Assembly (NCBI RefSeq): GCF_015234355.1
Contig: NZ_JADGMV010000001.1
Coordinates: forward strand, 372,001-436,000
Source of the DNA: Psychrobacter sp. NG25
GTDB taxonomy: Bacteria > Pseudomonadota > Gammaproteobacteria > Pseudomonadales > Moraxellaceae
Length of the DNA stretch: 64,000 bases
Direction: 5' to 3'
A model generated the notes under the pieces. That model made no database searches. It saw only the letters and a program-made list of their open reading frames with translations, and had not been told where the DNA came from. The translations under genes and the position numbers were made by a program. Below, piece by piece: positions 1 through 64,000 of this stretch. Every line of letters starts with the position of its first letter. Positions within the stretch are counted from its first letter, which is position 1.

Positions 1-199
1 CACTGAACTAAATGATAAATTAGGATTGATGATCGATGACTACGAATCCGAAGAAATATTAGAGGATAAGCTAAAAAATTTAGAAGATTTTATGAAGTGT
101 TATCTTGGTAAAAATCCAAGAAATATACTACTTAGAAATCTCAATGATTTGTTCCAAGTTGCTTATGAAAAAAGAACGGGAGTATTCTTCTTCTTTTAA
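1..199 (+). CDS. C-terminal end of an unidentified protein (partial)
   Basis: An open frame enters from the left edge (first full codon at base 2) and stops with TAA at 197-199. It gives 65 residues that are acidic and Lys/Leu-rich, begin with TELNDKLGLMIDDYESEE and finish with four phenylalanines after a RTGV motif. The composition (Asp/Glu/Lys/Asn-rich, AT-rich codons) looks like a small soluble cytoplasmic protein. I do not recognise the family, and the start lies outside the window. It is convergent with purC. It could also be a fragment of an accessory gene, since its AT content is higher than that of the purC-dapA genes. Confidence 0.5.
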   Translation, partial: TELNDKLGLMIDDYESEEILEDKLKNLEDFMKCYLGKNPRNILLRNLNDLFQVAYEKRTGVFFFF

Positions 200-410
200 T
201 TAATCAGACTATTTTAAGATAGTAATTCTCCAAGTTTGTTTCTACGAATTTGACAGCAAAGGTCACTAAGCGGTTAGCGGTGAATCTTAGTAATCATCAA
301 GTACACTCAGATGTATACTGATTCAATATATAAACCTATACCCATTGGAATCACTTGGGCTACAGCCAAAGATTCGAGTCCTTACTAGGAACCGACATTA
401 ATATGATGCC

Positions 411-440
411 ATAAAAAACTGAGCGTATAGCTCAGTCTTT
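411..440 (-). terminator. Rho-independent terminator of purC
   Basis: A 7-bp perfect stem (ACTGAGC, 418-424, with GCTCAGT, 430-436) encloses a 5-nt loop. Read on the minus strand it is followed by a run of T (the A-tract at 413-418 on the plus strand). It lies about 30 bp past the purC stop. On the plus strand the T-tract is weaker but could also stop the partial gene from the left. Confidence 0.75.
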
Positions 441-467
441 TATTTTATGTTGTCAGAGTTAATTTGC

Positions 468-1181
468 TTAGCTTAATGGCACACCAATACGGTTGGCCAC
501 TTCTTCATAAGCTTCAATCACATCGCCTAATGACTGGCGGAAACGGTCTTTATCCAATTTTTTCTTGGTGACTTTATCCCAAATCCGGCAACCATCTGGT
601 GAGAACTCATCACCTAAAACGATGCGATCATGGAATACACCAAACTCTAGCTTGAAATCAACCAGTATCAAATCGCCTGCATCAAACAGTGCTTTTAATA
701 CATCATTCACTTGATGAGTCAGCTCTTCCATTCTTGCTAATTGTGCTTCAGTTGCCCAACCAAGAGAAACAGACAGTGACGCATTGACCATTGGATCACC
801 AAGCGCATCGTCTTTATAGAACAGCTCATAAGTAGATGGCGTCAATGCTTGGCCTTCTTCTAGACCCAAACGACGAACCAAGCTACCAGCAGCAAAGTTA
901 CGTACGACACACTCAACCGGAATCATATCTAGACGTTTGACCAATACTTCGTCTTCAGACAATTGCTTTTCAAAATGCGTTTCGATGCCAGCATCAGCCA
1001 GCTTTTGCATAATAAAAGCATTGAAACGGTTATTGACCACACCTTTGCGTGCTAACTGTTCGATACGCTTACCATCAAGCGCTGATGTATCATCACGGAA
1101 ATGTAAAATCAAAAGATCATTGTCTTCTGTTTCATAGACAGATTTGGCTTTACCTTTATACAGCAGTTGTTGCTTTTGCAT
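468..1181 (-). CDS. purC: Phosphoribosylaminoimidazole-succinocarboxamide synthase (SAICAR synthetase)
   Basis: PurC joins CAIR and aspartate using ATP in de novo purine synthesis, in the cytoplasm. The 237-residue length is the usual bacterial size. Visible family signatures are the N-terminal nucleotide-binding segment [12 protein letters not shown], the central [14 protein letters not shown] block and LVDFKLEFG near residue 175, followed by the SPDGCRIWD block. The gene is the last of a minus-strand series dapA, BamC-like lipoprotein, purC, the same order as in E. coli, with a terminator about 30 bp past its stop. The 127-bp gap from the lipoprotein leaves room for its own promoter. Confidence 0.97.
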
Positions 1182-1308
1182 TATGAGAGTTCCTGTTCGT
1201 TCAAGCTTATGTGGTAAAAACGCGCAGCTACCGCTAGTTTTTATATGACGGTATTAATAGTTGAATTAACGAGTATAAAAAACCAACGGTAAAAATAGGG
1301 AAATAGTT

Positions 1309-1623
1309 TTAATTCGGAAGACCGCTTACAGCACGCTGAGGCTGTGGTAATTTATACTGGCTACCAGATTCGTTCGCTAGTTTTAGCGTATTTGCACCTG
1401 CGTCAGGTGTGGCGTATAAGGGTACGAAAGGTGCTGTTTCTTTAGCAGCTGGCAGCTCTATTGGCGCAAGCTTTTTGCTTTGCTGATACTCTAAGCTACC
1501 GTTGTCACGCTTACCAAGTAAGTTTTTAGTCGCTTGGCAGCCGCTCAATACTAGCGTACTTCCTAGTATCAAGGTCAGCATCGCAGGGAATATTTTTGTG
1601 GTCTTTGATGAGCTGTTCATCAT
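1309..1623 (-). CDS. bamC: Short BamC/NlpB-like lipoprotein
   Basis: A small lipoprotein of 104 residues: a hydrophobic signal peptide ends in the lipobox LSGC, so the mature protein would be lipid-anchored at Cys. I choose the ATG at 1623 (an AGAGAG Shine-Dalgarno-like stretch lies just upstream) over an in-frame TTG at 1644. Its place between dapA and purC matches E. coli bamC (nlpB), and the mature N-terminus (GSLEYQQSKKLAPIELPA) resembles the unstructured BamC segment that wraps BamD (GDEAYLEAAPLAELHAPAG). The two helix-grip domains of BamC, some 200 residues, are absent. Family knowledge says BamC is an accessory subunit of the outer-membrane beta-barrel assembly machine; that this short form does the same is inference from synteny and one short similarity. 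Confidence 0.65.
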   Translation of the reverse strand: MMNSSSKTTKIFPAMLTLILGSTLVLSGCQATKNLLGKRDNGSLEYQQSKKLAPIELPAAKETAPFVPLYATPDAGANTLKLANESGSQYKLPQPQRAVSGLPN

Positions 1624-1759
1624 ATTATCTCTCTGAGTTAGCAATAATTGCTTATTTGGCTTATCGTGTGTATGAGGTCATATAGATATTGCTAAGCCTA
1701 TCATCAGTGACTGACTTAGTCATTTATAATGCTCAATTTTATAGCAAATTCAAACGAAT

Positions 1760-2665
1760 CTATATTAAGTTAGCACGAACCAATGCTTCATCAATAGTCG
1801 CATGATGTTGCTCCGCTAGCCAAACCAATGGCAGACGAATGCCTTTATCGATTATGCCCATTTTATGTAAGGCGTACTTAGCTGGGATAGGGCTTGATTC
1901 GATGAATAGGTCACGATGTAAGTGCTTGACGATATCATGTACTTTATTAGCAGCGTCAAAGTCGCCACGGAGCGCAGCCGTAAACGTCTCGCTCATCGCT
2001 TTCGGTGCGACGTTGGCCGTCACTGAGATGTTGCCTTTACCGCCGAATTTCATCAACTCTAGCGCAGTTCCATCGTCACCTGACAGCACAACCATCCTAT
2101 CACCAACGGCTTTAATCAATTGCTCGCCGCGGCTGACAGAGCCGGTCGCATCTTTAATGGCCACAATATTGTCGATATCGCATAAACGCTCAACGGTATT
2201 TTGGGCGATATCAACGACTGTGCGTCCTGGTACGTTGTAAAGCATCTGGGGGATGTTCACTGCTTCAGCGATGGCTTTATAATGTTGGAACAAACCTTCT
2301 TGAGGTGGCTTGTTATAGTAAGGTGCTACGAGCAATGCGCAGTCTGCACCAGCATCGGCTGCATCTTGAGTCAGCTTGATGGCTTCCATTGTATTGTTGG
2401 CGCCTGTACCAGCAATGACCGGTACACGACCTTTGACATGCTGTACAAAGTAGCGAATCACATCGCTATGCTCTTGCATAGACAATGTCGCTGACTCACC
2501 AGTGGTACCAACAGCAACTAAGCAATGGGTGCCCTGTTCAATCTGCCAATCTATGAGATCTGCCAGACGTTTATAATCAACCTTGCCGTCAGGATGCATG
2601 GGCGTTACCAAAGCTACCATTGAGCCTTGTAGTCGGGTTTTGATCTCGTCGTATGCTGTGCTCAT
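1760..2665 (-). CDS. dapA: 4-hydroxy-tetrahydrodipicolinate synthase
   Basis: DapA condenses pyruvate with aspartate semialdehyde, the first committed step of the lysine/diaminopimelate branch. The 301-residue TIM-barrel protein shows the pyruvate-binding VGTTGES motif, the catalytic Tyr in MLYNVPGRT and the Schiff-base Lys in AIKDATG, all at the expected spacing. Full family length with no disruption. It is first of the minus-strand dapA, bamC-like, purC series; a 136-bp gap follows it. The 540-bp region upstream must carry the promoter, but no convincing -35/-10 pair stands out. Confidence 0.97.
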   Translation of the reverse strand: MSTAYDEIKTRLQGSMVALVTPMHPDGKVDYKRLADLIDWQIEQGTHCLVAVGTTGESATLSMQEHSDVIRYFVQHVKGRVPVIAGTGANNTMEAIKLTQDAADAGADCALLVAPYYNKPPQEGLFQHYKAIAEAVNIPQMLYNVPGRTVVDIAQNTVERLCDIDNIVAIKDATGSVSRGEQLIKAVGDRMVVLSGDDGTALELMKFGGKGNISVTANVAPKAMSETFTAALRGDFDAANKVHDIVKHLHRDLFIESSPIPAKYALHKMGIIDKGIRLPLVWLAEQHHATIDEALVRANLI

Positions 2666-3204
2666 AACCGTGCCTTACTGTATTATCCTAGCTTTTGTCA
2701 AAGCTGTCACATGATAGGTCGTTTGCAAGAGCCAATTCTCATGCTTATGATGGTACATAATAGTATGTGTAACCATAAACGCAATTAGCAATGTCTTGCC
2801 TGATGGTAGTGCTAAATATCTTTCTAAAATAAACGTCTTTCTAAAACAAATATACTTCTAAAATAAGAATCTTTTTAAGATAAATATTTTTCTACTGCAA
2901 AAGCAGCCGCCATATAAATAATGATGTGCTCAAATCCGTATTGACGTTATGTTTGCCAATGACTGATAAGGCTTATTCAGCAATAAAAATTTAATAATAA
3001 AAACGCCTGCTAGTGTAGCATATTTTAATTTGACCGCTATCAATCAATTGACGGTCAATATGGTTATTATGCAGCAAATAACATGTCGCTTCTCTTGTCC
3101 TATAATGCCAATATAGCGCTCAAAAAAGCACATCAATACTGACATTATTACTTAACATTCAGTTTAGCGCAATGGCTTAGTACTTATAAGGCTTTTGGCA
3201 CATA
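2666..3204. other. 539-bp intergenic region upstream of dapA
   Basis: AT-rich spacer between dapA and the metallophosphoesterase-like gene, both on the minus strand. It should contain the dapA promoter and holds a short degenerate tandem repeat (2818-2890). No open frame with a ribosome-binding site and no RNA gene was found. Confidence 0.5.
2818..2890. repeat. Degenerate short tandem repeat
   Basis: Four imperfect copies of a roughly 17-19-bp unit of the form ATCTTTCTAAAATAAACG follow one another. They share the TTCTAAAA/TTTTAAGA core. Their meaning is unknown; simple AT-rich slippage is the likeliest origin. Confidence 0.45.
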
Positions 3205-4392
3205 TTAACGAATTGTCAACACATCGATAGTGGGGCGATACAACCGAAAAGGCAGTCCTCGCGTACCTATACCGCTACTGACAAATATCTGCGCACTGGC
3301 ATGTTGGTACAATCCTCGCTGCTTACCCAACCGACTATTATTTGACAATGTCGATTGCTCATCGCTTTGTTGCACGTCTTGGGTTTTTTGTGCCCACCAA
3401 CTGTTCTCTTGAGTGGCTTTCGCAGCGCCCGTAATCAATAACGGTCGCGGCTGTAAAGATTTGGGCAAGTCACTGAGACTATCAAACCGTGAAGCCAAAA
3501 TAATAACAGGATTGATAGCATTAACGATTTCAGCACCAAGTACTGCTTTTGCAGCCGTGTTTGAGTCATCAATATCAGCGAGTCTCTGAGGGATATCTTG
3601 CCAGCCACAGAGCGCTGCAACCACTGAATTGGCATCACTATCTTGCTGTCTAAGAATATCTTGGTTAAATGGTTGACTATTTGCAGTGTCCATATCCATA
3701 GTCTTAAGCGGCAACGAGGTACACTGCTGACCAATATAACTGATATCAAGTACATCGAAGGTGCTGGCCAACGTATCTTCCAATAGCGGCTGACCTTGCT
3801 TGGTCGTATTAATCGATTGATAGCACAAATCCGACGTACTCATCACCGTATAGACAGGTTTATTGACCGCTTTAAACAGCATGAGCTGCCCGACCAAATC
3901 TGCACTTGGATAATACAGCCAATCGCCTGTAATCAGTACAGCATCCGCTGACAAAGCATTGATAGTGGCAACAAGCTTGCGAATATGTCGCGGCTTACCG
4001 CTATATATCCCAATGCGTAAGTCAGCTAGCACAGCGACGGTCAGTGGTTTTGATAAATTTAAATCAACGGCATGATGCTCTACTCGTAAACAATTAGGCT
4101 GCACCACCACGGTATAAAAATACATACCCGTTGCGAATATGGCTAACAGCAATGATGGTACGGACAACGCTGCCAATACTGGTAGCATATTCTGCGACCA
4201 ACCTATTACCATTAATACGATCCAAACGGGCATGGTATAGGCTGCGTAATAGAGTATCAATTTCACCCAAATACGCAAAAATCGCTTGGTAGGATTAGCA
4301 TTGAACGTTTGTAATATTGACCACAGTACGATGTACGCTAGCAATGCTGCTGACGTAGAGATACCTAGTATATATAAAACATGGTCAGTCAT
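3205..4392 (-). CDS. Membrane-anchored metallophosphoesterase-like protein, probably catalytically dead
   Basis: 395 residues. Three or four hydrophobic helices fill residues 1-100, as in the YkuE/YaeI-type membrane-anchored calcineurin-like phosphoesterases. The soluble part starts at about residue 115 and follows that fold: VAVLADLRIG, then DAVLITGDW, and at the end SSGIGTRGLPFRLYRPTIDVLTI, which matches the family's C-terminal signature. The metal ligands are altered: the DxH motif is DLR, the GNHD motif is replaced by STSD, and the GHTHGGQ motif is replaced by GAAKATQ. A loop of about 70 residues around 220-290 is rich in Asp, Gln and Ser. I infer a membrane protein that keeps the fold but has lost hydrolysis. 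Substrate and role are unknown. Confidence 0.7.
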   Translation of the reverse strand: MTDHVLYILGISTSAALLAYIVLWSILQTFNANPTKRFLRIWVKLILYYAAYTMPVWIVLMVIGWSQNMLPVLAALSVPSLLLAIFATGMYFYTVVVQPNCLRVEHHAVDLNLSKPLTVAVLADLRIGIYSGKPRHIRKLVATINALSADAVLITGDWLYYPSADLVGQLMLFKAVNKPVYTVMSTSDLCYQSINTTKQGQPLLEDTLASTFDVLDISYIGQQCTSLPLKTMDMDTANSQPFNQDILRQQDSDANSVVAALCGWQDIPQRLADIDDSNTAAKAVLGAEIVNAINPVIILASRFDSLSDLPKSLQPRPLLITGAAKATQENSWWAQKTQDVQQSDEQSTLSNNSRLGKQRGLYQHASAQIFVSSGIGTRGLPFRLYRPTIDVLTIR

Positions 4393-4743
4393 AATTACCT
4401 GATGGTTATGTAACAGTATGAGCCTATCAAACAGCTTATAATCAATCCTATATTAGAGCGCATGGTGTGCTGAATAAATCACCCCATGCGTACGTTTATC
4501 ATAGGTCGTAATAGTTTATAAGAGCGTGCTTCGATTGTAATAACAACCATAATATGGGGCGTTTAACCCAACAAAGTGACTATCTATCGAAACAATCTTC
4601 TATCTCGCTAAAGACACACTTTCAATCATGGGATAAAAAATCAGCCATTATAGAGGTCAGTCTCTACGATAGACAAGTACAATTATCGACGCTCACTGTC
4701 ACAATTTGTTTACTCATACAGTTTTTAATAGTATCTCTCGTAT

Positions 4744-4815
4744 CGATCATTCAATTTAAAAGAGAGCCAAGACAACCAAGTATCGCTGTATATAAGCGAC
4801 TTCAAGCGAAATGCA
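4744..4815 (+). repeat. Degenerate copy of a dispersed intergenic repeat
   Basis: This stretch aligns along its length with 16323-16388: both share a TCAATTTAAAAG block, a CAAG.CAA.C.AGT block, a TGTATAT block and ACTTCAAGCGA, in the same order. The CCACTATA terminal repeats seen at 16314 are not recognisable here, so this looks like a decayed copy. Confidence 0.55.
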
Positions 4816-4860
4816 CTTGATCTCTCTTTCATAATGCATTGATTATCGCTACCTTACTGA

Positions 4861-6315
4861 TTACTCAATCCGTAACCCGATAATCGCAGGGATACCTTGA
4901 CGGATAACTTCCATCGTGACTACGCCTTTTTCAGGTAGCGATGAAATAGCATCTGAAAAGTCAGTCACTTCCTTAATCGGTTTTTGATGAAAATTGGTAA
5001 TTACATCTCCTGCTAATATACCTGAACGTGCAGCAAGCCCAGTAGGGTCAACTGTCGTCACCAAAATGCCTGTTTTATGATCCACGGCGATTTCAGCTTG
5101 CTCATCAACAGTCAAGTTACGTAGACGTAAGCCCAGCTGTACATCGTCATTCTGTTGATCACCGCCTTGAGCTCTTACATCATCGGGTGCATACGCAAGC
5201 TGGCCACTGACCATCATCTGCTTACCATTACGCTGAATCTGTGCACGGAATGCATCGCTTGGTTTGGCTCTATTGAGCAGATTTAACAAATCTGAGGCCT
5301 GCATAATCTGCACATTGTTATATTGCAAAATAATATCACCAGGTTTTAGACCAGCTTTTTGTGCCGGTGAGTCTGGTGACACACGTGTCAATAAAGCACC
5401 TTGAGGGCGATCTAGCTTATAAGCCTCAGCTAGATTACGATCGATATCTTGAGGATAAATACCGAGATAAGCACGCACTACTTCGCCATCTGTTTTTAGC
5501 TGCTGATAGATATCCATTGCCGCATCAATCGGTATCGAGAATGACAGCCCCATATAACCACCAGTACCACTAAAGATGCGCGAGTTGATACCAATAACTT
5601 CACCGCGCTGGTTGAATAATGGACCACCTGAATTACCGGGGTTCAATGCCACATCTGTTTGAATAAATGGCACACTGGTCTCACGCGAAAAACTGCGCGA
5701 CTTGGCACTGACAATACCCGCGGATGCCGAGTAATCAAAACCAAATGGTGAACCAATCGCTAGTACAGGCTCCCCTACTCTCAGCGCATTCGAGTCACCG
5801 ATAGGGAGAGGTGGGAATTTATTACCCACGACTTTCAACACTGCCACATCTGAGCGCTCATCACTACCGACTAAAACCGCATCTAGCTCCGTTCTATCAT
5901 TCAGCGTGACCGTGATTTTATCTGCGCCTTCCACCACGTGATGGTTGGTCAGCATGTAGCCATCAGAGCTGACAAAAAAAGCTGTGCCATAAGCATGCTC
6001 AATCGCGGGCATGGTAGCCTGTTCAGGAATACTTAGACGATCGCCAAAAAACTGACGTAGCAGCTCAGCTGTCTGTGCCTTGGCAAGCTCAGCTTCACTA
6101 ATCGTTTTTGTGACGTTCACACGGGCGACTGCTGGGGTCACTTGTTGTACCAAGTCAGAGAAGTCTGCCGTGCTGACCGCCGCTTGAGCACTGGTCATAG
6201 TCGTGGCGGTCATACCAACGAGCATAGATGTACTAACAGCAAGCGCCAACGCACTACGCTGTAACCAATGCTGCATATTCAATTTAGATTGTGCTGTAGA
6301 CATATCTGTACGCAT
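4861..6315 (-). CDS. mucD: Periplasmic Do/DegQ (MucD-type) serine protease
   Basis: A trypsin-like protease of the HtrA family that degrades or refolds damaged envelope proteins. I start it at the ATG at 6315, preceded by GGAGG at 5-bp spacing, giving 484 residues. An N-terminal signal peptide ends near AQAA. The catalytic triad is visible as His in TNHHVV, Asp in RSDVAV and Ser in GNSGGP, and two PDZ domains follow, each with a family-like ligand-binding loop (AYLGIYPQ and QLGLRLRNL regions). The spacer between protease-domain strands is short, as in DegQ/MucD rather than E. coli DegP. It stands alone on the minus strand with a 955-bp non-coding region upstream. Confidence 0.93.
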   Translation of the reverse strand: MRTDMSTAQSKLNMQHWLQRSALALAVSTSMLVGMTATTMTSAQAAVSTADFSDLVQQVTPAVARVNVTKTISEAELAKAQTAELLRQFFGDRLSIPEQATMPAIEHAYGTAFFVSSDGYMLTNHHVVEGADKITVTLNDRTELDAVLVGSDERSDVAVLKVVGNKFPPLPIGDSNALRVGEPVLAIGSPFGFDYSASAGIVSAKSRSFSRETSVPFIQTDVALNPGNSGGPLFNQRGEVIGINSRIFSGTGGYMGLSFSIPIDAAMDIYQQLKTDGEVVRAYLGIYPQDIDRNLAEAYKLDRPQGALLTRVSPDSPAQKAGLKPGDIILQYNNVQIMQASDLLNLLNRAKPSDAFRAQIQRNGKQMMVSGQLAYAPDDVRAQGGDQQNDDVQLGLRLRNLTVDEQAEIAVDHKTGILVTTVDPTGLAARSGILAGDVITNFHQKPIKEVTDFSDAISSLPEKGVVTMEVIRQGIPAIIGLRIE

Positions 6316-6677
6316 ACCATCCTCCATATGAGTGATCATGATTGTTATTATTGTCAATGTTAATAAATTGGTTCTGGTTATTCTCTAGAGCCATTATAAG
6401 ACAGGTAAAAAATGTGACTTTAGCTTAAGCCATCTTAATATTTTTTAGCTTGTCTGCATGCTATATCTATATTTTATTGCCTTTGCATGGCAACCGTTGC
6501 TGCAACTCTTTCATAGAGTGGATTCACGATACAAACTACATGCATGATAAATGCCGCTACTTTATGATAAGCCATCACGTTAGTTTGCTATCATTTCAGT
6601 AATTCAGGATAACCCAAGGATTGGTTATTTCATAATGGTTCTATATCCTGTTGTGGTTGCTCAATACTACAATCAAC

Positions 6678-6755
6678 CCACTATAATATCGATACAAGAC
6701 AGTCGAGTACAAGCAATACCTTTATATAGTTGACGATGTGGCAGTGTCATAGTGG
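6678..6755. repeat. Short element with CCACTATA-type inverted ends, related to the 16.3-kb repeat
   Basis: The segment opens with CCACTATA (6678-6685) and closes with CATAGTGG (6748-6755), the near reverse complement. Inside, ATACAAG.CA..CGAGT and TGTCATA resemble the interior of the element at 16314-16414 in the same order, but the copy is shorter (78 versus 101 bp). It is likely a second, partly deleted member of the same MITE-like family. Confidence 0.4.
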
Positions 6756-7131
6756 ATAAACTGTATCGTGGTAAGCTCAGCCTTAGTAGGTATGAAATAA
6801 AATCATGTTATGATGGCAAGCCTAATAACTTTATAAAAAATGTAGGTTAATAGCCATTATTATTACGGACTATATATTTATAGAATTGGCTATCATCACC
6901 CTTATTTTTCATCTTTTGCATGTCTAGAGACGCTTATACCATTTCTAAAAATTTGAATAACAGTAAAACAAGTGCAGGTACTACTGCTCGTAAGCCAAGC
7001 CAGTAGCACAAGCAAGGTTGACACTGCTAATTGTATTTCTTGAGATGGGCATTATTTGTCTAGGAATGCGTTTGTCTCTATTACTTTATAGTATATATAT
7101 CATATCTGGCTCACGTTATGATTCATGATGG

Positions 7132-7191
7132 TTGTCATTGTTGTCACTTAACCATTATTGTCACTTGGCCATTGTTGTCGTTCAGCTTTTG
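7132..7191. repeat. 17-bp tandem repeat upstream of the antiporter gene
   Basis: Three full units begin at 7141, 7158 and 7175, each starting TTGTC (TTGTCACTTAACCATTA, TTGTCACTTGGCCATTG, TTGTCGTTCAGCTTTTG), preceded by a partial unit at 7132. The array ends 79 bp before the antiporter start codon and so lies in its probable promoter or leader region. Confidence 0.6.
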
Positions 7192-7270
7192 TAAAATGTG
7201 CCTCTATAGATAGGTGCTAAAGAGCGATTGATAGATATAAAATATGACAAGATTATAAAAGGATCAATTT

Positions 7271-9583
7271 ATGGATACCGCCCTATTATTATCTGGCGTG
7301 GTTGGGATTGGCATCGCCGCCCAATGGTTGGCTTGGTACTTAAAGCAACCGTCCATTTTATTTTTATTACTGATTGGTATTATCGTCGGCCCTGTACTGG
7401 GTATCTTCGATCCCGACTTGGTATTGGGGGAGCTGATGTTCCCCTTTATCTCTTTGGGTGTAGCGATTATTCTCTTTGAAGGCTCGCTGACCTTGGAGTT
7501 CGATGAGATTAAGCAACACGGTACTGTTGTGCAAATGCTAGTATCGGTCGGTGTACTTATTACCATCGCTATCGTCGCGTTATCGACCTATCTACTATTT
7601 GATGTCGATCCACTAATCGCCTTGCTATTCGGTGCGCTGGTTTGCGTGACTGGCCCAACGGTCATTATGCCGCTACTGCGCAGTGTGCGCCCGAATAAGA
7701 CGATATCTAACATCCTAAAATGGGAAGGTATCATCATCGATCCAATCGGCGCCATTGCGGTGGTATTGGTCTATGAATATATTATCTCTGGCGGCGAAGC
7801 CAGCAGTATATTACTGTTTGCTAAAATCGTTGTGTTGGCGACAGCAATGGGTATGGCGGGCGCTTGGCTGCTCGCGTTCCTCATGCGCCGCCATATGATT
7901 CCTGAGTTTTTACGCAATGTCTTTACCCTTGCCTTTGTCTTGGTTCTATTCTCAATATCTAACCATTTAGAGCATGAGTCTGGTCTATTGACCGTTACAG
8001 TATTGGGTGTGGCATTAGCAAACTGGCCAAAATTCCCACGTGAGACCATTCTAGAGTTCAACGAGTCTTTAACTATTCTACTGATTTCTGTGCTCTTTAT
8101 TATTCTCGCTGCACGTGTAGAACTGGCAAGCTTAATGAGTGTGGGCTTTGCAGGCTTGGTGCTACTCGCTATCGTTATGTTTGTGGCGCGTCCACTGTCT
8201 GTTTGGGCATCGGCTATCGGCTCAAACTTAAAGACCAACGAAAAACTGATGATCAGTTGGATTGGCCCACGTGGTATCGTCGCGGCAGCTATTTCATCAC
8301 TGTTTGCGATTCGCTTGCAAGAGTATGATATTCAAGGCGTTGAGCTGCTCGTACCCTTAGTATTTATGGTCATCATTGGTACCGTTATGATTCAGGGCTT
8401 GGGCTCAAAAGTGGTCGGCAACTTGCTTGGCGTCCGTGAGCCTGAGACCAACGGTATTCTTATCGTCGGTTCAAACCCTATCGCACTACTGATAGCCACG
8501 TCTTTAAAAGACCAAGGCTTTGATGTCATCGTTGCGCACAACAACTATACCAACATTGCCCGTGCACGCATGAGTGGTTTGCGTACTTATTTTGGTAATC
8601 CCATCTCTGACCATGCCGATCATCACCTTGATCTTATCGGTATTGGGCGTTTGTTTGCCATGAGTATGGACAAAGAAATGAATACCTTGTCCGAGATTCA
8701 TTATCGTCATGAATTTGGTGAGCGCAAATTATATCGTCTCAAATTCAGCGATGAAAAGGCCAGAAGCGAACGTGAAGACAAGCAGTCGAGCTTTCAATCG
8801 CAGTGGCTATTCGGCAAAGATGCAACTTATACCAAGCTTGCCAGCATGCTGTCTAAAAAGGCACGTATCAAAATTACAAACATCACTGATAGCTACAGCT
8901 TTGAACAATATAAAGCGGATAACAAACAATTTGTCCCGCTCTATACCATAGACAAAGAAGGCAAGTTGCACGTTATTACTGATAAGTTCGATGGCATCGT
9001 ACCACGCGATCGCAAGCTCATCTCGCTAGTAGTAGAAGATGAAGTGCAACCTAAGCCAGTAGATGTGACACCGAAGCAAGAGCAAGCTCGCATGGCGGCA
9101 GATGCCAACTTTGAATCCAGCTCAAAAGCACCGGAAAAGCGTAAAGAGAAAGAGCCGAGCGATGAGAGTGCTAATGCAGCAGAGCAAGCGACGGATAGTG
9201 ACAAAGAAAAAGGCACTGAGCAGAAAAGCACTGAGCAAAACACCGCTAGTGACTCATCAAATCATTCAAGCATCGATGCTGAGTCTAAAGACTCTCCAAC
9301 GTCGCCAGCAACGACTACTGACAAAATTATCGAACCAAAAGACGAATCTGCTAATAAAGGGGTCATGTCAGCGAACTCAACCGCTGTCTCCAAAACTAAG
9401 GTATCTAGCAATAGCAATAGCAATACCAATGGTAATGGTAATGCACCTAAGACCAAGAAAGGCGCGCTTGATCCAAATCGCTTACCTGACTCTGGTCAAG
9501 ACAATGCCACAAGTGCTGACATCGAAACTGCTAATGATACCAAGCCAACGAGCTTAGATAGCAAGGTAGAGAACAAAGAGTAA
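7271..9583 (+). CDS. CPA1-type cation/proton antiporter with TrkA-N-like domain and long disordered tail
   Basis: 770 residues. The first 385 or so hold about twelve membrane segments of the sodium/proton exchanger fold, with VCVTGPTVIMPLLR and WEGIIIDPIGA in the positions of the ion-binding TM4-TM5 region of CPA1 antiporters. A Rossmann-like segment follows (NGILIVGSNPIALLIA, about 400-480), similar to the regulatory TrkA-N/KTN domain, then a second mixed domain to about 595. The last 170 residues are highly charged and low-complexity (Ser, Thr, Asn, Glu, Lys), including a run of SN and NG repeats. Start ATG 7271 has AAAGGA upstream. It probably exchanges Na+ or K+ for protons across the inner membrane; the ion cannot be read from sequence. 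Confidence 0.88.
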   Translation: MDTALLLSGVVGIGIAAQWLAWYLKQPSILFLLLIGIIVGPVLGIFDPDLVLGELMFPFISLGVAIILFEGSLTLEFDEIKQHGTVVQMLVSVGVLITIAIVALSTYLLFDVDPLIALLFGALVCVTGPTVIMPLLRSVRPNKTISNILKWEGIIIDPIGAIAVVLVYEYIISGGEASSILLFAKIVVLATAMGMAGAWLLAFLMRRHMIPEFLRNVFTLAFVLVLFSISNHLEHESGLLTVTVLGVALANWPKFPRETILEFNESLTILLISVLFIILAARVELASLMSVGFAGLVLLAIVMFVARPLSVWASAIGSNLKTNEKLMISWIGPRGIVAAAISSLFAIRLQEYDIQGVELLVPLVFMVIIGTVMIQGLGSKVVGNLLGVREPETNGILIVGSNPIALLIATSLKDQGFDVIVAHNNYTNIARARMSGLRTYFGNPISDHADHHLDLIGIGRLFAMSMDKEMNTLSEIHYRHEFGERKLYRLKFSDEKARSEREDKQSSFQSQWLFGKDATYTKLASMLSKKARIKITNITDSYSFEQYKADNKQFVPLYTIDKEGKLHVITDKFDGIVPRDRKLISLVVEDEVQPKPVDVTPKQEQARMAADANFESSSKAPEKRKEKEPSDESANAAEQATDSDKEKGTEQKSTEQNTASDSSNHSSIDAESKDSPTSPATTTDKIIEPKDESANKGVMSANSTAVSKTKVSSNSNSNTNGNGNAPKTKKGALDPNRLPDSGQDNATSADIETANDTKPTSLDSKVENKE

Positions 9584-9652
9584 ATAGCCAGTAAATAAAC
9601 CATGACGACCACTTTTTGAGTGGCTATTTACCGACTATATTAATGGTTCGAA

Positions 9653-9689
9653 AAAAACAAAAGCCCCAACGTAATGTTGGGGCTTTTTA
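9653..9689. terminator. Bidirectional terminator after the antiporter gene
   Basis: A 10-bp perfect stem (AAGCCCCAAC, 9661-9670, with GTTGGGGCTT, 9676-9685) encloses a 5-nt loop. T-tracts occur on both strands, so it can end the antiporter transcript and also the minus-strand tmk transcript 95 bp away. Confidence 0.85.
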
Positions 9690-9783
9690 TGGCAATGACT
9701 TTGACAATCATCCTATTATTGAAGGTAATCAAATATCGAAAGCAGTCAAAATCTGGAAGCTCAGAATTTCCTTAATCGGACGG

Positions 9784-10485
9784 CTATTTAATATCTAGAT
9801 TATCCTGTACCGTTGACCATATACGCGCACCCACTTCATCGGCATTACCTGATGCATCAACACGCTGTATGCGCTCAGGATACTGGGTGGCAAGTACATC
9901 AAAACCTGTGTGTACCCAAGTAAAAAACTCGGTCGCTTGTTGCTCAAAACGATCTGCAGCGCTGCGCTTGTTGGCGCGTGCCATACCCTCTAGTACGGGT
10001 AAATCTAACCATAGTGTTAGCTCGGGTAGCTGTGGCACAAACTGCTCGATGAGCGCATCAATCTTGGCTCGTACTGCCTCATCGCCATGCGCACGACCAA
10101 AGCCTTGATACGCAATGGTTGAATCAGTAAAACGGTCACATATCACCCATGTGCCACGTTGTAGTGCGGGTATAATCACTTGCTGTAGGTGATCACAGCG
10201 GGCGGCAAATAGTAGCAATAGCTCTGTATCATCATTAATATCGGTCGCAGGGTCTAATAGTATCTCTCGTAAACGCTCTGCAAATGGACTGCCACCTGGC
10301 TCACGAGTGCGCAGATACGGGATACCACTGTCCTCTAATCGTAAGCATAGTTGTTCAATTGCTGTCGTTTTTCCCACACCCTCGGTACCTTCAAAACTGA
10401 TAAAACATCCTTGATTGGGCATGGTGTCATGGGTTTGTTTGGATAAGGTTGTTTGAGATAGATGGTCTTGCATAGGTGCTGACAT
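9784..10485 (-). CDS. tmk: Thymidylate kinase
   Basis: Tmk phosphorylates dTMP to dTDP with ATP, an essential step in dTTP supply. The P-loop is GTEGVGKTT (about residues 33-41), the substrate-binding DR motif is in CDRFTDSTIAYQGFGR, and the lid RANKRSAADRFE carries the basic residues of the E. coli-type enzyme. The 233-residue form has about 20 extra N-terminal residues; the ATG at 10485 has AAGG at 7-bp spacing, while the internal Met at residue 22 has no Shine-Dalgarno. It follows mltG on the minus strand with an 88-bp gap, as in the common pabC-mltG-tmk cluster. Confidence 0.96.
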   Translation of the reverse strand: MSAPMQDHLSQTTLSKQTHDTMPNQGCFISFEGTEGVGKTTAIEQLCLRLEDSGIPYLRTREPGGSPFAERLREILLDPATDINDDTELLLLFAARCDHLQQVIIPALQRGTWVICDRFTDSTIAYQGFGRAHGDEAVRAKIDALIEQFVPQLPELTLWLDLPVLEGMARANKRSAADRFEQQATEFFTWVHTGFDVLATQYPERIQRVDASGNADEVGARIWSTVQDNLDIK

Positions 10486-10573
10486 GATATGACCTTATGT
10501 CATTGATGAGCGTTATGTAGATAATTACATAACACTCAGTAAATGATAGGTTTTAAAAGAGAGACGGACTAAT

Positions 10574-11854
10574 TTACTGTGATGCTGCTTGTGCTTTCTT
10601 TTCCCGCATGACTTTTAGATAGTCTTTTACCGCTTGATTGTGTGCAGCCAGACTATTGGTGAATTTGTGTCCACCTGTACCAGTCGCTACAAAATATAAT
10701 GCTTCGCTGTCTGCAGGGTGCAAAGTTGCTTCGATAGAAGCCGCTGATGGTAGCGCGATTGGTGTTGGTGGCAGGCCATCAATTTGATAGGTATTATAAG
10801 ACGTTTTTTCATTGATGTCTTTGCGGCGAATATTGCCGTCATAGCGACTGCCCATACCGTAGATAATGGTCGGATCAGTTTGCATACGCATGCCTTGATT
10901 CAGACGGTTTCTAAATACCGCCGACACCAATGGACGCTCTTCTGCCACACTGGTTTCTTTTTCGATAATAGATGCCATTACTAACGCTTCATAAGGTGTG
11001 CTATAAGGCAAGTTGGGCGCACGACCTTCCCATGCTTCGGTCAACGCTTGCTGCTGACGCTTATACAAATCCGTCAGTACCTGCTTATCAGTGGTATCCT
11101 CACCATAATAATAAGTATCAGGGGCAAACCAACCTTCGAGATTGTGATTGACGATAGGATCACTGTCATTGATGACCGACGCTGGCAAGATGCCGTCTAA
11201 CTCCAACGCTTTGGCAATACTGGCATTGTCGCTATCAGCAGTCAGTACCTCTTTTTTGATACCATCATTATCACGTAGTGTTTGGTACAAGTCTTTAGAG
11301 GTTTTACCCTCGATAATTTGCACCTTTACCATCGCCGCTTTTGCACCTTGTGCGAGCACTTGTAGCGCTTCGGCAATAGTAGGGTTTTCTGGTAACTGGT
11401 AAATGCCCGAATGTAATGGCGCATCGACTTGCGACTTGATGTAAAGCTTGGCCACGCTGGCAGAAAACAGCGGAATCTGCTGTTGCCACTGCGGCAGTAG
11501 ACCATAATAAGTCTGACCCTGCTCAATCGTAACCTTTTTTGCAGGCTGCTCGATACGTCCAAACAATGTCTGATAGACCATCACCAAGAAAAAAGCAGCA
11601 ATCAGCCCAAGCACGAGCAATACCTGATAACCACGCTGCATAAAGAACGATTGATTGTCCACTCTATACTGACGCGGTTTACTCTCTCCGCTGATCAGTG
11701 AAACATTAGTCGCGGGCTTATCCTCCACCCTATCCACTACCGGCTGCGAGTCTGGTAGTGTGGTATCGACACGCTCCTCAACGCTGCTATCTTTTTTATT
11801 CGATGGCTCATTATTAGGACGTTCAGGAGGCGTTTCAGGTGTAGGCGTGCTCAT
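10574..11854 (-). CDS. mltG: Endolytic murein transglycosylase
   Basis: MltG cleaves nascent peptidoglycan strands at the inner membrane and is thought to set glycan length. In 426 residues there is a proline/Asp/Ser-rich cytoplasmic N-terminus (1-75), one transmembrane helix (about 76-97) and a periplasmic YceG domain. The active-site block is clear: ASIIEKET with the catalytic Glu, then RNRLNQGMRMQTDPTIIYGMG, YNTYQIDGLPPTPI and ALYFVATGTGGHKF. The cytoplasmic tail is longer than in E. coli. It lies just upstream of tmk; pabC, its usual partner, is 2.6 kb further upstream because of the DpnI island. Confidence 0.95.
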   Translation of the reverse strand: MSTPTPETPPERPNNEPSNKKDSSVEERVDTTLPDSQPVVDRVEDKPATNVSLISGESKPRQYRVDNQSFFMQRGYQVLLVLGLIAAFFLVMVYQTLFGRIEQPAKKVTIEQGQTYYGLLPQWQQQIPLFSASVAKLYIKSQVDAPLHSGIYQLPENPTIAEALQVLAQGAKAAMVKVQIIEGKTSKDLYQTLRDNDGIKKEVLTADSDNASIAKALELDGILPASVINDSDPIVNHNLEGWFAPDTYYYGEDTTDKQVLTDLYKRQQQALTEAWEGRAPNLPYSTPYEALVMASIIEKETSVAEERPLVSAVFRNRLNQGMRMQTDPTIIYGMGSRYDGNIRRKDINEKTSYNTYQIDGLPPTPIALPSAASIEATLHPADSEALYFVATGTGGHKFTNSLAAHNQAVKDYLKVMREKKAQAASQ

Positions 11855-12024
11855 GGCAACTCGCGAGGCAGATGTTTGCTAGAATTTAGCACTGAACCGT
11901 GCGATTTTCAATGGTATTTGCTTAGCTTGTGAATTATCTTGCTATTGATACACATTTATATGGCTTAATACTCATACCCTTTTTTCAGTATTCTGAGCTT
12001 ATCTATCAAGAATGAAAACATCCT

Positions 12025-12789
12025 ATGAACCTACATTTTAATCAAAGTCTTGCCAAAAACTATCACTCTGAATCTCAAAAAGTTCGTGTACTCAGTGAAG
12101 CATGGGTGAAAGAAAACGGTTACTGCACCAATTGTAGCGTCCAATCTCTAGCTGAGTTCGCTAATAACAAACCTGTCGCCGATTTTTATTGCGGAAATTG
12201 TAATGAGCAATATGAGCTAAAAAGTAAAAAATCTAAATTAAGTAACATTATTAACGATGGTGCTTATAAGACGATGATTGAACGCATCAACAGTAAAGAC
12301 AATCCCAATTTTTTCTTCCTGACGTACTCAAAAGAATATACCGTCAATAACTTTTTAATTATCCCTAAGCAGTTCTTTAAGCCAGATATTATTATCAAGC
12401 GTAAGCCGTTATCAGCGACTGCCAAACGCGCAGGTTGGGTCGGCTGTAATATCGACTTACGCCAAGTACCAGAATCAGGCAAAGTATTTTTGGTCAAAAA
12501 TCAGCAAGTCATACCACGCAAAGATGTCAGCCAACAATTTCAAAAAACCTTGTTTTTACGAAAACAGTCTGTTGCTTCTCGTGGTTGGACACTCGATATC
12601 TGGCAGTGTATCGATAGACTCGATACTCATTTTTCGCTAAAGCAAGTTTATGCTTTTGCTGACGAGTTAAGATGCAAACACCCTGAGAATAATCACATTC
12701 TAGATAAAATCCGTCAGCAATTACAAGTATTACGAGATAAAGGCATTATTGAATTTGTGAGCCGTGGTCACTATCGAAAATCATACTAA
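12025..12789 (+). CDS. dpnC: DpnI-type methyl-directed restriction endonuclease
   Basis: 254 residues, collinear along its full length with the DpnI endonuclease as I remember it. DpnI (type IIM) cuts GATC only when the adenine is methylated. The N-terminal PD-(D/E)xK domain keeps Asp53 in PVADFY and Glu64/Lys66 in YELKSKK, and the zinc-binding pairs are C34-x2-C37 and C56-x2-C59. The central NDGAY.TM and NPNFFFLTY blocks and KRAGWVGCNIDL are present. The C-terminal winged-helix part, which also recognises methylated DNA, runs from about residue 185 and ends in IRQQLQVLRDKGIIEF. It needs no methyltransferase partner but implies the host does not methylate GATC. Its 3' end overlaps the next convergent gene by 4 bp. 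It sits between mltG and pabC, as part of an inserted island. Confidence 0.95.
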   Translation: MNLHFNQSLAKNYHSESQKVRVLSEAWVKENGYCTNCSVQSLAEFANNKPVADFYCGNCNEQYELKSKKSKLSNIINDGAYKTMIERINSKDNPNFFFLTYSKEYTVNNFLIIPKQFFKPDIIIKRKPLSATAKRAGWVGCNIDLRQVPESGKVFLVKNQQVIPRKDVSQQFQKTLFLRKQSVASRGWTLDIWQCIDRLDTHFSLKQVYAFADELRCKHPENNHILDKIRQQLQVLRDKGIIEFVSRGHYRKSY

Positions 12790-13280
12790 GAACACGTATC
12801 ATCCCATAATGGCAAATCCTTGGCAGCAACCAAACGACCATAAAATTTATGAGGAGGGTAATCTAGCTCTAGCTCATCATTTACTTTAAAAAAGTTCTTC
12901 ACATTGCCATCGATACAAGTATAAGCTCGATTTTTTACCTGTTTATTCCAGCTCATTAGCAGCCCTAACGGAGTGCGAGAAGCTTTAGTAAAAGCTTGTT
13001 TTTCGGTTGTAATTGCACACATCATAGTGTCTTCATGAAACCGCTTATCTAAACCTTGTTCGATGACTTCTTGACGGGTATGCGCATACTTAAACACACT
13101 CCCAAATGCTGTGTATTTTTTATCTTTCTTAGAATAAACAATACTAAATGCTATCTGTGAATAACAAGGTAAGTGAATTATTTCATCAGGGTTTCTTTTC
13201 GCTGCACAGCAAACTTTATTAAATATCATCAATCTACGAATTTGTAGTGGAATTCGTTTATCTTCATATGTAGTACGCAT
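12786..13280 (-). CDS. Unknown protein A of the DpnI island (paralogue of the 13.6-14.2 kb gene)
   Basis: 164 residues, no signal peptide or membrane segment, so probably cytoplasmic. I do not recognise the family. It is collinear with its neighbour at 13609-14175, sharing YED..IPLQIRRLM.F, DEIIHL, AFG.VF.YA.T, EVIEQ, WNK.VKNR and the C-terminal DYPPHKF..RLVA...LPLWDD, but it lacks the neighbour's last 25 residues. ATG 13280 is preceded by AGGGGA. It is transcribed towards dpnC and overlaps its end by 4 bp. Composition is AT-rich like the rest of the island. The conserved Arg-rich, Trp and Asp-Asp positions might be functional, but no catalytic motif can be named. Confidence 0.75.
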   Translation of the reverse strand: MRTTYEDKRIPLQIRRLMIFNKVCCAAKRNPDEIIHLPCYSQIAFSIVYSKKDKKYTAFGSVFKYAHTRQEVIEQGLDKRFHEDTMMCAITTEKQAFTKASRTPLGLLMSWNKQVKNRAYTCIDGNVKNFFKVNDELELDYPPHKFYGRLVAAKDLPLWDDTCS

Positions 13281-13608
13281 TTATTATCCCCTGTTAGATA
13301 ATATTGGATAGAATGCAATCATTGATCGATTAACATCAGTACGCAATACTCATTAACAAAAGACGATCAATTATGAAGAACGTTATTGGAGATATGCATC
13401 ACTCAATAGACTTCTTGAGAAAGTACCAGTGCATTAACTTCAATTGACGGAGCCGCAAAGGCTAGTGATGATTTATGTAAGAAGGCTGATACGTCATATA
13501 AACACAGTATCAAGATCATAATATTACAGCCGCTAAAATTTATTAGCAGCTATAACTATAAGTGGTAACTTGATTATGAGTTTCGTATAACATAGTAATT
13601 ATTTCGAA
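13281..13608. other. 328-bp spacer between the two island paralogues
   Basis: The right end next to gene A carries the duplicated box pair (13320-13369). An imperfect 9-bp hairpin (13531-13555 region, GCTAA/TTAGC core) lies downstream of the second paralogue without a T-tract. A 24-codon open frame at 13373 has no ribosome-binding site. Nothing else was recognised. Confidence 0.45.
13320..13369 (-). promoter_or_regulatory. Duplicated GATC-containing box pair upstream of gene A
   Basis: CATTGATCGATT (13320-13331) and TAACAAAAGACGATCA (13354-13369) are separated by 22 bp. Exactly the same two boxes with the same 22-bp spacing occur at 14203-14252 upstream of the paralogue, while the spacer sequence differs. 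The boxes lie 40-90 bp upstream of the start codon, so a promoter/operator role is plausible. Each box contains one GATC. Confidence 0.6.
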
Positions 13609-14175
13609 TTATATCAGACGCCTTTCATTATAACGTTCAGGTCTAGGTTCGCCTTGATTGTCACGGTATACATCTGCAATTAACTCATCTCTATCGTCCC
13701 ATAGTGGCAGACGAGCTGTCGCAACTAGACGGTCATGAAACTTATGCGGTGGATAATCCGAATCAATTTCATCATTTATCCGAAAAAAAATTTCTTCACG
13801 ATAGTCAACATAAGCATGCATTCTATTCTTTACATATTTATTCCAATACCATACTAATTGTATAGGTGTACTAACTGGGCGAGTAAACTGCTTTAAATTA
13901 ACAGTTAGCGCACACTTTACTGGCTCATCGTTAGGAAAAATGCGAATACGTTGCTCAATAACTTCTTCGGGTGTTTGTGCATACTCAAACACACCACCAA
14001 AGGCTATAAATTTCTTGAAATCCTTTAGATACATAACTCCTAGCGATAACTGAGTAAATTTTGATAAATGAATAATTTCATCAGGTTCTTTCTTCGCTAA
14101 TTTACAGATTTCATCAAAAACCATCAAACGACGGATTTGTAGCGGGATACTTTCATCTTCATAAACTTCATACAT
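13609..14175 (-). CDS. Unknown protein B of the DpnI island (paralogue of the 12.8-13.3 kb gene)
   Basis: 188 residues, soluble, family not recognised. By eye about half of the residues match protein A, in one gap-poor alignment from YEDESIPLQIRRLMVF to DYPPHKFHDRLVATARLPLWDD. It then continues with a charged, Arg-rich tail (RDELIADVYRDNQGE...) absent from A. ATG 14175 has AAGGAG at 8-bp spacing. It is divergent from the DpnD-like gene, sharing a 152-bp promoter region. Tandem duplication of the gene together with its upstream boxes is the simplest history. Function unknown; the setting suggests a role in, or dependence on, the DpnI system, which is inference only. Confidence 0.78.
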   Translation of the reverse strand: MYEVYEDESIPLQIRRLMVFDEICKLAKKEPDEIIHLSKFTQLSLGVMYLKDFKKFIAFGGVFEYAQTPEEVIEQRIRIFPNDEPVKCALTVNLKQFTRPVSTPIQLVWYWNKYVKNRMHAYVDYREEIFFRINDEIDSDYPPHKFHDRLVATARLPLWDDRDELIADVYRDNQGEPRPERYNERRLI

Positions 14176-14202
14176 TGACTTATCTCCTTGTTAGATAAGC
14201 AG

Positions 14203-14252
14203 CATTGATCGATTTGCTTTAAGACACAAGACCACGTAACAAAAGACGATCA
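14203..14252. promoter_or_regulatory. GATC-containing box pair in the dpnD / gene B divergent region
   Basis: CATTGATCGATT (14203-14214) and TAACAAAAGACGATCA (14237-14252), 22 bp apart, match the pair at 13320-13369 perfectly. Because dpnD is divergent from gene B, the boxes could act on both. The 5' leaders of the two paralogues also share TATCTAACA ahead of the ribosome-binding site. Confidence 0.6.
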
Positions 14253-14327
14253 CTTCTGTTGAGCGCTTTTGCTAATCTAGTTGGCATTGATGACTGAAGT
14301 TATTTGTGAGAAATGGAAGTGAATACG

Positions 14328-14516
14328 ATGAAAAAAGATGAGAAAGCAGCACAAAAATTTCAAATAGAGATTGTGGAAACGCTGAGTAATATCGTGGAAG
14401 TAAATGCTGAAGATGAGCAAGATGCTCTGATGAAAGCGCAAAAGATGTATAGAAATGAGCAAGTGGTTTTATATCCCGATGATTTTATCGATACCAAATT
14501 CAATATTTTTCAATAA
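14328..14516 (+). CDS. dpnD: DpnD/PcfM-like small protein
   Basis: 62 residues from the ATG at 14328, which has GGAAG upstream; an in-frame ATG at 14313 would add five residues but has no Shine-Dalgarno. The segment FQIEIVETLSNIVEVNAEDE followed by a helix (QDALMKAQKMYRNEQ) and VVLYPDDFIDTKFNIF matches the DpnD/PcfM C-terminal domain pattern as I know it: two strands, alternating hydrophobic residues, an ETLS motif, then a Tyr-containing helix and a DF motif. DpnD is the second protein of the pneumococcal DpnI cassette and its function is undescribed. It ends 3 bp from the convergent pabC stop, which marks the island's right edge. Confidence 0.78.
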   Translation: MKKDEKAAQKFQIEIVETLSNIVEVNAEDEQDALMKAQKMYRNEQVVLYPDDFIDTKFNIFQ

Positions 14517-14519
14517 TAG

Positions 14520-15512
14520 TTAAACGGATTGAAAATCCACAACCTCACCAGATAATAATGTCAGATTATTCATTGGCATGATGCCGCGTAATGCATTACA
14601 AAAGAATAACTGCGTCAATTTGGGCAAATCCTCATCTTGTAACGACCTTATCACAACTGGATATTCCGTCGTAGATAGTGCATCGATAATCACTTGCCGC
14701 ATAACGCCAGCGACACCCGATTGCGTCATAGATGGCGTATACCACTGGCCAGTGGTTAGGTAATTTTCATTATCTTCATGAGCGCTAGAAGTGGTTTCGG
14801 ATTCTGATAGTGGTGATTCTGCCAATTGATAGAATACATTGCTCATCGTGCCCTCAACCCACTGCCCGCTCATATCGCGCAGCAGTCCTTCACTAAGTTT
14901 TGAAGCAAGTTCAGATGCCAATGGCTCAGCTTTTATACGCTGTAGCTCACCACTAGCGAGGACATTATCTAAACGACTGAGGCTTTTGAGACCTGCCAGC
15001 GGTGGCGGTAAGCAAGCAATCTGAGAGGACAAACATATTGCAGAGGCACTAGGTTGGATGGGTACCAAGCTCCCATCGGGCAAAGACAATTGCAGCGCCG
15101 TAGTGACTCTCATGGTCGCAGCCTTTAGCCACATCTCACAGTCGCTGCCATTTGCACTAGGTGTATAACCATAACCGCGCACATCCTGCGTAGCGCGGGT
15201 TACTACCAGTTTGAGCATTCCTTGCTGTAATTGCTGGGCGTACAGTTGCAATACTGCTAATAGCTCTTCGCTGTTTATATTTAGCTGCAACGCATTGGCA
15301 TGAGAGACAAGCCGCTGATAATGATAGTCTGACCACAGTATCAACCCATCGATGACGCCCATAGTAGTAAAGAACCCATCAGCGTATGCCAGTCCGCGAT
15401 TATCTAGAGACATCATTACCGTTGGGTCAATCGCCCCATTATCTTCGATTACCCTGTTGTCTTGTGGGTACAGACATACCCAGCCGTTCGGCACTGACAT
15501 CGTATCTATCAT
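14520..15512 (-). CDS. pabC: Aminodeoxychorismate lyase
   Basis: PabC is a PLP-dependent fold-type IV enzyme that releases pyruvate from 4-amino-4-deoxychorismate to give p-aminobenzoate for folate. The PLP lysine is in GLKSLSRLDNVLA, the early SLDNRGLAYADGFF and the VEGTMSNVF and GVAGVMRQ blocks are all present. At 330 residues it is longer than E. coli PabC (269); the extra sequence includes a Ser/Glu-rich loop (LAESPLSESETTSSAHEDNE). Transcribed just after the lipoprotein gene (3-bp gap). In relatives mltG follows directly; here the DpnI island intervenes. Confidence 0.93.
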   Translation of the reverse strand: MIDTMSVPNGWVCLYPQDNRVIEDNGAIDPTVMMSLDNRGLAYADGFFTTMGVIDGLILWSDYHYQRLVSHANALQLNINSEELLAVLQLYAQQLQQGMLKLVVTRATQDVRGYGYTPSANGSDCEMWLKAATMRVTTALQLSLPDGSLVPIQPSASAICLSSQIACLPPPLAGLKSLSRLDNVLASGELQRIKAEPLASELASKLSEGLLRDMSGQWVEGTMSNVFYQLAESPLSESETTSSAHEDNENYLTTGQWYTPSMTQSGVAGVMRQVIIDALSTTEYPVVIRSLQDEDLPKLTQLFFCNALRGIMPMNNLTLLSGEVVDFQSV

Positions 15513-15515
15513 GAG

Positions 15516-16199
15516 TTAGCTATTATCTGTTTGGGCATCTGCTTTATTGATGACCAGCATACAGCTGTAGAACTCACATTTCGCCAGCTCTACTTTCTGA
15601 CCGCCGATGGTTTTGTTTTTGATAATTTGTACATTGAGCATATCAGCCACGAGATTACCGCCCTCATCACCCATCAACTTGCGTGCGAGCTGATAGGCCT
15701 TTTTGGCATGATTTTGACTCAGTTCTTTCTCTTCATCAGAGTCGGTAGGATTTGCAAAATACCAACCCATCTCCAGATACTTTTCAGAATCAATAACGTC
15801 TAAGTAAGGCGCTTCGGTATCCATAAAACGATATTTGGCAGCTGGATTACTGGCATAGTCCAAGCTGTTTTCATCAGTGCTCAAAACTTTACCAAAAGTC
15901 GACTGGATACCATCCAAGTCACCGACGTTGATTGATTTGACGCTTTCGTTGCCCCATGCCGAGACGTCATACTTTACTTGTGTGCCTTGCTGAGCCGTTC
16001 CAGCTTCTACCTCAGTATTTGTTGCAGCGCTATCATCTGCTGAAGTCGTATCAGTGACTGCCTGCTCACTGGCTCCTGCATCGACGCTTTGGTCATTATC
16101 TGTATTGCTATTACAGCCACTCAACGACACACCAACTGCCATTATCGTACTGGCCAAAAAGGTCTGTAGGCTATTATTCCACATGGGCAATTTACTCAC
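15516..16199 (-). CDS. Lipoprotein of unknown function
   Basis: 227 residues with a signal peptide ending in the lipobox SLSGC, so lipid-anchored. A linker of about 50 residues rich in Thr, Ala, Asp and Glu follows, then a compact domain (from about 75) containing GDLDGIQSTFGKVL, a Tyr/Asp-rich middle and a helix-rich end with a CEFYSC pair that may form a disulfide. I do not recognise the domain. It is the first gene of a unit with pabC, whose start codon lies 3 bp past its stop. Export to the periplasm or outer membrane is inferred from the lipobox only. Confidence 0.75.
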   Translation of the reverse strand: MSKLPMWNNSLQTFLASTIMAVGVSLSGCNSNTDNDQSVDAGASEQAVTDTTSADDSAATNTEVEAGTAQQGTQVKYDVSAWGNESVKSINVGDLDGIQSTFGKVLSTDENSLDYASNPAAKYRFMDTEAPYLDVIDSEKYLEMGWYFANPTDSDEEKELSQNHAKKAYQLARKLMGDEGGNLVADMLNVQIIKNKTIGGQKVELAKCEFYSCMLVINKADAQTDNS

Positions 16200-16663
16200 A
16201 CTTTCAGATTGATCTCAAAAGAATATTAGCGCGCAAGCAAATATGCCGCTGCTAATGAATAATGTTTTTTTATGGCTTCACGTTTTCAAAGCCAATTTTT
16301 TATAATGTAACAACCACTATAGTCGATTCAATTTAAAAGTAATACAAGGCAAACGAGTGTAGATGTATATGTGATACTTCAAGCGAGGTTAACGCTGTCA
16401 TACTTTTATAGTGGAATGACTACATAGGGCGTGTCATATAGTTTACCCAACTGCTTGATACTTGACCACCCTTTACGTTACGGATAACACTCCTAGAGAG
16501 TACATATTTGTTAAATACCTAACGCATAAAAAAATGCCATCTATTCAAGCATTTATTCACGAAAGCCTCGGTTTGTCAAACATCGCGTTATCCCTTATGA
16601 TAATAGCGCTTCAACGACTCTCTTATTAATGCTTTTTTGCCTCTTATAGCTCGCGGACCATAT
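16200..16663. other. 464-bp intergenic region between divergent genes
   Basis: Divergent promoter region of the lipoprotein-pabC unit and aroE. It contains the 101-bp inverted-repeat element at 16314-16414. No other structure was recognised. Confidence 0.5.
16314..16414. repeat. MITE-like element with CCACTATA inverted ends
   Basis: 101 bp bounded by a perfect 8-bp inverted repeat: CCACTATA at 16314-16321 and TATAGTGG at 16407-16414. No open frame inside. The interior matches 4744-4815 in order and partly 6678-6755, so it is a dispersed repeat rather than a chance hairpin. No clear target-site duplication was seen. Confidence 0.65.
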
Positions 16664-17524
16664 ATGACCCAGCATTTTATCGTTATTGGCAATCCTATTG
16701 CCCACAGTAAATCCCCTGAAATCCATGCGCTATTTGCAGAGCAAGCAGCTATTGATATCAGCTACCAGCGCCAGTATTGCCCTGACGATGCTGCCAGTTT
16801 TACCGCAGTGGTCGAAGCGTTTTTTCATGGTGGCGGTGTCGGTGCCAACGTGACGGTGCCATTTAAGCAAATCGCTTATGACTGCTGCGTGGCGCGTGGC
16901 GGTCTGTCTGAGCATGCCAAAGTCGCAGGCGCAGTCAATACGCTACTGTTGAATAAAGCACTATTAGAGAGTGGCACACCAATCGCTGACGCCCTCTATG
17001 GTGACAATACCGACGGTCAAGGTCTGGTCAATCATATCACGAGCTTAGGCTGGCCATTAAAAGGTGCGCGTGTGGCACTCATTGGTGCAGGCGGTGCGGC
17101 GCGAGGCGTGGTATTGCCATTGATTCAAGCAGATATTGGGGCATTAACCATTGCCAATCGCACACTGAGCAAGGCGACCAATTTAGTAGATGAGCTAAGT
17201 ACCGCGAGTGAAACCATTGGCAAACACAGTATTGAGACTTGTGCGACCAGTGAATTGACCGGACAATTTGATATCACTATTAATGCCACTTCTATCGGTC
17301 TGTCAGGCGATACCTTGCCACTGGATAATGACTTAAACTGCCACTATGCTTACGATATGATGTACGGTCGCACGCTACCATTCTTACAGCATTTTGCGGC
17401 ACGTGACGCGCAGACATCAGAAGGTTACGGCATGTTGATTGGACAAGCGGCCTTAAGCTTTGAGCGTTGGACGGGTCATACCGTTGATGTGACGCAAGCC
17501 ACAAATACCTTAAATGGTCGTTAA
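16664..17524 (+). CDS. aroE: Shikimate dehydrogenase
   Basis: AroE reduces 3-dehydroshikimate to shikimate with NADPH in aromatic amino acid synthesis. From the ATG at 16664 (an upstream in-frame TTG was rejected) it is 286 residues. The substrate domain shows GNPIAHSKSPEIH and NVTVPFK with the catalytic Lys, plus the Asp in YGDNTDGQG; the NADP domain has GAGGAARGV followed by NRT, the usual NADPH-selecting pair. The C-terminus retains YGMLIGQAALSFERWTG. A single-gene transcription unit ending in a strong terminator. Confidence 0.96.
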   Translation: MTQHFIVIGNPIAHSKSPEIHALFAEQAAIDISYQRQYCPDDAASFTAVVEAFFHGGGVGANVTVPFKQIAYDCCVARGGLSEHAKVAGAVNTLLLNKALLESGTPIADALYGDNTDGQGLVNHITSLGWPLKGARVALIGAGGAARGVVLPLIQADIGALTIANRTLSKATNLVDELSTASETIGKHSIETCATSELTGQFDITINATSIGLSGDTLPLDNDLNCHYAYDMMYGRTLPFLQHFAARDAQTSEGYGMLIGQAALSFERWTGHTVDVTQATNTLNGR

Positions 17525-17550
17525 GATAAAAGACACAGGCTATACCAATA

Positions 17551-17585
17551 AAAAAGGCGTATAAATTCAATTTATACGCCTTTTT
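17551..17585. terminator. Bidirectional terminator between aroE and the FUSC gene
   Basis: A 15-bp perfect stem (17551-17565 with 17571-17585, core GGCGTATAAA) encloses a 5-nt loop, with A/T tracts at its base on both strands. It serves aroE on the plus strand and the FUSC gene on the minus strand. Confidence 0.9.
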
Positions 17586-17638
17586 CTTATCCAGTTCTTA
17601 TCCAGTTCTTATCCAGTTCTTATCTAGCTTTTATCCAA
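17584..17638. repeat. 11-bp tandem repeat abutting the FUSC stop codon
   Basis: TTCTTATCCAG occurs three times perfectly (17584, 17595, 17606), then once as TTCTTATCTAG (17617) and as CTTTTATCCAA (17628), the last overlapping the stop codon of the minus-strand FUSC gene. It fills the space between that stop and the terminator. Confidence 0.75.
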
Positions 17639-18749
17639 AACGTGCCAATAGCCAGTTTTCCATACGTCGTAATGGCACACGTAAATTGGTAGAGTGCATT
17701 ACTACTCCGCCAGCCAGAGCCACCATACAACCAATGGCGGTATCCACCAGACGTACGTAGGTGACTTGTTGATACGTATGCGGTAAGCCGCTACCATATT
17801 CTGCAATAAATATGGTCAGTGGTGTGATAAATATCACGGCTAAGCCATAATGACGGTCAACCAAGGATTCAATACATAAAATCATAATCAATACTGCAAT
17901 AGCGACTCCCCATATCGGTAGACTCCAAGACAGCATCCAACTGGCCAGCCCTGCACCCACCAATGTCCCAAGCAAACGATGTACTTGCTTAATCCATATT
18001 GTACGCAGATGTATCCCTTGAATAATAATAAAACAGCTAACTGCCGCCCAATAAGGATTAGATATATTTAGGGTCATTGCAACGATTAGCGACAAACTCA
18101 CAAACCCTGCCACAATCACACTTTCACTAATAGTATCTGCCTGATAAGTATAGATAGGCGAAGGTTTACACTCACGTGTCAGCAATAAAAACAAAGAATA
18201 TGGCAATGATATCAGCACTGCGAATGCACTACCAAGCATGATAAGGCCAACGGTATGTGGCAGTTGAGCAAGCGGAATAGGCATAAATAATGCCACTGCA
18301 CCTGCCATCATAATAAACAGCCCTCCCGGTGGCGGCTGTTGATAATAGCGGCCGAAAATAATGATACCAAATGCCATCAAAGTAAATATAGGCAATCTTA
18401 AAATAGGAATCTGCTGCGTTATCACTCCAAGTGCAAAGCATAGCGACATACTGAATCCCCAAGCCATCACAGTGACCAAGCGATATGGCAGCTTACCAAC
18501 TAGGGGCAAGTTCAAAACAACCATCGCCCCTAACGAGCTGATAATGCCTGCCGATAGCACCTCAAAATAAGCACCCACAAAGACAGGAAAGCTAATAGTT
18601 AGCGCAGAAAATAATGGAATATGCCACGGTCGAAAGCTTCTGTGGACTGCTGTTAAATGCGTAAGCTCATTACTGATCAGATTTATAATAAAAGTTTTGA
18701 GGGTAGCAACCCGTCGCTTGAGCGACAACATTGGTTTGGATACAACCAT
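17631..18749 (-). CDS. FUSC-family inner-membrane protein (aromatic acid exporter-like)
   Basis: 372 residues forming two blocks of five or six hydrophobic helices separated by a short cytoplasmic region (residues 190-210). The second block contains NPYWAAVSCFIIIQG followed by a basic stretch (TIWIKQVHRLLGTLVGAGL), the typical arrangement of the FUSC superfamily (YccS, AaeB and related proteins). It lacks the large soluble domains of YccS or AaeB, so this is a compact form. Family members are thought to export aromatic or other small acids; the substrate is unknown here. Single gene, followed by the 11-bp repeats and the shared terminator. Confidence 0.8.
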   Translation of the reverse strand: MVVSKPMLSLKRRVATLKTFIINLISNELTHLTAVHRSFRPWHIPLFSALTISFPVFVGAYFEVLSAGIISSLGAMVVLNLPLVGKLPYRLVTVMAWGFSMSLCFALGVITQQIPILRLPIFTLMAFGIIIFGRYYQQPPPGGLFIMMAGAVALFMPIPLAQLPHTVGLIMLGSAFAVLISLPYSLFLLLTRECKPSPIYTYQADTISESVIVAGFVSLSLIVAMTLNISNPYWAAVSCFIIIQGIHLRTIWIKQVHRLLGTLVGAGLASWMLSWSLPIWGVAIAVLIMILCIESLVDRHYGLAVIFITPLTIFIAEYGSGLPHTYQQVTYVRLVDTAIGCMVALAGGVVMHSTNLRVPLRRMENWLLARFG

Positions 18750-19159
18750 GAAACCCTGTCCTTACGAAATAACGTAACGTTATTAACACAATGGCGGTTA
18801 ATAAGTATGTGATGATATTCTATGAATGACTTTTACAAAAAGCTAAGCTTACCTAGAAGTATAAGGAATCTAAGTTTTCAGCAGATACATGACGATTAAT
18901 TCATAGCAAAAAACTATTAATTATAAATAATTTTTATTAATTAACAGAATACTCATGAATATTATTTATACAATATGTATTTGTTGCCAAGAAAGATTTA
19001 TAATAAGAAAAATTATACACCACTGCCCGTTATCAAATAGAACATATCAGCTAATAAAAGCATCGAAGAAACTGCCTTAACCAACCCATTTCTGAACACA
19101 TTTATATTTAACGCATATCTCACCTATAAATCGACATCAACAAATTAAAGAGAGCAACT
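18750..19159. other. 410-bp divergent intergenic region
   Basis: Very AT-rich spacer between the FUSC and acyl-CoA dehydrogenase genes. It presumably holds both promoters. No open frame, repeat or RNA gene was recognised. Confidence 0.45.
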
Positions 19160-20980
19160 ATGTTAACTTACAAAGCGCCTTTACGTGATATCAAGTTTTT
19201 GATAAATGATGTTTTTGACTTTCAAACGCATTATAAAGATTTGGACAATGGCGAAAATGCTGACCCTGAAACAATCGATATGATTTTGCAAGGTATGGCT
19301 GACTTTGCCGAAAACGTGCTTGCCCCCCTTTATCAACCGGCTGATGCAGAAGGCTGTCATTTTGACAATGGTGTGGTGACTACGCCTAAAGGTTTTAAAG
19401 ATGCCTATGACCAGTTTGTAGAAGGCGGTTGGCAAGGTATTTCTTACCCAGAAGAATACGGCGGTATGAACTTACCAACCTCGTTAAACCTAATTAAAGC
19501 TGAAATGATTGGTACGGCTAACTGGCCATGGGCAATGTACCCTGGTCTATCAACAGGTTGTATCAATACCATATTGCAGTACGGTACTGATGAGCAAAAA
19601 GAGACCTACTTGCATAAACTAATTGAAGGTACTTGGGCGGGCACCATGTGCTTGACTGAGCCGCAATGCGGTACCGATTTGGGTCAGGTTAAATCTAAAG
19701 CCATTCCCCAAGAAGACGGCACTTATAAGCTTGGCGGCACCAAAATCTTTATCTCAAGCGGTGAGCATGATTTAACAGAAAACATCGTGCATATTGTACT
19801 AGCACGTCTACCAAATGCACCAGAAGGTACTCGCGGTATCTCGCTATTTATCGTACCAAAATTCTTGCCAAATGCAGAAGGCGAGATTGGCGAGCGTAAT
19901 GGTGTCACTTGTGGTTCTATTGAACACAAAATGGGTATCAACTCATCAGCAACGTGTGTCCTAAACTTTGATGATGCGATCGGTTACCTGATTGGTGAGC
20001 CGAACAAAGGCCTAAAAGCTATGTTCACCTTTATGAACACGGCACGTATCGGTACTGGTATCCAAGGTCTAGCACATACTGAACTGTCATTCCAAAACGC
20101 CCTACCTTATGCGATAGATCGCCGTTCTATGCGTGCGTTATCAGGCACTAAAGAGCCTGAAAAAGTGGCTGATGCCATCATCAATCATGCCGATGTACGC
20201 CGCATGCTATTGACTCAAAAAGCCTTTGCCGAAGGCGGCCGCTCAATGATTTATCATTCAGCACGCTATGCGGACAAGATGGCGCAAGGCATCATTAATG
20301 GTGATGACGAAGAGTTTGAGAAATGGGATGACAAGCTTGGCTTCTACACGCCAATTCTAAAAGGCTTTTTGACCGAGCTTGGTATTGAAGCGGCCAAACA
20401 TGGTCAGCAAATTTACGGTGGTCACGGCTATATTAAAGAATGGGGTATGGAGCTGATTGCTCGTGATGCCCGTATTGCCACCATGTATGAAGGCACAACC
20501 GGTATTCAGGCGTTAGATTTATTAGGCCGTAAAGTGATTTTGCAGTCAAAAGGTAAAATTATTCGCGACTATACTTCAAGCATCATGAAATGGTGTGGTG
20601 AATATGCACTAGACAAAGATATGCGCAAATTTGTTTGGGCACTCACCAAGCTATGTGCTGAGTGGAATACTTTGACCGTACGCTTGATGCTAATGGCACG
20701 TAAAGACCGCGAAATTATCTCTGCAGCATCGGACGATTTCTTAATGTACTCAGGCTATGTAATGATGGGTTACCACTGGGCACGTATGGCAGCAGTGGCT
20801 CATGACAAACTCAAAAATGGCGGCGTAGAAGCCCCAGAGTTCTATAAAGCCAAAATCCAAACGGCAGAATTCTACTTTGATAAACTGTTACCACGTACCT
20901 CAGGTCACGCCGAAGGTATGGTTGCACCAAGCGAAAGCATGATGGCAATGCCAATCGAAAGCTTTGCTTTCCTAGATTAA
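19160..20980 (+). CDS. Acyl-CoA dehydrogenase, 600-residue class with C-terminal extension
   Basis: 606 residues, the length of the FadE-like/DmdC-type dehydrogenases that carry an extra C-terminal domain, rather than the 380-residue class. An N-terminal helix with YKAPLRDIKFLINDVF is typical of this class. FAD-binding blocks MCLTEPQCGTDLG and KIFISSGEHD are present, and the catalytic Glu is expected in the ATMYEGTTGIQALDLLGRK segment. It should oxidise acyl-CoA thioesters with electron transfer flavoprotein; chain length, or a special substrate such as methylmercaptopropionyl-CoA, cannot be read. AGAGAG precedes the ATG. Monocistronic, closed by a strong terminator. Confidence 0.92.
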   Translation: MLTYKAPLRDIKFLINDVFDFQTHYKDLDNGENADPETIDMILQGMADFAENVLAPLYQPADAEGCHFDNGVVTTPKGFKDAYDQFVEGGWQGISYPEEYGGMNLPTSLNLIKAEMIGTANWPWAMYPGLSTGCINTILQYGTDEQKETYLHKLIEGTWAGTMCLTEPQCGTDLGQVKSKAIPQEDGTYKLGGTKIFISSGEHDLTENIVHIVLARLPNAPEGTRGISLFIVPKFLPNAEGEIGERNGVTCGSIEHKMGINSSATCVLNFDDAIGYLIGEPNKGLKAMFTFMNTARIGTGIQGLAHTELSFQNALPYAIDRRSMRALSGTKEPEKVADAIINHADVRRMLLTQKAFAEGGRSMIYHSARYADKMAQGIINGDDEEFEKWDDKLGFYTPILKGFLTELGIEAAKHGQQIYGGHGYIKEWGMELIARDARIATMYEGTTGIQALDLLGRKVILQSKGKIIRDYTSSIMKWCGEYALDKDMRKFVWALTKLCAEWNTLTVRLMLMARKDREIISAASDDFLMYSGYVMMGYHWARMAAVAHDKLKNGGVEAPEFYKAKIQTAEFYFDKLLPRTSGHAEGMVAPSESMMAMPIESFAFLD

Positions 20981-21018
20981 AATTAAGACTAAGATTACAA
21001 AGTTAATAGATCATTCAT

Positions 21019-21049
21019 AAAAAAGCGCCTAAATATAGGCGCTTTTTTT
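21019..21049. terminator. Terminator after the acyl-CoA dehydrogenase gene
   Basis: A 13-bp stem (A-tract plus GCGCCTA, 21019-21031, with TAGGCGC plus T-tract, 21036-21048) and a 4-nt loop. T-runs on both strands make it usable by the minus-strand gene at 21106 as well. Confidence 0.88.
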
Positions 21050-21105
21050 GTGGTTGATGAAAATCAGTGCTCTCAAACTAAAAATAATTAACCGATAGCC
21101 AATTT

Positions 21106-21480
21106 CTAGCTACCTAGCATTTTTTTGTGATATACCGCACTAAGCTCTTCCACTTCTACACATACTTGCAGTGCTGCTCGCCCTGACTGCTCTGCGCTTA
21201 GCTGCTCTTCTATCGTTGTCATCAATAGCTCAGCAAGTTGATTTCGAGTCGCAATATCACGACCAGCCATCATCTTTAGATTCGCATAAACCATGCCATT
21301 TGCTTGCTCATCATCCTCAACACCTACCAAAAAAGTCTCAAGAGGTACGATGCGGGCTTTGATATCCGTTGGTTTACCAAAATGTCCAGTATCCCATAGC
21401 GCTTTATTCAAAGACTTAAGCAATGATTCTTCGTGAGGAACACTGACATTAGGAGTCACTTGCAGGGTTAAATGTGGCAT
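21106..21480 (-). CDS. 5-carboxymethyl-2-hydroxymuconate isomerase-like tautomerase
   Basis: 124 residues of the CHMI (HpaF) branch of the 4-oxalocrotonate tautomerase superfamily. Pro2, directly after the initiator Met in MPHLTLQVTPN, is the expected catalytic base, and the middle keeps FLVGVEDDEQANGMVYANLKMMAGRD as in the family. The classical substrate is an intermediate of homoprotocatechuate degradation, but no other hpa genes are nearby, so the physiological substrate is uncertain. It is followed on the same strand by nothing in this unit; ybaK lies 102 bp upstream and may be cotranscribed. Confidence 0.85.
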   Translation of the reverse strand: MPHLTLQVTPNVSVPHEESLLKSLNKALWDTGHFGKPTDIKARIVPLETFLVGVEDDEQANGMVYANLKMMAGRDIATRNQLAELLMTTIEEQLSAEQSGRAALQVCVEVEELSAVYHKKMLGS

Positions 21481-21582
21481 GAATATATCCTTATAAAATA
21501 TAAGTGAAGGTAGGACTTAAATGATTGGAGTCTGTTGAACACTCAAAAGGATAAACTTATTTGATATCAGCGACAATGCTTT

Positions 21583-22071
21583 TTAATCATCAGTAATGTT
21601 ACTAAAAAGTGCCGATAGAGCCGTAGCTAATTGTAGAGGTGGCAGCTCAATTTCTAAACCACGGCGACCACCGCTCACATACATCGTTGTATGCGCTTCA
21701 GCCGAGATATCTATGATTGTCGCTAAGCGTTTCTTTTGTCCTAGTGGACTGACACCGCCCAGTACATAGCCTGTACTACGCTCTACTTGCTTGGGATCTG
21801 CCATTTGTACCTTTTTGCAGGGCAGTACTTTATTAGAGGATAAAGCTTTGGCCATTTTTTTAAAGTTTAAAGTCTTGTCTACTGGCAAAATAGCAACAGC
21901 GAGCGTACCCACTTCGGTCGCTACTACCAAAGTTTTAAAAACTTGTGCTACATCTACACCGAGTTTTTCGGCAGCTTCTAAGCCAAAAGAAGCCGCATTA
22001 CTGTCATGAGTATATTCATGCAATTGGTAGTCAAGGCCACGTTTTTTGGCAAGATTGATTGCTGGGGTCAT
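21583..22071 (-). CDS. ybaK: Cys-tRNA(Pro)/Cys-tRNA(Cys) deacylase
   Basis: YbaK/EbsC removes cysteine mis-attached to tRNA(Pro), a trans-editing role in translation. 162 residues, the family length. The fold's signature is clear: FGLEAAEKLGV, QVFKTLVVAT, LPVDKTLNFKKMAKAL with the essential Lys region, and the glycine-rich GYVLGGVSPLGQKKRL and VSGGRRGLEIEL blocks. Upstream of the tautomerase gene on the same strand; both are ordinary chromosomal genes by composition. Confidence 0.93.
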   Translation of the reverse strand: MTPAINLAKKRGLDYQLHEYTHDSNAASFGLEAAEKLGVDVAQVFKTLVVATEVGTLAVAILPVDKTLNFKKMAKALSSNKVLPCKKVQMADPKQVERSTGYVLGGVSPLGQKKRLATIIDISAEAHTTMYVSGGRRGLEIELPPLQLATALSALFSNITDD

Positions 22072-22318
22072 AATACTTTCATATCATTAAGTGAAGTTAT
22101 TGAGTAGGAGAAATAGTATTTATCGTATTTTATACCACAATATTATTATGCTAAAGATCTTATTTTTCAAATAATTAAGTGTATTTCGTATGCAGCTAGC
22201 TCACAAGATAGTAAACAGCCCGTATGAATATTAGTAGTATATACAGACACTATATATCGCTTTGATGGCTTTTATGGCATCATAAGCGCAATATATTTAA
22301 CTACTTTTGATATCCATT

Positions 22319-25087
22319 ATGATACCCAGTTTCTTAAAGAATAAGTTCCTAAAAAAACGGATTTTTAAAGCGCCGGTCACTACTGACAGCGGCTCTAATA
22401 CTGACGTCAATCCAATCGCCGCCAAGTCCTATTCGGGTGCTCCGATCAATCAGCTATATCGCAAGTTATCGGGTCACATGCTCGACGTTGCCGTCAAACC
22501 TAAACTATTAGGTGAGTTGCCTGATTTTGATGCTGACGATCAGACATTAAGATTTTATGTTCTACAAGACTATTCCCGATCCAACAGTATTTTGATCGAT
22601 CTGCAGACGCAAGAGCACAATTTACCGCCAGCATTGGTTGGGGTATACGATGCAGAGCATAATATTAAAGAAAATGCGGCTATCATCTTTTTAAATCATC
22701 CAGGTGCCAAAGACAGTCAGTTATCACCGCGCCTGTCGCGCTTGGTATCGGCTGTACTGCAATATCCAGAGCTAAAAGTGCGTTTGGTCCCTGTCTCTAT
22801 CCTATGGGGACGTGCGCCAGAAAAAGAAGATTCACTGTTTAAGCTGTTGACTACTGATAACTGGGAAGACCCAAGCATTACTAAGCAGTTATTTAATATT
22901 GGGGTCATGGGACGTGATACCTTTGTACAGTTTCATCCACCGCAAGATTTGCGCGCCCTTATCGATAATAGCCTCAAAGGCGATGTAGAAGGGCCTTCTA
23001 TTTTTGATTCGCTAGCCACTGACCTACAAGATAGCTCTGTAAAAGATGCTTCTATAAAGGAAGATACTGACGATGCACCAAGTTACGCGTTGGTAGCGAC
23101 TGCCGATAGCAATCGCGAACTGGTGCGTATGTTGCAGCAGCAGCTTTCGATTTATTTAGACAAACAACGTGCCAGCATGCTCGGCCCTGATTTGTCAGAC
23201 AGACGCAATTTGGTAGATAAACTGGTGTACTCGCCAGCTATCAAGCATGCAATAGAAGCGGAAGCGGCAGAAAAAGGCACGACTACCCGCGAGGCACGAA
23301 GCTTAGCAAAAGGCTATGCCAATGAGATGGTAAATGATTACTCTTATCCTATCATTCGAGTATTCGACCGCTTCTTAACGTGGTTGTGGACGCAGTTGTA
23401 TGATGGCGTAGAAGTACACCATTTTGAACGAGTACGAGAGCTAGCAACTGACTACGAAATCATCTATGTGCCGTGCCATCGTAGCCACGTTGACTACCTA
23501 TTACTGTCCTATGTTATTTATAAACGCGGTTTGAGTATTCCTTATGTGGCTGCGGGTGATAACCTTGATGTGCCAGTATTAGGACCTATGTTACGCGGTG
23601 CCGTGGCGTTCTTTATCCGTCGTAGTTTCCGTGGTAATGCCCTATACACCTCTGTATTACGCGAATACATGCACACGTTAATCACGCGCAATACCCCTAT
23701 CGAATACTTTATCGAAGGTGGTCGCTCACGCTCAGGTCGTCTGCTACCGCCTAAGATGGGTATGCTTGCAATGACAGTACACAGTCAATTGCGTAAAACC
23801 AATAAACCTGTCGTGTTCATTCCTACTTACATCGGCTACGAACGTATTATGGAAGGTGGCACGTATGTTGGTGAGCTGAAAGGCAAGCCCAAAGAATCTG
23901 AATCTTTGCTTGGTCTGCTCAAGGTAGGTCGCAAAATTGAGCGTATCTTCGGTAACGTACACTTAAGCTTTGGGACGCCACTACATCTCACTGAATTTAT
24001 GACAAAGTTTGATGTGTCTGCAGACAGCTTACCGTCTGACCGTACCGATACCCCGCTCGATGAGAAAGCCAGTGCAATGGTCGATAATATCGGCGTGAAA
24101 ATTATGCAGCATATCAATAAAGCCGCTGTGGTCACACCTGTATCACTGTTGTCGCTAGTGTTATTGTCAGCACCCAAAGCGGCACTAGATGAAAACAGCT
24201 GCCGAGAGCAAATCGAGCTTTATCAAGGTTTGGCTAAGCAGCTTGCTTATTCGGATGATACCGTCATCACGGACATGACCCCGCAGCAAATCATTGATTA
24301 TGGTATTAAGCTCAAATTGATCGAGCGCACACCGCATATCCTAGGTGATATCATTCAGGTTGTCGGTAAGCAAGCTGCCTTGCTCAGTTATTTCCGTAAT
24401 AACATTTTGCATGTCTTCATTCTGCTATCATTTTTGTCAGCGCTAGTTGCACGCAATGGTCGCATCAAACGCAGTCGTCTAGATAGTATTGCAGAGCAGC
24501 TGTATCCGTTCCTACAAAGTGAGCTATTCTTATATTATCCAGCACATGGCTTAGCAGATACGCTCAATAAAAAGGTCGATAGCCTACTCTCTCATGGACT
24601 AATCGTTGAATTGGGCGACGGCATACTTAGCGTTCCTGAATCAAATAGTAAGTCCTATCAGCAGCTACAAGTACTCGCGACTCCAGTTGGCCAAAGCCTT
24701 GAGCGTTACTTTATGACACTTGCTCTACTTGCTCAGCAAGGCTCAGGTAATTTGACCGAAAATGAAGTGGTTGATCTGTGTCATCTGCTGGGTCAGCGAT
24801 TATCTGTGCTATATGCAGACGACATTCCTGACTTCTTTGACCGTGCTTTATTCACAAGTTTCATTGGTGCTTTGACACGTCTTGATTATTTACAAAAGGA
24901 TGAAGAGACTGGCGTACTGACATTTGATCACCGTATCAATGACATTGCCCATCATGCTAAATACGTCCTAACACCTGATATGATGCAAATCTTGCAGCAA
25001 GTCGCTACCTTAGACGAGAATGAAATTAACCATGCCATTACTGAAATTAGTAATAAAAAGCAGCGTAAATTTGGGCGCAAACGCTAA
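22319..25087 (+). CDS. plsB: Glycerol-3-phosphate 1-O-acyltransferase
   Basis: PlsB transfers an acyl chain from acyl-CoA or acyl-ACP to position 1 of glycerol 3-phosphate at the inner membrane, the first step of phospholipid synthesis. From the ATG at 22319 (an in-frame TTG at 22307 was rejected) it has 922 residues, longer than E. coli PlsB (807). The acyltransferase motifs are intact: PCHRSHVDYLLL (HX4D), the GGRSRSGRLLPPKMGML glycerol-phosphate site and PTYIGYERIMEGGTYVGEL. Extra length lies partly in the N-terminal third (a Ser/Asp-rich insertion near residues 215-255). Single gene ending in a strong terminator. Confidence 0.95.
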   Translation: MIPSFLKNKFLKKRIFKAPVTTDSGSNTDVNPIAAKSYSGAPINQLYRKLSGHMLDVAVKPKLLGELPDFDADDQTLRFYVLQDYSRSNSILIDLQTQEHNLPPALVGVYDAEHNIKENAAIIFLNHPGAKDSQLSPRLSRLVSAVLQYPELKVRLVPVSILWGRAPEKEDSLFKLLTTDNWEDPSITKQLFNIGVMGRDTFVQFHPPQDLRALIDNSLKGDVEGPSIFDSLATDLQDSSVKDASIKEDTDDAPSYALVATADSNRELVRMLQQQLSIYLDKQRASMLGPDLSDRRNLVDKLVYSPAIKHAIEAEAAEKGTTTREARSLAKGYANEMVNDYSYPIIRVFDRFLTWLWTQLYDGVEVHHFERVRELATDYEIIYVPCHRSHVDYLLLSYVIYKRGLSIPYVAAGDNLDVPVLGPMLRGAVAFFIRRSFRGNALYTSVLREYMHTLITRNTPIEYFIEGGRSRSGRLLPPKMGMLAMTVHSQLRKTNKPVVFIPTYIGYERIMEGGTYVGELKGKPKESESLLGLLKVGRKIERIFGNVHLSFGTPLHLTEFMTKFDVSADSLPSDRTDTPLDEKASAMVDNIGVKIMQHINKAAVVTPVSLLSLVLLSAPKAALDENSCREQIELYQGLAKQLAYSDDTVITDMTPQQIIDYGIKLKLIERTPHILGDIIQVVGKQAALLSYFRNNILHVFILLSFLSALVARNGRIKRSRLDSIAEQLYPFLQSELFLYYPAHGLADTLNKKVDSLLSHGLIVELGDGILSVPESNSKSYQQLQVLATPVGQSLERYFMTLALLAQQGSGNLTENEVVDLCHLLGQRLSVLYADDIPDFFDRALFTSFIGALTRLDYLQKDEETGVLTFDHRINDIAHHAKYVLTPDMMQILQQVATLDENEINHAITEISNKKQRKFGRKR

Positions 25088-25120
25088 TTGGCTCCTAGCT
25101 ATATTTAGTAGATCAAGCAC

Positions 25121-25155
25121 AAAAAAAGACCTCTAACAATTAGAGGTCTTTTTTT
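25121..25155. terminator. Bidirectional terminator between plsB and ettA
   Basis: A 16-bp perfect stem (25121-25136 with 25140-25155, core GACCTCTAA) and a 3-nt loop, with A/T tracts on both sides. It serves both convergent genes. Confidence 0.9.
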
Positions 25156-25180
25156 GATTTCAAAACACTAAGCATTCATA

Positions 25181-26842
25181 CTAGTTCGTGATTTTCTTAT
25201 ACTTAGCACGCTTAGGACTGGCGTCATCACCCATGGTCTTTTTGCGATAAGTTTCAAACTCAGAGTAGTTACCGTCGAACCAAACTGGACCTTCTTCTTC
25301 GAATGCCAAGATATGGGTAGCGATACGATCAAGGAACCAGCGATCATGCGACACAACCATTACCGTACCTGGGAATACTTGAATCGCATCCTCTAGTGCA
25401 CGTAAGGTTTCAATATCCAAATCGTTTGATGGTTCATCGAGTAATAGTACGTTCGCGCCTTGCTTTAGGGTTTTTGCTAATTGCAGACGGTTACGCTCAC
25501 CACCTGACAACTGACCAACGCGTTTTTGCTGATCTGAGCCTTTAAAGTTAAAGCGGCCAATGTAAGCACGACTTGGCGTGGTGTATTCACCAACAGTAAT
25601 AATATCAAGACCGTCAGATACTTCTTCCCAAACGGTTTTGCTATCATCTAAGTGATCACGTACCTGACCGACATAAGCAACTTTAACACTTTCACCCAAA
25701 TCCACGGTTCCAGTATCTGGCGTATCGCGTTCAGTAATCATGTTAAATAGCGTGGTTTTACCCGCACCATTTGGACCAATGATACCTACGATGGCACCTG
25801 CTGGTACGTTGAAGCTTAGGTTTTCATAAAGCAAACGATCGCCAAATGATTTCGAGATGTCATTAATCTCAATAACCTTATTACCCAAACGTGGACCAGG
25901 TGGAATGTAAATTTCAGCCGTCTCATTACGCTGTTGGAACTCTGTTGAGTTCAATTCTTCAAAACGCTGTACACGAGATTTAGACTTGGCCTGTTGGCCT
26001 TTTTGGTTTTTACGAATCCACTCAAGCTCTTTTTTCAGCGCTTTAGCAAACGATTCTTCTTGTTTGTTCTGCTGCTCTAGACGCGTGTTCTTTTGCTCTA
26101 GCCATTCGGTATAGTTACCTTCATACGGATAGCCATGGCCACGGTCAAGCTCTAAGATCCACTGGGCGACATTATCCAAGAAATAGCGATCATGGGTAAT
26201 AGCAACGATGGTACCGCTGTAGTTCTGCAAGAACTGCTCTAACCATGCAACAGACTCGGCGTCCAAATGGTTGGTCGGTTCGTCAAGTAATAGCATATCA
26301 GGACGTGACAATAGTAGACGGCATAGTGCCACACGGCGTTTTTCACCACCAGACAACTTACTAACATCCGCATCCCATGGTGGCAGACGTAGCGCATCGG
26401 CCGCTTTTTCTAGCTGATTGTTTAAGTTGTGCGCATCCCACGATTGGATGATGTCTTCCATCTTGCCCTGCTCTTCAGCAAGCTTATCAAAATCAGCATC
26501 AGGCTCAGCGTATTCAGCATAGATCGCATCTAGACGAGCCAATGCATCTAACGCTTCACGCATACCGTCTTCAACGTTACCGCGTACATCTTTGCTGTCA
26601 TCAAGCTGTGGTTCCTGCGGCAAATAACCGACTTTGGTACCAGCTTGTGCACGTGCTTCACCACTGAACTCAGTGTCAACGCCCGCCATGATACGTAGTA
26701 AGGTCGATTTACCTGAACCATTGATACCCAATACACCAATCTTGGCACCTGGGAAAAACGATAGGTTAATATTTTTTAGAATTTCACGCTTAGGTGGAAC
26801 AAGTTTTGACACGTTGTTCATCGTGTAGATATATTGAGCCAT
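25181..26842 (-). CDS. ettA: Energy-dependent translational throttle protein EttA
   Basis: EttA is an ABC-F ATPase that binds the ribosomal E site and gates the first elongation cycle according to the ATP/ADP ratio. I start it at the ATG at 26842, with GGAG upstream; 25 further in-frame codons before it lack support. The result, 553 residues, fits E. coli EttA (555). Two ABC domains carry GINGSGKST and GPNGAGKTT P-loops, LSGGEKRRV and LSGGERNRL signatures and DEPTNHLD and DEPSNDLD Walker B motifs, joined by the P-site tRNA interaction linker. No membrane segments. Monocistronic. Confidence 0.96.
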   Translation of the reverse strand: MAQYIYTMNNVSKLVPPKREILKNINLSFFPGAKIGVLGINGSGKSTLLRIMAGVDTEFSGEARAQAGTKVGYLPQEPQLDDSKDVRGNVEDGMREALDALARLDAIYAEYAEPDADFDKLAEEQGKMEDIIQSWDAHNLNNQLEKAADALRLPPWDADVSKLSGGEKRRVALCRLLLSRPDMLLLDEPTNHLDAESVAWLEQFLQNYSGTIVAITHDRYFLDNVAQWILELDRGHGYPYEGNYTEWLEQKNTRLEQQNKQEESFAKALKKELEWIRKNQKGQQAKSKSRVQRFEELNSTEFQQRNETAEIYIPPGPRLGNKVIEINDISKSFGDRLLYENLSFNVPAGAIVGIIGPNGAGKTTLFNMITERDTPDTGTVDLGESVKVAYVGQVRDHLDDSKTVWEEVSDGLDIITVGEYTTPSRAYIGRFNFKGSDQQKRVGQLSGGERNRLQLAKTLKQGANVLLLDEPSNDLDIETLRALEDAIQVFPGTVMVVSHDRWFLDRIATHILAFEEEGPVWFDGNYSEFETYRKKTMGDDASPKRAKYKKITN

Positions 26843-27321
26843 TAACACTCCGATAGACTGCATAGAAGAGGCAAGCAAATCATACTCGGCAATGATGCCA
26901 AGTGTGCCGCACCTCAAAATCAGGGTTACAAATTATAAGCCATTATCGCATTGTGGCGCATACCCTGCAAGCCAACAGATTGTTTTAGCGGTTGTTTTGC
27001 CGCTTTTGGCATTTAGCATGACGCTTTCTACCTAAAAGCATCAACGAAACCTATTATCAGAACGCTTTGTTTAACATTTTGACTCATTACTGCTTTATAA
27101 AGACCACAAAAAATAGCATCAAACCTTTCGAAAAATTAATGAATAGACTTTAGAATATTAGTTTATCTTAATAAGGTAACGTCATTTGATTTGAGATACA
27201 CTCAGTACGATATCTCTAAATCTGAAGCCTTAGACCTGAAGTATTAAACCTAAGTCATTAGACCTGATTATAAAACATATGATATTCATCTCTAAAAAGC
27301 ATCAAACAAGGTAATGAGTTT
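26843..27321. other. 479-bp divergent region between ettA and the reductase-desaturase pair
   Basis: AT-rich promoter region. It contains an imperfect inverted repeat (27188-27222) and a repeated decamer (27230-27267), both described separately. No open frame was supported. Confidence 0.5.
27188..27267 (+). promoter_or_regulatory. Candidate operator region of the desaturase operon
   Basis: GATTTGAGATA (27188-27198) and TATCTCTAAATC (27211-27222) form an inverted repeat with one unpaired base. Immediately after, the decamer TTAGACCTGA occurs twice in direct orientation (27230-27239, 27258-27267), 28 bp apart. The block ends about 55 bp before the reductase start codon, a place suited to a regulator site; the binding protein is unknown. 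Confidence 0.4.
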
Positions 27322-28560
27322 ATGGCCACTAGCTATCGCCCTGAAATTATCCAACGTGCGTTTGTTGACTTCATTGGGTCACGTTTGCATCCGTTTTGGT
27401 CGTTGACCCGTCCTAAATTACGGTTGATTGCACGGCAGGCTCTCAATGACGATTTGATTGTGGTTCAGTTCGAAGGCAATCATGCTTTTAAACGGCAAGT
27501 ACTTGATTCAGACGGCGGTTGGCATGGTGGTCAACATATCAATTTAACGGCCGTTATTGACGCCATTTACCATCAGCGCCATTACTCATTAGTAGGCTTA
27601 CCAAAACAACCCTTATATTTGCAATCGGACATCGACAATAGTGAGAGTAGTGAAAATAAACAGTTACAGTCGCCTATCATTACCATTGCCATCAAACCTC
27701 AAGGATTGGTATCCAACTATCTAACACAGCAAGCACCACTGGGCACCATATTCGATAGTAGTTTGCCCAGCGGCGCCTTCACCTTAGCACAGGCAAAGCT
27801 TGATACACAAAGTGCTAACCGCTTACTTCTTGCACCTTCATCGCTACTGTTCATAGCAGGAGGTAGCGGCATTACTCCAATGCTAGGTCTTATCACACAA
27901 GCCTTATCGCAAAGCCATACGGTCACGTTGTTATATTACAGTCACATGCCACTGGCAGAGACGCCTTTTTTGAAGCATTGGCAGCAATTAAAAGACAGTT
28001 ATCCAAACTTTACTTATCACTTTATCAATACAGAAGACCCTGATAGTTATTTGGCAGGTACGCGACATCTAAGCGCGGAAAGCTTGTTAGCACTTAGTTT
28101 GCCATTAGCAGATACTCGGATATTTGTTTGTGGGTCGCAGGCATTATTAGCCGGACTATATGATGCTGTTCAAACAATAACATCGTTAGATATGGACTCA
28201 TTAGCAAATAAACGCTCGTTGCGCGACAATATTATATTCGAGCGTTTTGGCAATCTGTCACACGAGCCTGCTAGCATTGGCAACAATGATAATGCAAAAA
28301 ACGATATAGCAATGCAAACGGTCTACTTGCGTGGTCGACAGCGACAATTCGATACCAGTACGACATTGCTCATCGGTGCCGAGCAAGCAGGTATAACTCT
28401 CAGTTATGGGTGTAGGCAAGGTATTTGTCAGCTATGTCGCTGTAATAAAGCCAGCGGCGTGGTCAAAAATATTGAGACGGGAAAAATAAGTAGCAATGGC
28501 TATGAGTCGATTCAAACCTGTATCAATATTGCCATGACGGACGTAGTATTAGATATCTAA
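27322..28560 (+). CDS. Ferredoxin reductase with C-terminal 2Fe-2S domain (desaturase electron donor)
   Basis: 412 residues. The order is an FAD-binding barrel (residues 30-150, with QHINLT), an NAD(P)H-binding domain (LLFIAGGSGITPMLGLI near 188 and IFVCGS near 270), and a plant-type ferredoxin domain at the end in which YGCRQGICQLCRC plus a Cys about 30 residues later give the four 2Fe-2S ligands. The next gene is a membrane fatty-acid desaturase in the same orientation, matching the reductase-desaturase pairing of Pseudomonas DesC/DesB. It most likely passes electrons from NADPH to that desaturase. ATG follows an AAGG at 10 bp, a somewhat loose spacing. Confidence 0.88.
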   Translation: MATSYRPEIIQRAFVDFIGSRLHPFWSLTRPKLRLIARQALNDDLIVVQFEGNHAFKRQVLDSDGGWHGGQHINLTAVIDAIYHQRHYSLVGLPKQPLYLQSDIDNSESSENKQLQSPIITIAIKPQGLVSNYLTQQAPLGTIFDSSLPSGAFTLAQAKLDTQSANRLLLAPSSLLFIAGGSGITPMLGLITQALSQSHTVTLLYYSHMPLAETPFLKHWQQLKDSYPNFTYHFINTEDPDSYLAGTRHLSAESLLALSLPLADTRIFVCGSQALLAGLYDAVQTITSLDMDSLANKRSLRDNIIFERFGNLSHEPASIGNNDNAKNDIAMQTVYLRGRQRQFDTSTTLLIGAEQAGITLSYGCRQGICQLCRCNKASGVVKNIETGKISSNGYESIQTCINIAMTDVVLDI

Positions 28561-28662
28561 GATGATTGAAGACTATGAATTAGATTGTCCAATAATATCT
28601 AGACACTTGATGAAACCAACCCTATGACATTCGATATTAATAGCCTTAGTTAAGGAGTTTCT

Positions 28663-29991
28663 ATGCGTTTATTACCGCCTATGTTCACTGCACAATCTGC
28701 CGTATCTGCATTTTCGACAGACACGAATATGCAATCAAAACAAAAGCGCTATCCAACATTAACGGGTGCACAATTACCAAAAGACCAAAGCGATGCACTA
28801 GCCGATGAATTGAACACGCTATATCAAAGTGTCATGAATTCATTGGGTAGCGATGATGCTCATTATATTCAACGTGTATATGCCACCGTGGTCTATAGCG
28901 AAATTATCTCGCGTGGCTTACTGGCAGCGGCTGGGCGCATGCCATCGAAACGAAGTCTGGTCGCTACTTGGCTACTTGGTACTTCTTTACTGAGCTTCAG
29001 TAAAATCTTGAACAATATGGAGCTTGGACATAATGTCATGCACGGGCAATATGACTGGATGCAGCATCCGTATCTCAACAGTCAAAAATTTGATTGGGAC
29101 ATCGTTTGTCCTGCCCCACTATGGCAGCATTCGCACAATTATTTGCATCACACGTTTACCAATATTGTTGGCCGTGACCATGATGTCGGCTATCACTTAA
29201 TTCGCGTGACTGACGAGCAACCTTGGACACCTAGTGACCGCTATAACCTGTTCAGTACCATGGTATTGGCCTTGGGGTTTGAGTGGGCAGTCGCCTTTCA
29301 TGATATTCAAATTAGTGCTGATGAATATGCTGATTCGCCGCAGCTCACAGAGATCATGCAACCAAAGTCTCGTGGTTTATTTGCCAAAATTGCAAGGCAG
29401 GTCAGCAAAGACCATATCGCATTTCCTACTATAGCAGGGCTGGCGTTAGGTCGACGTAGTGCGATGACTACCTTGAGCGGTAACATCACTGCCAACATGG
29501 CGCGCAATTTGTGGACATGGGCAGTGATATTTTGTGGCCACTTCACAGACCAAGCACATATTTATACTGAGCTTGATACCAATGAAAGCAAAGGTGACTG
29601 GTATATACGGCAAATTCTCGGCTCTAGTAATATCCAAGGTAGCAAGTTATTCCATATTTTGACCGGCAATTTATCACATCAGATTGAGCATCATATCTTT
29701 CCTGATATGCCAGCCAACCACTACGCTCGCATATCACCGCAAGTACAGGACATATGCCGAAAATACGACCTACCCTACAACACTGGGCGTTTTGGTCGCC
29801 AGCTTCGTCAGGTCATCGGTCGCATACGGCACTTTAGCAAACCGAGCGCCAAGGAATGGCAAGTATATTTACAATCGCAAGCTACTGAATCGACTCATGC
29901 TGCCAAAGAAAAACAAGATGATGCTCCAGTCATCCGTGGATTAGGGAAATACCTTCCACCTGTCATGCGCCAAGCATTGTTTTACTTGTAA
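28663..29991 (+). CDS. Membrane fatty-acid (acyl-CoA) desaturase
   Basis: 442 residues with the three histidine boxes of membrane di-iron desaturases: ELGHNVMHGQYDWMQH, HNYLHHTF and HQIEHHIFPDMP. Hydrophobic helices lie between the first and second boxes and around residues 180 and 270. AAGGAG at good spacing precedes ATG 28663. The gene follows the ferredoxin reductase by 102 bp, and both probably act together to introduce double bonds into acyl chains, a common trait in cold-adapted Moraxellaceae. The position of desaturation cannot be told. No terminator with a T-tract follows directly. Confidence 0.9.
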   Translation: MRLLPPMFTAQSAVSAFSTDTNMQSKQKRYPTLTGAQLPKDQSDALADELNTLYQSVMNSLGSDDAHYIQRVYATVVYSEIISRGLLAAAGRMPSKRSLVATWLLGTSLLSFSKILNNMELGHNVMHGQYDWMQHPYLNSQKFDWDIVCPAPLWQHSHNYLHHTFTNIVGRDHDVGYHLIRVTDEQPWTPSDRYNLFSTMVLALGFEWAVAFHDIQISADEYADSPQLTEIMQPKSRGLFAKIARQVSKDHIAFPTIAGLALGRRSAMTTLSGNITANMARNLWTWAVIFCGHFTDQAHIYTELDTNESKGDWYIRQILGSSNIQGSKLFHILTGNLSHQIEHHIFPDMPANHYARISPQVQDICRKYDLPYNTGRFGRQLRQVIGRIRHFSKPSAKEWQVYLQSQATESTHAAKEKQDDAPVIRGLGKYLPPVMRQALFYL

Positions 29992-30169
29992 GACATGACC
30001 AATATAGACATACATAACCAGTCATTCTAATGACTCTTAACATTTACCCTATCTACCCTTACGGTAAAGAGCTATAGATTAAATAACAAAATACGCATAA
30101 TAAGAAGTAGAAATATAGACACAAACGATAACTAACAATAATGACACTTAATAATAATGGAGAGTAGCT

Positions 30170-30463
30170 ATGAGTAATCAAACTGCTGAACAACCTATGA
30201 AAATTAGCCACGACATAGAAGCCAAACGATTTGAGACCGCTATTGACGGTCATATTGGCTATATAAGCTATCAAGAGCAAAATGGCAAACTGGTCTATGA
30301 TCACACTATCGTACCGCAAGCTTTAGGCGGACGCGGTGTCGGATCAGCACTGGTCAAGCACGCACTCAATTATGCACGTAAGAATGATAAGAAAGTGGTA
30401 CCGCAATGCTCATTTGTATCGTCGTACATCAATAAGCATCCTGAATATAAAGACTTGCTGTAG
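30170..30463 (+). CDS. GNAT-fold N-acetyltransferase, short YidJ/Gcn5-like form
   Basis: 97 residues, the small GNAT class. The segment IGYISYQEQNGKLVYDHTIVP followed by LGGRGVGSALVKHALNYARK contains the acetyl-CoA pyrophosphate-binding loop, and the protein ends with VVPQCSFVSSYINKHPEYKDLL, typical of this group of uncharacterised bacterial acetyltransferases. GGAG precedes the ATG. The substrate is unknown. Stands alone between the desaturase operon and phhB. Confidence 0.87.
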   Translation: MSNQTAEQPMKISHDIEAKRFETAIDGHIGYISYQEQNGKLVYDHTIVPQALGGRGVGSALVKHALNYARKNDKKVVPQCSFVSSYINKHPEYKDLL

Positions 30464-30789
30464 TCAAATTTATATAAACCTGCTACATCGTCATTCGTGA
30501 TTGATCTAGCTGTATCGAAATCATATCAAACTGACTATACAACCCAGTATTGGCATATATATTTTGAGTAAGAATCCAACCTAATCTTCTTTTTATTTGT
30601 TGTCTGCGCTCGTATATTTATCTTTAAATATATGGCAAGATGACAAATATAATAACGGTTTATGTCTTATAATGATTGATAGAATAAGTCACTCTTAAAT
30701 TTATTTTATATCGTCAATTGCATTGTATAAAATATTATCTAATATAATTCTTAATAAACCAATTCAACATAACAATAAAGGTTATTAAT
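30464..30789. other. 326-bp AT-rich spacer
   Basis: Spacer between the acetyltransferase gene and phhB on the plus strand. No terminator hairpin, repeat, RNA or supported open frame was recognised. Confidence 0.45.
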
Positions 30790-31083
30790 ATGAGTAGTCT
30801 ATCTGATAAACAAGTGGATTTGCAGTTAGAAGATTTACCGGGCTGGCAGCGTGATGGCGATGCTATCGTGAAAACATATCACTTTAGCGATTTCATTGAA
30901 GCTATGAGCTTTATGAATCAAGCGGCATTCCATGCTGAAGCACTTGAGCATCACCCTGAATGGCGTAATACTTACAACGTGGTAGAGGTACGATTGACCA
31001 CAGATGATACAGGCGGCATTACGAGCCATGATATCCGTCTGGCCAAACGTATGGAACATATTATTCAACCTAAACGCCTATAG
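30790..31083 (+). CDS. phhB: 4a-hydroxytetrahydrobiopterin dehydratase (pterin carbinolamine dehydratase)
   Basis: 97 residues, the family length. The catalytic block [11 protein letters not shown] followed by [18 protein letters not shown] and a terminal DIRLAKRME helix is the standard PCD signature, with the paired histidines present. The family's usual THD appears as TDD, a common variation. It recycles pterin cofactor for phenylalanine hydroxylase; no phhA is in the window. ATG is preceded by AAAGG. Single gene with its own terminator. Confidence 0.93.
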
Positions 31084-31154
31084 TGATGTGTGAATAATTT
31101 TTGATATTTGAATACTTTAATATTTAAATAAACAGTTCCAAGAAAACTGGCAAT

Positions 31155-31188
31155 AAAAAAGTCCTCATAGTATATGAGGACTTTTTTT
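31155..31188. terminator. Terminator between phhB and the DUF1328 gene
   Basis: GTCCTCATA (31161-31169) pairs with TATGAGGAC (31173-31181) around a 3-nt loop. Six A precede and seven T follow, extending the stem and giving T-tracts in both directions. Confidence 0.88.
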
Positions 31189-31226
31189 CAACGATTTATT
31201 TTTATTTAATATTCTATGATCAGTTA

Positions 31227-31382
31227 TTACATCTTGCGGCTTATGAATGCGACGATGAACAAAATGACAGCCACAGCTAAGAAAATATATGCCAAATTAG
31301 CAGACAGTCCAGCGACACCGCCAAAACCTAAAAAACTTGCCAACAATGCGATTACAGCAAAAATAATAGCCCAGCGAAACAT
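31227..31382 (-). CDS. Small DUF1328 (YtjA-type) membrane protein
   Basis: A 51-residue gene read on the minus strand: it begins [20 protein letters not shown] and continues through [14 protein letters not shown] to a second hydrophobic helix ending AFISRKM. Two membrane helices joined by a glycine-rich turn are the UPF0391/DUF1328 pattern seen in E. coli YtjA. AAGGAG lies 6-7 bp before the ATG. In relatives the family is often stress-induced, but the function is unknown. The opposite strand also contains an open frame of 63 codons without comparable support. Confidence 0.88.
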
Positions 31383-31965
31383 AACCTTCTCCTTAAATAA
31401 TTATTGAAAAATCAGACATAAGACTCCTATGATAAGTATCAATTAAAACTGGCTAATATCGACCAGTACAATCAATAGCTATTATTCATATTCGTCCTGC
31501 TATATCTGATATTCCCTTTTTTGTTTTTAGTATTAATGATATTTTTAGTATTAGTGATAACTGCTTACGACCTTAGATTAGCAATATTCCTCTTCAAAAA
31601 ACGTTCACTTTGGTAATAAAAACGGCAAGTTATGTAATCTTTGTAGCAAACCTTAGCATTTTGGCATTTTTTCCTAGATTTATAGGACTTGTGTATAGAG
31701 AGGGTGAGTGGCTTTTTATCCGCTACCACTTTCATCATATAATCTGCTATAAACAGTAAGTAGCAAATACCTTTCATTCGTCATCATTACTCCCAGTGAC
31801 CGTTTTTTGCAAAACACAAATGCCAATTATGATAGCCATAGTCAGATAAACATTTAACTTCTATGGATAGTTTGGCTTAGTCTTAGTTGTACTAAGTCAT
31901 TCATCAAGAAACCATTCATTTTAAAATGGCTCATCAAATAACCTAACCTATTAAGGATAATAAAT
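31383..31965. other. 583-bp intergenic region
   Basis: AT-rich divergent spacer between the DUF1328 gene and the saccharopine-dehydrogenase-like gene. A minus-strand open frame of 70 codons (31565-31777) lacks a ribosome-binding site and recognisable sequence and was not called. Nothing else seen. Confidence 0.45.
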
Positions 31966-33252
31966 ATGGATACCAATACGGAAACCTCAAATAACACGCT
32001 ACAAAGCAGCAGTGAAAGCCGTCCTTACGCGGTTGTTCTATACGGTGCAACCAGCTTCGTTGGGAAAATTACCGCACATTATTTAACAGAGTTTTTGTCC
32101 AATGCTGAAGATGCAAATGGGGCTAACGTCACGTGGGCAATAGCAGGTCGTGACGAAGCAAAACTGAATGAGCTACAGTCGGAGCTGGAAAGCAAAGTAG
32201 ATATTATTATTGCTAACAGTAATGATTCGGCGAGTCTCGATGAGATGACCAAACAAGCCCAAGTCATCATCTCTACCGTTGGCCCCTATCTTAAGTATGG
32301 TGAACCGCTGATTAAATCTTGTAGCGCTAATGGTACGGACTATGTCGACCTCACTGGTGAAGCCATCTTTATCAAAGACATGATGGATAAGTATCAAGAT
32401 GCAGCAAAACAAAGTGGTGCTCGTATCATCAACTCATGTGGATTTGACTCTATTCCATCAGACTTGGGTGTCTACTTTACACAAATAAAAGCAGAAGAGA
32501 AGTTTGGTGAAGCGTGCGATGTGATTCACATGCGTGTAAAAGCGGCAAAAGGTGGTCTATCGGGCGGTACCATTGCCTCAATGGCGACTATATTTGAAGA
32601 AGTCGGGAAAGACAAATCACGTCGTAAGCAGGTAGCAAACCCTTATTTACTCAATGATGATACAGATGCGCCAAACGTGCGCCAAGACAATGTGAGCAAG
32701 CCAGAATACGATAGTGAGCATAAGCGCTGGCTGGCGCCTTTTGTGATGGCAAGTATAAATACTCGTATCGTACATCGTAGCAATCAGCTACTCGGCTATG
32801 AATATGGTCGTGGTTTTAAATATGACGAAGCGATGTGGATGAAAAATGGGGTGCAAGGTCAGCTATCAAGCTATGCCTTGAGCGCAGGGTTGTTTGGATT
32901 TGCCACGGCCATGATGATTACGCCGAGCCGTGAGTTATTATCCAAACATGTATTGCCTAAATCAGGTTCTGGCCCGTCTAAAGAAGAGCAGAAAAATGGC
33001 TATTTTGATATTCGTCTCTTTGGTCAAACCACCAAGAAACACACGGTCAACACCAAAGTCACAGGTGATAAAGATCCTGGCTACGGTAGCACCTCACGTA
33101 TGCTGGCTCAAGCGGCACTGTGTTTGGCGCAAGATGTCAGTAAAGAGACTGTTGGTGGTGGTTTTTGGACACCAGCATCTGCGATGGGTGATCAGTTACT
33201 TACTCGCTTAGAAGAGCATGCAGGATTGAGTTTCGAAGTCGTCGACCATTAA
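31966..33252 (+). CDS. Saccharopine dehydrogenase-like oxidoreductase (trans-acting enoyl reductase family)
   Basis: 428 residues. The N-terminal NAD(P)-binding motif is VLYGATSFVGKITAHYL followed by WAIAGRDEAKL. STVGPYLKYGEPLI, GTDYVDLTGE and INSCGFDSIPSDLGVY are the characteristic blocks of the SCCPDH / mycobacterial trans-acting enoyl reductase group rather than true lysine-pathway saccharopine dehydrogenases. The C-terminal half has a hydrophobic segment (about residues 300-320) that may touch membranes or lipids. Role in this organism is unknown; a lipid-related reduction is a guess from the family. AAGGA precedes the ATG. Confidence 0.85.
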   Translation: MDTNTETSNNTLQSSSESRPYAVVLYGATSFVGKITAHYLTEFLSNAEDANGANVTWAIAGRDEAKLNELQSELESKVDIIIANSNDSASLDEMTKQAQVIISTVGPYLKYGEPLIKSCSANGTDYVDLTGEAIFIKDMMDKYQDAAKQSGARIINSCGFDSIPSDLGVYFTQIKAEEKFGEACDVIHMRVKAAKGGLSGGTIASMATIFEEVGKDKSRRKQVANPYLLNDDTDAPNVRQDNVSKPEYDSEHKRWLAPFVMASINTRIVHRSNQLLGYEYGRGFKYDEAMWMKNGVQGQLSSYALSAGLFGFATAMMITPSRELLSKHVLPKSGSGPSKEEQKNGYFDIRLFGQTTKKHTVNTKVTGDKDPGYGSTSRMLAQAALCLAQDVSKETVGGGFWTPASAMGDQLLTRLEEHAGLSFEVVDH

Positions 33253-33393
33253 TGTCGTTAACCCTATATAGAAGAGATATAGCATGAAGCCTGCTTAAGT
33301 TAGTAGCTGTAGCAATCTTACCTAGTCTCTTTGTCTTACAACTCTCTTGAAATAACGATAGCTAATAAGAAATTTTATTTTTAGCACTCTTAT

Positions 33394-33430
33394 AACCGTA
33401 TCTTGATATCAAGGTATGGTTTTTTAATTT
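33394..33430 (+). terminator. Terminator downstream of the saccharopine-dehydrogenase-like gene
   Basis: A 12-bp stem (33394-33405 with 33410-33421) including two G-U pairs and a 4-nt loop, followed by a TTTTTAATTTT tail. It lies about 140 bp past the stop codon. Confidence 0.7.
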
Positions 33431-33652
33431 TAGAATTTTATAACGATTTTAAAGAAGAGAAAAATACATCGCAACTACCAATACATGGCCCATTACAACA
33501 ACAAAAATACAGTCATTGCACGATGTCACATGAAAACATTAAGCTGTGAGACTATTAATTTATGTACTACTGAATTAATGTGAGCTTAATTGGTATTCTC
33601 CTCTACAGAGTTTATGACTGGTCAATAGTCAGTTAATAATATCATCTTACTC

Positions 33653-33693
33653 AATCATGATAGCCAACGTAGCGGTTATCATGATTTTATTTT
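33653..33693 (+). terminator. Orphan terminator-like hairpin
   Basis: AATCATGATAGCC (33653-33665) pairs with GGTTATCATGATT (33674-33686), 13 bp with one G-U pair, an 8-nt loop and a T-rich tail. It lies 230 bp past the previous terminator and 170 bp before the next gene, with no open reading frame in between, so it may end a small RNA. Confidence 0.5.
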
Positions 33694-33865
33694 ACCTATA
33701 TATTATTTGTTAACTATACTAAATATATATATTTAAAATTATAAATAGATCTATGTTATACAAAACAAGTTGTGCGAAATAATATTGAACACTGGTTAGT
33801 TTAAGAGTTTTTAATAAGACTACTTCGAACTGGCATATTAAATTTGTAATTCAAGGAATTAATCC

Positions 33866-34420
33866 ATGCAAAAACGTACTTTACCTCTATCGCTACTTAT
33901 TGGTGCAGCGCTGACTCTCCCAAGTTTGGCAATGGCAGCACCTGCAAATGTGAAACCAGTAGACATGCAAAAAGCGGCTGCTGATAGCGCTATGCAAGCT
34001 AATGTTGAAAGTGCAGAGAGTGAGATCGCTGCTGCTGAATCTAGCCCATTTCAAATCAGTGAAACTCAAACTATTTCTATTGCGCGAACCAATAGCAATG
34101 CAGGCATGGCTACTCAAGTAGAAGACATGCAACAACCAGGCATGCAACAACCAGGCATGCAACAACCAGACATGCAACAACCAGACATGCAACAACCAGG
34201 CATGCAGCAACCAGACATGCAGCAACCAGACATGCAGCAACCAGACATGCAACAACCAGAAATGCAACAACCAGAAATGCAACAACCAGGAATGCAACAA
34301 CCAGACATGCAGCAATCAGACATGCAGCAACCAGACATGCAACAACCAAGCATGCAACAGCCAGACATGCAACAGCCAGGCATGCAACAGCCAGGCATGC
34401 AAAAACCTATCATCAGATAG
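33866..34420 (+). CDS. Secreted low-complexity protein of 19 xMQQP repeats
   Basis: 184 residues. A typical Sec signal peptide (KKR-type start, hydrophobic core, cleavage near AMA|AP) is followed by an Ala/Glu/Ser segment of about 65 residues and then by 19 consecutive five-residue units, x-Met-Gln-Gln-Pro, where x is Asp, Gly, Glu or Ser. The last unit is GMQKP and the protein ends IIR. Only one unit (DMQQS) and the last deviate. Exported, with no lipobox or membrane anchor. Regularly spaced methionines could bind Cu(I), or the array could be structural; neither is shown. AAGGA precedes the ATG. Unit number is likely to vary between strains because the DNA repeat is nearly perfect. I do not recognise a family. 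Confidence 0.82.
   Translation: MQKRTLPLSLLIGAALTLPSLAMAAPANVKPVDMQKAAADSAMQANVESAESEIAAAESSPFQISETQTISIARTNSNAGMATQVEDMQQPGMQQPGMQQPDMQQPDMQQPGMQQPDMQQPDMQQPDMQQPEMQQPEMQQPGMQQPDMQQSDMQQPDMQQPSMQQPDMQQPGMQQPGMQKPIIR
34124..34408 (+). repeat. 15-bp in-frame tandem repeat (19 units)
   Basis: Unit consensus GRCATGCARCAACCA (R = A/G); 19 units fill exactly 285 bp without spacers. Variation is concentrated in the first codon (GAC, GGC, GAA, GGA, AGC) and in CAA/CAG wobble, showing selection for the MQQP sequence. Confidence 0.95.
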
Positions 34421-34565
34421 TTAGGCAATATTAGCTAACGAATTACGTAAAGCCGTAATCTTATGTTGTGCTTCCAAAAGTAAAAGACAGCGGTAATGTA
34501 TTAATAACCACTCGTCTAAATAATCTTAAAATACTTTATTTTTGCGGATGACATAAATGATAGAC

Positions 34566-34599
34566 AAAAAAAAGGCAGCCTAATGGCTGCCTTTTTTTT
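34566..34599. terminator. Bidirectional terminator between the repeat-protein gene and tex
   Basis: GGCAGCC (34574-34580) and GGCTGCC (34585-34591) with a TAAT loop, flanked by 8 A and 8 T. Fits the convergent arrangement. Confidence 0.92.
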
Positions 34600-34627
34600 G
34601 TCTTATAAAACTTAATTGCCCATTAGG

Positions 34628-37165
34628 CTATTTCTTAGTTTTGGTTACACCAGCTTCTTGCAACAGTGCACCGAGGGTACCCAATTTGCCAGGCGCTTCA
34701 GTTTTCTCAGCTCTTGGCGCTTTGCTACGACTATTGCTAGCACTACCTTTGTCCTGACGTTCGCTACGTGGCTTATTTGGTCGCTTGTCAGCAGCTGGAC
34801 GGCTGCTATTTGGGCGACTGCTACGAGGACGACTGACTTTCTCATCAGAGCCAGTTTCTTTAACAATAGGTTTTGCTGCTGAACGTGCTGGTTTTTCAGA
34901 CTCAGGCTTCATGCTGAAACCAATACGACCACGTTTTTCATCAATAGAGATGACACGTACTGACACGATATCGCCCGGCTTGACACGGTTCATGGGATCA
35001 GCGACGAAATCATTGGCCATCTGTGAAATATGAACCAAACCGTCTTGATGAACACCGACATCGACGAAACAACCGAAAGCGGTCACGTTGGTCACGACAC
35101 CTTCAAGCTGCATACCTTCTTCTAAATCTTTGATGCTATTTACATCATCACGGAAGTTCGCCGTCTTAAACTCAGGACGTGGATCACGTGCTGGTTTAGC
35201 CAGTTCGTCTAAAATTGCTTTTATGCTGATATTGTCATCATTAGCAGCAATTGCAGTAGCATCGATAGTATTTAATATTCCATCATTACCGATAATTTCT
35301 GGCAAGGCTTTGCCCGTTTGCGCAAGTAAGCTATCGACCAATGCATAGCTTTCTGGATGCACACCAGTGGCGTCAAGTGGATTACTACCATCATGGATAC
35401 GTAAGAAGCCTGCTGCTTGTTCAAAGGTCTTAGCACCCAAGCGTGGTACATTCTTCAATGACTCGCGACTGTCAAAGGCACCGTGTTCTTTACGATAAGT
35501 GACTATTTGTTGGGCGACATTGCGATTTAAACCAGCGATATGGGCCAAAATAGCAGGGCTAGCAGTGTTCACGTCGACACCAACCGCGTTTACACTATCT
35601 TGAGTCACTTTATCTAGACTATCTGCTAGCTGAGTCTGATTCACATCATGCTGATATTGACCAACACCAATGGCTTTTGGATCAACCTTAACGAGCTCTG
35701 ACAACGGATCTTGCAAGCGGCGAGCGATAGATACCGCGCCACGTACAGAAACATCCATATTGCCAAGCTCATCACTAGCCAGCTCACTGGCTGAATAGAC
35801 AGATGCACCCGACTCGTTAACGATAACTGCTTTGGCTTTTAGCTCAGAATTGGCTGCTAAAATCTCTTTAATCATCGCGTCTGTTTCGCGGCTTGCCGTA
35901 CCATTACCAATAGCCACTAGATCGACGTTATAAGTGCTTAACAATTCATCAATGACTTTTTTGGCTTCACCCATTTTATTGTCAGGTGCAAATGGATAGA
36001 CGGTTGAAACAACAGGCTTGTCTTCGCTGTCTAGCATGACATGGCCTTGAGCATCGACAATCGACATTTTGACACCATGGCGAATACCAGGATCGACACC
36101 TAAAATAACTTTGCGACCAGCAGGCGCTGACATTAATAAGTGCTGCAGGTTGTTTGCAAACACATCAATGGCATCCGCTTCAGCAGTCAGACGTTTTTCA
36201 GTCAATAAGCGATGTTCAATATGCGGACGCCATTTGTCTTTCCATAGGCTGCTAGCCGCTTCTGTTAAAAACTCACGGCGAGCGGCTGGTGCAGTAGCAT
36301 CAACATTGAAATGGCTAATAGCTTTTTCAATAAATGGGGCGTCTTCGCCTTCAATTTTCAGACCTAAGACGTTTTCTTGGCGACCACGTAGCATCGCTAA
36401 TAGGCGATGATTAGGCAGACGAGCTAGGCTTTCGCTGTGCTCAAAGTAATCTTTGAATTTTTCACCGACTTCACGTTTTTCATCACTAGCAACGCTCGAC
36501 ACGATACTGGCCGTCTTGGCAAAACCACTGCGCAAGTTGTCTAGCAAATCTAGCGCTTGCGTCCATTCATCAACGATGATGGCTTGTACACCAGCCAATT
36601 GTTTTTCGATATCGCTGAAATCAACGTCAATCTCATTACCACTATCATCGGTAATGCTAGATTGTACTTGATAGTCTGCTAGTGCCTCTGTTGGGGTAAT
36701 CTCTTGTGTTAGCACCGCTTGGGCAGCAACATCGAGACCAGCAGCACGTGCTTTAGCAGCAGGTGAACGGCGACGTGGACGATATGGTAGATAGATATCT
36801 TCTAACTCAAGCTTAGACGTCGCATTATCGATACGCATCTGCAACTCGTCGGTTAAATTACCTTGTGTGCTGAGCAGCTCAGTAATTTTTAGGCGACGAG
36901 TGGCCATGTCACGCTCGTAATTGAGAGACTTCTCTAACGCTCGCAATTGAGCATCATCAAGATCCTGAGTCTTCTCTTTGCGGTAACGGGCAATAAACGG
37001 AACAGTCGCGCCTTCATCGTAAAGTTTGACAAACGCATTGACTTGAGCAGTCTTAATGCCAAGCGCGCGAGCAAGCTTGTCGTGAATATTCGCGTGTGTG
37101 GTTGCATCCAAAACCTTTGCATTTGTCGAGGTTTGAGATGGCGTTAAGGTATCAGTGCTACTCAT
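34628..37165 (-). CDS. tex: Transcription accessory protein Tex
   Basis: 845 residues. Tex is an RNA/nucleic-acid-binding protein with an N-terminal helical Tex domain (TVPFIARYRKEKT near residue 55), a YqgF-like RNase H fold (ILGVDPGIRHGVKMS), helix-hairpin-helix repeats (VGVDVNTASPAILAHIAGL) and an S1 domain (EGVVTNVTAFGCFVDVGVHQDGLVHIS, about 650-720). After the S1 domain an extra tail of about 90 residues is rich in Lys, Arg, Ser and Pro, so the protein is longer than E. coli Tex (773). A single gene with a bidirectional terminator. The tail might add RNA binding. Confidence 0.95.
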   Translation of the reverse strand: MSSTDTLTPSQTSTNAKVLDATTHANIHDKLARALGIKTAQVNAFVKLYDEGATVPFIARYRKEKTQDLDDAQLRALEKSLNYERDMATRRLKITELLSTQGNLTDELQMRIDNATSKLELEDIYLPYRPRRRSPAAKARAAGLDVAAQAVLTQEITPTEALADYQVQSSITDDSGNEIDVDFSDIEKQLAGVQAIIVDEWTQALDLLDNLRSGFAKTASIVSSVASDEKREVGEKFKDYFEHSESLARLPNHRLLAMLRGRQENVLGLKIEGEDAPFIEKAISHFNVDATAPAARREFLTEAASSLWKDKWRPHIEHRLLTEKRLTAEADAIDVFANNLQHLLMSAPAGRKVILGVDPGIRHGVKMSIVDAQGHVMLDSEDKPVVSTVYPFAPDNKMGEAKKVIDELLSTYNVDLVAIGNGTASRETDAMIKEILAANSELKAKAVIVNESGASVYSASELASDELGNMDVSVRGAVSIARRLQDPLSELVKVDPKAIGVGQYQHDVNQTQLADSLDKVTQDSVNAVGVDVNTASPAILAHIAGLNRNVAQQIVTYRKEHGAFDSRESLKNVPRLGAKTFEQAAGFLRIHDGSNPLDATGVHPESYALVDSLLAQTGKALPEIIGNDGILNTIDATAIAANDDNISIKAILDELAKPARDPRPEFKTANFRDDVNSIKDLEEGMQLEGVVTNVTAFGCFVDVGVHQDGLVHISQMANDFVADPMNRVKPGDIVSVRVISIDEKRGRIGFSMKPESEKPARSAAKPIVKETGSDEKVSRPRSSRPNSSRPAADKRPNKPRSERQDKGSASNSRSKAPRAEKTEAPGKLGTLGALLQEAGVTKTKK

Positions 37166-37544
37166 ATACGTATCAATCGTTGAGAAATGTAGTTTTGCAT
37201 TATAGCAAAAGCTGCATGAATAAAAATCCTTTTTATCTTTTCGTTATTTATCACGTGTTTTATAGCAGAAATCGCCTAATATCATAGGTTCTGTCGCCTT
37301 GTTAAACAAACGCATACAGCATTTGTCCTTATGAGTGATGCAATTAGTTGTGCAATCTTATACACTAAAGTATCAATAACTAAAATATCGGTATGTTCTG
37401 GCACATTGAACAATAGTTTTCAATTAAATGAAGATATTGCTCCTGACCAGAAGTTAGATAATGAGACTGCTTTACCTATAATTTTTTACACATGTTTTTA
37501 TGTATATTTTCTGCTAATAATAATTTTTATAAGAGGATGCCTGT
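37166..37544. other. 379-bp divergent region between tex and ompR
   Basis: Promoter region for both genes. A 73-codon open frame overlapping the ompR start (37331-37552) has no ribosome-binding site and an unlikely composition. No repeat or RNA recognised. Confidence 0.45.
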
Positions 37545-38303
37545 ATGCCTGATAATACCAGCCCCGACACTTTGACTCAGCGTATTTTAGTCGTCGATGA
37601 CGATGCACGTCTGCGCTCGTTGTTACAACGCTTTCTGGAAGACGATGGTTTTGTCGTTCGTACTGCTCATGATGGCAGTCAGATGGACAAATTAATGCAG
37701 CGCGAACTGTTTTCTTTAGTCGTGTTAGATTTGATGCTACCAGGCGAAGACGGTATTAGTATCTGCCAACGTCTGCGCGAAGACAATGGCGACATCCCTA
37801 TCATTATGCTGACTGCTAAAGGTGGCGATGCAGATCGCATTGCAGGACTCGAAGCGGGTGCTGATGATTATCTGCCTAAGCCATTTAATCCAAAAGAGCT
37901 ACTAGCTCGTATCAAAGCCGTATTGCGCCGCCAAAACCGTGAGTTACCTGGAGCACCAAGCCATCAGCTTGAAGTGGTTGAATTTGGGCCATGGACACTA
38001 GATCTATCGACTCGTACGCTCAAACGTGACGGCAACGTTGTTACCTTAACGACAGGTGAGTTTTCGGTATTAAAAGCTCTAGTACAGCATCCACGCGAGC
38101 CATTAACCCGTGACAAACTGATGAACCTTGCACGTGGCCGAGAATGGGGTGCAATGGAGCGTTCTATCGATGTACAAGTATCACGTTTACGTCGCCTGAT
38201 CGAAGACAATCCCTCACAAGCACGCTACATCCAAACGGTTTGGGGTGTGGGCTATGTATTCGTCCCTGACGAAGCAGACATTGAAGCCGTCAAGGGTGAG
38301 TAA
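37545..38303 (+). CDS. ompR: OmpR-family response regulator, close to E. coli OmpR
   Basis: 252 residues. The receiver domain (15-130) has the acidic pocket DDD at 18-20, the phosphoacceptor Asp62 in VVLDLMLPGEDG and Lys in LPKPFNPKELLARI. The winged-helix DNA-binding domain follows, with HPREPLTRDKLMNLARGREW and ERSIDVQVSRLRRLIE, nearly the E. coli OmpR sequence, and the NRELPGAPS linker is also shared. AGAGG precedes the ATG. E. coli places envZ next; here a CobW GTPase gene follows, so the kinase must be encoded elsewhere. Probable targets are porin and envelope genes. Confidence 0.93.
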   Translation: MPDNTSPDTLTQRILVVDDDARLRSLLQRFLEDDGFVVRTAHDGSQMDKLMQRELFSLVVLDLMLPGEDGISICQRLREDNGDIPIIMLTAKGGDADRIAGLEAGADDYLPKPFNPKELLARIKAVLRRQNRELPGAPSHQLEVVEFGPWTLDLSTRTLKRDGNVVTLTTGEFSVLKALVQHPREPLTRDKLMNLARGREWGAMERSIDVQVSRLRRLIEDNPSQARYIQTVWGVGYVFVPDEADIEAVKGE

Positions 38304-38330
38304 CCTTTGACTGACATAATTTTCTTTTAA

Positions 38331-38368
38331 TATAGGCCGTGTTTGCTTACTCATAAACACGGCCTATA
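38331..38368 (+). promoter_or_regulatory. Perfect 14-bp inverted repeat over the CobW start codon
   Basis: TATAGGCCGTGTTT (38331-38344) and AAACACGGCCTATA (38355-38368) are exact reverse complements with a 10-nt loop. No T-tract follows. The right arm occupies the place of the ribosome-binding site and ends on the A of the ATG. It may be an operator, an RNA hairpin controlling initiation, or a weak terminator of ompR. Confidence 0.6.
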
Positions 38369-39561
38369 TGATGAGTATCTCTGTGAAAAAACCTATTATT
38401 TTTCAAAACATACCCTGCACCTTAGTGACAGGGTTTTTGGGTGCCGGAAAGACGACCGTAATCAATCAATTACTGGCTACAAAGCCTACCGATGAGCGTT
38501 GGGCTTTGCTGATTAATGAGTTTGGTCGTATCGGTATTGATGGCGCGCTACTAGCAAGCTCACAAGACAGCAATCTTGAACAACAAAAAATTGCCATTCG
38601 TGAAGTCAATGGTGGCTGTATTTGCTGTACCAGTCAGCTGCCCTTACAAATAGCTATCAGCCGGCTACTCAGTGAGCACCATCCACAGCGCTTGCTCATT
38701 GAGCCTACAGGGCTTGCTCATCCACGTGAACTGATCAATCAACTCGGTGCCCCACATTGGCAAACAGCGCTAAAAATGCAAGCCGTGATAACAGTACTCA
38801 GTGGCAGCCAATGGCAACAAGAAAAGTATCGTACTCAAGAAGGTTTCCAAGCGCATGTCCGTGATGCAGATGCACTGGTGATTAATCGTTACGATCAATT
38901 GCAGGATGGCGACAGACACGCCTTAGTGGAGTGGATAGCCAAGCTAAATTCGCAAGTAAAGATCATCTGGGTACCGTCTGAGCAAGCCACATCTGATATT
39001 AAAAATACTTACCTATTGGCATTGAACGATCAACTGAGCAATTCTAGCCAAATAATTTCGAAACAACGTAAAATAAATATCGCTCACCCCCCCAAATCTG
39101 TTATGGGCTTGCAGCCTCGTAGCGGATCTATATCGACGTCACCGTTATCTGAGCTTTCAACCGAAAGCGACGAAGATCAGAGCAACATAGATACCGATCA
39201 ACCTTACCGCTATCATGAAAAGCAACAAGACATACTACTGGCAGGTTGGCGATTACCCGCACACTATAGGCTAAATGCCGATAACTTGCATAATTGGTTA
39301 TTAAAGTTACCCAACTGGCTACGTATCAAAGGAGTTGTCAATACTACTGAGGGTTGGCTACAGATCAACTTCACCCCTGATAGTCTGACGACCAGCACAG
39401 CCAGCGTGCAGATTGATAGTCGAATAGAAATAATTTTGCAGTTAGACGAAAATGATAATACAGCTAGAGAAGATGTAGCGATTAAATACAAACCTGAATT
39501 ATCAGCAACCGCTATAGATTGGGATACCTGTGATCACGAGCTGATGGCTATGGTTGTATAG
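38368..39561 (+). CDS. CobW/COG0523-family G3E GTPase
   Basis: 397 residues. G3E GTPases of this family deliver metals, often zinc, to target proteins. The Walker A motif is GFLGAGKTT (about residues 22-30), the metal-binding GCICC is in NGGCICCTSQLPLQ, the Walker B is LLIEPTGLAHP and the guanine-specific NRYD motif (in ALVINRYDQL) replaces the usual NKxD. The C-terminal CobW domain begins near 285 after a Ser-rich linker. No histidine-rich stretch. Two ATGs lie together at 38368 and 38371; neither has a clear Shine-Dalgarno because of the inverted repeat. It follows ompR by 64 bp. Confidence 0.87.
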   Translation: MMSISVKKPIIFQNIPCTLVTGFLGAGKTTVINQLLATKPTDERWALLINEFGRIGIDGALLASSQDSNLEQQKIAIREVNGGCICCTSQLPLQIAISRLLSEHHPQRLLIEPTGLAHPRELINQLGAPHWQTALKMQAVITVLSGSQWQQEKYRTQEGFQAHVRDADALVINRYDQLQDGDRHALVEWIAKLNSQVKIIWVPSEQATSDIKNTYLLALNDQLSNSSQIISKQRKINIAHPPKSVMGLQPRSGSISTSPLSELSTESDEDQSNIDTDQPYRYHEKQQDILLAGWRLPAHYRLNADNLHNWLLKLPNWLRIKGVVNTTEGWLQINFTPDSLTTSTASVQIDSRIEIILQLDENDNTAREDVAIKYKPELSATAIDWDTCDHELMAMVV

Positions 39562-39603
39562 CTCATAGCAATAGAATACGTAATTAGATCAAATTATATA
39601 TAC

Positions 39604-39643
39604 AAAAAAAGACCCTGCTATTTTATATAGCAGGGTCTTTTTT
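39604..39643. terminator. Bidirectional terminator after the CobW gene
   Basis: GACCCTGCTA (39611-39620) pairs with TAGCAGGGTC (39628-39637), 7-nt loop, seven A before and six T after. Serves the convergent DksA-like gene too; its stop codon follows at once. Confidence 0.9.
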
Positions 39644-39644
39644 A

Positions 39645-39911
39645 CTAACGTAATTGACTGTCTTTACTACCACGCCGATTGAATATCTCAGCAGCATGAG
39701 CCTCTTGTTCAAGTTCTGTCTGACAACCTACGCAGTGTTGGATACCAGGTACTGCTAACCGTCTTGCCTCTGGAATGGGATTGCCACATTCATCACAAAG
39801 CTCTGCACTAACACCCGTTGGCAACGAACGTCGTGCCCGTTCTAATGCATCATTAACGGTCGCATCCATCTGTTCGTGCTCAGCACCATCTCTTGACCAA
39901 CCACCTGCCAT
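39645..39911 (-). CDS. DksA/TraR-type C4 zinc-finger protein
   Basis: 88 residues. The four-cysteine zinc finger is CDEC...CVGC (residues 39-42 and about 60-63) with the family's GNPIPEARRLAVPG between them, as in E. coli YbiI. The coiled-coil N-terminus of true DksA is missing, so it is the short type. The helix after the finger is Glu-rich. Family members bind the RNA polymerase secondary channel or modulate it; for this short class the function is not established. GGAG lies before the ATG. Confidence 0.88.
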   Translation of the reverse strand: MAGGWSRDGAEHEQMDATVNDALERARRSLPTGVSAELCDECGNPIPEARRLAVPGIQHCVGCQTELEQEAHAAEIFNRRGSKDSQLR

Positions 39912-40062
39912 AACTCCATCCTATTTATTATCATTAGATATTATAAATCACTTTAATAACAGATAGATGGGGTTGTTTATAATTGATTACAACCTACTAC
40001 TAGGTTCAAAAGTCATGTATAAAAGTGTTAAATAACCACATTCCCGAGCAAAAATCACCCTG

Positions 40063-40899
40063 CTAATCTTTTGGTTGCAGCTCGACCACTTGCCCGCGTA
40101 CGCCAATACTCTCATCACTCATTAGACAGACATAGCCTGCCATGATGTCTTCCGGTGTTTTTAGACTCATTGGACTTTCTCCTGGATAAGCATGGGCTCG
40201 CATGTTGGTACGTGTACCGCCAGGATTGATACAGTTAAAACGCAGATTCGTGGTGTTTTGCGTCTCCTGAGTAAAGATATCGCTCATACCTTCTACCGCC
40301 TGCTTTGAAAGTGCGTAAGCGCCCCAGAATGCACGAGGATGTGTACCAACTGTGCTAGAGGTAAAGACAATAGAGCCATTATCCGCATCTTTAAGTAGTG
40401 GTAGTAGCGCTTGGGTGAGCATAAAAGTCGCGGTGAAATTGACTTTCATGACTTGAGCAAAGGTATCGATGTCATACATCTCAAGGGGGGTCAGCTGTCC
40501 GAGCACACCTGCATTATGTAGGATGCCATCTAACTGACCGACCTCTTTATCGATCAGCCCTTCTAGCTGCTGCATTTCAGCATAACTTGCGCCTTCTAGA
40601 TTCATCGGTAACATCGCTGGTTGCTTACCACCAAAACTCTCTATCTCATCATACACATATTCCAGCTTGCTACTAGTACGTCCAAGCAGCAGCACCGTCG
40701 CACCATAGCGAGCGTAGGTTAGTGCAGCGACTCGACCAATACCATCACCGGCACCCGTCACCAAAATAGTTTTACCATCTAAGCAGTTATCAGATGGCAC
40801 AAAACAACGAATATCATCATGAGTTAAAGGTTGCTTGGTGTTTTTCATATCTTGTTGGTCAGCCGATTGGTCAATATTTGCGCTCATGTAATTGCTCAC
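40063..40899 (-). CDS. yciK: YciK-like short-chain dehydrogenase/reductase
   Basis: 278 residues. The Rossmann motif is VTGAGDGIGR (about residues 48-57), the structural NAG is in LHNAGVLG, and the catalytic Ser-Tyr-Lys set lies in TSSTVGTHPRAFWGAYALSKQAVEG. The NPGGTRTNMRAHAYPGE block is typical of the YciK group. It is the last gene of ubiG-mupP-yciK, the order also found in Pseudomonas. Substrate unknown. An N-terminal extension of about 25 residues is Gln/Asp-rich; an alternative internal Met at residue 5 exists. Confidence 0.9.
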   Translation of the reverse strand: MSNYMSANIDQSADQQDMKNTKQPLTHDDIRCFVPSDNCLDGKTILVTGAGDGIGRVAALTYARYGATVLLLGRTSSKLEYVYDEIESFGGKQPAMLPMNLEGASYAEMQQLEGLIDKEVGQLDGILHNAGVLGQLTPLEMYDIDTFAQVMKVNFTATFMLTQALLPLLKDADNGSIVFTSSTVGTHPRAFWGAYALSKQAVEGMSDIFTQETQNTTNLRFNCINPGGTRTNMRAHAYPGESPMSLKTPEDIMAGYVCLMSDESIGVRGQVVELQPKD

Positions 40900-40994
40900 T
40901 GCTTATCGTTTAATAGGTTGGGATATTTTCTTACATTGTCTGATTCAAAGTTATTTATTGGATATTATTTACATCCATACCTTTGCTCAATGAT

Positions 40995-41705
40995 TTATAA
41001 ATAATCAAATTTACCAGATGACAGCAGCAATTTACTTAATTGCTCAGGTGTCTCGGTAATGTAGTCTGCGCCCCACTTCTTTAGATTTTTTTGATCTTGC
41101 GGCGGGATATAACCATATGCTGCCAAAATCGTCGGCATGCCAGCTGCATTGCCAGATTCGATATCGCGTATATGATCGCCAACATAAATCACACAGCCAG
41201 CCGCACCACGAGGTATACCTAGCTTTTCGAGTGCCATATACATAGGTTCTGGATCAGGTTTTGGGCGAGACACGTCATCAGGACAGACCAACACAGCACA
41301 GCGTTCGTCCAATTGCATTGTGTTTAATAGTTTCTCTGCCAAATAACGCGGCTTGTTGGTCACAATACCCCATGGCACTCTTTTCGCTTCGAGGTCTGTA
41401 AGTACTTCCTCTAACTCAGCGAATACACAGCTATCGACACATATATCTGCCTCATAATCATCCAAAAACTGCTGACGAAAATCAAGCAAGGTTTCTTCAC
41501 TGACATCGAGTTGCTCGTTATGTCGTAACATCAACTGTACCATCGCTGAGGCACCGGCAGAAACCTGCTCACGTATCTCCAACTCAGGTGGTGCTTGCCA
41601 GTTGTTTTCGAGGCTCATCTTACCGATGATACGGACAAAGTCAGCAGCAGTATCAATTAAGGTCCCATCAAGGTCAAACAACACTGCTTTTACAAATTGG
41701 GCCAT
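40995..41705 (-). CDS. mupP: HAD phosphatase, MupP (N-acetylmuramate 6-phosphate phosphatase) type
   Basis: 236 residues from the ATG at 41705; a TTG at 41732 in frame was rejected. The HAD motifs are FDLDGTLIDT (nucleophile Asp), TNKPRYLAEKLL and YVGDHIRDIESG. By sequence alone it could be a phosphoglycolate phosphatase (Gph). Its position between ubiG and yciK is the position of mupP in Pseudomonas, where the enzyme acts in peptidoglycan recycling that bypasses fosfomycin-sensitive de novo synthesis. I favour MupP on synteny. amgK and murU are not in the window. Confidence 0.82.
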   Translation of the reverse strand: MAQFVKAVLFDLDGTLIDTAADFVRIIGKMSLENNWQAPPELEIREQVSAGASAMVQLMLRHNEQLDVSEETLLDFRQQFLDDYEADICVDSCVFAELEEVLTDLEAKRVPWGIVTNKPRYLAEKLLNTMQLDERCAVLVCPDDVSRPKPDPEPMYMALEKLGIPRGAAGCVIYVGDHIRDIESGNAAGMPTILAAYGYIPPQDQKNLKKWGADYITETPEQLSKLLLSSGKFDYL

Positions 41706-41782
41706 AGCAAATACTCTCAAGGTGAATAACAAGATTAATAAAATATGATGTCACAAAAGCAACCGAACACAGTATCAGAGAT

Positions 41783-42610
41783 CTAAGCCATTGGCTTTTG
41801 CACAGCAATCATATAATTGACATCGACATTCTGTGCCAGCCAGTAACGCTTGGTCAATGGATTATAATGCAACCCAATGATGTCTTTACGCACAAATCCA
41901 GCATTGCTTGCCATTTTATCTAATTCGGCTGGGGTAATAAACTTGGCATAATCATGGGTACCACGATCGAGTAAGCGCAGTACATATTCTGCTCCAACAA
42001 TAGCAAACAAGTATGACTTGGGGTTACGGTTAATGGTCGAAAGCACACAAACCCCACCTGGTGCTAGCAGATCAAAACAAGCCTGCACAATTGAATTCGG
42101 GTCAGGAACATGCTCAAGCATTTCCATACAACTCACCACATCGAACTGACCTGCATGCGTCTGTGCTAAGGTCTCTACTGGGATATGTTGATATCGTAGA
42201 ATATCCTCTAAGCCGCTCTGCTCTGCATGTAACGCTGCTGCTTTTAAATTTTCAGTACCTAAATCAACCCCCGTCACATCAGCGCCACGACGTGCCATTG
42301 ATTCTGACAATATACCGCCGCCACAACCGACATCCAACACTTTTTTGCCCGCTAATCCAGTCTCAGCTGATTTGCTAGAATCATGGCTTTGATAACTGCG
42401 CTTAACATTTTCTTCTATCCAATTTAAGCGTAATGGATTGATTTCATGTAAGGTTGCAAACGCGCCCGTATTGCTCCACCATTCACTGGCCAAGTTGTTA
42501 AATTTTTCAACTTCGCTAGGATCGACATTGATAGCATTAGCATGGGTATCATTGACGGTGGTATTCGTTTGCTCATTCAAAGAAGGCTGGGAAGATAGAG
42601 CTGAACTCAT
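41783..42610 (-). CDS. ubiG: Ubiquinone biosynthesis O-methyltransferase
   Basis: UbiG performs both O-methylations in ubiquinone synthesis. 275 residues: after an N-terminal extension of about 30 residues the family block KFNNLASEWWSNTGAFATLHEINPLRLNWI appears in pieces, then the SAM-binding VLDVGCGGGILSESMARRGADVTGVDLG and SCMEMLEHVPDP. The later STINRNPKSYLFAIVGAEYVLRLL block, with the membrane-associating helix, and the final TKRYWLAQNVDVNYM are family-typical. AAGGA precedes the ATG. First gene of ubiG-mupP-yciK. Confidence 0.96.
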   Translation of the reverse strand: MSSALSSQPSLNEQTNTTVNDTHANAINVDPSEVEKFNNLASEWWSNTGAFATLHEINPLRLNWIEENVKRSYQSHDSSKSAETGLAGKKVLDVGCGGGILSESMARRGADVTGVDLGTENLKAAALHAEQSGLEDILRYQHIPVETLAQTHAGQFDVVSCMEMLEHVPDPNSIVQACFDLLAPGGVCVLSTINRNPKSYLFAIVGAEYVLRLLDRGTHDYAKFITPAELDKMASNAGFVRKDIIGLHYNPLTKRYWLAQNVDVNYMIAVQKPMA

Positions 42611-43072
42611 AGCGTTTTTCCTTTATTGTCATTATCATGTACAGTACGCAATTATGCGTTTAATATTAGCATGCGAGCAGCAATTTTGTTGTGAGGACAT
42701 CGTCACCGATTGTGAAGTGTGATCACAAACTCTAGCCAATCACTACTTTAAATCGTTTAGGTAGCCATCCTTGGTAATAAGCTCAAGCAGCATACCATTC
42801 AGACGGTCAGACTCTAAAGAACAAGATCAAAAGCCATAAAGATCAATAATGATGAGGGTATATAACAATAAGCAATATACCTTAAATAATAGCTCACAGC
42901 TTTACAACCATTGGTTAAGAATCAGATTCACAAGTACACACATTTTACATTATCATAGTCGATACGCTATTATAGTTAGATTATACTCGACGCTATATCG
43001 TTTATACACTCAAAACTATAGCTATAGAAGCCTACTAACAAACCCTAAGTCTCTACATCTCAAGGATAAAGT
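42611..43072. other. 462-bp divergent region between ubiG and dsbA
   Basis: AT-rich promoter region. Short self-complementary pieces near 42955-43010 are imperfect and were not called. Open frames here lack ribosome-binding sites. Confidence 0.45.
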
Positions 43073-43696
43073 ATGAAACGTGTCATCACACTGACTGGTC
43101 TAGCCATGGCTATTGGTCTTGCCACTACAGGCGCACAAGCCGCTGATTATGTCGCTGGAAAAGACTATCGCGTGCTAGACAATCCAGAAAAAATTAGCGG
43201 TGATGCTATCATTGTTCGTGAGTTTTTTTGGTACGGTTGCCCGCATTGTAACGCGTTGAATCCACATATGGAAAAATGGGCAAAGAACAAAGATAAAGAT
43301 GTTGCCTTCTTCAAAACTCCAGCAGCAATGAATCCTGTTTGGGAAACCAATGCTCGTGGTTTCTATGCAGCGCAGTTATTAGGATTCGAAAGCAAAACAC
43401 ATGATGCCATGTTTGATGCAATCCACAAAGATGGTAAAAAACTGTTTGACCAACAGTCAATAAGCAAATGGTATGGTTCACAAGGTGTTGACGAGAAAAA
43501 ATTCAACAGCCTTTATAATTCATTCGCTGTTGGTACAAAAATTGGTCGCTCACAAGCTGGTGCTAAACGCTATCAAGTATCAGGTGTACCAACGGTTGTG
43601 GTACAAGGTAAATATGTCATCAGTGGTCAAGACGCTACTGTACCTAAGATCGTTGACTTTTTAGTCGATAAAGTTCGTGCTGAAAAGAAAAAATAG
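43073..43696 (+). CDS. dsbA: Periplasmic thiol:disulfide interchange protein DsbA
   Basis: DsbA introduces disulfides into exported proteins. 207 residues: a Sec signal peptide cleaved near AQA|AD (residue 23), then a thioredoxin fold with the active site Cys56-Pro-His-Cys59 (FFWYGCPHC) and the cis-Pro loop in GVPTVVVQGKY. A helical insertion separates them, as in E. coli DsbA. AAGGA at 7-bp spacing precedes the ATG. Single gene with a good terminator. Partner dsbB is not in the window. Confidence 0.95.
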   Translation: MKRVITLTGLAMAIGLATTGAQAADYVAGKDYRVLDNPEKISGDAIIVREFFWYGCPHCNALNPHMEKWAKNKDKDVAFFKTPAAMNPVWETNARGFYAAQLLGFESKTHDAMFDAIHKDGKKLFDQQSISKWYGSQGVDEKKFNSLYNSFAVGTKIGRSQAGAKRYQVSGVPTVVVQGKYVISGQDATVPKIVDFLVDKVRAEKKK

Positions 43697-43744
43697 TATA
43701 GCTTCTATCTATTATATATAGATAAAAGAGAGATTAAGCCATAC

Positions 43745-43777
43745 AAAAAAGCCAATCATATAATGATTGGCTTTTTT
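43745..43777. terminator. Bidirectional terminator between dsbA and darP
   Basis: GCCAATCAT (43751-43759) and ATGATTGGC (43763-43771) with a 3-nt loop, six A before and six T after. Used by both convergent genes. Confidence 0.92.
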
Positions 43778-43876
43778 GCATTTCAGTACTGCTGTTTGAA
43801 TATTTTGGCTAGCCTGTAGGTCTATAAACATGGTAGTGTCTATAAACTAAGCCTGACTATCAAGTTTATACGTTCG

Positions 43877-44389
43877 TTATTTTTTTAGCTGTGACAGTAT
43901 AGCCACTTCACGAATATAACTGGCCAAATCTGCTTTTGACTCTGACATTAGCTCATCATCATTTGTATGCTTAGCATACTCAATCCAGAGCAATAGCTGA
44001 TACATACTATGGTGCTCAGAAGCTTTGTATTGTTTGACAAACTGCTTGAGCGTACCTTCATCATTGATGTTTAGACGCTCATACCAGCTCTCTATCTTAG
44101 AAACTTGCTCTTTAGGAAAGTATGAATCGAATAGTGCCTTAATCAGCTCATGGCGATTTTCTTCAATCATAAGCTTGCCAACTCGTTTAGTCTGACGATT
44201 ACGAGCATTGGCGCTAGTGATATCAGCTAGTGCCATCAGCTCTGCCATAAAATAATCACTGGCAGGCAAGGCTTTTAGCTGTTTTTTTGACAAACTAGCA
44301 AGTGGTATCGATAACTGCTGCAAGCGCTCATGGGCTTTTTTGAGTTCTGTGCGCGAGACGCGCATATCCTGTTCTTTCCAGTCGATCAT
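43877..44389 (-). CDS. darP: Ribosome-associated protein DarP (YjgA)
   Basis: 170 residues, helical and basic. The block SRTELKKAHERLQQLSIPLASLSKKQL and the ARNRQTKRVGKLMIEENRHELIKALFD region are the family signature of YjgA/DarP, a factor that joins late 50S subunit assembly. It may start at the ATG at 44389 (GGAAAG upstream) or at Met9. It is the last gene of the minus-strand run from mazG, 49 bp past rapZ. Confidence 0.9.
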   Translation of the reverse strand: MIDWKEQDMRVSRTELKKAHERLQQLSIPLASLSKKQLKALPASDYFMAELMALADITSANARNRQTKRVGKLMIEENRHELIKALFDSYFPKEQVSKIESWYERLNINDEGTLKQFVKQYKASEHHSMYQLLLWIEYAKHTNDDELMSESKADLASYIREVAILSQLKK

Positions 44390-44438
44390 AAAAGCTTTCC
44401 AAAATAATAAATAATAAAATGAATAGTGTCTGCTGCTA

Positions 44439-45404
44439 TTACCAGCGACTTTTTTCGCGATGTTTAGCCAGCACCTTTACGCCTTTCGGCATAACATCAG
44501 CAAGACGACGCTGTAAATTATCAGTGATAAATACTGAACGGTGCTTGCCACCAGTGCAGCCAATCGCCACTGTCACCGTATGGCGGTTATTGTGTAAAAA
44601 ATCTGGTAGCCAACGTGTTAAGAACTTTTCGAGATCATTGGTCATCTCGGCGACTTCTGGATAATCTGCAAAGAACGCTGCCACTTCAGCATCCAAACCT
44701 GTCGATGTACGTAGTTCAGGGCTCCAATGGGGATTCGGCAAAATTCTCACATCGAATACAAAATCAGCATCAATAGGACTGCCGTATTTAAAACCGAAAG
44801 ACAGCAAATTAATGACTATCTGATTATCGACACCAGTATGCTCGCGCAAACTGTCTTTTAATTGATGGATATTCAGCGTGCTGGTATCAATTCTAATATC
44901 GGCATGACCCGCAATTGGCTCTAATAACTCAACTTCTTTTTTGATAGCCGCTGGCAAATTAAAAGCGATATGCTTTGCATTATCACTATCAATATCCTGC
45001 GACATCAGAGGATGTACCCGTCGAGTCGCATTAAAACGTGCTATCAATGTGCTTTCTTGTGCAGTCACATAAACGACTTTTACTGCTTGTGTTCCATATA
45101 TTTCTTTTAGCGATGCGTACGTCTCTGCAAAATTGGACAGATCGGCACGCGGCGTTCGGATATCGACACCGAGTGCAATACGGCGAATACCACTTTCGTT
45201 CACCAACTTATGCGCGGCATTAGGCAATAGCGATAACGGTAGATTATCAATAGAGTAATATCCCAAATCTTCTAAGATATTCAATACCGAGGTTTTACCT
45301 GATCCTGAACGACCTGATACAACTAAAATACTGAGCTTGTCAGTGGCTACTTTACCTGCTACCGACTCAGATTGATTGTTGTTTTCGCCTTGATTTATAT
45401 CCAT
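44439..45404 (-). CDS. rapZ: RNase adapter protein RapZ
   Basis: RapZ directs RNase E to the small RNA GlmZ and so controls amino-sugar synthesis in Enterobacteria. 321 residues; the P-loop is GRSGSGKT at residues 31-38, the Walker B-like DNLP follows at ILEDLGYYSIDNLPLSL, and the C-terminal domain ends with the family's GCTGGKHRSVFITDNL. The first 25 residues are an Asn/Gln/Ser-rich extension. Whether GlmY/GlmZ exist in this organism is not visible; the UDP-GlcNAc-binding C-terminal domain suggests at least a cell-wall link. Upstream is panC (74-bp gap). Confidence 0.93.
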   Translation of the reverse strand: MDINQGENNNQSESVAGKVATDKLSILVVSGRSGSGKTSVLNILEDLGYYSIDNLPLSLLPNAAHKLVNESGIRRIALGVDIRTPRADLSNFAETYASLKEIYGTQAVKVVYVTAQESTLIARFNATRRVHPLMSQDIDSDNAKHIAFNLPAAIKKEVELLEPIAGHADIRIDTSTLNIHQLKDSLREHTGVDNQIVINLLSFGFKYGSPIDADFVFDVRILPNPHWSPELRTSTGLDAEVAAFFADYPEVAEMTNDLEKFLTRWLPDFLHNNRHTVTVAIGCTGGKHRSVFITDNLQRRLADVMPKGVKVLAKHREKSRW

Positions 45405-45478
45405 AATCCGCTTACCTTAGTCCATTGCACCTAACAAATCGCCTTGTATACTCAATCCACTATAAAGGAATTACAGCG

Positions 45479-46378
45479 TTAACCTACTGTCACTAATTGA
45501 TTGTCCAACAAACGCGCACGTCCTAGCCAAGCAGCAACCAGAATAATCAAGTTTTTATTTTCTACATTAAAAATGGCAGTCTCACTAACAACCGAGTCTA
45601 GCGTGTCAGTTTTTATTTCTAAATAATCAATTGTGAAACCAGCGTCAGTAATACGCTGCTGCGTTTCTACTAGCAATAATTGAACGCCCTGCTGGCTCTG
45701 CTCACCACTCTCTAACTGCATTGCTAAATACTGCAACGCTTGATGTAATATAGGTGCTACTTGACGCTCAGCAGCGCTTAAGTATTGGTTCCGCGATGAT
45801 AGTGCCAAACCATCAACAGCACGCACAATAGGTGCACCGATAATATGAATGGGGTAACTTAGATCACGTACCAACTGCTTAATAATTGCTAATTGCTGAT
45901 AGTCTTTTTGTCCAAAAACAGCAATATCTGGTTGTACGATATTAAACAATTTAGAGACGACAATACCAACGCCATCAAAATGTCCTGGACGCGATTGTCC
46001 ACATAACTGAGTCGTAATAGCACCAGCAAGAACGGAGGTCGGTGGCGGTAATACTGGGTACATCTCCTCGATACTAGGAGCAAACACGTAATCTGTACCC
46101 ACTGTCGCAAGCTTAGCCACATCCTCATCGAGCGTGCGAGGATAGCTCTCAAAGTCCTCTCCTTCTCCAAACTGAGTAGGATTGACGAAAATACTAACCA
46201 CCACGATATCCGCATATTGCTTGGCAATTTTCACTAATTCAAGATGACCATCATGCAAATTGCCCATCGTCGGCACTAACGCGATGCGTGGCTGGCTATT
46301 TTGATTCTCATTTTTTTGACCACGATAAGACTGTAAAGCGGCACGCAGTGCTGAGATATGATGATGGATAATAGGCAT
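45479..46378 (-). CDS. panC: Pantothenate synthetase
   Basis: PanC ligates pantoate to beta-alanine with ATP in coenzyme A synthesis. 299 residues of the HIGH-motif nucleotidyltransferase fold: PTMGNLHDGHLELV, FVNPTQFG, LCGQSRPGHFDGVGIVV, FGQKDYQQLAII and ALSSRNQYLS are all present. It follows panB by 39 bp, so the two form the pantothenate operon inside the mazG-darP run. Confidence 0.97.
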   Translation of the reverse strand: MPIIHHHISALRAALQSYRGQKNENQNSQPRIALVPTMGNLHDGHLELVKIAKQYADIVVVSIFVNPTQFGEGEDFESYPRTLDEDVAKLATVGTDYVFAPSIEEMYPVLPPPTSVLAGAITTQLCGQSRPGHFDGVGIVVSKLFNIVQPDIAVFGQKDYQQLAIIKQLVRDLSYPIHIIGAPIVRAVDGLALSSRNQYLSAAERQVAPILHQALQYLAMQLESGEQSQQGVQLLLVETQQRITDAGFTIDYLEIKTDTLDSVVSETAIFNVENKNLIILVAAWLGRARLLDNQLVTVG

Positions 46379-46417
46379 GATTAAATATTCTTCTATTTAT
46401 AATCGTAAAACTAACTA

Positions 46418-47218
46418 TTAATTGAATTGATGCTGTTCAGTAGGGAAGTTACCTTCACGTACCGACTGTTGATAAAGGGCAAATGCCCCTTCAATGCTGT
46501 GCGCAGTATTACGCTCATCTGTAAGAAAATCGTGAACAAAGCGTGGCACACGGCCATGAGCCATACCTAGCATGTCATGCATAACCAAGACTTGACCGTC
46601 AGTATCTGCACCAGCACCAATGCCAATGACTGGCACGGCAACCGCATCTGTCACGGCTTTTGCAAGCTCAGCAGGTACACATTCTAATACTAGCAGTGCA
46701 GCACCAGCGTCAACCACTGCTTTGGCATCAGCAAGCAGTTTATCAGCCGCTTCATCACCGCGACCTTGAATTTTATAGCCGCCAAATACATTGACTGATT
46801 GCGGAGTCAGACCAAGATGCACACAAGTGGGTGTGCCTGCTTGTGCTAATGTCGTGACCAACTCACAGAGCTCGCTACCGCCCTCAATTTTGATCACGTG
46901 CGCGCCTGCTTGCATCAGCTTACGGCTATTAGCAATCGCTTCTGGTAGTGTCACATAACTCATGAACGGTAGATCAGCCAGTATCAGAGCGTGTTTATTG
47001 CTACGGGCAACATTGGCAGTATGATAAGCCATATCGTTGACTGTCACGGGCAGCGTTGAGTCATGACCTTGCACGACCATGCCCAAACTATCACCAATCA
47101 AAATGGTATCAATCTCTACCTTGTCCATCATCCGTGCAAACATAGAGTCATAGCACGTCAAGCAAGTGAACTTAGTACCTTCTTTTTTAAATTTATTTAA
47201 AGTAGATAACGTCGTCAT
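46418..47218 (-). CDS. panB: 3-methyl-2-oxobutanoate hydroxymethyltransferase
   Basis: PanB makes ketopantoate from 2-oxoisovalerate and methylene-tetrahydrofolate. 266 residues, normal length. CYDSMFARMMD, the metal-binding GDSLGMVVQGHDSTLPVT, the HVIKIEGG block and PVIGIGAG are family signatures. It lies between folK (92-bp gap) and panC on the minus strand, and shares the folate theme with folK and pabC in the region. Confidence 0.97.
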   Translation of the reverse strand: MTTLSTLNKFKKEGTKFTCLTCYDSMFARMMDKVEIDTILIGDSLGMVVQGHDSTLPVTVNDMAYHTANVARSNKHALILADLPFMSYVTLPEAIANSRKLMQAGAHVIKIEGGSELCELVTTLAQAGTPTCVHLGLTPQSVNVFGGYKIQGRGDEAADKLLADAKAVVDAGAALLVLECVPAELAKAVTDAVAVPVIGIGAGADTDGQVLVMHDMLGMAHGRVPRFVHDFLTDERNTAHSIEGAFALYQQSVREGNFPTEQHQFN

Positions 47219-47310
47219 ATGACCCTCAATTATTCTGCTGTGCAGCTACTCATTAATATTGTTTATCAGTCATTAACAATGCTAACGACGACTATTCTAA
47301 CATTTGAAAA

Positions 47311-47844
47311 TCATGCGTTATTTGCCAGTAACTTTAAGCCTGTCCAATCTGCACTCTGTGGATAATCACCGATCGGCGCACCTTTGATTATCAAGTTTGG
47401 CGCCAACTCTCGGAGCGGTATCAGTACAAAGTTACGCTCAGTCAATCCAACATGCGGTACGCTTAATTGTGGCTCTGTGATGTGCACGTTACCATACAAT
47501 AAAATATCGACATCGAGACTACGCTCGCCCCAGTGTCGTATGCGTGCACGCATGGCTTGCGACTCTAACTGCTGGCAAAATGCAAGCAGCTCAAGCGCTG
47601 TCAACGTGGTCTCGAATCCAACAACTGCATTGACAAAGTCAGGCTGATCCTGCGGTCCCATAGGAGCCGATGCATAAAATGAGGATACTTGAATTTCACG
47701 TATCTGCTCATGCTCTCGCATCGTTGCAATTGCTTGCTGCAAATGCTCTGCTGGTGAACCCAGCTCATTAGCGAGATTGCTACCCAAGCCTACATAGCAG
47801 GTAACCCAACTAGCACTATCCGTATTGTTATCCATATTAGGCAT
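47311..47844 (-). CDS. folK: 2-amino-4-hydroxy-6-hydroxymethyldihydropteridine pyrophosphokinase
   Basis: FolK transfers pyrophosphate from ATP to the pterin precursor of folate. 177 residues from the ATG at 47844, which overlaps the pcnB stop by 8 bp; the ATG at 47835 is also possible. Signatures are VGLGSNL, SSFYASAPMGPQDQPDFVNAVV and RHWGERSLDVDILLYG followed by VPHVGLTERNFVLIPL. Overlap with pcnB suggests translational coupling; the same pcnB-folK-panB-panC order is common in gammaproteobacteria. Confidence 0.95.
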   Translation of the reverse strand: MPNMDNNTDSASWVTCYVGLGSNLANELGSPAEHLQQAIATMREHEQIREIQVSSFYASAPMGPQDQPDFVNAVVGFETTLTALELLAFCQQLESQAMRARIRHWGERSLDVDILLYGNVHITEPQLSVPHVGLTERNFVLIPLRELAPNLIIKGAPIGDYPQSADWTGLKLLANNA

Positions 47845-50059
47845 TTTCAATACTTGGCTGGCGACGGCGACGCTTCGATGGTACAGGACCTTTATTGTCA
47901 CTCACATTATTAGCAGTAACCTTACTATAAGCCGCTTGACTGGTTTTAGCAGCCTGACTTTCTGTCGCTTTCGCTGATTTTCTAGCTTTTACAGGAGCCG
48001 TAACTTTCGCTGCTTGCTTACGCTCTGGCGGATTTTTGGCTTTAGTGTCTGTTTTATCAGCGGACTGAGCTGCTGGCTTAGGTGCTTTTTTCGCATACTT
48101 CGCAGCAGTTTGCTCTTGATTAGCTGCTATCTGAGGCGTTGCATTGTCTACAGTAGGCTCGCGACGACGGCGCTTATGCGGTATTGGCTCGTTATTCATA
48201 CTTACTAGCGCAGGCGATCTGGCCACCGAACGAGTAATATGTGTTGTAGATACAGGCTGAGTCTCTGATGGTTTAGCGCTAGATGATGGAACACTATTTG
48301 AACGAGCCGGACGTGTACCTTCTACTCGCTCCGCCTTCTTAGCCGACGTGTTCTGAGTTGCTGCTTTTTGCTGCACAGGTTCATTAGAACGTTTAGACTT
48401 ATCATTACCTGACAGTTGCTTTTGTAATGGTGGCACGACTTTCTCATGCTCTATAACAAATAACGGTGCAGGCTTAGAATGATGGCGTTTATTTGCAGTT
48501 TGACTACTGGCACTGGCAAGAGATAACTGCTGTAGCTGGGCAAGCTCATTACTGTCTTGCTTTGCTTGTTGAAACTCATGGCTATTATTTTTGTTGCTAC
48601 CGGAATGCTTGGCAGGAGCCGATTGACTGGCAGCGCGACGGCGGCGTGCTGGAATATTCGACGAGTCATTTACCATTGTCTGATCATTCCTACCTTGCTC
48701 AGTACCATTACTGGCTTTGCTTTGCTTGGTATTTTTTTGATGAGAGACTGTATTATCACCACTGTTTGACTCTGGCTTTTGACGATTGCGCCCGCGACCA
48801 CGCTGTCCTTGCTGCTTGTAGGCACCACGGCGGATATTCTCATCAAACTCATCAACAGCCTGCTCTTGGTCTTGCTCAGATAATGTCTGATACGTCTGCC
48901 ACCAGTCGCCCATACCATTGGTAGACTCTGATAGCGGATGCTCAGCATCACCGCACTGCTCGCGCAATAATAAAAAGTCAAAACCCGCACGGAAACGTGG
49001 ATGCTCAGAGAGCTGGACGATTTGTTTACTACGCGGGGCTGCAAGTTTCGGCTGTAATACCCAAATATCACGGATAAACTGCTCTGCAAACTTAGGAATC
49101 GCCGTTTTGATACGTTGACGATCAATCACTTTACCAGCAGCATGCATTTGTGCTTCAGCAAATGGCATATTACGTTTTTTAGCTTTTGCCAACTGATGGA
49201 GGTAGTTTTCCCACAATAGCGCGGCATAAAAGAACGCAGGGTTAATACTCTTGCCCGCTGCAATACGTTTGTCCGTATTGATAGCCACTTGTTTGACGAG
49301 CGCACTTGGCTCAGACGGTGGATAAATAATTAAGCTGTCTATTGCACCTGATTCAAACAATAACGGCAGCAATGGCACTAGATAGCCACCCGTAAACATC
49401 TTCTGCGTTTCATCATAGAGGCGATGCGGTGATATTTGCTCAAGCAACGCCCAATTACCATCATGAAATTGATCAGATAATGCCTCATCAAATTCAAAAC
49501 CAAGCTTGGCCTTAAAACGTAAGGCACGTAATAACCGTACGGGGTCTTCTTCTATACGAACGGGCGCATGGCCAAGCAGTCGAATGATTTTGTTATCAAT
49601 ATCTTCAAGCGCACCACAAAAATCATGAACCACACCTTTAAGCGGTTGATAATAGAGTGCGTTGATAGAAAAATCACGACGAGAGAAATCCTGTTTGATA
49701 TCACCCCAAACATTATCACGCAGAATCATGCCATCTTGATTGGTATTAGCATCACTCGTTGGCGGACCACGGAAGGTAGCAACCTCAATCAGTTCTCTGC
49801 CTGAATACACGTGCGCCAACTGAAAGCGACGACCTATAATACGGCAGCGCTTACCAAAGACGTCTTTGATTTCATGCGGTTTGGCATCAGTGACCGCATC
49901 AAAGTCTTTTGGACGTAGACCCAATAAGGTGTCACGCACACCGCCACCGACGATATATGCGTCAAACCCAGCTCGGGTTAAAGTGGCAATTACTTCAGTA
50001 ATGGAATTGGGTAATTCAGATTTATTCAGTTCTAACTGCTTGGCGGCACGCTCGGCCAT
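47837..50059 (-). CDS. pcnB: Poly(A) polymerase I with long basic tail
   Basis: PcnB adds 3' A-tails that mark RNA for decay. From the ATG at 50059 (GGAG at 7-bp spacing; a GTG at 50104 is less likely) it has 740 residues against 465 in E. coli. The catalytic head is intact: AYIVGGGVRDTLLG followed by PKDFDAVTDA, RRDFSINAL and EEDPVRLLRALRF. From about residue 420 onwards the sequence is low-complexity (Gln, Lys, Ser, Ala, Pro, Asn) and contains three related basic motifs, IPARRRRAA, PHKRRRREPTVDNA and PSKRRRRQPSIENA, the last being the C-terminus. The tail may bind RNA or RNase partners. Upstream of folK with overlapping ends. Confidence 0.93.
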   Translation of the reverse strand: MAERAAKQLELNKSELPNSITEVIATLTRAGFDAYIVGGGVRDTLLGLRPKDFDAVTDAKPHEIKDVFGKRCRIIGRRFQLAHVYSGRELIEVATFRGPPTSDANTNQDGMILRDNVWGDIKQDFSRRDFSINALYYQPLKGVVHDFCGALEDIDNKIIRLLGHAPVRIEEDPVRLLRALRFKAKLGFEFDEALSDQFHDGNWALLEQISPHRLYDETQKMFTGGYLVPLLPLLFESGAIDSLIIYPPSEPSALVKQVAINTDKRIAAGKSINPAFFYAALLWENYLHQLAKAKKRNMPFAEAQMHAAGKVIDRQRIKTAIPKFAEQFIRDIWVLQPKLAAPRSKQIVQLSEHPRFRAGFDFLLLREQCGDAEHPLSESTNGMGDWWQTYQTLSEQDQEQAVDEFDENIRRGAYKQQGQRGRGRNRQKPESNSGDNTVSHQKNTKQSKASNGTEQGRNDQTMVNDSSNIPARRRRAASQSAPAKHSGSNKNNSHEFQQAKQDSNELAQLQQLSLASASSQTANKRHHSKPAPLFVIEHEKVVPPLQKQLSGNDKSKRSNEPVQQKAATQNTSAKKAERVEGTRPARSNSVPSSSAKPSETQPVSTTHITRSVARSPALVSMNNEPIPHKRRRREPTVDNATPQIAANQEQTAAKYAKKAPKPAAQSADKTDTKAKNPPERKQAAKVTAPVKARKSAKATESQAAKTSQAAYSKVTANNVSDNKGPVPSKRRRRQPSIENA

Positions 50060-50225
50060 GCATCTACTCCTCGCCGGTATTCTTTGACCACCCCTGATAA
50101 ACACAGCGTTTATCAGGCGGATGTACCCACTAGTTTAACAAATTTTGGACGCAGTAGGTGTGTTATGACATTTACTTACGTGCTATTTTGTCAATATCGG
50201 GGTTAATTAAAGCAAAATAATGCTC

Positions 50226-50600
50226 TTAATCTTGTACGCTTAAACGTCCTCGATTTTTCTCAACGGTTTTTGCACCGATACCTTTGACCTTTGCCAACTC
50301 ATCAACTGTCTTAAAATTACCAAACATCTCACGATATAAAATAATCGCTTGGGCTTTGCTACTACCAATACCGTTTAGTGAAACCAATTCACCTTCACTG
50401 GCACGATTGATGTTCATGGTATATTGCTCACGTGCTTGAGTTTTGGCATTTTCTTGTGACAACAGGTACTCATAGGCGCTTTGAGGATTATCAAAACAGG
50501 GCGCAGCATTAGCATTATTAAGTATCAAAATAGCCAAAACACAACCTAAAATAGCAGTCTTGACTACGCTAGCAAACGAGATTTTAGGATGAGCGTTCAT
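50226..50600 (-). CDS. comEA: ComEA-type helix-hairpin-helix DNA-binding protein
   Basis: 124 residues from the ATG at 50600. A hydrophobic signal segment ends near NANA|AP, then a Gln/Ala-rich linker and a C-terminal pair of helix-hairpin-helix motifs, INRASEGELVSLNGIGSSKAQ and VDELAKVKGIGAKTVEKNR in two pieces. Exported single-domain ComEA proteins bind DNA in the periplasm during natural transformation, a trait of Moraxellaceae; involvement here is inferred. It overlaps the end of mazG by 17 bp, so translation is probably coupled. Confidence 0.85.
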   Translation of the reverse strand: MNAHPKISFASVVKTAILGCVLAILILNNANAAPCFDNPQSAYEYLLSQENAKTQAREQYTMNINRASEGELVSLNGIGSSKAQAIILYREMFGNFKTVDELAKVKGIGAKTVEKNRGRLSVQD

Positions 50601-51465
50601 GTTGTTTCGCCGCTTCCCATAATGCATCCATCTCTGTTATGTCGCTGTCTTCCAAACGCTTGCCAGCCTCAGCCAATTGCGTTTCAATATAACCAAAACG
50701 TGACTTAAATTTATGCACACACGTCAGCGTTGCTGTTTCTGCATCAAGATTTAATTTGCGTGCGACATTAACTAGGGCAAACATACAATCACCCAGTTCT
50801 TTTTCGACTTCTCTGATATTGGCTTTGCTTATGTCGTATTTAACAGCTTCTTTAGATTTATCTGTCAATTCACTTTTTAGCTCGGCAATCTCTTCATCTA
50901 GCTTATCCACTGCCCCTGCGATGCCTTCCCAATCAAACCCCAACTTTGAGGCTTGTTTCTGTACATCTTGTGCTTGCATGAGCGCACTACCCGCTTTGGT
51001 ATTATCCAAACGTCGCTTTGGTTTACCGCGTGCCTCGCGTGCTTGCTGCTCCTCCGCTTTAATCTCATCCCAGCGTACTTTTACTGCTGCATCGTCTGTT
51101 AGGGTTTCGGCCTCAAACACGTGCGGATGACGGCGAATCAGCTTCTCTTGTAGAGTAGTAATGACGTCACTCATGTCAAAGCGCCCTTGCTCAGCATACA
51201 TCTGACAATGAAACACAATTTGCAGTAGCACATCGCCCAGCTCGCCTTTGATATCTTCATCATCATCACTTTGTACCGCTTCGCCTAACTCATAAGCTTC
51301 TTCGATGGCATAAGGAATCAGGCTATGATTGCTTTGCTTTTTGTCCCACGGACAATCAACTCGCAGCCGCGCCATCAATGCTAAAAGATCATCAAGCTGT
51401 CCTGTGGCTTCTGGTGTTCCTTGTACTGGTGCAGGCACTGTGATTTTATTGTCGAGAGTATTCAT
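50584..51465 (-). CDS. mazG: Nucleoside triphosphate pyrophosphohydrolase MazG
   Basis: MazG hydrolyses (d)NTPs to monophosphates and PPi, clearing abnormal nucleotides and lowering ppGpp-related stress. 293 residues with two MazG domains: the first has DCPWDKKQSNHSLIPYAIEE followed by EGELGDVLLQIVFHCQMY (EExxE-type metal site), the second has VEKELGDCMFALVNVARKL. Between them lies a helical linker with a KPKRRLDNTKAGSAL motif. First gene of the minus-strand run to darP; comEA overlaps its end. Confidence 0.95.
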   Translation of the reverse strand: MNTLDNKITVPAPVQGTPEATGQLDDLLALMARLRVDCPWDKKQSNHSLIPYAIEEAYELGEAVQSDDDEDIKGELGDVLLQIVFHCQMYAEQGRFDMSDVITTLQEKLIRRHPHVFEAETLTDDAAVKVRWDEIKAEEQQAREARGKPKRRLDNTKAGSALMQAQDVQKQASKLGFDWEGIAGAVDKLDEEIAELKSELTDKSKEAVKYDISKANIREVEKELGDCMFALVNVARKLNLDAETATLTCVHKFKSRFGYIETQLAEAGKRLEDSDITEMDALWEAAKQHERSS

Positions 51466-51653
51466 AAAGGAGGCTCTTATCGTTTTGTTTGTTATTTTAT
51501 TCGGTAGCTTAGTATAAAGTTAATCAATAACTATTGGCGCGCGTTTGATTCATCATTGAGTGGTTAGTGTATCATTGAACCCTGATTGGCCTATAATTGT
51601 GCTATCTATTTTATTATTTTACCACTGCTCACGCGCAAGGAATTTTTACCATT

Positions 51654-53141
51654 ATGTCTACTTCTGCGACCATTAGCTATCAGCCAAAAACTGAATTCAA
51701 TCCTATTACGATCAGCTCATTCAAAGCTTATGATATTCGCGGCGAGCTTGGTGTTAATCTGGATGAAGACATTGCTTACCGTATCGGGCGTGCCTTTGCG
51801 CAGATTTTATATCAGCGTCATAGTACAGTAAGTGAGACTCATGACAGTGATATGACAAATCTAAAACCTGCCATTGTCATCGGTAGCGACATTCGTCATT
51901 CTAGTGAACAGCTTAAACAAGCCACCATAGCAGGTATTATTGATGCTGGTGTTGATGTGATTGATTTAGGCATGACTGGTACTGAAGAAGTGTATTTTGC
52001 CACCAGTCATTATCAGGCGTTGGGTGGTATCGAAGTCACTGCCAGTCACAACCCCATCAATTATAATGGCTTAAAACTGGTCAAGGAACATTCAAAGCCA
52101 ATCAGTGCCGATGATGGTTTGGCAGAGATTCAGGCACTCGCTGAGTCTGGCAAATTCACGACTGACAATCCATCAGGAAAACTGCAATTATTGACCGATA
52201 AAAAGGCTTATATAGATCATGTCATGACCTTTATCGATACGGATAAGTTAAAGCCTCTTAAGCTGGTCATTAACTCAGGCAATGGCAGTGCTGGCCCAGT
52301 GGTTGATTTATTGATTGAAAAACTTGCACGAGCTGATGCACCAGTTGAAGTGATTAAACTACACCACACTCCTGACGGCAGCTTCCCTAACGGCATTCCC
52401 AACCCTATGATCGAAGCCAATAGAGTGGCTACCCAGCAAGCCGTTTTAGAATGTAAAGCCGATCTTGGTATTGCCTTCGATGGGGATTTTGACCGTTGCT
52501 TTTTGTTCGATGAAAGTGGCGAATTTATCGATGGTAGCTACATCGTTGGTATGCTCGCGCAAGCGTTTTTGAACAAATATCCAAGTGAATCAATCGTCTA
52601 CGATCCACGAGTAATCTATAATACCGAAGCGGTGATTAAAGAACACCATGGTAAGGCTGTCATCAGTAAGTCTGGACACTCATTCATTAAGCAAGTCATG
52701 CGTGACTCTGGTGCTGTATATGGTGGTGAAATGTCTGCCCATCACTATTTTCGTGACTTCTTTTATTGCGATAGCGGCATGATTCCTTGGTTACTAACCA
52801 TTGAGCTACTGTCTATCACTAGTAAAACCTTATCAGAATTGGTCACAGGCTATATTCAAGCATATCCTAGCTCAGGCGAATTAAACTTTCACCTCACCAC
52901 TCACGATGCGCCAACGATTATTAGTGCAATTGAAGCCAAATTCAGCAACGAGCAACCAGTCAAATCGATGCTTGATGGCCTTAGTCTTAACTTTGGCGAG
53001 TGGCGCTTTAATCTGCGGGCATCAAATACCGAACCTCTTATCAGATTAAACATTGAAAGTCGCGGCAATCAAGTATTGTTAGCCAATAAGAGTCGAGAAA
53101 TAAAGGAATGGTTAGCGGCACAAGGTGCTGTACTAGCATAA
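51654..53141 (+). CDS. algC: Phosphomannomutase/phosphoglucomutase (AlgC/ManB type)
   Basis: 495 residues from the ATG at 51654; codons upstream in frame are unsupported. The phosphoserine loop is VTASHNPINYNGLK, the Mg-binding loop DGDFDRC, the sugar-specificity loop GGEMSAHHYFRDF and the phosphate-binding RASNTEPLIRL, all of the alpha-D-phosphohexomutase superfamily, PMM/PGM branch. It interconverts hexose 6- and 1-phosphates, feeding galU and mannose donors. In Acinetobacter a homologue closes the capsule locus next to galU-ugd-pgi, as here. AAGGA lies 12 bp upstream of the ATG, farther than normal. Confidence 0.92.
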   Translation: MSTSATISYQPKTEFNPITISSFKAYDIRGELGVNLDEDIAYRIGRAFAQILYQRHSTVSETHDSDMTNLKPAIVIGSDIRHSSEQLKQATIAGIIDAGVDVIDLGMTGTEEVYFATSHYQALGGIEVTASHNPINYNGLKLVKEHSKPISADDGLAEIQALAESGKFTTDNPSGKLQLLTDKKAYIDHVMTFIDTDKLKPLKLVINSGNGSAGPVVDLLIEKLARADAPVEVIKLHHTPDGSFPNGIPNPMIEANRVATQQAVLECKADLGIAFDGDFDRCFLFDESGEFIDGSYIVGMLAQAFLNKYPSESIVYDPRVIYNTEAVIKEHHGKAVISKSGHSFIKQVMRDSGAVYGGEMSAHHYFRDFFYCDSGMIPWLLTIELLSITSKTLSELVTGYIQAYPSSGELNFHLTTHDAPTIISAIEAKFSNEQPVKSMLDGLSLNFGEWRFNLRASNTEPLIRLNIESRGNQVLLANKSREIKEWLAAQGAVLA

Positions 53142-53182
53142 AACCATGAAATTAACCAAAGACGTTTGTGATAATAAGTCAA

Positions 53183-53215
53183 AAAAAATCTCGCTGGTTA
53201 TTAGCGAGATTTTTT
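53183..53215. terminator. Bidirectional terminator between the phosphohexomutase and UGD-like genes
   Basis: A 13-bp stem (53183-53195 with 53203-53215, core TCTCGCT/AGCGAGA) with a 7-nt loop and A/T tracts on both sides, fitting the convergent genes. Confidence 0.9.
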
Positions 53216-53239
53216 GATGATAGAAAATCTTGGGTAGAA

Positions 53240-54625
53240 CTATTTAGCGCGCCCAATGCCTATATAGTCACCCACTAGGCTATTAATTTGCATCCGTGTC
53301 AACGTATTTTGCGCATCAAATACCGGCATAGCTTGTTGATTAATTTTGGCAATATCTAATTGATCTCGTGGCGACCAACTCACGACAAAAATTGCCTGAG
53401 CCTCACGAAGTTGCTCATAAGGATTATCAATCAACTCAAGTAATGGTTGCTGCTGATAAAGCACAGCCAGTTCGGCCTGCGCTTTGTCACTATAGACTAT
53501 AGTACGAATATTATAAGACCACAGTAAAGCCAACAATGGATGAATAGCTGATCCTGCCGTACGTCCAGATCCTGCTTTATAGCTACCACCCCAGACCATC
53601 ACGGTTTTATTATCGATAAAACCATCAAAATATTGCCAAAACTTACGGAATATCAGCTCTTTTTGGTCTTCGTTGATGTGCATGACTGACTGCAACAGCG
53701 GCATATTTAAACTGTGCGTTTGGCTTGACTGCTGTAATTTAGACAATTCAGTAGGGAGCGTATTACCACCAAACCCCCAGCCGGCCTGTAGGTAACTGCT
53801 ACCGACCCGCTCGTCCAGACCCATGATACGACTAACTTGCTTGATATCAACCTGTTGGCTATCCGCCAAGCGTGACATCTCATTCATAAAACTCACTCGC
53901 GTCGCAAGCATCGCCATGATACTACTACGAGCAAATTCTATCGTAGCAATATCAGCGTGATGTGCGGCACGTGCGTGCTGCATTAAAGGTTTTAATACTT
54001 CTAGATGTTGGCTACTATTGGCTGTTTTTTCACCCAGTAGCCATAATGAAGGATTTAACATTGAACTATAAGCATCGCCGTCTTGTAAAAAGACAAATGG
54101 CAGATAGTATACCCAAGCACGCTGTAAATGCTGAGCCAGTGCTGAGACCTTTCCTAACTGCTCGATACCACTCATAACCACAGGTAGCACCTGCTGATGG
54201 CTATGATTGAATGCCGTAATCCAACTGGATTCTGTCCATACTAATTTGATGCTGTCTAAAAACAACCAGTAAAGTGCCACAGTGCTTTGATTATCAACTT
54301 CGTCATGACTTGCCGATTCATAGCACTTTATTAACGTGTTGGCACTATCTGGCAACGCTTTGCTGGTAATAATCTGCTGCTGCTCATACATCTGCCACAG
54401 CGCTTGCAAATGATGCTCAAAGCCATATTGCTGTATCTGCTGAGTTAATAAATCCATATCTGCATACAAATGGACGCGTTGACCTAGACTTGCCAGCACC
54501 ACGGCACTGGTAATAGCTTCAATACTATGACCAATAAGCACACAAACTTGATTGCCATGAGCACCTTGTGGCTTAGATGCCTGTATATGTGTGGGTGTGC
54601 GATCGTTTGTAGAATCAGCGCTCAT
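53240..54625 (-). CDS. Degenerate UDP-glucose/nucleotide-sugar dehydrogenase homologue
   Basis: 461 residues. The overall course matches UDP-glucose 6-dehydrogenase: a central helix block EFARSSIMAMLATRVSFMNE, SRIMGLDERVGSSYLQAGWGFGG, and a C-terminal domain with KTVMVWGGSYKAGSGRT and FVVSWSP. Two essential parts are gone. The NAD-binding GxGYVG is GHSIEA, and the catalytic Cys of GGSCFPKD is replaced, the segment reading GGNTLPTEL. The middle (residues 100-190) is diverged. By position, between pgi and the phosphohexomutase, it occupies the ugd place of Acinetobacter capsule loci. The frame is intact over its full length, so it is not a simple decaying gene. Likely a non-catalytic relative; role unknown. 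Confidence 0.78.
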   Translation of the reverse strand: MSADSTNDRTPTHIQASKPQGAHGNQVCVLIGHSIEAITSAVVLASLGQRVHLYADMDLLTQQIQQYGFEHHLQALWQMYEQQQIITSKALPDSANTLIKCYESASHDEVDNQSTVALYWLFLDSIKLVWTESSWITAFNHSHQQVLPVVMSGIEQLGKVSALAQHLQRAWVYYLPFVFLQDGDAYSSMLNPSLWLLGEKTANSSQHLEVLKPLMQHARAAHHADIATIEFARSSIMAMLATRVSFMNEMSRLADSQQVDIKQVSRIMGLDERVGSSYLQAGWGFGGNTLPTELSKLQQSSQTHSLNMPLLQSVMHINEDQKELIFRKFWQYFDGFIDNKTVMVWGGSYKAGSGRTAGSAIHPLLALLWSYNIRTIVYSDKAQAELAVLYQQQPLLELIDNPYEQLREAQAIFVVSWSPRDQLDIAKINQQAMPVFDAQNTLTRMQINSLVGDYIGIGRAK

Positions 54626-54665
54626 AAGCTTACCTTTTCACGTTATTAATGTATCGGCAGCAGAA

Positions 54666-56342
54666 TTAAGACAGCTGTCTAATGTGTTGTAGCAGCTGAT
54701 CAGTAGAGGTATCAAATTGATCTTGAGACTCTTGCTGTGTGTGTTGCATCGCTTGATGTACGGACTCTGCCATTTGCTTCCCCATCTCCACGCCCCATTG
54801 ATCAAACGGGTTGATATCCCAGATACTGGCCATGACGTAGACCTTATGTTCATAAAGCGCAATCAGCGCTCCTAAACTATGCGGCGTCAGCTCATCGATC
54901 AGCAACGTGGTTGATGGTTGATTGCCACGGTAATATTTATACTTGTCCGCAGCAGAAGCTACTTGAACCTCAGACTCTTGGAGCGCAGCATTACCAAACG
55001 CCAGTACGCGACTTTGCGCCAAACAATTGGCTAAAGACAGTTCATGCTGTTGTTGTAATGAGGCGTTTTTCATTTCGCCACTATAGCGCCGCACGCAAGC
55101 AATAAAGTCGCAAGAGACTTGCTGTGTCCCTTGATGTAGCAATTGATAAAACGCATGCTGAGCATTGGAGCCAATCTCGCCCCATAGAATTGGGCACGTA
55201 TCATAGTCAATATGATCGCCATGCTGAGTAACGGACTTACCATTACTTTCCATCTCTAACTGAGTTAAGTAGCTTGGCAAATAGCTGAGACGACCATCGT
55301 AGGGTAATACGGTGTGAGCGTTCACCTGTAAAAAGGTACTGTTCCAAACGGCAAGCAGCCCTAATAATACGGGCAAGTTCTCCGAAAAGTCAGCTTGCGC
55401 AAAGTGCTCGTCCATACTGTGAGCCCCAGCCAATAACTCTTTGAAACCAGACATACCAATACGAATAGCAATCGCCAGTCCAATCGCCGACCATAAAGAG
55501 AACCGACCGCCGACCCATTCCCAAAGTTGCAGCTGATGCTCAGGGTGAATCCCCCAAGCACTCATTTTTTCACTATTGGCTGATATTCCAATAAAATGGC
55601 GACGTAATACACTGTCTTCAGTACCCGCGCGCAGCTTAGCAGTGGCAAATAGCCAAGATAATGCCGTCTTAGCATTGGATAAAGTATCGACAGTACCAAA
55701 GGATTTGGACGATATGATAAATAGAGTCGTCTCAGGATTTAGATGTTTCAGCAAGTTATCAAGCTGAGTGCCATCCATGTTGGAGACAAAATGTACTTCT
55801 ATCTCTGTATCTGCCCACTCATCAAGCGCAGTCGTCGCCATGAGCGGTCCAAGATCGGAGCCACCAACCCCAATATTAACGACATCAGTGATAGCCTTAC
55901 CTGAAAAACCACGCCATGTGCCACTACGAACCCGCTCAGATAGTCTCGCTACCTGCGCTAAACTATGATGTACATCAGCAACGATATTTTGATTTTCAAC
56001 TTGTAAAGTGGCTGTTTCTGGCAGGCGTAGCGCCGTATGTAGCGCCGCACGCTCTTCACTGGTATTCACCAAAGCGCCCTGCATAAGCGCATCAATACGT
56101 GTCGACAATTCACAGCTCTCTGCTAGCTGAAATAGAGTTGCCAGCACCTGTTCATCAATACATTGCTTGCTATAGTCCATGTACAGCGCGCCAGCTTGCA
56201 TACTAAAGCGCGCAGCACGACTGTCATCTTGCGCAAACAGCTGTGCAAGCGACCATGGCTGCTTGGCAAGCGTTTGTAGTTGCTGCCAGTATTCAGAACG
56301 GCGAGCACTGTGATAGCTTATGTCGTCTTTGATATCAACCAT
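54666..56342 (-). CDS. pgi: Glucose-6-phosphate isomerase
   Basis: Pgi interconverts glucose 6-phosphate and fructose 6-phosphate, linking gluconeogenesis to sugar-nucleotide supply. 558 residues, normal length. Signature blocks: DVVNIGVGGSDLGP, FIISSKSFGTVDTLSNA, WVGGRFSLWSAIGL, ILWGEIGSNAQHAFYQLLHQG and FDQWGVEMGK with the catalytic Lys at the C-terminus. It is 3 bp downstream of galU and 40 bp upstream of the UGD-like gene, giving a galU-pgi-UGD-like unit. Confidence 0.96.
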   Translation of the reverse strand: MVDIKDDISYHSARRSEYWQQLQTLAKQPWSLAQLFAQDDSRAARFSMQAGALYMDYSKQCIDEQVLATLFQLAESCELSTRIDALMQGALVNTSEERAALHTALRLPETATLQVENQNIVADVHHSLAQVARLSERVRSGTWRGFSGKAITDVVNIGVGGSDLGPLMATTALDEWADTEIEVHFVSNMDGTQLDNLLKHLNPETTLFIISSKSFGTVDTLSNAKTALSWLFATAKLRAGTEDSVLRRHFIGISANSEKMSAWGIHPEHQLQLWEWVGGRFSLWSAIGLAIAIRIGMSGFKELLAGAHSMDEHFAQADFSENLPVLLGLLAVWNSTFLQVNAHTVLPYDGRLSYLPSYLTQLEMESNGKSVTQHGDHIDYDTCPILWGEIGSNAQHAFYQLLHQGTQQVSCDFIACVRRYSGEMKNASLQQQHELSLANCLAQSRVLAFGNAALQESEVQVASAADKYKYYRGNQPSTTLLIDELTPHSLGALIALYEHKVYVMASIWDINPFDQWGVEMGKQMAESVHQAMQHTQQESQDQFDTSTDQLLQHIRQLS

Positions 56343-56345
56343 CAG

Positions 56346-57218
56346 CTATTCATCTTCTGCTAATTGCTGCTCGGCAAAGTAGATAAACGCCTGCATATAC
56401 GAGCGCATATCACCTGCATCATAGCTATTACCACGCATCGTCGTGACATTCACTCCGTATTCACTAATCAATGCATCAATGGCATCCGTCAGCTGAATCT
56501 CACCACCGACGGAGGCTTTAGTATTTGCCAAATAATCAAAAATCTTATTGCTAAAAACGTAACGACCAACAACTGCTAATTTAGAAGGTGCATCGGCTAA
56601 GTTAGGCTTTTCTACAAACCCTTCAACTTTAAAGCTAATGTTAATGTCTGATTGCTCATTAATATTACTGGCATCGCTCAACTTAGCAATACCGTATTTA
56701 TGCACATCTTCATCGGCAACATTATCGACCAATATCTGTGAGTGGTTGTCTGCGCCAAAAGCATCCATCATAAAGGCTAAGTTATCAGCCGTCATATTAC
56801 CAGTAAAAGGATCAAGCACGACATCAGGCAACAATACAGCAAAGTCATGCTCGCCAATGATTGGTCGAGCAGCGAGTACTGCATGACCCAAGCCTAAGGC
56901 TTTACCCTGACGTATCATCGACACCGTCACATCCTCTGGTAGCCAGTTTAAGCTATCAGCCAGCGCTTCTTTGCCTTTGTGGCGTAATTGATTGTCCAAT
57001 TCAGCATTGATATCAAAGTAGTTTTCTATCGCACTTTTTTGCGCATGACCGACTAGAACAATATGTTTGATACCCGCAGCAATCGCCTCTTCAACGACAT
57101 AATGAATAGCGGGACGATTACCTAAAGGCAATAACTCTTTAGGTACAGACTTAGACAGTGGCAGCATACGTGTACCAAAGCCTGCGACAGGAATAACGGC
57201 GTGAGTGATTTTTTTCAT
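56346..57218 (-). CDS. galU: UTP-glucose-1-phosphate uridylyltransferase
   Basis: GalU makes UDP-glucose for capsule, lipopolysaccharide and galE. 290 residues. The nucleotide-binding PVAGFGTRMLPLSKSVPKELLPL lies at the N-terminus; VLLPDVVLD provides the metal-binding Asp, and VEGFVEKP and GGEIQLTDAIDALI complete the family pattern. It is followed by pgi at 3 bp and preceded by galE (69-bp gap) on the minus strand, the right-hand end of the polysaccharide locus. Confidence 0.96.
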   Translation of the reverse strand: MKKITHAVIPVAGFGTRMLPLSKSVPKELLPLGNRPAIHYVVEEAIAAGIKHIVLVGHAQKSAIENYFDINAELDNQLRHKGKEALADSLNWLPEDVTVSMIRQGKALGLGHAVLAARPIIGEHDFAVLLPDVVLDPFTGNMTADNLAFMMDAFGADNHSQILVDNVADEDVHKYGIAKLSDASNINEQSDINISFKVEGFVEKPNLADAPSKLAVVGRYVFSNKIFDYLANTKASVGGEIQLTDAIDALISEYGVNVTTMRGNSYDAGDMRSYMQAFIYFAEQQLAEDE

Positions 57219-57287
57219 ATGGATAAGATTGTTTCAAAAGTTAAGTTAGAATAAGGTAGTAGATAAACGATGATAGATTAACAAGTA

Positions 57288-58349
57288 TCAAGATACATTG
57301 TATCCATTCGGGTTCGTGCTCTGCCAACGCCATGTATCTTGACACATATCAGCAATCGATAATTCAGTTTGCCACTCTAACAGCATTTTCGCTTTATCGG
57401 CACTGGCATAACAACTAGCAATGTCACCTGCTCGACGACCTGTAAACTGATAAGGAATAACCTGTCCAGATACGTCAGAAAATGCAGATACCAATTCTAA
57501 AACAGAAGTTCCTTTACCAGTTCCTAAATTAATAGGTAAAAAGCCTACTGAGTTCTTTTTTGTCGTACCACTTTCGTTTAGACTGGTTTGTTTATCTAGA
57601 TAATTTAGTGCAGCCACGTGACCTTGAGCCAAATCAGTAACATGAATAAAGTCACGGATACCTGTCCCATCTACGGTAGGGTAGTCATTACCAAAGATAC
57701 TGAGCTTATCAAGTTTGCCGACGGCCACTTGAGAAATATAAGGCATCAAGTTGTTAGGAATGTCATTGGGGTCTTCGCCAATCTGTCCTGATGTATGCGC
57801 GCCTACTGGATTAAAATATCTAAGAGCAATCAGGTTCCAACTGTCATCAGACACAGCTAAATCTTCTAAGATATGTTCAACTGCAAGCTTACTTTGTCCA
57901 TAAGGATTGGTACAAGAGCGCTTCGAGCTCTCATCGATAGGTAAGGATTCAGGATCACCATAGACAGTGGCAGATGATGAAAAAACTAGATTTTTAATAT
58001 TATATTCTGCCATAACTTCTAACAAGGTTATGGTGCCGTTGACATTGTTATTGTAATACAGCAATGGCTTTGCTACTGACTCCCCAACTGCTTTTAATCC
58101 AGCAAAGTGAATCACGCCAAAGAATTCGTGCGAAGCAAAGACTTCTCTGAGTAACTCAGTATCTCGAATATCCCCTTCGATAAACTCAACTGTCTGTCCA
58201 ATAAGAGTAGAGACACGGTTAATCGCTTCACGGCTACTATTAGATAAGTTATCGTACACAACAACATCATAGCCTGCTTCATGTAATGCTATACAAGTAT
58301 GGGAACCGATATATCCAGCACCGCCAGTAACTAATATTTTATTTTTCAT
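57288..58349 (-). CDS. galE: UDP-glucose 4-epimerase
   Basis: GalE interconverts UDP-glucose and UDP-galactose. 353 residues of the extended SDR fold: GGAGYIGSHT at the N-terminus, the SSSATVYG catalytic Ser/Thr segment, the YxxxK pair in NPYGQSKLAVEH and ALRYFNPVGAH. A 12-residue loop (LDKQTSLNESGTTKKNSVGF) near residue 265 is longer than in E. coli. By sequence it could also act on UDP-GlcNAc (Gne). It is first in the minus-strand unit galE-galU-pgi-UGD-like and divergent from the KpsC-like gene. Confidence 0.94.
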   Translation of the reverse strand: MKNKILVTGGAGYIGSHTCIALHEAGYDVVVYDNLSNSSREAINRVSTLIGQTVEFIEGDIRDTELLREVFASHEFFGVIHFAGLKAVGESVAKPLLYYNNNVNGTITLLEVMAEYNIKNLVFSSSATVYGDPESLPIDESSKRSCTNPYGQSKLAVEHILEDLAVSDDSWNLIALRYFNPVGAHTSGQIGEDPNDIPNNLMPYISQVAVGKLDKLSIFGNDYPTVDGTGIRDFIHVTDLAQGHVAALNYLDKQTSLNESGTTKKNSVGFLPINLGTGKGTSVLELVSAFSDVSGQVIPYQFTGRRAGDIASCYASADKAKMLLEWQTELSIADMCQDTWRWQSTNPNGYNVS

Positions 58350-58494
58350 AACATCGATCCGTTACTTTATGAATTAGTTATTCGTCTTTGCTCATAAATG
58401 CAACTATACTGGGAACTATAATACATTGCCAACGTAAATATATTAATAATGTATATCCAATCCTCCGCTACCAACCCAAGCCGTCGACTACGTC

Positions 58495-59481
58495 ATGAAA
58501 TTCAATAACTACTTCAAACCACTATTATCAGGTTACTATAGACACCATCGCTACCCTAATCAACGTTTGGCGCTAGTGGTTGGTATGTTGCCATGGAAAG
58601 ATATCGTCAGCGAATGGGTGTTTGAATCGGCACATGTACAAATACAACGGCATTTCGATCAACGCTACTTCAACCTGTGGTTAAAACCCTTTATTAAACA
58701 CGTCAATCCTGTCATCTATATTTGGGGTTATAAAGCACCTGAGTATTTCATTGATTATATACGAGAGCAAAATTTAGACATTTTCTTCTTAGAAGATGGT
58801 TTTATTCGTTCAGGGCCTGATGATGATAGTAGCGTTCCGCCATTATCTATCGTGATGGATAGCCAAGCCCCATACTTCGATACGACTCGTCCAAATGATT
58901 TGACAGATTTAATTGCCAACTTTGACTTTGAGCAGGACGGCTATGATGAGGTGTTGGCACGGGAGATGCTAGATTATTATATATCGCATAGGGTAAGCAA
59001 ATATAATCATCAGCCTTATGTCGATGTTGCACCAATATATGGTGTTAAGAATAAAAAACGCATTTTGGTATTAGGTCAGGTACCACATGATGATTCATTA
59101 AAATACGGTGGCGGCATGGGCATTACACTGCTTGATGTAGTCAATCAGGCTATTGAGGAAAACCCTGACGCACAAATCATCGTAAAACCACATCCAATGA
59201 CACTCGATGATTCATCCATTGTTAGCACACTTACTGAGCTAGATTGTCTTATATTGACCCAGCCCATCCATTTGGTTGATGCCTTAGAGACGATAGACCA
59301 TGTCTATACAATTACTTCATTGGGTGGTTTCGAGGCGTTATTGAGAGGTAAAAAGGTCACAGTATTAGGGCGACCTTTTTATGAAAGCTTATGTATTAAT
59401 GATGCAAAATCCAACACACCGTTACTTTCTCAGTTATTTTATATCTGCTATTATGCCTACAATCTTATAACTAATACTTAA
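58495..59481 (+). CDS. Short KpsC/KpsS-like capsule polysaccharide protein
   Basis: 328 residues. KpsC and KpsS add the Kdo linker to lipid carriers of group-2 capsules. The segment IYIWGYKAPEYF, FFLEDGFIRS, RILVLGQVPHDDSLKYGG, IIVKPHPM and ITSLGGFEALLRGKKVTVLGRPFY (in pieces) are the family blocks. It corresponds to one of the two repeated halves of KpsC (about 670 residues). The usual GWGLTDD after GRPFY is missing and the end is shortened, so a small deletion near the C-terminus is possible. No membrane segment and no clear ribosome-binding site. Followed 47 bp later by wbpA. Confidence 0.75.
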   Translation: MKFNNYFKPLLSGYYRHHRYPNQRLALVVGMLPWKDIVSEWVFESAHVQIQRHFDQRYFNLWLKPFIKHVNPVIYIWGYKAPEYFIDYIREQNLDIFFLEDGFIRSGPDDDSSVPPLSIVMDSQAPYFDTTRPNDLTDLIANFDFEQDGYDEVLAREMLDYYISHRVSKYNHQPYVDVAPIYGVKNKKRILVLGQVPHDDSLKYGGGMGITLLDVVNQAIEENPDAQIIVKPHPMTLDDSSIVSTLTELDCLILTQPIHLVDALETIDHVYTITSLGGFEALLRGKKVTVLGRPFYESLCINDAKSNTPLLSQLFYICYYAYNLITNT

Positions 59482-59528
59482 ACAACCGAATATTATCATC
59501 TAATTAATTCGTATCAAAAGGTCATTTA

Positions 59529-60788
59529 ATGAATTCTAAGAAAATCGCGATCATAGGGTTAGGTTACGTAGGTCTACCACTGGCTTGCGCTTTCGCAAAG
59601 CAATATGATGTTATAGGTTTCGATATAAATGAAACACGTATTGATGAATTAACTAATGGAATTGATAAAACCAGAGAAGTAACTAGTGAATATTTAAAAA
59701 ACACTTCTCGCCTCACCTTTTCTTCTGATGTCAAAGAAATAGCTGCAGCAAACGTATTTATTATTACCGTCCCTACGCCAATTGATGATAATAACTTACC
59801 TGACCTAACTCCCTTGATCAAAGCTTCGCAAATGTTGAGCAAGATCATCAAGAAAAACGATATCGTTATCTATGAGTCGACAGTATATCCAGGTGCTACA
59901 GAAGAGGTTTGTATTCCTGAATTAGAAAAGTCAAAACTTGAGCTAAATACAGATTTCGGTGTGGGCTACTCTCCTGAACGTATTAACCCTGGTGATAAAC
60001 TACGTACAGTAGAGAATATATTAAAAGTTACTTCAGGTTCAAATTCTTACTATACAGATATAGTAGATGAGCTATACAGCTCAGTAATTACTGCTGGTAC
60101 ATTTAAAGCTTCATCTATCAAAGTTGCTGAAGCTTCTAAAGTTATTGAAAATACTCAGCGTGATGTCAATATTGCTTTGATAAACGAGCTGGCTCTTATT
60201 TTCAACGAAGTCGGTATAGACACCCATGAGGTAATAGAAGCAGCTGCTACCAAATGGAACTTTATCAAATTAATGCCAGGTTTAGTAGGTGGGCATTGTA
60301 TTGGTGTAGACCCTTATTATCTCGCTCATAAAGCTTCCTCTTTAGGTTTAAACCCTAATTTAATTTTGACCTCGCGTGCAATCAATAACTCTATGAGTAA
60401 GTTTGTTGCCGAGCAAACTATTAAGAAACTTATTTCATATGGTAAGAACATCAAGGATGCACGTATTCTACTTTTAGGCGTCACTTTCAAAGAAAATTGC
60501 CCAGATGTTAGAAATACTAAAGTAACAGACATTGGTGTCGAGCTTGAAAAGTATGGCGTGAAAATGACTTACTCTGACCCTTGGGTCACTGAGGAGGATT
60601 GGAATAATCTAAACGTTGACCATATAGACTATGAAAGTATTGCAAAAGATAGTTTCGACGCTGTTATCGTAGCTGTGAACCATTCAGAGTTTGTTGGTGA
60701 AGACGACAAGATAAATAGTTTTTGTACTAAACCAAAAGTAATCATCGATGTTAAAGGCACATTAGTAAATCCAGATTGGCGTTTATAA
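59529..60788 (+). CDS. wbpA: UDP-N-acetyl-D-glucosamine 6-dehydrogenase (WbpA/TviB)
   Basis: 419 residues. The NAD site GLGYVGLPLA, STVYPGATEE and YSPERINPGD are intact, and the catalytic Cys lies in GGHCIGVDPYYL, followed by LGVTFKENCPDVRNTK. The VGGHCIGVDPYYL sequence and length place it with WbpA/TviB (UDP-GlcNAc substrate) rather than UDP-glucose dehydrogenases. It would supply UDP-GlcNAcA to wbpB, wbpE and wbpD at the right end of the window. AAAAGG precedes the ATG at moderate spacing. It is convergent with the glycosyltransferase gene. Confidence 0.93.
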   Translation: MNSKKIAIIGLGYVGLPLACAFAKQYDVIGFDINETRIDELTNGIDKTREVTSEYLKNTSRLTFSSDVKEIAAANVFIITVPTPIDDNNLPDLTPLIKASQMLSKIIKKNDIVIYESTVYPGATEEVCIPELEKSKLELNTDFGVGYSPERINPGDKLRTVENILKVTSGSNSYYTDIVDELYSSVITAGTFKASSIKVAEASKVIENTQRDVNIALINELALIFNEVGIDTHEVIEAAATKWNFIKLMPGLVGGHCIGVDPYYLAHKASSLGLNPNLILTSRAINNSMSKFVAEQTIKKLISYGKNIKDARILLLGVTFKENCPDVRNTKVTDIGVELEKYGVKMTYSDPWVTEEDWNNLNVDHIDYESIAKDSFDAVIVAVNHSEFVGEDDKINSFCTKPKVIIDVKGTLVNPDWRL

Positions 60789-60809
60789 ATATATAAACCA
60801 GTGAGAGAA

Positions 60810-60840
60810 AAAGCAAGAGTATAATTAATACCCTTGCTTT
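60810..60840. terminator. Likely terminator between wbpA and the glycosyltransferase gene
   Basis: AAAGCAAG (60810-60817) pairs with CTTGCTTT (60833-60840), and GTAT with ATAC inside, with one A-C mismatch. The T-tract is better on the minus strand. It lies in the convergent space of 75 bp. Confidence 0.6.
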
Positions 60841-60863
60841 CTACTAAAAATTACATGTTATTT

Positions 60864-62093
60864 TTACAATAGCTTATTTTCTATAGCTTGTGCTATATTT
60901 AGTTCCATAGATTGTTTCATATTCCTATAATCTATATCAGTAACATCATTTATAAAGTTGGTCCCAGTTTTATTGGTAAAAACCAGTCCACATCCAAAGT
61001 TTTCAATAATATCTGCAAGATAAGTTTTTTCGTAAGCAATTATAGGACACCCTAATGATTGAGCTTGAAAAAACTTATTAGGTAGTGCATATCTATAGCT
61101 AGGGTGGGTAGGATTTATTAAAATTAGAAAAAAAGGGTGTTGATAATGTACAATATGCTTTAAAAGAAAACTTTGATAATTCATGCCTTTAAATATTTTA
61201 AGACGATTAGAGTCACTATTCTCTTCCAAGTATACAATAGCCTCCTTTCTGTAATTACAAGCAATAACCAGTACATCATACTCGAAAGAAAGTCTAGCTA
61301 TGTCTTCAAGGCCTCGATCTAAAGATACATTACCTATATATATCAGTACACACTTATTTATATTAGTCTTCTTACTAGGTATAGTTTTTACATTTTTGAA
61401 GTTTTGGTTATATATACAGTGTATATAATCAGACTTACAGTGGTACATATTTGATAAGGTGTCAGCAAGGTATTTGCTTATAGTTATTATATTTTTTCTA
61501 CCTTTTAACTCTTCCATTTCTTTAAGGTAGATATAAAAAGATCTTTGAATCGAAGATTTATTCCTATTTCTAAAAACCTCAAGTTCGTGAATATCATATA
61601 TATAATCTACATGATCATAAGAATTGACAATACTTGCAGACACTAAGTTATTGCAAATTACAGAGGTATAACCGGAGGTATCAATTTTCTTTGATAGTAA
61701 ATAATTGTGATCATTACAAATTCCTTGTTTTGCTTTTCTTCTAAAAGCCAACGAAGAGTGATGAATAATCACCAATATTATAAACCATGGAAAATATATA
61801 ATATTCCTTAAAGCTTTCCAATATAATTTCTTCAGAATCTTTTTCTTTTGACTCTCAGTGTAAATATTATCTGGCTTTACCCTTAGAATGGTAATATCAT
61901 TAGTCAGTTTTTTTAATGCTTTTAATTGATTTAATACCCGTATATCAGTTTTTACATCTTCATCTGTAACAATTAATACACGTTCTAAATTAAAATCAAT
62001 TAAATAGCTAAAAAAATCTTCAACAATTGCTGCTGTTTCTGTTTCTTCATAAATATGACTAATGTCATCTAGATTTATTTCTTCAATTAACAT
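60864..62093 (-). CDS. GT-B fold glycosyltransferase (GT4-like)
   Basis: 409 residues. The N-terminal domain has DYIYDIHELEVF, in the place of the common DxHE motif, and the C-terminal domain begins with CVLIYIGNVSLDRGLEDI and contains YALPNKFFQAQSLGCPIIAYE, where an Asn/Glu-type nucleotide-sugar site is expected. A hydrophobic helix near residues 95-112 (IIYFPWFIILVIIHH) may anchor it to the membrane. Donor and acceptor are unknown. AT-rich codon use is stronger than in galE-galU, as usual for the variable part of polysaccharide loci. Separated from wbpE by 60 bp. Confidence 0.82.
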   Translation of the reverse strand: MLIEEINLDDISHIYEETETAAIVEDFFSYLIDFNLERVLIVTDEDVKTDIRVLNQLKALKKLTNDITILRVKPDNIYTESQKKKILKKLYWKALRNIIYFPWFIILVIIHHSSLAFRRKAKQGICNDHNYLLSKKIDTSGYTSVICNNLVSASIVNSYDHVDYIYDIHELEVFRNRNKSSIQRSFYIYLKEMEELKGRKNIITISKYLADTLSNMYHCKSDYIHCIYNQNFKNVKTIPSKKTNINKCVLIYIGNVSLDRGLEDIARLSFEYDVLVIACNYRKEAIVYLEENSDSNRLKIFKGMNYQSFLLKHIVHYQHPFFLILINPTHPSYRYALPNKFFQAQSLGCPIIAYEKTYLADIIENFGCGLVFTNKTGTNFINDVTDIDYRNMKQSMELNIAQAIENKLL

Positions 62094-62153
62094 TCATATG
62101 TAGCCTGTTACATTTGCTCTATTCAAATTTTTTGTTGGTTACTCTATTTTTTG

Positions 62154-63281
62154 CTAAAAACTATAAAATGTTAAAATTTTATTACATATGTGAGTAATTT
62201 CATCGTCTGTCAAATAAGCATGCATTGGAAGACTTAAGACAGAGTCAGCAAATTCTATAGAGTTTTTGAGATCACCAAGTTGATATTTTGAGAATGAATT
62301 CAAGGCTTTAGTTTGACTCATTGTCTTAGGATAGTATATGGTAGTCGGAATACCTTCACCTTTAAGATAGTCCATTAGCTCTTCTCTTCTCTCCACTCTC
62401 AAAGTATACTGTGCCCAACTACTAGTATATCCTGACGGAATCTTAGGTACTATAATTTCATCAATTCCATCTAGAGCTGAAGAATATCTAACAGCTATTT
62501 TATTTTTTTCATCCACTTCACTATCAAATATTTTAATTTTTTCTAACAAAACAGCTGCTTGAATAGTATCAAGTCTACTATTATATCCAATATTTATATT
62601 TTCATATTTATGTGTTCCCTTACCGTGTACTCGTAAGGACTTGATATATTCTGCAACCTCTAAACTATCTGTAAATACAGCTCCTCCATCTCCGTAACAA
62701 CCTAATGGTTTAGCTGGAAAAAAGCTAGTAGTACTTATATCTCCAAAACTACATGCACTATCATTACCAATCTTCCCTCCAAAGCCCTGTGCTGCGTCTT
62801 CCACATGCCATAATCCATACGATTTTGCCAATCTATCAATATCTTTATGTTTAGCTGGAAGTCCAAAAAGGTCTACACTTAAAATACCAGCTATTTTTTT
62901 ATTGCTATTCTTCAACGCTAGTATTTTTCTCTCTAAATCTATAGGACATATATTGTATGTCTCATCAATATCTACAAAAATAGGTATAGCACCTAACTCC
63001 GCTATAACTTCAGAAGTAGCAAAAAATGTAAAATTAGTAGTAAGTACTAAATCATCTTTCTTAATATTAAGCGCAGCTAAAGCCAAACGAATTGCATCTG
63101 TACCATTTGCGCATCCAAGACAATATTTCCTACCTGTATATTCAGCTAGTTGCTGCTCTAAATCTACGCATTCTTGACCCATAATATATTGGCCTTTTTT
63201 CAGAACTCGAGATATAGCTTCGGCAATCTCTTTTTCAATTCTTTGTTGCTGGCGCTCTAGGTCTATAAAGTTAATTTGCAT
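62154..63281 (-). CDS. wbpE: PLP-dependent UDP-3-keto sugar aminotransferase (WbpE, DegT family)
   Basis: 375 residues from the ATG at 63281; two further in-frame ATGs lie 6 and 18 bp upstream within the wbpD end. The DegT/DnrJ/EryC1 signatures are CANGTDAIRLAL, EDAAQGFGG, the PLP-lysine block SFFPAKPLGCYGDGGA and NSRLDTIQAAVL. In the wbpABDE pathway the enzyme transaminates the 3-keto UDP sugar made by WbpB, using glutamate. Start overlaps the end of the acyltransferase gene, so translation is coupled. Confidence 0.9.
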   Translation of the reverse strand: MQINFIDLERQQQRIEKEIAEAISRVLKKGQYIMGQECVDLEQQLAEYTGRKYCLGCANGTDAIRLALAALNIKKDDLVLTTNFTFFATSEVIAELGAIPIFVDIDETYNICPIDLERKILALKNSNKKIAGILSVDLFGLPAKHKDIDRLAKSYGLWHVEDAAQGFGGKIGNDSACSFGDISTTSFFPAKPLGCYGDGGAVFTDSLEVAEYIKSLRVHGKGTHKYENINIGYNSRLDTIQAAVLLEKIKIFDSEVDEKNKIAVRYSSALDGIDEIIVPKIPSGYTSSWAQYTLRVERREELMDYLKGEGIPTTIYYPKTMSQTKALNSFSKYQLGDLKNSIEFADSVLSLPMHAYLTDDEITHICNKILTFYSF

Positions 63282-63834
63282 TATCATTCTCAAATTCATT
63301 TGTTAACTGTTCAAGCTTTGAACCATCGACATTATTACGGTCTAAACCTATTTTGTTGACACCTATTTCCTTTGATGGATTACCTGCATAGATACGGCCT
63401 GGCAAAACTTTAGCTTTTTTTGTTATTACTGTACCCATTCCAATCATTGAATAGCTACCAATTTTTTGTCTGGGGTGAACGATAGCGCCCATCCCTATAT
63501 TAACAAAATCACCAACTGCTACATGCCCCCCTAAACAAACATGTGCAGAAATTATAGACTGCTTACCAATTATCACATCATGAGCTATATAAGCTGCCTT
63601 CATTAAAAAGCTGCTTTCACCAATCACAGTATCTCTGCAAGAACCTGCATCTACAGTAACGTTACCTGTAAGGACGACATTATCTTCAATCTTAACCGTA
63701 TAATTTGAGTCTTTACCGAATTCTGCTTTGTACTCAGCGGGAAAACCAATAGTGCAGTTTGGTCCTATATATATATTATCGCCTAATACGACATTTTCAT
63801 TAACAACAGCAGATGGATGGATTGTATTACTCAT
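63271..63834 (-). CDS. wbpD: Left-handed beta-helix N-acetyltransferase (WbpD-like)
   Basis: 187 residues of hexapeptide repeats: VVNENVVLGDNIYIGPNCTIG at the start, then IIGKQSIISAHVCLGGHVAVGD and IGSYSMIGMGTVITKKAKVLPG, ending YAGNPSKEIG, the pattern of LpxA/NeuD-type acyltransferases. In P. aeruginosa WbpD acetylates the 3-amino group of the UDP-sugar to give UDP-GlcNAc(3NAc)A. The neighbour order wbpB, wbpD, wbpE supports this role. A His that may be catalytic lies in AYIAHDVIIG. Function is inferred from neighbours more than from sequence. Confidence 0.85.
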   Translation of the reverse strand: MSNTIHPSAVVNENVVLGDNIYIGPNCTIGFPAEYKAEFGKDSNYTVKIEDNVVLTGNVTVDAGSCRDTVIGESSFLMKAAYIAHDVIIGKQSIISAHVCLGGHVAVGDFVNIGMGAIVHPRQKIGSYSMIGMGTVITKKAKVLPGRIYAGNPSKEIGVNKIGLDRNNVDGSKLEQLTNEFENDNAN

Positions 63835-63853
63835 AAGTGATCCTATAGCTTAC

Positions 63854-64000
63854 CTAAGAAACCAACGACTGTTTTCTAATTGATTCTGTCATTTCAATAC
63901 AACAAACAGCTTCTTTTCCACCAAAACCCCTTCCTTCAAGTATTTCTTTATAACTTATTGTATGCAAATCGGTAAAACCTTTGGAGAACTCTACCAACTC
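63854..64000 (-). CDS. wbpB: C-terminal end of a WbpB-like UDP-GlcNAcA 3-dehydrogenase (partial)
   Basis: On the minus strand an open frame enters from the right edge and stops with TAG at 63854-63856. Its last 48 residues include TDLHTISYKEILEGRGFGG and end MTESIRKQSLVS. LHTISYxxIL..GxGFG is the C-terminal pattern of the Gfo/Idh/MocA oxidoreductase WbpB, which oxidises carbon 3 of UDP-GlcNAcA. The following wbpD and wbpE and wbpA in the window make this a confident pathway assignment. The start lies outside the window. Confidence 0.8.
   Translation of the reverse strand, partial: ELVEFSKGFTDLHTISYKEILEGRGFGGKEAVCCIEMTESIRKQSLVS

Follow-up and report, generated by a model that had tools for sequence, protein, structure and literature searches.

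Psychrobacter DpnI cassettes carry a linked gene family behind a conserved pair of GATC sites

The DpnI cassettes of Psychrobacter often hold, between dpnI and dpnD, one or two genes of a family named here P. The anatomy is strongly established and comprises linkage of P to the cassette, its orientation, purifying selection, a pair of GATC sites 41 bp apart, avoidance of GATC and alternation of the locus with Dam systems. This suggests that a cassette with an invariant upstream GATC pair may sense the very methylation attacked by DpnI.

The cassette and the P family

The window (a 64,000-nt stretch of the Psychrobacter sp. NG25 genome) contains a dpnI homologue (12025..12789, plus strand, 254 aa), predicted from its catalytic and winged-helix domains to encode a methyl-dependent GATC endonuclease. 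Its product matches Pfam DpnI (PF06044) at 275 bits (cut-off 26.7) and winged-helix DpnI_C (PF17726) at 110.1 bits (cut-off 23), and residues 1–252 align to the solved DpnI 4esj (E 7.9e-97). Asp53, Glu64, Lys66 and two CxxC pairs, which we take to be DpnI hallmark residues, are all found. The gene appears intact and its product should cleave Gm6ATC specifically. The dpnD gene (14313..14516, plus strand, 67 aa) belongs to the DpnD/PcfM family (PF14207, 46.2 bits, above the gathering cut-off of 25). Between the two lie P2 (12786..13280, minus strand, 164 aa, computed pI 9.2) and P1 (13609..14175, minus strand, 188 aa, computed pI 5.5), which are 50% identical across 161 aa, P1 having a C-terminal extension. 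Both are convergent to dpnI and divergent from dpnD, and dpnI and P2 overlap by 4 bp at their ends. The flanks of the locus are an mltG/yceG-like gene on the left (10574..11854, minus strand; Pfam YceG 263.5 bits) and a class IV aminotransferase gene on the right (14520..15512, minus strand; Pfam Aminotran_4 103.3 bits), presumably pabC. A sequence-only reading of this DNA had recognized the DpnI homologue with its characteristic residues, the small DpnD/PcfM-like protein and two tandem paralogues of an unrecognized family, and all three are borne out.

PADLOC and PHROGs contain nothing that matches the family, and no row exceeds the curated cut-offs of Pfam and NCBIfam; sub-threshold rows occur for P1 only (HepT-like_2, E 0.014; RNA_pol_Rbc25, E 0.042; YafC, E 0.0047) and are taken as chance. 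Neither P1 nor P2 has a Pfam helix–turn–helix (HTH) match at E <= 10. The median dN/dS is 0.13 (range 0.04–0.46; 149 pairs with dS 0.05–1.0 from 60 distinct coding sequences), and because this ratio is low P is a real gene under purifying selection, not a chance ORF. Two AlphaFold models (mean pLDDT 76.7 and pTM 0.72 from 32 sequences; 72.3 and 0.69 from 52 sequences) find nothing in the PDB with Foldseek at E <= 0.001, nor does the first model among viral models at the same threshold. The best VIA-align match of the models, YkuJ (Z 4.3–4.6), is treated as a common small arrangement, and no fold is claimed. N-McrB, a modified-base reader, accounts for 8 among the 15 matches listed for the first model, all weak (Z 2.3–2.7, rmsd 3.7–5.2, 75–88 residues aligned), and does not recur with the second.

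P occurs in 65 of 105 Psychrobacter genomes. A DpnI match accompanies it in 64 of them, with both on one contig and within 1.5 kb in 63; for the 64th (G037) there are only fragments, on two contigs. G047 departs from this pattern, with P and DpnD but no DpnI. Each of the 85 P matches falls at the cassette and, across the 105 genomes, none is found away from DpnI or DpnD, in agreement with the earlier proposal that the paralogues belong to the same defence module. That reading had also envisaged, as evidence against itself, paralogues lying mostly away from DpnI genes; they do not, and the linkage stands without being universal, since 20 of 84 DpnI genomes have no P. Among these 20, 13 have DpnI–DpnD alone or with a different gene between. 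The proposed cassette with two paralogues holds for the linked family and not for the copy number: two copies are present in 16 of the 65 P genomes (manual reading of gene orders), so that a single P is the usual state and the pair a local expansion. In many cases the P copy next to a DpnI match is broken (e.g. in G005, G016 and G090), and P is thus dispensable at times; in G095, a single P2/P1 chimera is found. The DpnI–DpnD pairing also noted earlier is firm within the genus, where DpnD sits beside DpnI or P in 75 of the 75 genomes having it, and partial elsewhere, DpnD adjoining DpnI in two of seven other proteobacterial genomes with an above-cut-off DpnI match.

Within the collections searched, the P family is restricted to Psychrobacter. 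It is found in one of 369 genomes across the class, namely the window's own, and in one of 16 genera (199 genomes) across the family; all 46 P loci in a broad contig collection are titled Psychrobacter, in a pattern-based search that distant members could escape. P1 has no match in phages and plasmids, and viral contigs contain no P.

A conserved GATC pair upstream of P

The window has two copies of a GATC element, both on the minus strand. One lies upstream of P2 (13318..13369, GATC at 13324 and 13365) and the other upstream of P1, in the gap that separates it from the divergent dpnD (14201..14252, GATC at 14207 and 14248), the sites being 41 bp apart in each. The pattern GATC-N37-GATC precedes the leading P gene in 59 of 61 distinct cases; the remaining two are second copies whose upstream partner is either truncated or on a different contig, and none of five tandem second P copies carries the element. 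Among 16 palindromic tetramers compared upstream of P, the runner-up after GATC is TTAA, with a score of 2. When elements are anchored on non-GATC bases, both GATCs are kept in 43 of 43 distinct elements, and likewise in all 13 element representatives under 80% identity. In G078 the flanks differ and the GATC core is kept (TTGATCTAT and TTTGATCAATAA). Further invariant bases are TTTTGT, TTG and an AA next to the second GATC, and the half-sites TGATCG/CGATCA are inverted, about four helical turns apart.

Matches to the element (<=3 mismatches) number 71 in 63 of the 105 genomes, all within 600 bp of cassette genes, which rules out a genome-wide regulon site; a reversed control pattern gives zero matches in any of the 105. 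The element is kept in three genomes without P, with a gene named X166 behind it in two and nothing in the third. X166 as a diverged P is rejected (profile comparison probability 0.3%). An RNA element is likewise rejected, the locus giving a single sub-threshold Rfam row, outside P. A promoter scan lists 12 sigma-70-like sites versus 11.4 in shuffles, and the promoter proposed below for P is not among them.

The constancy of these sites stands out against their loss elsewhere in the cassette. In 68 dpnI ORFs, 16 GATCs are observed versus 135.3 expected (0.12), and in 67 P ORFs 18 versus 95.0 (0.19), with no comparable loss for seven other palindromic tetramers. The window's dpnI, P2, P1 and dpnD contain no GATC at all within their coding sequences, and its 37 other long ORFs have 0.70 of expectation. 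Over the genomes, dpnD shows little loss (13 versus 17.6). The loss extends beyond the cassette, the flanks of DpnI loci being GATC-poor as well (mltG 0.31, pabC 0.35); the same flanks at Dam loci stand at 0.49 and 0.42. Four Dpn-type genes from outside Psychrobacter show no clear loss.

An exchange locus for GATC systems

The cassette site is fixed between mltG and pabC, and in all 10 DpnI-less genomes looked at a Dam-containing system of opposite methylation occupies the same site. This check covered 10 of the 12 genomes with Dam and without DpnI (all but G079 and G093); mltG adjoins the Dam system in 10 of 10 and pabC lies on the other side in nine (none for G074). Whole gene sets are swapped, and the slot between dpnI and dpnD holds P, X166 or nothing. 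The locus is an exchange site for GATC systems of opposite methylation. Endonuclease candidates at the Dam loci (L165, 226 aa; L160, 460 aa) have no DpnII Pfam match, and the true PF04556 genes are on other contigs.

Dam scores above cut-off in 17 of the 105 genomes, 12 without DpnI and five with it; 79 have DpnI only and nine neither. Fisher's test on these counts, which come from related genomes, gives p 5.8e-7 with phylogeny ignored. A TIGR00571 search of the window's own genome gives no Dam match at E <= 0.001. Where DpnI and a Dam-family match occur together, two of five genomes have P, versus 62 of the 79 with DpnI alone. This rules out that P occurs mainly where Dam is present, disfavours P as the only protection and slightly weakens the control role proposed below.

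Possible roles of P

The sequence-only reading saw the paralogues as possible regulators, guards or extra effectors. Two features that it did not mention, the upstream GATC pair and the exchange of the locus with Dam systems, favour a regulatory or immunity role for P but do not prove it. The best explanation, a tentative one, would be that P is a control or immunity gene of the cassette with a methylation-responsive promoter, restraining DpnI when the cell's own GATCs are methylated. The element would be the putative P promoter, in which a -35 TTGTG[CT], 17 bp and a -10 AATGAT can be read by eye: the first GATC lies about 20 bp upstream of the putative -35, the second just upstream of the -10, and a third, present in about half of the elements, overlaps the -10. 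Methylation of these GATCs would alter binding of a cassette protein or RNA polymerase and thereby P output; the P protein, or X166 in the two genomes where it stands behind the element instead, would then restrain DpnI while the cell's own DNA carries Gm6ATC. Occasions for such restraint could be the entry of a Dam plasmid or prophage, and the generations that follow a recombinational switch from a Dam to a DpnI cassette, with the chromosome still methylated. In favour of this control role are the lock-in of P to the cassette, the cassette-specific element, the depleted GATC background and a host genome without a Dam match. Against it, the GATCs are not the sole invariant bases and could belong to an ordinary operator; no sigma-70-like excess is found, P has no HTH or other known domain, three of the five genomes with matches to both DpnI and Dam have no P, and many P copies are broken.

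An ordinary promoter or operator is a possible, equally uncertain explanation. A cassette-specific regulator (P, DpnD, or the winged helix of DpnI) would read the TGATCG/CGATCA half-sites, the GATC would be incidental with methylation playing no part, and P would be an autoregulator or structural partner. Conservation reaching into TTTTGT, TTG and AA fits such an operator, as do the inverted half-sites and their helical spacing, and the confinement of the element to the cassette in 105 genomes suggests a cassette-encoded binder. However, the GATC core survives changes of its flanks in G078 and the coding sequences of dpnI and P are otherwise depleted of GATC. The element also precedes X166, a gene not detectably related to P, so that P is unlikely as sole binder.

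Rather unlikely is that P is a constitutive extra restriction effector or a partner widening DpnI action, for example as a modified-DNA reader or a counter to phage anti-restriction. Its strict linkage with DpnI would suit such a role, copy-number changes and the G095 chimera suggest diversification, and McrB domains appear among the structural matches of one model; but these matches are below a useful level and absent with the other model, Foldseek adds nothing, and the low dN/dS of P shows no positive selection. That P is passenger cargo retained by linkage alone, as whole-set swapping, the variable slot and several broken copies might suggest, is improbable in the face of purifying selection, the conserved upstream element and the lack, over 105 genomes, of any P outside the cassette.

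The control role can be carried further, at some cost in likelihood, to a fail-safe: the 41-bp GATC pair would read self-methylation and switch P or X166, so that DpnI stays off until self-DNA is unmethylated. If this speculative scheme were true, strains could cross between Dam+ and Dam- states at one locus without suicide. To our knowledge, no described restriction system is controlled in this way, by a methylation sensor belonging to the methylation-dependent nuclease itself. Two standing questions are how such a nuclease spares a host that acquires a Dam gene, and by what route strains move between the DpnI and Dam/DpnII states. For these, Psychrobacter, whose members are non-pathogens suited to laboratory work, provides a natural series in which one locus carries either allele, along with a short candidate sensor and a candidate control gene. 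The unexplained DpnD is also placed in a genomic context where it has a second partner.

Comparison with known systems

C proteins of type II restriction-modification systems exert control against self-damage on entering a new host. P might do for a methylation-dependent enzyme what they do for ordinary systems; the likeness lies in this proposed role only, P, unlike C proteins, having no recognized HTH domain. The pap and agn43 promoters are Dam-responsive. The sci1 promoter is too, with GATC at fixed places in its regulatory region (PMC3145626). All three resemble the P element, whose conserved GATC positions also lie in a candidate regulatory region. However, their hosts carry Dam, whereas the window's host has no Dam match and a nuclease expected to attack methylated GATC, and the methylation response of the P element is putative.

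In Neisseria, the dam-replacing gene drg is a DpnI homologue at a locus otherwise holding dam (PMC4269198; PMC516771). The gonococcal product is 48% identical to the window's DpnI, but drg occupies another chromosomal site (leuS) and has no P; in the gonococcal record, the surroundings of drg yield a match to an M2-like methylase and none to DpnD. A further close parallel is Streptococcus pneumoniae, where the DpnI cassette consists of dpnC and dpnD and alternates with DpnII (PMC3573125; PMC12707154). As in the window, a DpnI endonuclease gene is accompanied by a DpnD-family gene, and as in Psychrobacter one locus carries either DpnI or a Dam-containing system of the opposite methylation. Compared by genes, the window differs from the pneumococcal cassette in its two intervening P genes of opposite orientation, which in Psychrobacter stand behind the GATC-pair element.

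A protein family confined to the DpnI cassette

The four cassette genes described by the sequence-only reading are all found in the window. The product of dpnI (12025-12789, + strand) aligns with the DpnI of known structure over its length, has hits to the two Pfam domains of DpnI and retains residues Asp53, Glu64 and Lys66 along with a pair of CxxC pairs; dpnD (14313-14516, + strand) scores over the DpnD-PcfM cut-off. Between them lie P2 (12786-13280, − strand) and P1 (13609-14175, − strand), tandem paralogs with 50% identity whose family the sequence-only reading did not recognize, and none of the profile libraries used (Pfam, NCBIfam, PADLOC, PHROGs) names them. mltG/yceG adjoins the start of dpnI and diverges from it, and a pabC-like gene abuts the end of dpnD. 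Coding sequences of this family, P, are under purifying selection (median dN/dS 0.13, 149 pairs).

In 105 Psychrobacter genomes, including that of the window (3.39 Mb), and with fragments counted, DpnI is matched in 84, DpnD in 75 and P in 65. All 85 P matches are near DpnI or DpnD, which bears out the proposal that the paralogs belong to the DpnI module. DpnI is present in 64 of the 65 P genomes, in 63 of them on the same contig and ≤1.5 kb from P; G047 has P and dpnD without a DpnI match. DpnD is near DpnI or P in 75/75 genomes. The most frequent order is dpnI, reversed P, dpnD (39 genomes); in 13 genomes dpnD follows dpnI without P, the slot being occupied in two (G017 and G097) by another gene, X166. 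Two P genes, some copies broken, were read by eye from gene orders in 16 of the 65 P genomes. The second P of G095 (L010:2396-2959) is P2-like in its first half and P1-like in its second half, which suggests recombination between paralogs. No P was found outside Psychrobacter in genomes of the class and family or in the genome_contigs, phage, plasmid and viral-contig collections, and all 46 P loci from a pattern-based search of genome_contigs are titled Psychrobacter. This anatomy is well supported: P is a real family, locked to the cassette and, as far as the literature searched shows, new to description.

PF06044 exceeds its cut-off in 9 of 398 genomes of the phylum, seven of them outside Psychrobacter. 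With a profile built from Psychrobacter DpnD, DpnD was found adjoining DpnI in two of these seven (G547, where the genes overlap, and G482), so the pairing of DpnI and DpnD extends past the genus; P was not seen there. In another of the seven (G622) the contig ends just past dpnI. The one gonococcal drg locus examined has an M2-like methylase match and no DpnD match; two chromosome-sized gonococcal sequences of 2.17 Mb (NZ_CP119142.1 and NZ_CP119140.1) are filed as plasmids. The DpnI C-terminal domain is matched on its own in a phage-collection contig (MT837571.1:6356-6583) and, on four Lactiplantibacillus plasmids, in genes that are annotated as sigma-70 family factors.

An invariant GATC pair upstream of P

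P genes are preceded by a conserved element, gAAgTGATCGTCTTTTGTtA-(N)-CTTGTG-(N)-AATcGATCAATGAT. Among distinct leading P genes, chosen without regard to GATC, GATC-N37-GATC precedes 59/61, the remaining two being second copies; it precedes none of five tandem second copies. With the same spacing, the 16 palindromic tetramers give 59 occurrences for GATC, two for TTAA, one for GCGC and none for the others. When elements are anchored on TNTTGT-N9-TTG, GATC1 and GATC2 are kept in 43/43 distinct elements, with a third GATC in 21, and both are kept in 13/13 representatives below 80% identity. Searched in the 105 genomes with ≤3 mismatches, the pattern occurs at 71 places in 63 genomes, always ≤600 bp from a cassette gene, and a reversed control pattern gives no match. 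The element is thus detected in 60/65 P genomes; of those missed, G001, G077 (judged from its named locus) and G078 retain a diverged GATC pair, and in G005 and G086 the P matches are fragments. The element also occurs in three genomes that lack P: in G017 and G097 it precedes X166, whereas in G041 the slot is empty and dpnI is broken. X166 (L076:795-1286, + strand; L077:1297-1788, − strand), in P's slot behind the same element, is unrelated to P by profile comparison and weakly matches phrog_874 (E 8.8e-4); by eye, we take it to resemble ASCH-like phage proteins.

GATC is far rarer than synonymous-codon shuffling predicts in dpnI (16 vs 135.3 expected, 68 ORFs) and P (18 vs 95.0, 67 ORFs), with no comparable loss of other palindromic tetramers. 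Depletion is weaker in the flanking mltG (0.31 of expectation) and pabC (0.35) and weakest in the remaining long window ORFs (0.70); Dam-cassette genes stand at 0.53–0.81 and dpnD at 0.74. Upstream of dpnI (39 loci, 7,800 bp), four GATC occur vs 30.5 expected at 1 in 256. In the window, the four cassette coding sequences have no GATC and the intergenic regions five, four of them forming two 41-bp pairs. An invariant GATC pair is thus retained at one spot of a sequence from which GATC has otherwise been purged.

Possible control of P by methylation

By eye, the element contains a candidate sigma-70 promoter, TTGTG[CT]-N17-AATGAT, with an invariant TTG and invariant A and T at −10 positions 2 and 6; a promoter scan neither supported nor listed it. 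On this candidate, GATC1 would lie upstream of the −35 box, towards dpnD, GATC2 just upstream of the −10 box and GATC3 on it. Each of the two DpnI domains is separately specific for Gm6ATC (PMC4117772), and the drg winged helix has been proposed to act in regulation (PMC4269198). It is tempting to propose, as a testable model, that methylation of the element would alter P output and that P would shield the cell from its own DpnI. The main point against it is that DpnI occurs together with a Dam-family gene in five genomes, three of which lack P.

Exchange with Dam systems

Dam matches exceed the cut-off in 17/105 genomes, 12 without and five with DpnI; 79 have only DpnI and nine neither (Fisher p 5.8e-7 for exclusion, counting the genomes as independent and ignoring kinship). 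Flanks were fetched for 10 of the 12 Dam genomes lacking DpnI: Dam and a second methylase, M2, adjoin mltG in 10/10, and nine of these have pabC at the opposite end. A 226-aa gene convergent with Dam at six of the 10 loci (L165:818-1495 and five further) has no Pfam family and matches phrog_15364 (E 2.3e-11), of unknown function; it may be the endonuclease, perhaps an undescribed GATC endonuclease. A 460-aa gene at one locus is another candidate, and neither has a DpnII Pfam match. DUF6997/DUF7226/DUF6996 proteins beside Dam and M2 (L160:165-1544) and beside Dam (L203:4879-6168) are probable restriction endonucleases.

In the five genomes with both systems (G007, G039, G064, G073 and G083), DpnI is full-length and keeps all tested residues. 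In G007, G039 and G064, the Dam gene precedes a bona fide DpnII gene (PF04556, 296–301 bits) on contigs of 5.8–8.7 kb (L198, G007:C37; L199, G039:C56; L197, G064:C20), that of G064 with a Rep3 initiator; in G073, Dam and the DUF6996/6997/7226 candidate share a small contig (L203, G073:C242). Dam together with intact DpnI would be expected to kill the cell if nothing restrains DpnI; alternatively, the contigs are contamination. If they are not, DpnI must be off or restrained in these genomes. The Psychrobacter exchange locus parallels the pneumococcal DpnI/DpnII locus (PMC3573125, PMC12707154), and its DpnI/Dam alternation parallels neisserial drg/dam (PMC4269198).
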